Positions 1 through 32,653 of a stretch of DNA of 32,653 nt are shown one piece after another. A program made the position numbers and the translations under genes. The DNA is from Patescibacteria group bacterium (GTDB lineage: Bacteria; Patescibacteriota; Minisyncoccia; Phycocordibacterales; UBA2100). The notes under the pieces are model-generated. The model did not search any database. It worked only from the letters and a program-made list of their open reading frames with translations, and was not told the DNA's origin. Positions within the stretch are counted from its first letter, which is position 1. The number at the start of each line of letters is the position of its first letter. The stretch is taken from positions 1-32,653 of the forward strand of contig JAKFXQ010000012.1 of NCBI GenBank assembly GCA_021731295.1, written 5' to 3'.

Positions 1-366
1 GCGCCGCGCGGCGAATTGGTGCGCAATCTCATTCAAGCATTGTCGGAGAAGAACGCCGAGAAAGCGCTCGCTGCCATTGAACAGGCGGTCGCCGCGAATC
101 TCGACATGCGCACGCTCACGCGTCTTCTCATTCACCGCATGCGCGTCGTTCTTTTGATGCGCTATGCGCCGCCCATCGCAGACCAGCTTTCGAAAGAGCT
201 GGCCGAGGCAGACATCGCACTCGCTAAAGACATCATGAAGAATCCGGGCGTTACGTCCGAGACTCTTCGCGCACTCCTCAAGGCCTATGGCGAGATGGCA
301 TATTCTGCCGTCCAGCATGTGCCGCTAGAACTCGCAGTCATTGAATTGTGCGCACCGCAAACGTGA
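1..366 (+). CDS. dnaX: DNA polymerase III subunit gamma/tau, C-terminal fragment (gene truncated by window start)
   Basis: Reading frame open from base 1; C-terminal helical domain typical of DnaX (EKNAEKALAAIEQAVAANLDMRTLTRLLIHRMRVVLLMRYA... ELAVIELC). Confidence 0.7.
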   Translation, partial: APRGELVRNLIQALSEKNAEKALAAIEQAVAANLDMRTLTRLLIHRMRVVLLMRYAPPIADQLSKELAEADIALAKDIMKNPGVTSETLRALLKAYGEMAYSAVQHVPLELAVIELCAPQT

Positions 367-367
367 T

Positions 368-802
368 ATGCCGGACGTTGCGACACTGGCGCGCGAAGTT
401 CTGAACGATGCGTATCTGATGACCCTCGCAGTGAACGACGCACAGGGCCCTTGGGCCGCGCCGGTGATTTTCGTTACGGACAGCGACATGAAGCTGTACT
501 GGTTATCAAAACCGGAGACACGTCATTCGATGGCGATAGCGGCGAGCGGACACGTCGGTATTTCGATTGCCGCCGCGTGGAAGAAGGGAGAAGAGCGTGC
601 AGTGCAGATAGAGGCAGTCGCATCGAAAGTTGAAGGACAACTGTTTGAGCAGGAGAAAGCACTTCGCCTCAAAGTAGGCGATATGCCACCTGCCGTTGCC
701 GGCGAGACGACCACGGGTCATCTGTGGTACGTTGCGATGCCTAAGCGGGTAGAGCTCATCCACGAGAAGCATTTCGGGTGGGACCGGCAGAGGGTTTTAT
801 AA
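368..802 (+). CDS. Pyridoxamine 5'-phosphate oxidase-like (FMN-binding split barrel) family protein
   Basis: ATG at 368; LMTLAVNDAQGPWAAPVIFVTDSDMKLYWLSKPETRHSMAI is typical of the split-barrel family. Confidence 0.7.
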   Translation: MPDVATLAREVLNDAYLMTLAVNDAQGPWAAPVIFVTDSDMKLYWLSKPETRHSMAIAASGHVGISIAAAWKKGEERAVQIEAVASKVEGQLFEQEKALRLKVGDMPPAVAGETTTGHLWYVAMPKRVELIHEKHFGWDRQRVL

Positions 803-830
803 CGCCCAACACCCTGCTAGTATCTGCCGT

Positions 831-871
831 ATTGCCGGATCGTCCCTGGCCGAGCAGGCTAATGGTAGGTC
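831..871 (+). pseudogene. Partial tRNA 5'-half-like sequence (degenerate duplicate of the tRNA-Gln acceptor/D-arm)
   Basis: attgccggatcgt (831-843) and ctaatggtagg (859-869) match the tRNA at 892-904 and 905-915, but are separated by inserted ccctggccgagcagg; no anticodon arm follows. Confidence 0.5.
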
Positions 872-893
872 AGCAATACTTCTGTTTTCACAT

Positions 894-964
894 TGCCGGA
901 TCGTCTAATGGTAGGACTGGAGCCTTTGAAGCTCTCTATCTTGGTTCGAATCCAAGTCCGGCAG
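894..964 (+). tRNA. tRNA-Gln (anticodon TTG)
   Basis: Acceptor TGCCGGA/TCCGGCA; D-loop TAATGGTAGGA; anticodon arm GGAGC-CTTTGAA-GCTCT (anticodon TTG); T-arm TTGG-TTCGAAT-CCAA. Confidence 0.9.
947..964 (+). repeat. Copy 1 of tRNA 3'-end direct repeat (cgaatccaagtccggcag)
   Basis: Exact 18 bp match to 1914-1931; 17 bp match to 1121-1137. Confidence 0.9.
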
Positions 965-991
965 AAAATAACGGTAGTGATTTTCTGCCGG
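958..991. repeat. Perfect 12-bp inverted repeat anchored in the tRNA 3' end
   Basis: ccggcagaaaat (958-969) / attttctgccgg (980-991) with a 10-nt loop. Confidence 0.85.
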
Positions 992-1018
992 AAGCAGGAT
1001 GCCGGGGGCATACTGCGC

Positions 1019-1137
1019 CTTGGATTCGAAAAGTCGGAGCAGGGCTCCCGCTCACCAGAGCGGGAAGCGAGACTCGGCTGGAGAGCATTCTTGCGCGACG
1101 GCGCAAGAATGACTCGACAGGAATCCAAGTCCGGCAG
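1019..1137. other. Complex inverted-repeat / branched secondary-structure element ending in a tRNA 3'-end copy
   Basis: Outer stem cttggattc (1019-1027)/gaatccaag (1121-1129) enclosing hairpins cccgctc-acca-gagcggg and attcttgcgc-gacg-gcgcaagaat. Confidence 0.55.
1121..1137 (+). repeat. Copy 2 of tRNA 3'-end direct repeat
   Basis: gaatccaagtccggcag, 17/17 with tRNA-Gln 948-964; followed by cca. Confidence 0.85.
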
Positions 1138-1218
1138 CCAGCTTGAGACAGGTTCGGGCCGAGGACTATCGGAAGCAAGTAAATGTGGCAGTGGAGCTAG
1201 CAATCAAAAGTTGATATC

Positions 1219-1497
1219 ATGTTTCGTATGAAGACTTTCTGCGTAGCATATGACTTAAATTCGCCGTCGCAGGATTACGCGCGGTTAATCGAAGCCATTA
1301 AGTCATATGGGACATGGTGGCATCATCTGGACTCAGCGTGGTTCATTAAAAGCCCACACAGTGCTAGCGAAATACGAGATCACCTCGGTAGGCTGATAGA
1401 TTCGAATGACGAACTCCTTGTGTTCGAAGTGGGCACTCACTGGGCTGGTAAAGGATTTGAGCAAAAGGGATATGACTGGCTGAAGAGCAATTGGTGA
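1219..1497 (+). CDS. SinR-like / Cas2-like-fold small protein
   Basis: MKTFCVAYDLNSPSQDYARLIEAIKSYGTWWHHLDSAWFIKS...: the YDLN start and W-x-x-LDS-x-W signature of the SinR-annotated small-protein family. True start may be the Met at 1228. Confidence 0.65.
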   Translation: MFRMKTFCVAYDLNSPSQDYARLIEAIKSYGTWWHHLDSAWFIKSPHSASEIRDHLGRLIDSNDELLVFEVGTHWAGKGFEQKGYDWLKSNW

Positions 1498-1498
1498 T

Positions 1499-1834
1499 AT
1501 GGACATCCTCACACTTTTTACAATCATTGTCTCAGTGGTATCGATAGTGCTAGCAATTGTGGCAATTGTTTTGTCGATTCTATTTTATCGCTGGAGTGTT
1601 GAGTCCAATAGACAAATTGTTGCTGCTGCCGCGAAGATAGATAGTAATACCGAACGGTTGCAAGAGTTATTTAACAAATTTTATTCGGACACATTCGGGA
1701 TAATGAAGGCGGCATTCAATGCACTACAACGTAAAGCGTTAAATGAAGAGAATACTGATTCTGCAAGCGAAAAAACAGAACCGAGTCCTACTGTTACCGA
1801 CGAGGGAGCTCGCGCGCCAGCAAATTCAAATTAA
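1499..1834 (+). CDS. Small membrane protein with N-terminal TM helix and charged/coiled-coil tail
   Basis: MDILTLFTIIVSVVSIVLAIVAIVLSILFYRWSVESNRQIVAAAAKIDSNTERLQELFNKF; begins immediately after the stop of the previous ORF. Confidence 0.6.
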   Translation: MDILTLFTIIVSVVSIVLAIVAIVLSILFYRWSVESNRQIVAAAAKIDSNTERLQELFNKFYSDTFGIMKAAFNALQRKALNEENTDSASEKTEPSPTVTDEGARAPANSN

Positions 1835-1913
1835 CTCAAGTATCATTCCGAATGAACGTCGCGATGATAAAATGGCACCAGAAAACCCGTATGGGGCTTG
1901 ACGGAAGATTATC

Positions 1914-1931
1914 CGAATCCAAGTCCGGCAG
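1914..1931 (+). repeat. Copy 3 of tRNA 3'-end direct repeat
   Basis: cgaatccaagtccggcag, 18/18 with tRNA-Gln 947-964. Confidence 0.9.
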
Positions 1932-1955
1932 CAGCGAAGTTGTTACAATTGTCGT

Positions 1956-2240
1956 ATGAAAGCGACACGAGCATCAGACGTTCAAGCATTCAAGGACATT
2001 CCCAACATTGGCCCAGCGATGGTGCGCGATTTTGCACGCTTGGGACTCAAAACGCCGCAGGACCTGAAGAAGCAGGACGCTTTCACTTTGTATAAAAAGA
2101 CGTGTCGTGTAAGCGGCGTGCGCCAAGATCCGTGCGTGCTTGATACGTACATGGCCGCAGTGGATTTTATGAACGGAGCACCGCCGCATCCCTGGTGGCA
2201 CTACACAAAGGAAAGAAAGCGACAGTATCCTAATATCTAG
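1956..2240 (+). CDS. Helix-hairpin-helix 'pathogenicity locus' (Cdd1-like) family protein
   Basis: DVQAFKDIPNIGPAMVRDFARLGLKTPQDLKKQDAFTLYKKTC...DPCVLDTYMAAVDFMNG...WWHYTKERK. Confidence 0.8.
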   Translation: MKATRASDVQAFKDIPNIGPAMVRDFARLGLKTPQDLKKQDAFTLYKKTCRVSGVRQDPCVLDTYMAAVDFMNGAPPHPWWHYTKERKRQYPNI

Positions 2241-2243
2241 CAT

Positions 2244-2546
2244 ATGCTCCGAAGACTCATCGCTCACTACCGACACAACCCGCAGGGTTACTGGTTCAAG
2301 CGTGCGCCCTTTGGCTGGGGCTGGGTTCCTGTAACGTGGCAGGGCTTGCTCGTGACCCTTTCTTCTGTTGCCCTTATCGCAGGCGGCATCTACGTTGGTG
2401 AGACTGATGACGCTCCGGGTGCGGCACTCTTAGGCATAGTGCTCGGTGCACTGCTCACGTATTGGTTTGGCACTAGGAAGGGAGAGAAAGCGTGTTTTCA
2501 GTGGGGATTACCGGACGAGACGCCAACACGTACGCCGGCGCCATGA
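2244..2546 (+). CDS. Small membrane protein, unknown function
   Basis: Open frame with two hydrophobic segments; begins just after the upstream stop. Confidence 0.5.
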   Translation: MLRRLIAHYRHNPQGYWFKRAPFGWGWVPVTWQGLLVTLSSVALIAGGIYVGETDDAPGAALLGIVLGALLTYWFGTRKGEKACFQWGLPDETPTRTPAP

Positions 2547-2580
2547 TACGCTTACCGCATTAGCCACCAGCATCAACCAT

Positions 2581-2646
2581 ATGGGAAAAGGGAATAACGC
2601 CCAGAGAAAGGAGAAGAAGAAGCCGAAGAAGGATAAAAAGAAATAG
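2581..2646 (+). CDS. 21-aa Lys-rich micro-ORF (MGKGNNAQRKEKKKPKKDKKK)
   Basis: ATG with complete short frame ending just before a strong terminator; composition strongly biased to Lys. Confidence 0.4.
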   Translation: MGKGNNAQRKEKKKPKKDKKK

Positions 2647-2650
2647 TCAC

Positions 2651-2672
2651 GAGCGCCCCTTACGGGGCGCTC
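2651..2672 (+). terminator. Intergenic terminator-like hairpin
   Basis: gagcgcccc-ttac-ggggcgctc, perfect 9-bp stem. Confidence 0.7.
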
Positions 2673-2734
2673 TTCAGTCACGCGGTATTCTGGCGGTTCA
2701 CAAAACGCCATATCTAAGCTACTCTGTCCAACTT

Positions 2735-4186
2735 ATGGGCCGAGAAGAAGCACTCGTCCGATTTGAGGACGTGTCATTTGAATACAGTCGTGCCAAACCC
2801 ATCCTCGATGAGGTGAATTTCGCTGTGCGTCGTGGCATCAAGCTCGCCATCATGGGTCAGAACGGCGCAGGGAAGAGCACGATTCTTTCACTCATCACCG
2901 GTGAACATATGCCGGAGAGTGGTTCTATCCACACACAGGCGCGGCTCTCCATCGCGATTGCGCGGCAGGTAATCCCGCGCGACGAGCTCGACCTCACGGT
3001 GCGCGAGTTCTTTGAGAAGTGCTTTTCAGACAAGGTGTACGACATTGACCCGCGAATCGATGAAGCGCTCGAGGTGGTGAACCTCAAAGCCCCGCATGAC
3101 CGGATAGTGCGCTCGTTCTCCGGCGGCCAGCAGGCGCGCCTTCTCCTTGCATCCGCGCTCATTCAGATTCCTGATTTACTGCTCCTCGACGAGCCGACCA
3201 ACAACCTCGATGCCGCAGGTATCGAGCACCTCACGAAGTTTCTGAAGGATTACGACAAGACGGTGATGGTGATTTCGCACGATGCGGAGTTCCTCAATGC
3301 GTTTACGCACGGCGTGCTGTACCTCGACGTGCACACCCGCAAAGTCGAGCAATACCCGGGCAACTACAACAATGTCCTGAAAGACATCGCTGCACGCATC
3401 GAGTCGGAGAACCGGAAGAATGCGCAGCTTGAGAAGGAGATACAGCGAAACAAGGACAAGGCGAACTTCTTTGGCCAGAAAGGCGGCAAGATGCGTGTCA
3501 TCGCGAAAAAGATGCGCGACAAGGTGGAAGAGATGGAAGAAGAGATTGTGGACGTGCGCCAAGAGGACCGTACTATCCGTGAGTTCTCCATTCCCGTCCA
3601 ACCTGACTTGCCAACGGAAGTCATGACCATCACCTCGTTCAGCATCATCAAGGACCACAAGCCGAAGAAGCAGAAGGCGTCACTGCGCCTCAAGAAGAAC
3701 CAGCACCTTCTTCTCAAGGGCCCGAACGGCATCGGCAAATCAACGCTGTTACAGTCAATCGTGGATAAGACCGCAGAAGGTGTAGTCATTGCGCCAGATG
3801 TGCGCATTGGGTACTACCGTCAAGATTTCTCAACTCTCGATTTCGAGCAGACGGTGTTCGAGTCCCTGATGACAATTATGAAAGTGAAGGACGAGGAGCG
3901 CATGCGCCGCGTGGCGGCTGGGTTCTTGCTTAGCGCAGAGGTAATGAAGACGCGCGTCGGCGCGCTCTCTGAGGGGCAGAAGGGACTTTTGGCGTTTGCT
4001 CGCTTGGTGCTGTGGGAACCTGGTCTCTTGATACTCGACGAGCCGACGAACCATATAAACTTCCGCCACATACCGGTCATTGCGAAAGCACTCCATGAGT
4101 ACAAAGGGCCGCTCATTCTTGTTTCGCACGTACCCGAGTTCGTCGCCCAAGTACGCATAGACGAAACGTTAGAGTTGGGGGCGTAG
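2735..4186 (+). CDS. ABC-F family ATP-binding protein (two ABC domains)
   Basis: Walker A GQNGAGKST and GPNGIGKST; SFSGGQQARLLLASALIQIPDLLLLDEPTNNLD; second-site LSEGQKGLLAFARLVLWEPGLLILDEPTNH; charged linker between domains. Confidence 0.93.
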   Translation: MGREEALVRFEDVSFEYSRAKPILDEVNFAVRRGIKLAIMGQNGAGKSTILSLITGEHMPESGSIHTQARLSIAIARQVIPRDELDLTVREFFEKCFSDKVYDIDPRIDEALEVVNLKAPHDRIVRSFSGGQQARLLLASALIQIPDLLLLDEPTNNLDAAGIEHLTKFLKDYDKTVMVISHDAEFLNAFTHGVLYLDVHTRKVEQYPGNYNNVLKDIAARIESENRKNAQLEKEIQRNKDKANFFGQKGGKMRVIAKKMRDKVEEMEEEIVDVRQEDRTIREFSIPVQPDLPTEVMTITSFSIIKDHKPKKQKASLRLKKNQHLLLKGPNGIGKSTLLQSIVDKTAEGVVIAPDVRIGYYRQDFSTLDFEQTVFESLMTIMKVKDEERMRRVAAGFLLSAEVMKTRVGALSEGQKGLLAFARLVLWEPGLLILDEPTNHINFRHIPVIAKALHEYKGPLILVSHVPEFVAQVRIDETLELGA

Positions 4187-4212
4187 AAGTACACTCGCGT
4201 TATAATGGCCCG

Positions 4213-4821
4213 ATGTTCGACAGTGTCATCTGGGGACTTTCCGTCGCTCACTGGCTTGTAGTTGTTTCAGCGCTCATAAGCCTTAGCGGGGCAGTCGCGT
4301 ATATCCGCGACATGCGTCGTGGAACATCCAAACCTAATCTCGTCTCGTGGGGACTGTGGGCATTTGCGCCGCTTATTGCCACAGGTGCCGCGCTATCGAT
4401 TAATGCCGACCATTGGTCTACGGTGCGCATTTTCATGGCCGGTTTCGGGCCGCTGCTGGTGTTCAGCGCGGCGTTTCTTGTAAAGCAGGGATACTGGAAG
4501 CTCACGGGATTCGATTATGGATGTGGCGCGCTCTCACTTGTCGCGCTTGCGGCGTGGCTCGTGGCCGACTCTCCGGTGCTTGCCATATTACTCGCAGCAA
4601 TCGCGGACCTGCTGGCAACGTTACCAACCGTCATCAAGGCTTGGAAACATCCCGAAACCGAAACGCTCTACACATATTTCGTCGGGCTCTTCACGGCGAG
4701 CATAGTCATTCCGGCTATTCCTGTATGGAACATTGAAAATGCGGCATTCCAGGTCTACCTGCTCGTCGCAAATCTAGCACTATTCGGTGTCGTACTACGC
4801 GGGTACTTGCGACGGTCATGA
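4213..4821 (+). CDS. Polytopic membrane protein, unknown function (PQ-loop-like character)
   Basis: About 6-7 hydrophobic segments; motif SKPNLVSWGLWAFAPLIA. Confidence 0.65.
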   Translation: MFDSVIWGLSVAHWLVVVSALISLSGAVAYIRDMRRGTSKPNLVSWGLWAFAPLIATGAALSINADHWSTVRIFMAGFGPLLVFSAAFLVKQGYWKLTGFDYGCGALSLVALAAWLVADSPVLAILLAAIADLLATLPTVIKAWKHPETETLYTYFVGLFTASIVIPAIPVWNIENAAFQVYLLVANLALFGVVLRGYLRRS

Positions 4822-4824
4822 GCC

Positions 4825-5427
4825 ATGTACTTCGTTTACATACTCCAGTGCGCGGATAAGAGTCTCTACACCGGAATCACAACGGACTTGAAGCGTCGGC
4901 TTGATGAGCACAAGCGTGGTGAAGGCGCTCGGTACACGCGCGCGAAGGAAGCGGTGCGCGTGGTCTATTCGGAAAAAGTGGCCAATAGAAGTGAGGCGTC
5001 GAAGCGTGAGGCGCAGATTAAGAAGTTGTCGCGTGAGAAGAAGTTGGAACTCGTACGTTCTGCCGCAGGGAGCGCTCGTCCAAATGAAAAGTCGCACACA
5101 GCAGCAATGAAGTCCTTTAGCGACCGTGTTGTTGAGATAGCACTTTCCATCCCGCGCGGGCGTGTGAGTACCTACGGCGCGATAGCTCGTGCCGCCGGTG
5201 GTGGCGGTATGGCCGCGCGCAGCATCACCGCAATACTTGGTAAAGCACACGACAGGGGCGTGCGCGACATTCCGTATCATCGCATCGTCTACAGCGACGG
5301 AAGCATCTGGGTAAACGAAGACCGCCGAACGAAGCGCTTGGCGTTGTACAAGAAAGAGGGAATCAAAGTAGATTCACGAGACCGTATCGTGGATTTTCGA
5401 GACAAGCTGCTCGATTTCCGCGAGTAG
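4825..5427 (+). CDS. Fusion: GIY-YIG nuclease domain + alkyltransferase-like (ATL/MGMT C-terminal) DNA-binding domain
   Basis: N-terminus MYFVYILQCADKSLYTGITTDLKRRLDEHKRG (GIY-YIG/URI); C-terminus ALSIPRGRVSTYGAIARAAGGGGMAARSITAILGKAHDRGVRDIPYHRIVYSDGSIW (MGMT-like helix-turn-helix, PCHR replaced by PYHR). Confidence 0.88.
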   Translation: MYFVYILQCADKSLYTGITTDLKRRLDEHKRGEGARYTRAKEAVRVVYSEKVANRSEASKREAQIKKLSREKKLELVRSAAGSARPNEKSHTAAMKSFSDRVVEIALSIPRGRVSTYGAIARAAGGGGMAARSITAILGKAHDRGVRDIPYHRIVYSDGSIWVNEDRRTKRLALYKKEGIKVDSRDRIVDFRDKLLDFRE

Positions 5428-5452
5428 CGCGAGGTGCGGTAAGATACACACC

Positions 5453-5920
5453 ATGAATCCGCTCATCAAAATTGTTCCGCCACTCTGGATGACTGCACTC
5501 ATAGTCGCAGGAATCGTGACACATTTGTATGTGCCGAGTCTCCGCGCGTTCGACATCGTTGTTCCAACAGTGAGCACCATCGTTGCCGTCGCACTTCTCA
5601 TGTTGGGGCAAATACTCATCCTGCGTTCGAGCTATCTGTTTGCAAGGGAAAAGACCGAGATACTGCCAGCTTCAGAGAAGAACAGTGCCCTTGTCACGGA
5701 GGGGCCGTACCGCTTCACACGAAACCCAATGTATCTCGGACTCGTCGCAAGCGTACTTGGTTTCGCTGTCTACTTTGGCACATTGCCACTCTTTGTTTCT
5801 GCGGTTGTATTGTTCCTCATTCTGAATACGCTTTTTATACCGTTCGAAGAAGCCAAGATGCGCCGCCAGTTTGGTGCCGAGTACGATGCGTACGTAGCTC
5901 GCGTGCGTCGCTGGATATAG
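5453..5920 (+). CDS. Isoprenylcysteine carboxyl methyltransferase / phospholipid methyltransferase-like membrane protein
   Basis: GPYRFTRNPMYLGLV and FEEAKMRRQFGAEYDAYVARVRRWI signatures. Confidence 0.85.
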   Translation: MNPLIKIVPPLWMTALIVAGIVTHLYVPSLRAFDIVVPTVSTIVAVALLMLGQILILRSSYLFAREKTEILPASEKNSALVTEGPYRFTRNPMYLGLVASVLGFAVYFGTLPLFVSAVVLFLILNTLFIPFEEAKMRRQFGAEYDAYVARVRRWI

Positions 5921-5936
5921 GGTATCCTACTGACAT

Positions 5937-6326
5937 ATGGCGCCTGACATCCGTAAGTACCACAAAGCGTTGAAGGGCGAGACAAAGAACATTTGTGACG
6001 TGCTCGCAAAAGAGATTGCCGGCGTCCTCACGAAAGCCGAATCAAAAGTGTGGCATGGGCATCCAGTATGGTTTTTAGAAGGGAATCCTATTGTCGGCTA
6101 TGCACCGCGGAAGAAAGGCGTGACGCTGTTGTTCTGGAGCGGTCAGTCGTTCACGACGCCGGGTCTGAAAAAAGAAGGCTCGTTCAAGGCTGCACAAGCA
6201 GTGTATGTGACAGCTGTGGACGTGAAGGCGACACTCTTGCGCAAGTGGCTCCGCGAATCCAAAAAAGTGCAGTGGAACTACAAAGACATAGTTAAGAACA
6301 AAGGGAAGTTGAGTCGCTTGCCGTAA
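5937..6326 (+). CDS. DUF1801-like domain protein
   Basis: KAESKVWHGHPVWFLEGNPIVGYAPRKKGVTLLFWSGQSF pattern. Confidence 0.65.
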   Translation: MAPDIRKYHKALKGETKNICDVLAKEIAGVLTKAESKVWHGHPVWFLEGNPIVGYAPRKKGVTLLFWSGQSFTTPGLKKEGSFKAAQAVYVTAVDVKATLLRKWLRESKKVQWNYKDIVKNKGKLSRLP

Positions 6327-6338
6327 CCCGGAACCGTT

Positions 6339-6368
6339 TGACACCGGCGTGTTTCGACGTGTAGTATC
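6339..6368 (+). promoter_or_regulatory. Sigma-70-like promoter (-35 TTGACA, 18 bp spacer, -10 TAGTAT)
   Basis: ttgaca at 6339-6344, tagtat at 6363-6368, upstream of the RBS-preceded ATG at 6404. Confidence 0.6.
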
Positions 6369-6403
6369 GCCACGGACGATCCCGTCCTTTAGAGGAGAAC
6401 GTC

Positions 6404-6802
6404 ATGTCACTGCATGACAGTATTCAGACGGTCTACGAGTACGTAGCCGCGCATGGCACGCGCTCAGATGAGCATGCCGGTGATCGCTCGCCGTCGGGCT
6501 CGTATGCCGACGGGTGGCGTCGGGAGACGACGACCTATACGCACACGGTCGGCGCGTTCACGCTCATCGCCACAAAGGTGACGAGCCAGCGTTTCAATCC
6601 GGCTCTTGATCACTACACGGAGAAGTTCAGCCTCAAGATACTGGACGCCGGCGCGGAGATTGTCGTTGCCAGTCGGACCGGCGTTGAGACGACAGAGCGC
6701 TTCGGCGCGGAAGAACGTCCCATAGGTCGCGAGCAGACGCCAGAAGCCGAATGGCACGTTATGATCGGCGGCATTCCGCCTGAGCTTCAGGCGCTGTTCT
6801 GA
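6404..6802 (+). CDS. Hypothetical protein
   Basis: RBS agaggag upstream of ATG; flanked by promoter and terminator. Confidence 0.65.
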   Translation: MSLHDSIQTVYEYVAAHGTRSDEHAGDRSPSGSYADGWRRETTTYTHTVGAFTLIATKVTSQRFNPALDHYTEKFSLKILDAGAEIVVASRTGVETTERFGAEERPIGREQTPEAEWHVMIGGIPPELQALF

Positions 6803-6824
6803 ACCGACCTCATTCGAGCATCAG

Positions 6825-6849
6825 CAAGCCGCCCCACAAAGGCGGCTTG
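6825..6849 (+). terminator. Terminator-like hairpin
   Basis: caagccgcc-ccacaaa-ggcggcttg, perfect 9-bp stem followed by ttcgtt. Confidence 0.65.
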
Positions 6850-6885
6850 TTCGTTACTGCGACGATGCGTGATACAGTTGCTCCC

Positions 6886-7794
6886 ATGAAAAACGCACTT
6901 ATCGCATTCATCGCACTCATACTTATCGCAGGAGGAGCCTATTGGTATTCGAATCAGCGGGAATCCGCACAGAATGAAGCCCTGCCGCCGCAAGAAGTAG
7001 TTCAAGAGACACCACAGGCAACGACAACTCCTGAAATGGAGGACAAGACACGCACAACGCTCGGACAGTCTGTTGGAGGACGCGACATCATTGCGTATCA
7101 CTACGGCGAGGGCGAAAAGGAAGCCGTATTTATCGGCGGCATTCACGGGGGCTACGAGTGGAACACGGTGCTTCTCGCATACGAGCTGATGGAGTATCTT
7201 GCGATGCCGTCTACCGTCATACCGGCAGGTGTAAAAGTAACGGTCATTCCCGTGATGAATCCGGACGGTCTCTCTAAGGTCGTCGGAACGACATCGCCGT
7301 TTGCCGCCGCGGACGTACCCGCTGCGCAGGACGTACAGATTTCAGGACGCACTAATGGCAATGGCGTGGACCTGAACCGCAACTTCGATTGCGATTGGCG
7401 AGCTACAGGCACCTGGCGCAACACACCAGTGAAGGGAGGCGCCGAACCTTTTTCCGAGCCAGAAGCAGAAGCAGTGCGCGCGTATCTGGAAGCTGCAACG
7501 CCAGAGGCTGTCGTCGTCTGGTTTAGCGCGGCTGACGGTGTGTACTCATCGAGCTGTGGTGGCGCGGCATCTGCGGCAACAAAGGCGCTCACCAAAACGT
7601 ATGCAACGGCAAGTGGCTATGCTTCTCACGATACGTTCGACGCATACGCGGTTAATGGCGACATTACGAATTGGCTCGCGAAGATAGATATTCCCGCAAT
7701 CAGCGTCTTACTCACGACGCACACCGATATCGAGTGGATAAAGAATAGAAATGGCGTTCGTGCCGTTCTCGAAGCCATTGTTGCTGATGAGTAA
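6886..7794 (+). CDS. M14-family carboxypeptidase paralog 1, probably catalytically degenerate
   Basis: Signal/anchor MKNALIAFIALILIAGGAYW; IGGIHGGYEWNT, NPDG, GVDLNRNFDCDW; but VVWFSAADGVY and ISVLLTTH at the positions of the Zn-His and catalytic Glu. Confidence 0.8.
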   Translation: MKNALIAFIALILIAGGAYWYSNQRESAQNEALPPQEVVQETPQATTTPEMEDKTRTTLGQSVGGRDIIAYHYGEGEKEAVFIGGIHGGYEWNTVLLAYELMEYLAMPSTVIPAGVKVTVIPVMNPDGLSKVVGTTSPFAAADVPAAQDVQISGRTNGNGVDLNRNFDCDWRATGTWRNTPVKGGAEPFSEPEAEAVRAYLEAATPEAVVVWFSAADGVYSSSCGGAASAATKALTKTYATASGYASHDTFDAYAVNGDITNWLAKIDIPAISVLLTTHTDIEWIKNRNGVRAVLEAIVADE

Positions 7795-8662
7795 CATGCG
7801 CTCTCCGTACCTCGTAGGGGCTGTAGTCCTGATTGCGGTGGGGATTGGCCTGTACTTCTATTTGGACCGAGTTCCGGTACCAGACATGCCGCTTCCTATC
7901 GTCGAGACACCGATGCCAAAAGTGCGGCACGAGATCATTGGCCGTTCTGTCATGGACCGCTCAATTGACGCGTATACGTATGGTAGTGGCTCGACCACGC
8001 TCGTATTTGTTGGTGGGCTGCATGGCGGCTACGAGTGGAACTCGACGCTACTTGCGTATCAGTTTATGGATTACTTAGAGACGCGTCTCGGTGTTATTCC
8101 GGCTACTCTCTCTATTGTCGTCGTGCCGAACGCCAACCCTGATGGCATGGTGCGTATCATTGGGAAAGAGGGACGCTTCGCGCTCGCTGACGTCCCAGAC
8201 GGCGACCATTCAGAAGGGAGGTTCAACGCCAATGGCGTGGACCTGAATCGCAACTTCGACTGCAAATGGGAAGAAAGCAGTATGTGGCGCGGGCGCACGG
8301 TGAGCGCAGGTACAGAACCGTTTTCCGAGCCCGAGGCTAAAGCGCTGCAGAATCTCGTGTCGCGCATCAAACCTGACGCCGTGATTTTCTGGCATAGTCA
8401 GGCAAATGCGGTGTATGCCTCGGAATGTGAAGACGGCGTGCTCCCCGAGACGCTGGAGATTATGCATGCGTATGCAAAGGCGTCAGGATATGAACCTGTC
8501 GAATCTTTTACGAGCTACTCTGTAACGGGTGATGCGGAAGGCTGGCTCGCTTCTATTGGCATACCAGCCATTACCGTGGAACTTTCTTCTCACGAGACAG
8601 TTGAGTGGGAGCAAAACATTGCGGGCGTTGAGGCTCTGTTTGAACACTACGGCAATCGGTAG
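7787..8662 (+). CDS. M14-family zinc carboxypeptidase paralog 2
   Basis: VGGLHGGYEWNS (HxxE), GVDLNRNFDCKW, VIFWHSQANAVY, ITVELSSHE; start overlaps the upstream stop (ATGAGTAA). Confidence 0.85.
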   Translation: MSNMRSPYLVGAVVLIAVGIGLYFYLDRVPVPDMPLPIVETPMPKVRHEIIGRSVMDRSIDAYTYGSGSTTLVFVGGLHGGYEWNSTLLAYQFMDYLETRLGVIPATLSIVVVPNANPDGMVRIIGKEGRFALADVPDGDHSEGRFNANGVDLNRNFDCKWEESSMWRGRTVSAGTEPFSEPEAKALQNLVSRIKPDAVIFWHSQANAVYASECEDGVLPETLEIMHAYAKASGYEPVESFTSYSVTGDAEGWLASIGIPAITVELSSHETVEWEQNIAGVEALFEHYGNR

Positions 8663-8676
8663 CGTATAATTCACGT

Positions 8677-9633
8677 ATGCGGCACCCGCACACGCAGCTG
8701 CCACGCGAGTTCCTGATAGCAGTCGCCGTCGTCGCGGTCTTTTTGGCGGCGATTGCGTACGCATTTGTACGCATGTTTGCGCTAGAAGCACGCGTTGCAG
8801 AACTTACCGCCGAGCTCGCATCAACGACGGCGGTTGTAGATGCAAACCGAACGCTTCTGGCGAGCGACCTTCTTGCGCTTCGCGCAGAAACCGTTGGTAT
8901 CTCCGAAACTCTCGCGGGGACGAAGGCAGATGTTATGGCAGCGCAGAGCAACATTAGCGACGTGCGCAATCAAGTCGGTGGAGTGCAGCAAACTGTGGGC
9001 TCTATTTCCGGCGCAGTGACAACACTGGAAAAGCTGACCAAGACTGACCCAGAGCTATTGCAGAAATATTCAAAAGTGTTCTTCCTGAATGAAAACTACC
9101 GTCCTCGTTCGCTCACGAACATTCTTCAAGATTATGTGTACAGCAATTCAAAGCCGGAAGCCGTAGCCACCGAGGTTGCCCCGTTCATGAACGACATGCT
9201 GGCGGCGGCGAAATCCGCCGGGCTGCAGTTGTACGTAAAATCTGCGTACCGTTCATTCGAGGATCAGCAGGTTGTAAAAAGTCAGCACGTGACGGCCTTC
9301 GGCGCCGGTACGGCAAATGCATTTTCTGCGGACCAAGGATATTCAGAGCATCAGCTCGGCACGACGGTAGATTTAGTCACGAACGGTATGAACGGACAGC
9401 TCATCGAAGCGTTTGATGACACGCAGGCGTTCCAATGGCTTTCGCAGAACGCGCACCGGTATGGCTTCATCATGTCGTATCCGCAGGGGAACTCGTTTTA
9501 TGAATATGAACCCTGGCACTGGCGCTTTGTGGGTGTGAAGCTTGCGACCTATATGAAGGAGCAAAATAGGAACTTTTATAACCTCGACCAGCGCGAGATT
9601 GACGCATATCTTGCGGAACTCTTTGACCGATAG
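8677..9633 (+). CDS. D-alanyl-D-alanine carboxypeptidase, VanY-like (M15B), membrane-anchored
   Basis: SAYRSFEDQQ, SEHQLGTTVDL, WLSQNAHRYGFIMSYP, YEPWHWRFVG motifs; N-terminal TM and coiled-coil. Confidence 0.9.
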   Translation: MRHPHTQLPREFLIAVAVVAVFLAAIAYAFVRMFALEARVAELTAELASTTAVVDANRTLLASDLLALRAETVGISETLAGTKADVMAAQSNISDVRNQVGGVQQTVGSISGAVTTLEKLTKTDPELLQKYSKVFFLNENYRPRSLTNILQDYVYSNSKPEAVATEVAPFMNDMLAAAKSAGLQLYVKSAYRSFEDQQVVKSQHVTAFGAGTANAFSADQGYSEHQLGTTVDLVTNGMNGQLIEAFDDTQAFQWLSQNAHRYGFIMSYPQGNSFYEYEPWHWRFVGVKLATYMKEQNRNFYNLDQREIDAYLAELFDR

Positions 9634-9640
9634 GTCACAA

Positions 9641-9672
9641 AAGCAAAACGCCCCTTTCGGGGCGTTTTGCTT
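9641..9672. terminator. Bidirectional terminator between convergent genes
   Basis: aagcaaaacgcccc-tttc-ggggcgttttgctt, perfect 14-bp stem with A/T tracts. Confidence 0.85.
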
Positions 9673-9686
9673 CGAGCTCCCGTGCC

Positions 9687-9890
9687 TTAAGAGGCGCGAG
9701 AAACGCGAACTGCGCTTGGGCCCTTTGGGCCGTCTGCGACTTCGAAGGTCATGAGGTCACCCTCGCGAAGCGAGTCAAAAGTGACACCCACAAGCTCTTT
9801 CGAGTGGAAGAAGAGATCCTTCTCCTGACCATCTATTTTGATGAACCCGAAACCCCTGTCGGTGATACGGGCGATACGTCCTGTCTGCAT
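9687..9890 (-). CDS. Cold-shock protein (CspA family)
   Basis: MQTGRIARITDRGFGFIKIDGQEKDLFFHSKELVGVTFDSLREGDLMTFEVADGPKGPSAVRV: RNP1/RNP2 (GFGFI, LFFHS). Confidence 0.9.
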   Translation of the reverse strand: MQTGRIARITDRGFGFIKIDGQEKDLFFHSKELVGVTFDSLREGDLMTFEVADGPKGPSAVRVSRAS

Positions 9891-10112
9891 ATGCGTACGT
9901 GTGATGCGAATAAGCGGCGTAAGCCGAATCACATCAGTGCGAGGAGTCGTAGGTCGATCCCTGCTTCTCTGGATCTGCCCTGAAGATGACTTCGGAACAC
10001 TACCACGAATGCCTCCAGAAGTCGATGTGCTTGCATCAGCGCGACATGTCGCGACTTGCGCTGCATAGAGGGTAGGCACATAGTCGTAGTGGATAGGCAA
10101 TCGGAGGTGCCC

Positions 10113-10358
10113 ATGAAGACAGTCAAGGAATTCTTCAATCGCGTACCGGCTGGGTGGACGAGCTTGGCGGTACTCGTTTCGGCCGCCATAGTTGCAAGCG
10201 AGAAGGGACTAGGTATGCATCTGGGTCTCTGGATGGCTGTACTGCTCGCCATCCCCGGGCTCTTGATGGGACTACTCGAGGACCAGGACTGGGCAGCTAT
10301 AGCGTTCTTCCTCATCCTGATACTCGGTCCCGCGCTCATCCTTCTCGGCTACGTCTGA
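10113..10358 (+). CDS. Small membrane protein, unknown
   Basis: ggaggtgccc RBS then ATG; two hydrophobic segments. Confidence 0.6.
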   Translation: MKTVKEFFNRVPAGWTSLAVLVSAAIVASEKGLGMHLGLWMAVLLAIPGLLMGLLEDQDWAAIAFFLILILGPALILLGYV

Positions 10359-10379
10359 CGCGCCGTCAGACCCAACACC

Positions 10380-10403
10380 AAGCGCCGCCTCCGTGCGGCG
10401 CTT
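10380..10403 (+). terminator. Terminator-like hairpin
   Basis: aagcgccgc-ctccgt-gcggcgctt. Confidence 0.7.
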
Positions 10404-10494
10404 GCTATATTCTGTGAACATTGCCATGTGAGCTCTTACATGTTCTAATGCGCGCAATGCGGTACGTTGCCGCGGTGTACAAAAGGAGAACAGA

Positions 10495-10986
10495 GTGGAA
10501 ACCATCGGACTCTTGTTAGACGGTCCGTCAATGCGAGAAGCTTCTCGTGCGTGTGGCTTCGAGGTCGACCTCACCCGTCTGCACGATTACTTTGCGAAGA
10601 TGCCGGAAAGGCGATTGGTGAAGCCAATGTATGTGGCGGATGCCGGCACGAGCGAGGGCGGTCTGCACAAGAATCTGCTCTTCCTCGCGCTCTCTGGGTA
10701 CGACGTCGACGAGGTGACGTACGCGGTCCGTGACGACGGCACAAAAGTGGGCAACATGCAGATGCTGTTCACACATCGCATGCACATGCTCGCGTACACG
10801 TGTGAGCACCTGTTCGTCGTTACGAATGACGGTGTGTATGCGCCGGTGATGAAGGACCTCAAGCTCGACGGCAAGAGGTTTTCAATCATCTCGACCGTGA
10901 AAGACGGCATCGTGTCTCGTACTCTGCGAGACATAGCGGATTTCATCGAGATTGCCCGACTCAAGGACCATATCGCGGTACGGTAA
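10495..10986 (+). CDS. NYN/PIN-like domain protein (possible nuclease)
   Basis: N-terminal IGLLLDGPSMREASRACGFEVDLTRLHDYFA and LFVVTNDGVYAPVMKDLKLDGKRFSIIS resemble NYN-domain acidic motifs; divergent. Confidence 0.5.
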   Translation: METIGLLLDGPSMREASRACGFEVDLTRLHDYFAKMPERRLVKPMYVADAGTSEGGLHKNLLFLALSGYDVDEVTYAVRDDGTKVGNMQMLFTHRMHMLAYTCEHLFVVTNDGVYAPVMKDLKLDGKRFSIISTVKDGIVSRTLRDIADFIEIARLKDHIAVR

Positions 10987-11015
10987 CTGCGGTGTGCTCG
11001 CTCGCTTACGCCATA

Positions 11016-11040
11016 CGGCCCCGCCCACACAGCGGGGCCG
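11016..11040 (+). terminator. Terminator-like hairpin
   Basis: cggccccgc-ccacaca-gcggggccg followed by tttg. Confidence 0.7.
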
Positions 11041-11078
11041 TTTGCTACACTAGAGCCTTAACGGCTAGCACAACGATT

Positions 11079-11450
11079 ATGGCGAAAGGCATGTATGTGG
11101 ATGGATTCGTGCTCGTGGTACCGAAGAAGAACGTTGCCGCGTACTCGAAGATTGCAAAAGAGGCGGGTAAGATATGGATGAAGTGTGGAGCGCTCTCGTA
11201 CTATGAGTGCAAGGGCGATGACATGAAGCCAAAGTGGACCGTCGCTACATTCCCCAAGGTCGCGAAAGCAACAGCGAGTGACACGGTCTGGTTCTCCTTC
11301 ATTGTTTTTAAGAATAAGAAGCACCGCGACATGGTTAATGCGAAGGTCATGAAGGATCCGTACATGACTAATCAGGACCCTAAGAAGCCCATGCCGTTTG
11401 ATATGAAGCGGATGAGTTACGGTGGGTTCGAAGCTGTTGTCGCGATGTAA
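11079..11450 (+). CDS. DUF1428 (YbaA-like) protein
   Basis: MYVDGFVLVVPKKNVAAYSKIAKEAGKIWMKCGALSYYECKGDD...KDPYM...PFDMKRMSYGGFEAVV. Confidence 0.85.
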   Translation: MAKGMYVDGFVLVVPKKNVAAYSKIAKEAGKIWMKCGALSYYECKGDDMKPKWTVATFPKVAKATASDTVWFSFIVFKNKKHRDMVNAKVMKDPYMTNQDPKKPMPFDMKRMSYGGFEAVVAM

Positions 11451-11513
11451 TGTAGACAACAACGGGATGCGCGGTAGTATCGGTGCGGGAAACGCAACAG
11501 GAAGGAGGGCGTC

Positions 11514-11720
11514 ATGCTCATGCGCAATCCCGCATATGAACGGCGAGAAGACCCGCCATATGTGCCGCGCCGAAATCGACTTGGCGATACGCTGATGATT
11601 CTCGCGTACGTCGGCATCGGTATATCGGCAGGTGTGCTGTGGGTGTACCTGGTGTATGTCTTTATGGATGCGTTCATCGCGCACTATCACAATGCCCTAC
11701 GTGCATCGCTCCTACGGTGA
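11514..11720 (+). CDS. Small membrane protein, unknown
   Basis: aggaagg RBS upstream; one TM segment; followed by a terminator. Confidence 0.5.
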   Translation: MLMRNPAYERREDPPYVPRRNRLGDTLMILAYVGIGISAGVLWVYLVYVFMDAFIAHYHNALRASLLR

Positions 11721-11732
11721 GTGCACACGCTG

Positions 11733-11764
11733 AGCACGAAGAAGGCGCCCACGGGCGCCTTCTG
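11733..11764. terminator. Terminator / repeat copy A (upstream of nirK)
   Basis: agcacgaagaaggcgcccacgggcgccttctg; 31/32 identical to 13036-13067. Confidence 0.75.
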
Positions 11765-11784
11765 CACAGGAAGACGTTGTCTAT

Positions 11785-11803
11785 TACTAGTCAGGGTCTA
11801 GTA
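11785..11803. promoter_or_regulatory. Palindromic operator-like site upstream of nirK
   Basis: TACTAG-tcagggt-CTAGTA, ending 7 bp before the ATG at 11811. Confidence 0.4.
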
Positions 11804-11810
11804 TTGCCGA

Positions 11811-13031
11811 ATGGAAGTTATTGCATACTTGTGGCAGTACATAGTGCAAAGTGCTGGGTTGGCTATTGCATATGTATTTGCGGGCCTCTTCATCTATCTA
11901 ATGTTGCGGCGCCTGCACTCACGTGCGATGACAGTGACGCTGGTCGCAATGTTCGTAGCGGCCTCCATTGCGTTTTACGTCCCTAATGGCATGCCGCATG
12001 CGTTCGAGTATCCATTCTTCATGCGTTCTTATGGGCCGGCTTCGGGACCCGTACTTCCGCTCAAAAATGTGTGGGAGTTTGTCCAACGTTTTGATGAATT
12101 CGAGCGGCCCGATGATATCTCTCGAGATCCGCGTGATGTGCCGGCGCAGATTGTTTATGCGCAGGATGGTGTAATTGAAGTATCACTGACGGCAAAAGAG
12201 GTCATTGCTGAAATGGCGCCGGGCGTCTCATTCAACTACTGGACCTTCGATGGCACCGTACCTGGACCGTTTCTCCGTGCGAAAGTTGGCGATACCATTC
12301 GTCTGTCACTCACCAATGATGCGACAAGCCTGCACCATCACAACATCGACCTGCACGCGGTAACCGGTCCTGGTGGTGGTGCGGCGGCAACAAACGTGGC
12401 ACCCGGGGAAAGCAAAACCATAACGTTCAAAGCGCTGAATCCCGGTATTTACATTTACCACTGCGCGCACCCGAACGTAGCCAATCATATGGCGCACGGC
12501 ATGTATGGTCTTATTCTCGTAGAGCCCGAAGGAGGTCTCCCACCAGTTGACCATGAGTTTTATGTCGTGCAGGGCGAGTTCTATAGCGTTGGGTCACTCG
12601 GACGCAAGGGACTTCAGTTGTTTAATACACAGGCAATGTTGGACGGGGATGCACAATATGTCGTTTTCAATGGCCGCACGGGAGCGCTCGTGGACACTAT
12701 GAACGCGCAAGTAGGTGACACGGTGCGAATGTATGTAGGTAATGGAGGCGTCAACTATATCTCCAGCTTCCACGTCATAGGAGAAATTTTCGACACAGTG
12801 TATCGAGAGGGTGATTTAGTGTCGCCTCCTGCGATGAGTCTTCAGTCGACCATGATTCCGGCTGGGGCAGCGGCAGTCGTGGAGTTCAAAGTTGACTACC
12901 CTGGTAAATACGTACTGGTAGACCACGCACTCGCTCGGGTAGACAGAGGAGCCTGGGGACTTCTCAATGTCTCTGGCAACGCGGACCCGGGAATTTTTGA
13001 CGGAGTGATTACGCCCGGAGGGGGGCACTAG
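11811..13031 (+). CDS. nirK: Copper-containing nitrite reductase (AniA/NirK-like) with N-terminal transmembrane region
   Basis: HHHNIDLHAVTGPGGG, YHCAHPNVANHMAHGMYG, SSFHVIGEIFDTVYREG, KYVLVDHALARVDRGAWGLLNV: type 1 and type 2 Cu ligands plus catalytic Asp and His. Confidence 0.88.
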   Translation: MEVIAYLWQYIVQSAGLAIAYVFAGLFIYLMLRRLHSRAMTVTLVAMFVAASIAFYVPNGMPHAFEYPFFMRSYGPASGPVLPLKNVWEFVQRFDEFERPDDISRDPRDVPAQIVYAQDGVIEVSLTAKEVIAEMAPGVSFNYWTFDGTVPGPFLRAKVGDTIRLSLTNDATSLHHHNIDLHAVTGPGGGAAATNVAPGESKTITFKALNPGIYIYHCAHPNVANHMAHGMYGLILVEPEGGLPPVDHEFYVVQGEFYSVGSLGRKGLQLFNTQAMLDGDAQYVVFNGRTGALVDTMNAQVGDTVRMYVGNGGVNYISSFHVIGEIFDTVYREGDLVSPPAMSLQSTMIPAGAAAVVEFKVDYPGKYVLVDHALARVDRGAWGLLNVSGNADPGIFDGVITPGGGH

Positions 13032-13035
13032 TTTC

Positions 13036-13067
13036 AGCACGAAGAAGGCGCCCTCGGGCGCCTTCTG
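13036..13067. terminator. Terminator / repeat copy B (downstream of nirK)
   Basis: agcacgaagaaggcgccctcgggcgccttctg. Confidence 0.75.
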
Positions 13068-13087
13068 TCATTGTCGTACTGGGCGCA

Positions 13088-13546
13088 CTACCGGCCTAGC
13101 GATGCCGAAAGGCTCAAACCAGTGTCCGTGCTTACGGTGACGAGCATGCGAGCGCCGTTCCTCCGCGCGGTTACCGAACCAGTGAACGCGCTTTCAAGAA
13201 GTTTCGCTGCAAGCACTCCGGGCGATGCCGTCCCTGAGAGCTTCCCGCTGTAGCTCGGGTCAACAACGCTCCATGTGCCGCTCAGTCGGCCGCCGCTCTC
13301 GCGCATGTCGACGCGCGCGGCAAACTTCACACTTGCGCTGGCGCAACGGAGCGAGATGGTGAGTGTCCCGTCGCGCAGGCGATTGTACGACCTGCACGTG
13401 AGAGACTCTGGCTTGCCATCGGCCTTTCTGCCGCTCGCCGTCCCACTCCAATTGCCGTCAAACAACGAGAGTGGGCTTGCGTGTGCAGCAGACGATGCAG
13501 TGAAGAGTAGCAGTACTACCGCAAGTGGTATGAGTAGTTTTTTCAT
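13088..13546 (-). CDS. Secreted hypothetical protein
   Basis: Signal peptide MKKLLIPLAVVLLLFTASSAAHA; upstream aggagg RBS on the minus strand. Confidence 0.75.
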   Translation of the reverse strand: MKKLLIPLAVVLLLFTASSAAHASPLSLFDGNWSGTASGRKADGKPESLTCRSYNRLRDGTLTISLRCASASVKFAARVDMRESGGRLSGTWSVVDPSYSGKLSGTASPGVLAAKLLESAFTGSVTARRNGARMLVTVSTDTGLSLSASLGR

Positions 13547-13645
13547 CAGACGCCTCCTCGCGTTTCTCCACCCCTACTCATTCTGTGCACATCGTTCATG
13601 TCTGTCGATGGTTGCGTGTGCGTATGTTCGGGCTACCATAGGCAG

Positions 13646-13933
13646 GTGTCCAGACACTCACTCAGTATCGTACCCCTCGCGCTCACCGCACTCTTTGTCA
13701 TTTCTCCGGTTCTCCATAGCCTGCTCCCGCACGCGCACATGCATGGGGCACATTGGGATGCGCTTCATGCCGCACTCGCGGGGCAGTACGTCGAACCAGA
13801 TGAGCACACAGATAGCGATGATGACGATCGAATCATGTCGGCAGCTGTGTCGGTTTTACCGGCTGGAATTATTCCGTGGGATTACACGTCGTGGCTCAAG
13901 AGTGGCAAAGCGAAGCATCGAGCTTTCGGATAA
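13646..13933 (+). CDS. His-rich membrane/secreted small protein, unknown (GTG start proposed)
   Basis: Hydrophobic N-terminus then LLPHAHMHGAHWDALHA and acidic DEHTDSDDDD. Confidence 0.5.
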   Translation: MSRHSLSIVPLALTALFVISPVLHSLLPHAHMHGAHWDALHAALAGQYVEPDEHTDSDDDDRIMSAAVSVLPAGIIPWDYTSWLKSGKAKHRAFG

Positions 13934-13969
13934 GTACGTTCGTGAGCTTACTAACGTATCAATTCACTC

Positions 13970-14707
13970 ATGAATAAAACATACCTACTCGGTGCGCTCG
14001 CGCTATTGGCGCTCCCCGCACTTGTTTCCGCAGATCATCCACCAGAAGCCATGACCACCACGCACAGTTCGTGTCACATAGAAGAAAACCTCTCCCTCGG
14101 CAGTCGTAGTGACGCTGTTTCGTGCCTCCAAATCGCGCTTATCGCGGCGGGGCATCTCGAGATTAGCGCGCCCACGGGTTACTTCGGAGATATGACGAAG
14201 ATGGCAGTCATGCATTGGCAAGAAGCGGCAGGAGTACCCGCGACGGGTTACTTTGGTCAGCTCTCTCGTGCGGCATATGCCGGAGGGACGATGGTCCACG
14301 CAGAAGACTCAAATGCTTCCAAGATGCAGGAATCGACACAAGTTGCAGAGGCAATGCATGCACATGAACCGATTGATGTCGCGGCATGGCCTACGGTTCC
14401 GAAAGTAACACTCACGCTACATTCGGACAGTCTAGCGGGCTTCAACGCGGAGATAACAACCGAGAACTTTGCCTTCGCGCCGCAGCACGTAAATGGTGCC
14501 GTAGTGCCGAATGAGGGACACGCGCACATTTATGTCGACGGCAAAAAGCATGCCCGCGTCTATGGCAATTGGTTCCATGTTCCGGGCGAATTGTTCGCGG
14601 CACACGGCACGCACACTGTCGTCGTGACCTTAAACGCCAACGATCATAGCGACCTTGAGTATCAGGGGACACGCGTCGAAGCGTCGCAGGTTGTTACCAC
14701 TGAATAA
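13970..14707 (+). CDS. Secreted protein: peptidoglycan-binding-like domain + His-rich beta-domain
   Basis: Signal peptide; SRSDAVSCLQIALIAAGHLEISAPTGYFGDMTKMAVMHWQEAAGVPATGYFG; C-terminal NEGHAHIYVDGKKHARVYGNWFHVPGELFAAHGTHTVVVTLNANDHS. Confidence 0.75.
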   Translation: MNKTYLLGALALLALPALVSADHPPEAMTTTHSSCHIEENLSLGSRSDAVSCLQIALIAAGHLEISAPTGYFGDMTKMAVMHWQEAAGVPATGYFGQLSRAAYAGGTMVHAEDSNASKMQESTQVAEAMHAHEPIDVAAWPTVPKVTLTLHSDSLAGFNAEITTENFAFAPQHVNGAVVPNEGHAHIYVDGKKHARVYGNWFHVPGELFAAHGTHTVVVTLNANDHSDLEYQGTRVEASQVVTTE

Positions 14708-14715
14708 TCACTACC

Positions 14716-15384
14716 ATGACCGCACGAATCGTAAGCATCATTGCAGCTACGCTCGTACTTCCCGCGTTCGTTACAGCGCACGAAACACATGTGTACGACG
14801 TTGGAGGAACTCACTATCAGTTCGTGATTGGATCGCTCAACGAGCCCCTAACAGTGGACGATAAGACGGGCGTTGATTTACGCATCGCAAAACTCGGTGA
14901 CGCGGATGCGCACGCTGACCACGACCATTCTGCTGGCGATCCACTCTCTGGCCTCGAGTCATCCCTAAAAGTAGAGCTGATTGCGGGGGAGAGTCGTCGC
15001 ATATTGGACTTGTCGCCGCAGTATGGCGTTCCGGGCGGCTACAAAGCCCCGTTTTACCCAACGGTCGCGACCACGCTTTCGTATCGCGTGTTTTGCGAAC
15101 TGGAGGGAGAGAAAGTTGACCTGACGTTTACGTGTTCCCAGCGCGGCCACACGGCTGCGGAGGAAAGTGACGAGGAAGTTGAAGTTTCCCCGGGCGTGAC
15201 CCGCGTCTCGAAGACGGGCTCGTACGGATGCCCCGTGCCAAAAGCAGACGCAGGCTTTCCGGAGCCGAGCACGGACCTTGTGACGCTCACTGCCCTCGCT
15301 GGTACTCCGAAGGATGGCATGATTGCCTACGGAGCACTCGTCGTCGCGTTTCTCGCGATGTTACTTGCATGGCGCCGTCGTTAG
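14716..15384 (+). CDS. Secreted/anchored His-rich protein of unknown function
   Basis: Signal peptide, DADAHADHDHSAGD segment, C-terminal TM followed by WRRR. Confidence 0.7.
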   Translation: MTARIVSIIAATLVLPAFVTAHETHVYDVGGTHYQFVIGSLNEPLTVDDKTGVDLRIAKLGDADAHADHDHSAGDPLSGLESSLKVELIAGESRRILDLSPQYGVPGGYKAPFYPTVATTLSYRVFCELEGEKVDLTFTCSQRGHTAAEESDEEVEVSPGVTRVSKTGSYGCPVPKADAGFPEPSTDLVTLTALAGTPKDGMIAYGALVVAFLAMLLAWRRR

Positions 15385-18023
15385 ACACACTACAAATGGC
15401 GCAGCCTGCCGTGGGCAGGCTGCGCCAGTGGGCGTTACTCCTCATGCTGTTGTGCGTACCATTTACGGCGCACGCACACGCAACACCCATTGAGCAGCAT
15501 CCAGGAGCAGGGGCGAATGTCACTGCTGTCTCGGAAGTTTCCATCACCTTCTCCGAGCGCATAGAAGAGAAGGCGAGTCGGATGAGGATTCTGAAGGACG
15601 ACACTGTTATCGCAGAGACTATGTATGTGGACGACTCGAACCCGCGTCGCTCCATCGTCCCTGTTTCCACGCCACTTGAAGACGGTGTGTATTTAGTTAG
15701 CTGGAGCGTTGTCTCGTCGGACGATGGACACTTTACGAAGGGCACGTACGCCTTCGCTGTCGGCTCGTCTACCGCGCCACTCGCTGCAGATTCCATGGTA
15801 GTTCCAATTCGCTCCCCGCTTGAAGTGTTTACGGTCTTCGTCGAGCTTGCGGGGAACAGTCTGCTCTGGGGAGCACTCGTCGCCTCGGTATTGATTCGTG
15901 GCATCGGCACGGTGCTCATCAATCGTGTCGCCATACTCGGCGTTATCTTTGCGCTTTCGGGCGCGGCCGTGCACGTGTTGGTGAAATCATACGAACTCGC
16001 GGGAGTGCAAGTGGAGCCGTTTACTACCGCGACACTTTCGTACGTCCAGACATTTGGCGGCACAATGACGCTTGGACGCATGGCTGCGGTCACTGGTGTG
16101 GCACTGTTCTTCTTAGCGTTCTCCGGACGCACGAGACTCTACTTGTCTGGGGCATGCCTCATCGTTTTTGCAGCCCTGCGCGCGGTGATGAGTCATGCAA
16201 CCGCAAATCCCTTCCATCCAGAATTGTCGGCCGTCGTCAACGTATTTCATCTTATCGAAAAGGACCTCTGGTTCGGGCTATTGGTCGTCGTTGTAACTGG
16301 CCTGCTCTCGTCGGGGCGCTCCCATATTCTCGCGGCACTCCCGCGCATTAACCGCCTCCTTGCGTTCAATCTAGCAGCGGTATCGCTGACCGCGTCTTAC
16401 ATCATCTGGCTGCACCTCAAGGCATTTGAGAACTTCGCGTCGCAATGGGGGGATGTAGTTATTCCACTCATCGTAGCCGCAGTCATTCTTGTCACGCTGC
16501 GTTGTTTCAACGTACTGGTGCCCCGTGCCATTAGTGCCATCGTGCCGTTTACGCTGACGCTCGAGGCGGTTGCTGCAGGCTTTGTCGTTTTTTTCTCATC
16601 GGTAGTCATTCTCACTTCACCGCCGCACGGACTCGATACGACAATTTCGCGCTCTGACACGCCGTACGTGGCGCTGCAGTATTCACGCTCGCACGATAGC
16701 GAACTCGTGCTCGACACCAGTGAACGCAAAGAGCCAATCGTTACACTGGGGGATATCGCGATACCGCTACGGCGCTACGGGGAGACCGCTTACGCATTGC
16801 CACGCGCATTGTTGGAGAGTGGCGGCTCTCTGCGCGTGATTATCGTGAGCGACGACGGGTATGATGCGCATGCGACGCTTGCTGTGCCGCCACTCACCGT
16901 CGAAGACGAGTCGAAACGACCACTCGATTTCTTTGCACTTGGATTCATTCTTCTCGCTCTCTCTGGTGCGGCACTCGGCCTCATGCTCTCGCGCGTTCGC
17001 GGTGCACATGACGCGGGGCGCATTCGTCCGCATGCCTCGGTGACGTTCGCCGTTGTAACGGGACTTGTTGTCATTCCAATTCTCACGCTCGCAGCACAGA
17101 GCACATTGGGGAACCGATTCCAGGCGCAATGTGAGGCAGACGGGAATGCGTGGCACATGATGCAACCGACGCATGCGTATCGCACCACCGCGGCGACATC
17201 ACGCGAGGGCTGCATGCTCGCTGGTGGTGCATATCACATTCCTGATGCGCGGCAGTACGACTACCTGCGCTCGCTTGGCGAGGCGGAGGTCGCTCTCACG
17301 TCGGAACCCACCGCACTTCGCTCGGGTTCTCCACAGACACTGACACTGACCTTTACGGATGCTGAAGGAAACCCCGCGACACTGCGCGAAATTCATGAAC
17401 GTCTTATCCATGTCATTGTCGTAAGTCAGGACATGTCGCATTTTGCACACATACATCCGGACGATTTTGCGCCAATCTCAGAGGAGAATGTACGCACAGG
17501 AGTATTCCAAGTACGTCATGAGTTTTCCACGGGAGGTACATATATTATTGCCATCGACTTCATGCACGGACTCGTGCAAGAATCTCGCACATTTATTGTT
17601 GATGTGGCGGGCCCAGACCAAGGACAGCAACGCATCTACACATCTGTTGCGCATAGTGGGGATTACACGGTCGAGCTTGATCACGTTAATCCATTCGCAG
17701 AAGACCTGTCGACCTTGTATTTCAATGTCCTCAAGGATGGTGAGCCTGTTCGTGACCTGTCGCCGTATTTGGGCGCCGCGATGCACATAGCGCTGGTCAA
17801 AACCGATCTGTCAGAATTTGTGCACGGTCACGGCGAAGTGCACCCTCCAGGAACGCCGCCTCCAACGGCCGTCAACCATGTTCACGCACCGCCGCCACCG
17901 CGCTTTGGGCCGAATATCGAAGCGCATCTTGTGTTTCCGCGGGAGGGCGCCTACACCATATTCGGTGAGTTCATGCACGAAGGGGAAGTCGTCACTGTTC
18001 GCTTCACTACGCGTGTCAGATAG
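15369..18023 (+). CDS. CopC-CopD-type copper resistance/uptake fusion with extra His-rich C-terminal domain (alternative start 15396)
   Basis: CopC-like HATPIEQHPGAGANVTAVSEVSITFSERIE...SSDDGHFTKGTYAFAVG; multiple TM helices (CopD); C-terminal HERLIHVIVVSQDMSHFAHIHPDDF. Confidence 0.85.
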   Translation: MAPSLDTLQMAQPAVGRLRQWALLLMLLCVPFTAHAHATPIEQHPGAGANVTAVSEVSITFSERIEEKASRMRILKDDTVIAETMYVDDSNPRRSIVPVSTPLEDGVYLVSWSVVSSDDGHFTKGTYAFAVGSSTAPLAADSMVVPIRSPLEVFTVFVELAGNSLLWGALVASVLIRGIGTVLINRVAILGVIFALSGAAVHVLVKSYELAGVQVEPFTTATLSYVQTFGGTMTLGRMAAVTGVALFFLAFSGRTRLYLSGACLIVFAALRAVMSHATANPFHPELSAVVNVFHLIEKDLWFGLLVVVVTGLLSSGRSHILAALPRINRLLAFNLAAVSLTASYIIWLHLKAFENFASQWGDVVIPLIVAAVILVTLRCFNVLVPRAISAIVPFTLTLEAVAAGFVVFFSSVVILTSPPHGLDTTISRSDTPYVALQYSRSHDSELVLDTSERKEPIVTLGDIAIPLRRYGETAYALPRALLESGGSLRVIIVSDDGYDAHATLAVPPLTVEDESKRPLDFFALGFILLALSGAALGLMLSRVRGAHDAGRIRPHASVTFAVVTGLVVIPILTLAAQSTLGNRFQAQCEADGNAWHMMQPTHAYRTTAATSREGCMLAGGAYHIPDARQYDYLRSLGEAEVALTSEPTALRSGSPQTLTLTFTDAEGNPATLREIHERLIHVIVVSQDMSHFAHIHPDDFAPISEENVRTGVFQVRHEFSTGGTYIIAIDFMHGLVQESRTFIVDVAGPDQGQQRIYTSVAHSGDYTVELDHVNPFAEDLSTLYFNVLKDGEPVRDLSPYLGAAMHIALVKTDLSEFVHGHGEVHPPGTPPPTAVNHVHAPPPPRFGPNIEAHLVFPREGAYTIFGEFMHEGEVVTVRFTTRVR
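15397..15427. repeat. Perfect 14-bp inverted repeat at the start of the CopC-CopD gene
   Basis: tggcgcagcctgcc-gtg-ggcaggctgcgcca. Confidence 0.9.
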
Positions 18024-18055
18024 CCATTCGTCAAGTGTTCGTGTAAGATGGCGCC

Positions 18056-19258
18056 ATGAAGATCGTCATACCGAGTATGAAGCGAATAGCGCTTGCGATA
18101 GCTATCGTGGCACTCTTGCCACAATTTTCGCATGCGCAAGTCTGGTCCTCGCCGTTTGAGGTCTCGGGCTGGATTCCGTACTGGCGCCAAGCTACGGGGA
18201 CACAGGACTTCATCGCGCACGCTGATTTGTTCAAGGAGATAAATCCATTCGGGTACACAGTGAAGCAGGACGGGCGCCTCTACGATGCGGCTGGTCTCCA
18301 TACAGATCCGTGGCCGGCGGTTCGTCAAATCGCCAAGGAAAAGCACATTCGCTTTATCCCTACGGTGATGTGGTCAGATGCAGAAGCCATTCACAACGTC
18401 CTTTCTGACCCGACCTTACGCCGGAAGCATATCGCGATGATTGTCGATGAGGTGAAGACGAACGGCTGGGACGGAATCGATATTGACTACGAGGGAAAGT
18501 ACGCAAAGACGCGGCCGTTTTTTTCATTGTTCCTAAAGGAGTTGTATGCGGCAATGGGCGACAAGTGGGTACAGTGCACTATAGAGTCGCGGACACCACT
18601 CGATAGTCGCTATCTGAAACCTGAAGACGTGCCGGACGATATCGAATATGCAAACGACTTTGTTGAGATAAACAAGTATTGCGACCGTGTGCGCTTCATG
18701 ACCTATGACCAGCAAACGATTGACGTGAAGCTCGGCAAGGAGGCAGACGACCGTGGCGAGGTGTACGGCCCTGTGTCCGACGTACGGTGGGTTGAAAAGG
18801 CAATTCGCGAAGCGATGAAGACGATTCCTGCGCGCAAGATAATGGTCGGTATTCCGACGTACGGTTATGAGTGGGACGTGAAGGCATATGCAGACGGCTA
18901 CACCTATAAACTGCTCTGGACGTTCAATCCGGGATACGGGTTTGAGCTCGCGCAGAAACACAATGTAACGCCGGTGCGAAATATTGGCGGCGAGCTTGGC
19001 TTTACCTATATCCCCGAAGGTAGTCCGTTTGCACTCACACGCCCCTCAAACGCATGGCCGGGAAATCTCGTGGCCGCCGCGGCACTTTCGCTTGCCTCGG
19101 CGAGCAACACAAACATGGGCTTCCGCATGGTGACCTGGAGTGACGCGAACGCGGTCAAACAAAAAGTGGACTTGGCGAAGCGACTTGGTGTGCGCGGCGT
19201 CTCGGTGTTCAAGATTGACGGCGGGCATGACCCTGCGCTCTGGGACGCGCTGAAATAA
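18056..19258 (+). CDS. Glycoside hydrolase family 18 (YaaH-like) secreted protein
   Basis: Signal peptide; GWDGIDIDYEG (DxxDxDxE); FMTYDQQ; MVGIPTYGYEW. Confidence 0.9.
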   Translation: MKIVIPSMKRIALAIAIVALLPQFSHAQVWSSPFEVSGWIPYWRQATGTQDFIAHADLFKEINPFGYTVKQDGRLYDAAGLHTDPWPAVRQIAKEKHIRFIPTVMWSDAEAIHNVLSDPTLRRKHIAMIVDEVKTNGWDGIDIDYEGKYAKTRPFFSLFLKELYAAMGDKWVQCTIESRTPLDSRYLKPEDVPDDIEYANDFVEINKYCDRVRFMTYDQQTIDVKLGKEADDRGEVYGPVSDVRWVEKAIREAMKTIPARKIMVGIPTYGYEWDVKAYADGYTYKLLWTFNPGYGFELAQKHNVTPVRNIGGELGFTYIPEGSPFALTRPSNAWPGNLVAAAALSLASASNTNMGFRMVTWSDANAVKQKVDLAKRLGVRGVSVFKIDGGHDPALWDALK

Positions 19259-19313
19259 GTTTCGTCTGTGCATAAAGGTTCGCGACGTACATCTTCTGTG
19301 GTATTAGTTACCC

Positions 19314-20330
19314 ATGGAGACCTTTTCAGCAGGCAGGAAGGAGCTCGCAGAGCTCCATTTTCATTTGGGACAGTCAGTTGATCCACACATTCTGTGGTCA
19401 ATTGCGCATGAGCAGGGCATCAAGCTGCCTTCGAAAGATTATTGGGAGTTTTACGAAATGGTAACGCTGACGAAGCCAGGCGAAATTACCTGGGCGGATT
19501 ATCACGAGCTCTTCAAATGGACGGAACTCATTCAATCCTCGCCGGTGGCGATGGAACGCGCGGTGTATGAAGTTATTAACGGAGCATATCGCGCAAACAA
19601 CATCACGCTGCTCGAGCCATCGTTCAACCCAATCTTCCGTAATCGCTCGGGCGAACGCGACCTAGACCACATCATTCTCGCGGCTCTGCGCGGCATGGAG
19701 CGCGCCCTCATCGAGTTCCCAATGATTCGTGCTGGCCTAATCTTCCTGCTCGATCGTCGTTCTCCGTTTTCGCTCAACGAAATCATTCTAAAAAAGGCGA
19801 TTAAGTACCGCACGCGTGGTGTCGTCGGCATCGATATCGCTGGACCGAATGCCGACGGATTTAAGTATGACGACTATGCTGACCTGTATGCCCGGGCACG
19901 CGCAGCGGGCCTCAAAACAACGGTGCACACGGGAGAAGATGGCGATGCTGCCGAAATGGCCCACGTGGTCTCGGTCTTGCCGCTAGACAGACTAAACCAC
20001 GGCTTCCGCGCATACACAGACAAGGCACTCATGGAAACCGTTCAGAAGAAAAATCTCACGATGTGTTTGTGTCCTACCTCAAACATGCGCGTCGGGTTTA
20101 TCAAGGATTCACAGCATCTCGGAGAAGTGCTGCGTGCTCTGTATGACAATGGTGTGAAATTCTGCATCAACACCGACAATCCCGCGATGCTCCGCACCAA
20201 TCTATCCAAGGAAATTGAACTGGTACGTCAAACGGGCGCTCTGACCGAGGCGGAGATTGACCAGACGGTGAGGTGGGCATTTGATGCCTCGTTTGTGCCC
20301 ACAGAGGCAGGACGAAACCTCTACTTATAG
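19314..20330 (+). CDS. Adenosine deaminase family protein
   Basis: ELHFHLGQS, TVHTGEDGD, LNHGFRA, CPTSNMRVG, CINTDNPAM motifs. Confidence 0.85.
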   Translation: METFSAGRKELAELHFHLGQSVDPHILWSIAHEQGIKLPSKDYWEFYEMVTLTKPGEITWADYHELFKWTELIQSSPVAMERAVYEVINGAYRANNITLLEPSFNPIFRNRSGERDLDHIILAALRGMERALIEFPMIRAGLIFLLDRRSPFSLNEIILKKAIKYRTRGVVGIDIAGPNADGFKYDDYADLYARARAAGLKTTVHTGEDGDAAEMAHVVSVLPLDRLNHGFRAYTDKALMETVQKKNLTMCLCPTSNMRVGFIKDSQHLGEVLRALYDNGVKFCINTDNPAMLRTNLSKEIELVRQTGALTEAEIDQTVRWAFDASFVPTEAGRNLYL

Positions 20331-20417
20331 ACGTGGGGATAACGTAGATGCGCTCAAAGAGCAATGCAGGTACTCTGGATAGGGAGGTCGATTTTACTAC
20401 TCAACCACACACATTTT

Positions 20418-20624
20418 ATGCAGTGGTTACACACGATCGCGTTCATTCTCGTCATCGTCGGAGGCATCAATTGGTTGCTTCTCGCGGTTACGGGATGGGA
20501 GATCGGCGCCTTGTTCGGTGGCATGAGTGCCATGCCGAGCCAGGTCATCTACATACTCGTAGGTCTGTCTGCGATTTATCTCGCAGTCATGCACTTCAAG
20601 GGAAAGAGCGGAGACTCAATGTAG
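20418..20624 (+). CDS. DUF378 family small membrane protein
   Basis: [29 protein letters not shown]...[17 protein letters not shown]. Confidence 0.85.
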
Positions 20625-20649
20625 CGTTGCTCAGCCGGTTCCCGCACAG

Positions 20650-20667
20650 CGCCCGCACTCGCGGGCG
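20650..20667 (+). terminator. Terminator-like hairpin
   Basis: cgcccgc-actc-gcgggcg. Confidence 0.55.
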
Positions 20668-20712
20668 TTGTGCTTTGTGGACAACAACGGCTTCAGACCC
20701 TATGCTCGACCT

Positions 20713-20922
20713 GTGTCTGACATAATCTACAATCGCGTCGCTCAGCTGCGCGCACAGGCGGGAGAAACACAGCAAGAACTCGCTGATGCGGTTGGCGTGT
20801 CGCGCCAAACCATCATTGCTATTGAGAAGGGCAACTACACGCCGTCTGTCGCACTGGCCTTGAAACTGGCAACACATTACACTGTCCCGGTGGACGCGCT
20901 GTTTTCTCTAAAGCGAATATGA
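20713..20922 (+). CDS. XRE-family HTH transcriptional regulator (GTG start)
   Basis: [60 protein letters not shown]. Confidence 0.9.
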
Positions 20923-21269
20923 AAGAAGCCGCCTCAGCTAGTGCCCTCATTGTGCTCCTGATTTTCGCGGTTAATCCGATGCATTTTTGGATGCCCGATA
21001 GTGCACACATGATGCTGCTCGCGGCATTGGTGGGATCCTTTGGAGCGCTCGCCGTTTTTATACTGCGCGAACGTCCGCGCGACGAGCGCGAGGAGGCACA
21101 TCGCGCCGTGGCGGGGCACAGCGCATTTCTTGTGGGTGCGGGAGTACTCCTCGTCGGTGTCATTTTGCAGGGACTTCAGGGAGACGCGGACCCATGGTTA
21201 GGTGCTGCGCTCGGGGCTATGGTAGCCGTAAAGGTAGGTGCGCATTTGTACGCTGATAGGTATCGCTGA
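20919..21269 (+). CDS. Small membrane protein co-transcribed with XRE regulator
   Basis: Overlaps the upstream stop (ATGA); hydrophobic segments; [27 protein letters not shown]. Confidence 0.7.
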
Positions 21270-21294
21270 TGTCCACACGGCATGTAAAGACGAC

Positions 21295-21322
21295 TTGACA
21301 TGCATGTGTATGGCCGTACCAT
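21295..21322 (+). promoter_or_regulatory. Sigma-70-like promoter candidate
   Basis: ttgaca (21295-21300), 16 bp spacer, taccat (21317-21322), upstream of ATG 21352. Confidence 0.45.
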
Positions 21323-21351
21323 GAGGCTATTACGATGCTAATGTCTACAGT

Positions 21352-21954
21352 ATGAACACAGGTCTTATTGCACTGATAATTATCGTACTCGCGGGAGGCG
21401 GGTTTTGGTTGGCCACCTCTGGTGCGCCTGAGATGGACGACGCGATGATGCAGAAGGATGAAATGATGGAGAAGGACGCGATGGAGAGCGATTCCATGAT
21501 GGAGAAGGATGCGGCGATGGAGGGGGATGCAATGATGCAGAAAGACGAAATGATGGAGAAGGAGAGCATGAATGATGAGGCCATGATGAAGGATGACGCG
21601 ATGATGGAGAAGGACGCGATGATGCAAAAAGAGACGATGATGCACAAAGGAACCATTGAGGCGTATAGCCCCGAGAAGCTCGCCATGGCAGAAAGCGGAA
21701 AAGTGCTTCTTTTCTTTCACGCCGCATGGTGCCCAATCTGTCGTTCACTGGATGCTCAGGCGGCAGCAAATGGATTCATGATTCCTGACGGCGTTCACGT
21801 TCTCAAAGTTGATTTCGACACGGCATTAGACTTACGCAAGAAGTACGGTGTCACCGTACAGCACACGTTCGTGCAGGTGGACGCTTCGGGAGCCTCGCTC
21901 GGAAAATGGAGCGATGCATCTACGTATTCACAGGTCTTCGCGCGGGTAAAATAG
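21352..21954 (+). CDS. Thioredoxin-like protein with long Met/Asp/Glu/Lys-rich repeat segment
   Basis: N-terminal TM; (MMxKDxMMEKDAM)n; KVLLFFHAAWCPICRSLDAQ (CxxC). Confidence 0.85.
   Translation: MNTGLIALIIIVLAGGGFWLATSGAPEMDDAMMQKDEMMEKDAMESDSMMEKDAAMEGDAMMQKDEMMEKESMNDEAMMKDDAMMEKDAMMQKETMMHKGTIEAYSPEKLAMAESGKVLLFFHAAWCPICRSLDAQAAANGFMIPDGVHVLKVDFDTALDLRKKYGVTVQHTFVQVDASGASLGKWSDASTYSQVFARVK
21434..21650 (+). repeat. Degenerate in-frame tandem repeat (gatgatggagaaggacgcgatg-like)
   Basis: Recurrent atgatggagaagga / atgatgcagaaaga units encoding MMEKD/MMQKD. Confidence 0.8.
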
Positions 21955-21955
21955 C

Positions 21956-23701
21956 ATGCTGTTACTCCTGACATCCTTCGTTGCAGGACTTCTGACGGTT
22001 CTGGCGCCGTGTATTCTTCCACTGCTTCCAGTAATCGTCGGTGGCTCTGTAGGTGCACACGGTAGCGGCGGCCGTCAACGTGTCTTCGTCATAGTCGGCA
22101 GTCTGGCAGTCTCGGTAATCCTCTTCACACTGCTGCTGAAGGCCTCTACAGCGCTCATCGGTATTCCACCAATGGTGTGGATGTGGCTCTCTGGGGGGAT
22201 TGTCATTCTTTTCGGCATCACGCTTCTGTTTCCCGGCCTGTGGGAACGTGTTCCGTTCCTCGCTAAGGCGAGTATCGCCGCTAATAAGGCAGTCGGGGCA
22301 GGACACACACGGCAGTCGTTTTTGGGCGATGTGCTTGTCGGAGCGGCGCTGGGACCAGTCTTCACGACCTGTTCACCGACGTACTTTATCGTTCTGGCTA
22401 CTGTGTTGCCCGTCAACTTCACACTCGGCATGGTCTATCTGCTCGCGTATGCCGGTGGACTTGCCCTCGCACTTATTGCGATCGGGCTGCTTGGGCAGAG
22501 GCTTGCGGATAAACTCGGCGTCCTCGCGAACCCACAGAGCGCCTTCAAACGCGGTCTTGGCATCATCTTTATTGCTGTTGGAATCATTGTAGGAACTGGA
22601 CTCGATAAAGATATTCAGGTACGTCTGCTCGACGCGGGATTCTTTGATGTCACCAAAGTAGAACAGTGGTTGTTGCGACAGGGAGAGGAGTCCGCCGAGC
22701 GGCCGACGGTACGTGAGCCGGTCATTATGGACGAAGGCCTTCGCACGGCGCGTAAAGCTGAACTGTATGAACGTGTTCCTGAAATAAAATCTCCCGCGGG
22801 ATTCATCAACACGCAGCCCCTGACGCTCGAACAGTTTCGTGGCAAGGTCGTTCTCCTCGACATTTGGACCTACAGTTGCATCAACTGTGTGCGCACAATT
22901 CCGTATCTGAATGCATGGCATACCGCATACGAGCAAGATGGTCTCGTCATTATCGGACTGCACACGCCGGAGTTCGCCTTTGAGAAAGAAATTGAGAATG
23001 TGCGATGGGCGGTAGAACAACTCGGTATCGAATATCCCGTCGTGCTCGATAACGACTACGCGACTTGGCGGGAGCTGGGCAACAATTTTTGGCCGCGAAA
23101 GTACCTGATAGATGTTGATGGCTTCATTGTGTACGATCATATTGGAGAGGGTGCCTATGAAGAGACAGAGATTGCCATCCAACAGGCACTGATGGAGCGT
23201 GCGGCGCTTCGCGGAGCCGAAGCAGATGCGAAGCGACCTGTCGCAACGGCTGTTGCCGCCGACGAGCGGCAGTATGCACACTCGCCTGAAATATACTTTG
23301 GCGCATGGCGCAACGAGCGTCTGGGCAACGGCGTGCCAGGACTTGTCGGCACGCGCGCGTATGAGCTACCGCAAATTCTAGAGCGCGACACACTGTATTT
23401 AGAAGGCATGTGGCAGACAACGGATGAATACGCATCAGGTGTCGCTCCCGCTCGTATACGTTTTGAGTACACGGGTAAGGACGTCTTTATGGTCGCGAGT
23501 GGGAATGGGGCGGTCGTGCGCGTTCTCGTAGACGGTCAGCCTATTTCGACGGCTGCCGGCGTAGACGTCGTGAACGGCGATTTACGGGTTACTGAAGAGC
23601 GCCTTTATCACATCATTGACGACGGCGCTCCGGGAGCGCACGTGCTAGAGCTACAGATTATCGAGGGGACGCTCGAGGCCTATACGTTTACCTTTGGATA
23701 G
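21956..23701 (+). CDS. DipZ-like CcdA-thioredoxin fusion protein
   Basis: CcdA: FVAGLLTVLAPCILPLLPVIVGGS, GPVFTTCSPTYF; TlpA-like: LLDIWTYSCINCVRTIPYLNAWH; C-terminal beta-rich domain. Confidence 0.92.
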   Translation: MLLLLTSFVAGLLTVLAPCILPLLPVIVGGSVGAHGSGGRQRVFVIVGSLAVSVILFTLLLKASTALIGIPPMVWMWLSGGIVILFGITLLFPGLWERVPFLAKASIAANKAVGAGHTRQSFLGDVLVGAALGPVFTTCSPTYFIVLATVLPVNFTLGMVYLLAYAGGLALALIAIGLLGQRLADKLGVLANPQSAFKRGLGIIFIAVGIIVGTGLDKDIQVRLLDAGFFDVTKVEQWLLRQGEESAERPTVREPVIMDEGLRTARKAELYERVPEIKSPAGFINTQPLTLEQFRGKVVLLDIWTYSCINCVRTIPYLNAWHTAYEQDGLVIIGLHTPEFAFEKEIENVRWAVEQLGIEYPVVLDNDYATWRELGNNFWPRKYLIDVDGFIVYDHIGEGAYEETEIAIQQALMERAALRGAEADAKRPVATAVAADERQYAHSPEIYFGAWRNERLGNGVPGLVGTRAYELPQILERDTLYLEGMWQTTDEYASGVAPARIRFEYTGKDVFMVASGNGAVVRVLVDGQPISTAAGVDVVNGDLRVTEERLYHIIDDGAPGAHVLELQIIEGTLEAYTFTFG

Positions 23702-23703
23702 CG

Positions 23704-23727
23704 AAGGGCAGCCGTGTGGCTGCCCTT
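23704..23727. terminator. Bidirectional terminator hairpin
   Basis: aagggcagcc-gtgt-ggctgccctt between convergent genes. Confidence 0.75.
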
Positions 23728-23739
23728 GCCCGTCCCGCG

Positions 23740-23955
23740 TTAGCGGACTTGGCGTATGGAGAGCTCGTAGCGTCTGCCGCGAGCGTGGATGACGATTGTC
23801 TCGTCGGTACTCGCGCCGGCCTCAACGCCGATGCCGAAGCTTGAGTGATGAATAGCTGCTCGGATTTGCTGCATGACCACGCTCTGATGGTCTCGTTCGT
23901 CGGCGGGAAGCTCAACGAGCCGCCCACGGTCGCTCATTGCACTCAGTGAAGACAT
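23740..23955 (-). CDS. Small hypothetical protein
   Basis: Minus-strand ATG at 23955 preceded by ggagg; compact ORF. Confidence 0.5.
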   Translation of the reverse strand: MSSLSAMSDRGRLVELPADERDHQSVVMQQIRAAIHHSSFGIGVEAGASTDETIVIHARGRRYELSIRQVR

Positions 23956-24063
23956 GGTGTCCTCCAATTCGATGCACGTTGGTCAGCCCAACATGCGTAC
24001 GGTCCCACACAAGTGCGGACTGCGCAACTCGACAAGCCTGGTCATGCCTCGTATCCTGTGCGA

Positions 24064-25290
24064 ATGTCATATATGCCGCCCAAGCAGATATTAGAAAGGT
24101 ATGCGGATGTGCTGGTGAGGTTTGCGCTTAACAGCGGCAAGGGGATAAAAAAAGGAGAGGTCGTGCACCTCAACGCCACGGAGTCAGCAAAGCCGCTCTT
24201 TCTTGAAACGCGAAACGCAATTCTGCGCGCAGGTGGTCATGTGATCGCCAACTTTCTCCCGGACGGGACGTCGGACAGACGCTCGATTTCGAGAGAGTTC
24301 TACGAAATTGCACAGCCACATCAAATAGAGTGGTTTCCGAAAAAATATGTGCGCGGTTTGGTGGACCAGATAGACCACTCCATCCACATTTTGGCTCAAT
24401 CCAACCCGCATGAACTGAAAGGAGTAGATCCAAAGAAAATCATGACGCGTGGTCGCGCGTGGAAGCCATTCCGCGATTGGGAGAACGTAAAGGAACGTCA
24501 CGGCAAGTTCACGTGGACCATCGCGCTCTATGGCACAGCCGCCATGGCAAAGGAGGCCGGTATGAGTGAGAAGGAGTATTGGAAGCAAATCATCCAAGCG
24601 TGCTTTCTCGATGATAAGGACCCGATAAAGCGCTGGCGCGAAGTATTTGCGATGGTTGAGAAATATCGCAAGAAGATGAACGCGCTCGCGCCGAAAGTTG
24701 AACGCCTTCACATGACAGGAGCGGACGTGGACTTATGGATTACCCCTGGGGAGAAACGTCAGTGGCTCGGCGGATCGGGACGCAATATTCCATCGTTTGA
24801 AATTTTCACGTCGCCCGACTGGCGCGGTACAAACGGCTGGATACGGTTTAACCAGCCGCTGTACCGGTACGGAGCCAAGATTACCGGCATCCAGCTGTGG
24901 TTTAAGGATGGCAGAGTTGTGAAATCAAGTGCGAAGACAAACGAAAAGCTGCTGAAAGAGATGATAGCGACTCCGGGCGCCGACAAAGTGGGTGAGTACT
25001 CGCTCACAGACCGACGATGCTCGCGCATCACCAAGTTCATGGCAGAGACACTCTATGATGAGAACATGGGCGGCCCCTTTGGGAACTCGCACATCGCTCT
25101 CGGCATGGCGTACAAAGATACGTGCACGGGACCCATTGCAAAGATGACCGAAAAACAGTTTGCCAACATGGGCTTCAACGACTCGTCTGTGCACACCGAC
25201 ATCATAACGACGACGGATCGCACCGTAACCGCGCACCTCAAAGACGGCTCTCAGAAGGTTATCTACAAAAAGGGTCAGTTCACGTTGTAG
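24064..25290 (+). CDS. M29-family aminopeptidase
   Basis: YADVLVRFALNSGKGIKKGEVVHLNATESAKPLFLETRNAILRAGGHV; GEYSLTDRRCSRITKFMAETLYDENMGGPFGNSHIALG; NDSSVHTDII. Confidence 0.88.
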   Translation: MSYMPPKQILERYADVLVRFALNSGKGIKKGEVVHLNATESAKPLFLETRNAILRAGGHVIANFLPDGTSDRRSISREFYEIAQPHQIEWFPKKYVRGLVDQIDHSIHILAQSNPHELKGVDPKKIMTRGRAWKPFRDWENVKERHGKFTWTIALYGTAAMAKEAGMSEKEYWKQIIQACFLDDKDPIKRWREVFAMVEKYRKKMNALAPKVERLHMTGADVDLWITPGEKRQWLGGSGRNIPSFEIFTSPDWRGTNGWIRFNQPLYRYGAKITGIQLWFKDGRVVKSSAKTNEKLLKEMIATPGADKVGEYSLTDRRCSRITKFMAETLYDENMGGPFGNSHIALGMAYKDTCTGPIAKMTEKQFANMGFNDSSVHTDIITTTDRTVTAHLKDGSQKVIYKKGQFTL

Positions 25291-25314
25291 TCGTCCGCGT
25301 GGTAGGCTACGCGA

Positions 25315-25962
25315 ATGAAACTCGTCTACTTTGTCAGACACGCGGAGTCTGAAGGAAACATCGGCCTGCATTTCCAGGGACATCACACATCGCTTACTGA
25401 GAAGGGCATGGCGCAAGCACGACACGTAGCGCTGCGTGCGAAAAATCTCGACATTGCCGCGCTCGTTTCGAGCCCAATGGTTCGTGCTATGGATACCGCG
25501 AAAGTTATAGGCGAGGAGATTGGTCTCGTGCCCGAGAGCTGTGAACATGTCTCTGAACGCCGACGACCGTCGCGTATTATCGGTACGGCAATGTCTGATA
25601 CAGAGGCCAAAGTACTCAACGACACGTGGACAGAGAGCCTCTTTACGGGAGGGGCTCGTGTGGAAGACGGCGAGAACTACGACGATATATATCTGCGCTC
25701 TGGAAAGGCATTGTCGTTCCTCGCGGAGCATCCGGCGGAGTCATTGCTTGTGGTCACACATGGGTTCTTTCTCTGTTTTCTTTTGGCGCGCGCCATGCAT
25801 GGCGATGCACTCACTCCTGACATCGCTCGTAGAGTCTTCACTACGTTCCACACAAGTAATACCGGCATCACGCTCATGAGGCAGGGTGGGCGCTGGTCCG
25901 AATGGGAAGTCATCATCTGGAACGACCACGCGCATCTGGGCGAGTTGCAATCGACGAGATAG
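25315..25962 (+). CDS. Histidine phosphatase (phosphoglycerate mutase-like) family protein
   Basis: YFVRHAESEGN, SSPMVRAMDTA, LLVVTHGFFLCF. Confidence 0.88.
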   Translation: MKLVYFVRHAESEGNIGLHFQGHHTSLTEKGMAQARHVALRAKNLDIAALVSSPMVRAMDTAKVIGEEIGLVPESCEHVSERRRPSRIIGTAMSDTEAKVLNDTWTESLFTGGARVEDGENYDDIYLRSGKALSFLAEHPAESLLVVTHGFFLCFLLARAMHGDALTPDIARRVFTTFHTSNTGITLMRQGGRWSEWEVIIWNDHAHLGELQSTR

Positions 25963-25981
25963 GGTGTACTGTGTATTTTTA

Positions 25982-26881
25982 ATGCTTCCCCACATCATAG
26001 AGACGCAGCAGTTCGATAAAGAACTACTGACGAAGGTTTTTGATACGGCAACACATTTAGAGAGTACTCGCGATGATTCGCTGCACGGTAAGATTCTCGC
26101 ATCACTCTTTTTTGAGCCATCAACGCGCACTCGTTTTTCGTTTGAATCGGCCATGTACCGTTTGGGCGGACATGTCATCACCGCGGAAAATGCGAACGAG
26201 TTCTCTTCCGCCTCGAAGGGCGAGACACTCGAGGACACTATCCGTGTCATGAGCACGTACGCAGACGTGATCATCTTGCGCCACCCAGAGATTGGTTCGG
26301 CCGAGCGCGCGGCAGCAGTGTCGTCAGTACCGGTTATAAATGCAGGGGATGGCGCAGGTCAGCACCCGACGCAGGCGCTCTTGGACATCTACACCATCAA
26401 GCGCGAACTGGGCAGACTGGACGACATCCACGTAGCGATAGTTGGTGACGTACGTTTCTATCGGGCGGCTCGCTCGCTTGCGTATCTCTTGGGTAAGTAC
26501 GAAAAAGTGCACTTGTCGCTCGTATCAGCGCCCGAATTACGGATGAGCGAGGAAATGAAGACGTATTTAGATAAACATGGCGTCACCTATGAAGAGACCG
26601 ACACGCTCGATGGGGTCATGAAAACGGCAGACGTCATATATCAGACGCGTGTGCAGAAAGAGCGTCTCACGCCGGAGGTCTACGCACAGACCAACGGTAA
26701 GTACGTCATTACGCGCGAGCGCGCCGACTCGATGAAGGAGGGAGGCATCATCATCCATCCACTGCCTCGGGTTGGCGAAATTTCGGCTGAAGTGGATGAC
26801 TCACCTCATGCAGTCTACTTCCGACAAGTGCGCTATGGACTCATGGTGCGCATGGCCCTGTTGCATCTTCTCTTTGCATGA
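25982..26881 (+). CDS. pyrB: Aspartate carbamoyltransferase catalytic subunit
   Basis: [54 protein letters not shown]. Confidence 0.93.
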
Positions 26882-27264
26882 CCGACGATTCCCACCTCAC
26901 TCCCGAGCAGATTCGCGTGATGCGCGAGAAGGGTACCGAAGCGCCCTTTACAGGCAAGCTGCTGCACGAAGATCGCGACGGCATGTTTCGGTGCGCCTCG
27001 TGCCGCACGCCGCTGTTTTCTTCAGATACCAAGTTTGATTCTGGAACTGGCTGGCCATCGTTTGATGCAGCGCTGCCGGGGGCAGTAGAGTACGTCCGCG
27101 ACGACTCGCACGGTATGGAGCGAACCGAAGTGGTGTGCGCGACCTGCAAAGCACACTTAGGGCACGTATTTAATGACGGGCCAACGGCTACCGGTAAGCG
27201 CTACTGCCTCAACTCTGTGTGTCTGGATTTTGAGACTAAGGAGGGCGGCACAGCGTCAGTGTGA
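26878..27264 (+). CDS. msrB: Peptide-methionine (R)-S-oxide reductase
   Basis: [56 protein letters not shown]. Confidence 0.93.
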
Positions 27265-28086
27265 CGACCGCTCGGAGAGCAGATGAACCGCGAGCCCCTC
27301 TTGAATTTCGGCGTCATCTTCCTCATGAGGCGTCAGTGTTTGCGCGGTCATCATGAGCGCTACGCCAAGTGTGGCAGCGATTACGTGGAGCAGGGGGCTA
27401 CCGCCTTTACGCGCCGACTGAACCGCGTGCGGAATCAGGTCCTGTAGAAGAATTGCCAAGAATCCACCCGCGGCAATTCCGGCAAACAGTACGGCAATTT
27501 CATGCGCCGATGAGAGGAATGCGGCGATAGCGACGCCAATAAATATCGTAGATGCAGACGCGAGATTGCGCGAGAGTGCCTGCCACGTGCCGTAGCCTGC
27601 CTCACGAAGAACGAAGTACTCGGAAATCTCTTGAACGAGCTCGTGAACGACGATGCCTATCGTTGCCGCAATGCCAATCGGCACGCTGACTGCGTACGAT
27701 GCCACGAGCAGTACACCGTCACCGACGTTGTGTATGGCGTCGGCCAGGAGTACGCGGCGACCATCAATAGGGGAGTGTTCGTGATCGTGCGTCGTGTCAT
27801 GGTGGTGATGGTGATGCGCTTCGGGGATGAGGTGATGGAGTGCCTGCATGAGTGCCGCGCCAAAGAGCACGGAGCCTGCGACGAGTGCGAACGAATCGCT
27901 CTCATGCAACGACTCTTCAAGCAGGTGATAGACCACAAGCAGAAATACGCCGCCCGAGAATGATGCCAGGTACTTTAAGTTTTTATGCATGAATCCTCCC
28001 AGAAATCCCGCGGAGAAGAGCACACCACTTAATGACACCAGTGCGACAATGAGAGCCGCGCCAAGTGCCCACAAAATCGATTCCAT
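27256..28086 (-). CDS. ZIP-family metal transporter
   Basis: His-rich loop [44 protein letters not shown] motifs. Confidence 0.9.
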
Positions 28087-28115
28087 GTGGGCACTATACG
28101 CACTCACCCATTATT

Positions 28116-28130
28116 TGCAAGTGATTTGCA
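28116..28130. promoter_or_regulatory. Candidate Fur/Zur-type operator between divergent ZIP and fur-family genes
   Basis: TGCAA-gtgat-TTGCA inverted repeat in the 62-bp intergenic gap, adjacent to palindrome tatacgtata (28131-28140). Confidence 0.4.
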
Positions 28131-28148
28131 TATACGTATACTGGGGAT

Positions 28149-28550
28149 ATGTCTGACATTGAAGCGACGTTACGAAATGGAGGTATTCGAGTCACCGAAG
28201 CGAGGCGGGTACTGCTGAGACATCTACGAGCGGTCGGTAAGGCCCAAACGGTGCAAGAATTGCACGATGCCGTTGGTGGAGATTTGGTAACGATATACCG
28301 CACGGTCGCGCTGTTTGTCGCTCACGGTCTCCTGCGCGAAATCAAACTCGCCGGCACCGCCGTTCTGTATGAGGATGCGTTGCTGGATCATCACCACCAT
28401 GCGATTTGCACGGGCTGTGGCGTTGTCGCCGAGTTGCCCGAATGCGACGTTGCTCGTCACCAGATACCCGCACCTAAGGTGCCGGGATTTCGAGTCATTA
28501 CTGCCCATACATTAGAATATGCGGGACTCTGCGTGCGGTGTGGTGCATAG
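28149..28550 (+). CDS. Fur-family transcriptional regulator
   Basis: TEARRVLLRHLRAVGKAQTVQELHDAVGGDLVTIYRTVALFVAHGLL; DHHHHAICTGCGVV; C-terminal CVRCGA. Confidence 0.9.
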   Translation: MSDIEATLRNGGIRVTEARRVLLRHLRAVGKAQTVQELHDAVGGDLVTIYRTVALFVAHGLLREIKLAGTAVLYEDALLDHHHHAICTGCGVVAELPECDVARHQIPAPKVPGFRVITAHTLEYAGLCVRCGA

Positions 28551-28564
28551 CGTATACTCGCGGT

Positions 28565-29671
28565 ATGCACGGCCTAGTCATTGGGGCACTTCTGCTTGTA
28601 CCTGCCACTGTATCGGCACAGGAACTCGCTGTTGATCACAGCGAGGTCATGCGTGCCGAAGTAACTCGTGTCGTATCGCAGGAAGTGGGCCCTGTACCGG
28701 GCACTGACCTCCAGGTGCTTTTTCAGGATCTTGAAGCACGAATTGTGAGCGGCTCACTCTCCGGTCAGCGTATTACACTGGAAAACGACCATCTGGAGCT
28801 GCGCGAGGGAGATGTATTCTATCTGCGCCACACGAAGGACGGGGTATCGGGCGCGGACTATTACACGGTGCTCGAACCGTATCGAATACCACAGCTTATC
28901 TGGCTTACACTCGCGTTTGTGCTCGTCACCGTCATCTTTGGGGGCCTGCAAGGCGCTCGCGGCATACTGTCGCTGATTGCCAGCATCGCTTTCATCATGT
29001 ACGTCCTCTTGCCGGCAATGCTTGCCGGCTACTCACCAGTGCTCGTTTCGGTCTTCGCGGCCTCGGCCATCGTTATACTGGGTTCATACATCACGCACGG
29101 GTTTAGTCGTATGACCTCGACTGCCGTCGCCGGCATGGTCATCACCATTGGCGCAACCGGCCTACTCTCATACGGTGCCATTGTCTGGACGCGCATGACC
29201 GGAGGGGTCGCTGAAGCGTCGACATACCTACTCCTCAATTCACGCGGAGAGCTGGACCTAGCCGGCTTGTTTCTCGGGGGCATCCTCATCGGACTCCTTG
29301 GCGTTCTCTATGACGCGGCCATAGGCCAAGCGGTGGCTGTTGAGGAACTTAAACGTGCCGACCCTGACGCTTCGACAAAGCATATCTTCACCAGAGCACT
29401 TCGAATAGGGAGGGAACACATAGGCGCACTCGTCAATACGCTCGCCATTGCCTACGTCGGCGCATCCTTACCGCTACTTCTCTTTTTCTACGGCACAGAA
29501 TCTTCCAGTATTCTTGAAATCGTAAACAGAGAGATATTCAGTTCAGAAATTGTACGCATTCTGGTCTCATCTATCGGCGTTATTGTCGTCGTCCCCGTTA
29601 CCACCATAATCGCGGCCCATTTCCTCGCTGTTTCCGGCACACAGAGTCATAAAGGACACTCGCATTCCTGA
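28565..29671 (+). CDS. YibE/F family membrane protein
   Basis: N-terminal signal + extracytoplasmic domain; GARGILSLIASIAFIMYVLLPAMLAGYSPVLVS; GILIGLLGVLYDAAIGQAVAVEEL. Confidence 0.88.
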   Translation: MHGLVIGALLLVPATVSAQELAVDHSEVMRAEVTRVVSQEVGPVPGTDLQVLFQDLEARIVSGSLSGQRITLENDHLELREGDVFYLRHTKDGVSGADYYTVLEPYRIPQLIWLTLAFVLVTVIFGGLQGARGILSLIASIAFIMYVLLPAMLAGYSPVLVSVFAASAIVILGSYITHGFSRMTSTAVAGMVITIGATGLLSYGAIVWTRMTGGVAEASTYLLLNSRGELDLAGLFLGGILIGLLGVLYDAAIGQAVAVEELKRADPDASTKHIFTRALRIGREHIGALVNTLAIAYVGASLPLLLFFYGTESSSILEIVNREIFSSEIVRILVSSIGVIVVVPVTTIIAAHFLAVSGTQSHKGHSHS

Positions 29672-29855
29672 TGTCCGTTACTGTCCGATAGTCTACTGAG
29701 TCGCGAATGCCTGCCCAAAATGGTGCGCCGTGCGTTGACACGCAGGGTGCGCCGTGTCACGTAGGCCCATAGCGCCTTGATGCGACTGTCGTGCGCGTAT
29801 AGCATGCGGTAAGCGAGCTCTCTCCAGATTACTTTATAAATTATAGGTAACTCAT

Positions 29856-30941
29856 ATGACGTCAGTACAGCGGGCGTGCGCCGCAGCCACGATCGGTTTG
29901 ATCGCGATTGCGTTTGCCCTCATGACGCAGCGATCCGTTCACGCGGATACGGTACCGGTGTCCGGTTCCGAAATCGTTTGCGAAGTATTCGAACAATTAC
30001 TCGCCCTTGGTCAGCCAATCCCAGAAGGACTCGATGCATCAGGCTGCATGGGTGACGGTGGAGGAGGTGACGGTGGCGGAGATGGAGGAGGTGATAACGG
30101 CGGAGGTGATGGTGGTGGCGATAACGGTGGAGGCGGAGGTTCCGGAGGCGATGGCGGCTCCGGCGGCAACCCTGGCGGAGGTGGCGGAGGCGCCCCACAG
30201 TGTGAAGACAGTATCGACAATGATGGCGATGGACTCATCGATATAAACGATCCAGGTTGTGAGAATGCTGCTGATACTGACGAGTCTAATCCTGCTCCAA
30301 CGAGCGGCGGTACAGGAGCTCAAGAAGGAGAGCTCACGCTGGTAGCGACGTCTTCGGACTCAGGCGATGTAGAAGAAGTCGCGGTCGTTGAGGAAGCACC
30401 GGCGCCTTCGTGCGACTGGTATCTGACAGGCTTCATCCGTCAGGGACGCCAGAATGACGAAGAACAAGTGCGACGCTTGCAGAGTGTTCTGAAGGACATC
30501 GAGGGCATGACGCTTGAGATAAACGGTACGTTCGACACAACGACTGTTGCCGCGGTACATGCCTTCCAAAGCAAATATGCGAGCGACATTCTCACTCCGT
30601 GGGGAGAGACGCGCTCGACGGGATATGTCTATCTGACAACCCGGAAGAAGGTCAACGAAGTCTACTGTAAGGATAAGTCCTTCCCGCTGTCGGAGGCCGA
30701 GATGGAAGAAGTCCAGCGTGTTGCTTCGCAACGTCGCGAAGCGCCGGCAACTCCGACGCCAGCGCCCGTTGCAACTCCTGCAACAGAGGTCGTCGAGGCA
30801 GTTGAGGCTCCCGTAATCGAAACCGATGAGGTAGGCGCAGTAGAAATAGTGCCGACAACGCAGACGGCTGCAGCAGGTTCAACGGAGCGACCGTTCTGGC
30901 GTCCGATAGTCGACATTTTTTCTCGAATCTTCGGCCGCTAA
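29856..30941 (+). CDS. Secreted Gly/Asp-rich protein with DNDGDGLID motif and C-terminal peptidoglycan-binding-like domain
   Basis: Signal peptide; (GGGDGGGDN)n; CEDSIDNDGDGLIDINDPGCENAADTDESN; QVRRLQSVLKDIEGMTLEINGTFDTTTVAAVHAFQSKY. Confidence 0.8.
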   Translation: MTSVQRACAAATIGLIAIAFALMTQRSVHADTVPVSGSEIVCEVFEQLLALGQPIPEGLDASGCMGDGGGGDGGGDGGGDNGGGDGGGDNGGGGGSGGDGGSGGNPGGGGGGAPQCEDSIDNDGDGLIDINDPGCENAADTDESNPAPTSGGTGAQEGELTLVATSSDSGDVEEVAVVEEAPAPSCDWYLTGFIRQGRQNDEEQVRRLQSVLKDIEGMTLEINGTFDTTTVAAVHAFQSKYASDILTPWGETRSTGYVYLTTRKKVNEVYCKDKSFPLSEAEMEEVQRVASQRREAPATPTPAPVATPATEVVEAVEAPVIETDEVGAVEIVPTTQTAAAGSTERPFWRPIVDIFSRIFGR

Positions 30942-30960
30942 AGGAAAAAGCAAAAGGACA

Positions 30961-30991
30961 TATAAAAGACCGCCTCTGGCGGTCTTTTATA
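30961..30991 (+). terminator. Strong terminator hairpin
   Basis: tataaaagaccgcc-tct-ggcggtcttttata, perfect 14-bp stem with U-tract. Confidence 0.85.
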
Positions 30992-31052
30992 TTGCGTGTG
31001 CTAAACCAAAAATATGATTGACACCACAAATCATTCTGCGACTATGCGCGTA

Positions 31053-31137
31053 CCGACAAAGGACATGTCGGAAGTCGAGATGGGCCCAAAGCCACAGCTT
31101 TACGCTGGTTTCCCTAGGTTTCGGGCCCATCTCGACT
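31053..31137. other. Structured non-coding element (two adjacent hairpins)
   Basis: ccgaca-aaggaca-tgtcgg (31053-31071) and a perfect 15-bp inverted repeat agtcgagatgggccc (31073-31087)/gggcccatctcgact (31123-31137). Confidence 0.6.
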
Positions 31138-31276
31138 GTAGACAACAAATTCGTCCGTTATATTGCGCAGTTGGTAGAGACGCTGTTGAAGCTAATTCAC
31201 GCACACTTCAGCACAAAAGTATGTTTGACACGATGTCCCTGAACGTACTGCAGTGAGATATTCACACCCCAAGTCG

Positions 31277-31306
31277 TTGACACATATCTAGGACAGACGA
31301 TAATGC
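31277..31306 (+). promoter_or_regulatory. Sigma-70-like promoter (-35 TTGACA, 18 bp, -10 TAATGC)
   Basis: ttgaca 31277-31282; taatgc 31301-31306. Confidence 0.5.
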
Positions 31307-31383
31307 CGTTACGTTTTCGTCGCGTGCGCCGCTTCGGGAACAAAGCGAGTAGTCATTCGTACTTCACGAACGATTACTACACA

Positions 31384-31411
31384 TACAGGGAAACCAGTAC
31401 AGGGAAACCAG
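31384..31411. repeat. 14-bp tandem duplication
   Basis: tacagggaaaccag x2. Confidence 0.9.
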
Positions 31412-31516
31412 CGGTTTTAATCTATGACCGCTTTCACCAAGCGTACCTCGGCATCCGCGCTATTGGCGTGCGTGCCGATTTGTATTTTTGGGGTTTGCGA
31501 TCGCGCGTGAAGTGTG

Positions 31517-31548
31517 CGGCGCGATCCCTCCTCCGAGGGACCGCGCCG
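31517..31548. other. Leader hairpin upstream of Gly-rich gene
   Basis: cggcgcg-a-tccctc-ctcc-gaggga-c-cgcgccg. Confidence 0.65.
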
Positions 31549-31689
31549 TGGACTGCACGGGCTGGCCTTCGGGTCGGAGGACGAAGTTCACAAGTCTGGT
31601 CGATACCTGTATCACGCGGACCGTACGGGCGCGGGATGCAGATTACAAAGTGCAACACGCACATTAGAAACAATTCAAAAAGCAAACAT

Positions 31690-32547
31690 ATGACAAAGGC
31701 AATGGGTCTCACAGCAGGCGCAGTTGTCGCAGTCGCGCTTCTCGCAGCTTCTCCGGCTTTCGCCTACCAGAAGGGCGGGAACAACAACAACGACTGCGGC
31801 TGTGTCGGCGAGACTGACAACGGCATCAAGATCAAGGTTATCAACTTCGGTGAGGTCTACAGCGGCACTGCTGCTGTTGCGAACACCGGCGGTAACTACG
31901 CAGGTGGTTCTTACGGCGGTGAGGGTGGCGATGGCGAGGAAGGCGGCAATGGCGGTGAAGCCAACGTCGACGGATACGGCCTCGCAGACGGTGGTGAGGG
32001 CGGCAATGGCGGCCATGGTGGCCAGGGTGGCGACGGCGGTGCAGGCGGTCTCGTTGAGACTGGCGACGCAGAAGCTGACGCTGGTTCTATGAACGCTGTC
32101 AACTCGACTGACATCGATGTCACGCAGGCAGACTGTGGTTGTGACGAAGAGGTCAGCGGTTGGTACGACTCGTTGGGCAACTTCCATCCTTTCAAGGAGG
32201 GAGATGTTGATAACGAAGTTGAAATCGAGGTTGTCAACGCAGGTGGCGTCATGGACGAAACTGTTGCAGCAGCAGACACGGGCAACAACAAGGCCAAGGG
32301 CAGCTACGGCGGTGAAGGAGGCAAGGGCGACGACGGCGGCAACGGCGGCGACGCAAATGCATCTGAAGGCAACGAGTGTGATTGCTACACCTACCCAGGT
32401 GAAGCTTACGGCGGCAATGCTGGCGACGGCGGCGTCGGAGGCAACGGTGGTCACGGCGATGTCGGTGGCACGATCCGCACGGGTCGCGCAACGGCAAACG
32501 CAGGCTCGATCAATGTCGTTAACACGAACTTGATCCGCGTTCGTTAA
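31690..32547 (+). CDS. Secreted Gly-rich twin-repeat protein
   Basis: Signal peptide MTKAMGLTAGAVVAVALLAASPAFA; two about 120-aa repeats each with VxNxGxV...TGxN, GSYGGEGG, GG-rich core, AGSxN-V-N. Confidence 0.8.
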   Translation: MTKAMGLTAGAVVAVALLAASPAFAYQKGGNNNNDCGCVGETDNGIKIKVINFGEVYSGTAAVANTGGNYAGGSYGGEGGDGEEGGNGGEANVDGYGLADGGEGGNGGHGGQGGDGGAGGLVETGDAEADAGSMNAVNSTDIDVTQADCGCDEEVSGWYDSLGNFHPFKEGDVDNEVEIEVVNAGGVMDETVAAADTGNNKAKGSYGGEGGKGDDGGNGGDANASEGNECDCYTYPGEAYGGNAGDGGVGGNGGHGDVGGTIRTGRATANAGSINVVNTNLIRVR

Positions 32548-32583
32548 TTCACGCAAGTGAACGTGTTTATCGAAAGGTAAACA

Positions 32584-32626
32584 TGCCTGCCGGTGCGCAG
32601 GCAGGGAAGGAGGAGCTTGCTCCTCC
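32584..32626. terminator. Two hairpins downstream of the Gly-rich gene
   Basis: tgcctgc-cggtgc-gcaggca and ggaggagc-tt-gctcctcc. Confidence 0.55.
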
Positions 32627-32653
32627 CCTCCCTAGAGACTCTGCACTTTAGTC

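Follow-up and report, generated by a model that had tools for sequence, protein, structure and literature searches.

Closed stems serve as attachment sites in integrons, where they form the attC sites, and in the Vibrio phage CTX. In Escherichia coli, the tyrT/tyrV tRNA genes are followed by rtT repeats (Rfam RF00391, rttR), tandem 178-bp units in which the tRNA tail recurs both inverted (at +59, +237, and +415) and directly, including CCA (at +156, +334, and +512). An intact tRNA gene accompanied by a duplicated tail is a trace of site-specific integration, and the tRNA islands given as examples measure about 9–23 kb (PMC9897764).

Here, we describe a locus of a tiny uncultured bacterium, a relative of the Kaiserbacteria, in which a tRNA-Gln gene is followed by direct and inverted copies of its own tail. 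The window, meaning the whole stretch of DNA analyzed, comprises 32,653 nucleotides. The tRNA gene, its tail copies, and the parts of the two segments behind it all lie on the forward (+) strand.

Results

The tRNA-Gln(TTG) gene was located by ARAGORN at 893–965, with no encoded CCA, and is placed at 894–964 by the Rfam model RF00005. Its final 18 bases (CGAATCCAAGTCCGGCAG; 947–964, tail copy 1 or R) recur exactly at 1914–1931 (tail copy 3, a sequence match without CCA) and with 17 of 18 positions matching at 1120–1137 (tail copy 2 or R'), where CCA follows. These data confirmed the repeat on which the original prediction had been built, including a middle copy at about 1121–1137. A chance repeat was ruled out as the source of the copies, because only 0.03 matches to the 18-mer were expected in shuffled sequence (up to three mismatches), and in the whole 998-kb assembly a 17-mer of the tail (up to two mismatches) was found at these three sites and at the end of the tRNA-Gln(CTG) gene only. 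Occurrence of the 18-mer at many unrelated places, which would have spoken against integration, was thus not observed.

R' would represent the displaced ancestral 3' end of the tRNA. The CCA and trailer behind it (GCTTGAGACAGGTTCGGGCCGAGGA, 1138–1165) resemble the sequence directly 3' of unoccupied tRNA-Gln genes in other Paceibacteria. A search of relatives for empty sites had been proposed as a check, and such sites were found in other species (not strains): in Kaiser-, Zambryski-, and Taylorbacteria, the unoccupied tRNA-Gln is followed directly by CCA and a trailer like that at 1138–1165. At occupied Gln loci, the tail copy has the CCA and the tRNA lacks it in 7 of 11 cases, a partly biased count, as the set of loci from L100 upward was retrieved by its CCA pattern. 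A general loss of the encoded CCA upon insertion was rejected, as no association was detected across all tRNAs (p = 1.0 and 0.14) and the examples are confined to Gln; such loss occurs often in these genomes, with no tie to units.

Some further features of the region were noted. The sequence 3' of the tRNA-Gln CCA (CCAGYTTGAG..AGGTTC..CCGAGGAG) is found at 1138–1165 of the window and at loci L106, L107, L160, L161, and L124, in different lineages and ahead of different genes, and looks like a common leader with a ribosome-binding site. Just upstream of the tRNA-Gln gene, at 832–876, lies a tRNA-Gln 5' fragment with a 14-nt hairpin insert (TTGCCGGATCGTC-CCTGGCCGAGCAGG-CTAATGGTAGG), and a congener (G012, locus L286) has a near-identical fragment at the end of its contig C36. 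Elsewhere in the genome, degenerate tRNA copies without 5' parts lie shortly 3' of tRNA-Ala(CGC), tRNA-Thr(GGT), and tRNA-Phe (L091, L088, and L077, respectively).

Between the tRNA and R' lies a noncoding structured unit of 172 bp (966–1137), the tail copies being 173 bp apart. The 3' strand of the tRNA and the start of the unit (TCCGGCAGAAAAT/ATTTTCTGCCGGA, inverted repeat I1) can form a hairpin at 957–992, which includes TGCCGGA (986–992), a copy of the acceptor 5' strand of the tRNA that is complementary to the tail at 1130–1136. A second hairpin is predicted at 994–1016, between this acceptor mimic and an inverted T-arm, from the pairing of GCAG..ATGCC with GGCAT..CTGC and from the fold. 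The inverted copy of the tRNA T-arm (R'', CTTGGATTCGAA, 1019–1030) is a perfect inverted repeat with 945–956; it pairs with R' and so closes a three-way junction with helices P2 (1032–1074) and P3 (1078–1120, with one bulged base on the 3' strand). The order within the unit is therefore inverted tRNA tail, three-way-junction core, and direct tail copy carrying CCA. The same layout was found 3' of tRNA-Gln in many relatives, two loci (L014 and L018) having a tandem pair.

We built a covariance model, R1, on seven units of the same genome, leaving out the unit in the window, and this model found the window unit at 1024–1127 with 50.1 bits (E = 4.3e-10 in 611 kb). R1 counts 12 units in the genome, and structured units lie there also 3' of tRNA-Ser, Asp, Arg, Glu, Ile, Lys, Tyr, and others. 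Matches were obtained in 51 of 60 genomes of the order, with up to 34 copies per genome, and in 29 of 290 genomes of the phylum. Among 100 distinct units, all 30 core pairs had changes on both sides, 94.4% of core cells were paired (68.0% when shuffled), and core covariation reached 0.594 (0.157 after shuffling, and no more than 0.088 with slid partners), although the alignment was fitted to the model and leans toward structure. In the first, unfitted MAFFT alignment of eight sequences, 22 of the 30 pairs had already changed on both sides. The closing stem R''/R' also covaries (70.6% versus 47.6%). G-U pairs outnumbered A-C pairs (74 versus 5, and 22 versus 7), indicating that the tRNA-sense strand is the folding strand; such folding would fit an RNA or one DNA strand. 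No Rfam family was detected over the unit at gathering or relaxed thresholds, no related DNA was found in phages, and a literature search on such elements in Patescibacteria returned nothing. The units form a large, structured, and apparently undescribed family.

The units are closely tied to tRNA genes. Just 3' of a tRNA and on its strand lie 85 of the 100 aligned units, about 15% having no detected tRNA ahead. Across 800 kb of chromosome in genome G027, 13 of 18 units were located 29–204 nt 3' of a tRNA and on its strand, a zone that covers 1.1% of strand-positions, and elsewhere in the phylum six of seven checked loci had the unit 3' of a tRNA. The mean run shared by the tail copy with its local tRNA was 11.4, compared with 5.2 for other isotypes. 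In one class of units, the tail copy begins at the same position of the tRNA T-loop and is about 12–27 nt long; the other class (short “class II” units) has only a short stem or a few bases in common with the tRNA end. In G000, a unit lies 3' of topA (L232:3762–3862), with a stem that is not tRNA-derived; judged by the upstream sequence, the same apparently holds for a unit in G024 (L233:2184–2286).

Cores cluster by genome and not by tRNA. The most similar core is often one at another tRNA in the same genome, as with the Lys and Ile units of one genome, whose cores are 92% alike, and the nearest core was in the same genome for 23 of 100 units against 7 expected (maximum of 17 in 500 shuffles). 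Occupancy also differs within conserved gene order, where tRNA-Cys, Leu-tag, Ile-gat, His, and Leu-gag are unit-free here and occupied in a congener, the relatives compared being other species and the genomes mostly metagenome-assembled. The tRNA-Cys gene, for example, is empty in this genome and occupied in G024 ahead of the same gene (81% identity).

Behind the structured unit, a second segment of 794 bp (1138–1931) carries genes and is closed by tail copy 3. It holds an ORF for a 92-aa protein with a Cas2-like ferredoxin fold (1219–1497) and one for a 111-aa membrane protein with weak SLATT-like similarity (1499–1834, E = 3e-4). The two-gene stretch is AT-rich: its GC content is 43.7% (54.7% in the window), which ranks 5 among 1602 stretches of equal length. 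It contains no integrase, and on both points the original prediction was correct. That prediction had, however, placed the two-gene cassette in the foreground and taken 966–1137 as a spacer. The tail-bracketed segment stands, but the main feature of the locus is 966–1137.

The model of the 92-aa protein had a pLDDT of 73, and its best PDB matches were Cas2 proteins (E = 2e-4, TM of about 0.6). Neither Cas1 nor a CRISPR array was recognized beside the gene among the ORFs listed for 1–6000. The Cas2-fold protein is sporadic, occurring in 5 of 146 other genomes of the order, and some homologues lie beside defense-type genes. Its closest homologue found (L271:121–1776) has a CD-NTase-like gene and a LexA-like regulator next to it, a defense-type neighborhood. 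A fixed partnership of this gene with tRNAs was rejected, as homologues elsewhere are not beside tRNAs.

A search of 1138–1931 with R1 found no structured core. A cargo version from Taylorbacteria (L161) reads tRNA-Gln, CCA, trailer, a P-loop kinase-like gene, core (E = 3e-9), and tail copy, so that the core sits at the right end of the cargo; this right-end folded site is absent from the gene segment of the window. The 794-bp segment is most readily seen as an older insertion that would have lost its core or never had one. At two other loci (L104:591–980 and L016), small GIY-YIG nuclease genes lie between tRNA-Gln and a tail copy, as a possible trans-acting nuclease or as cargo. An ORF at 4825–5427 of the window appears by eye to fuse a GIY-YIG nuclease domain with an alkyltransferase-like domain.

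A genome search for a tyrosine recombinase, also proposed originally, did find one, but this sole resident enzyme is Xer-like, chromosomal, and outside the element. The Xer-like enzyme is present as one copy in most genomes, regardless of unit number. We rejected a link of unit number to either tyrosine recombinases (rho = −0.07) or Y1 transposases (rho = 0.25, p = 0.054), neither of which tracks the units; the genome has no Y1 transposase, and G037 encodes five tyrosine recombinases and has no unit. With regard to integrons, no GTTRRRY box was found in 966–1140 (the RYYYAAC/GTTRRRY test for attC) and no integron integrase in the genome, the Xer-like recombinase scoring 132 bits with TIGR02249 against a cutoff of 265.

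We also compared the units with rtT, whose layout we verified directly on the E. coli locus. RF00391 scores 133–138 bits in E. coli and had no match in this genome or at the tRNA-Gln loci of 11 relatives; among 14 control genomes, it matched E. coli only. R1, in turn, had no match on the E. coli rtT locus. A literature search on rtT found nothing specific.

Discussion

We propose, with a probability of about 0.6 that covers both identity and insertion, that 966–1137 belongs to a family of small elements inserting at tRNA tails and that two insertions are stacked at the tRNA-Gln 3' end, which retains the two tail-bracketed insertions originally predicted. Insertion is well supported by the conserved fold, the duplication of the tail, the syntenic presence or absence of units, and the apparent movement of cores between tRNAs. 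The element would insert at the tRNA tail, duplicate it, and leave the tRNA intact; in this locus, the ancestral tail, CCA and trailer included, would have been shifted to 1121–1165 by the unit at 966–1137.

The moving form could be a single folded strand of tRNA sense, with the duplex of the tRNA tail re-created by its closing stem R''/R'. A circular form would have a single tail copy, which would pair with the inverted arm in one closed stem equal to that duplex, and the excised 966–1137 would be expected to have the junction GACTCGACAG-GAATCCAAGTCCGGCAG-AAAATAACGG. A tyrosine recombinase acting in trans might then join the folded unit to the tRNA tail, a step that we put forward tentatively and regard as rather doubtful. 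Versions with genes would have their cargo to the left of this same core, which is the arrangement at L161. At its broadest, the model would describe an integron-like system of Patescibacteria anchored at the tRNA tail, in which a recombinase acting in trans, perhaps the chromosomal Xer, inserts folded single-strand cassettes into many tRNA genes and removes them again, whether or not the cassettes carry genes; we consider this version unlikely.

Tail insertion fits less well with the few units that are not behind a tRNA, such as those behind topA, with the few bases that short class II units have in common with the tRNA, with the lack of an enzyme linked to unit number, and with a 794-bp segment that has no core of its own. 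The main rival remains a functional RNA domain in the 3' trailer of the tRNA, because rtT is annotated as RNA (rttR) and has the same layout. A read-through transcript would fold into the junction, with R'' pairing with the tRNA tail or R' and a role in termination, processing, or regulation by RNA, and the tail copies would have arisen by duplication and been kept by selection. The sense-strand G-U preference, a conserved G-U pair and bulge, the fixed position and orientation behind tRNAs, and the unit that two species appear to have in common behind topA are all compatible with such an RNA. Selection on a trailer would, however, account poorly for presence and absence at syntenic tRNAs, for the small overlap between the unit-bearing tRNAs of G000 and G027, and for cores that group by genome and not by tRNA. 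In addition, the spacer looks like a terminator, with runs of A and T, in 24 of 42 cases, and most such units would go untranscribed. We judge the RNA domain to be unlikely.

Both remaining explanations derive the tail copies from other events. Ordinary integrase-carrying tRNA islands could have been lost, leaving tail fragments and an arm of the attachment site; such islands typically leave displaced tail fragments behind (PMC9897764), and low-GC accessory genes do lie between the copies. However, a covarying fold would not be maintained in dozens of remnant copies, and the number of tyrosine recombinases does not follow that of the units, as the case of G037 illustrates, which makes this origin improbable. 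Local tandem duplication with palindrome correction could instead have produced the direct and inverted copies with no mobility at all, in agreement with R'' being complementary to the tRNA tail also in units with a short R' and with the partial tRNA copies behind other tRNAs here. Homologous cores behind unrelated tRNAs, among them the closely similar Lys and Ile cores, disfavor this explanation, which we hold to be very improbable.

Irrespective of mechanism, most genomes in this order of ultra-small bacteria contain a covarying, strand-specific structured element that has no Rfam family. A single genome can have up to dozens of copies, and the element is scattered in the phylum. If mobile, the units would be among the smallest that integrate site-specifically and would show how streamlined symbionts gain defense-type genes at tRNA tails. 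If they act as RNA instead, they would provide a broad, testable counterpart for the little-understood rtT layout of E. coli.

Among known systems, REP elements with RAYT transposases are likewise short, structured, noncoding repeats present in many copies per genome; in contrast to them, the units described here sit behind tRNAs with tail duplication, in a genome devoid of Y1 transposases. tRNA-integrated genomic islands, ICEs, and tycheposons share the intact tRNA at one end, the displaced 3' fragment at the other, and presence or absence between genomes, whereas our units are 0.1–0.2 kb long, contain no integrase, and have a folded core beside the fragment. Integron attC cassettes are similar in layout, with cargo followed by a folded right-end site, stacking at one anchor, and no recombinase in the unit; here, however, conservation is of the top (tRNA-sense) strand, and the arms agree in sequence with the local tRNA. 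Like the units, the rtT repeats of E. coli have the tail both directly and inverted behind a tRNA, but the core is not common to the two, and the units here lie behind many isotypes, are gained and lost between species, and in one version carry a gene.
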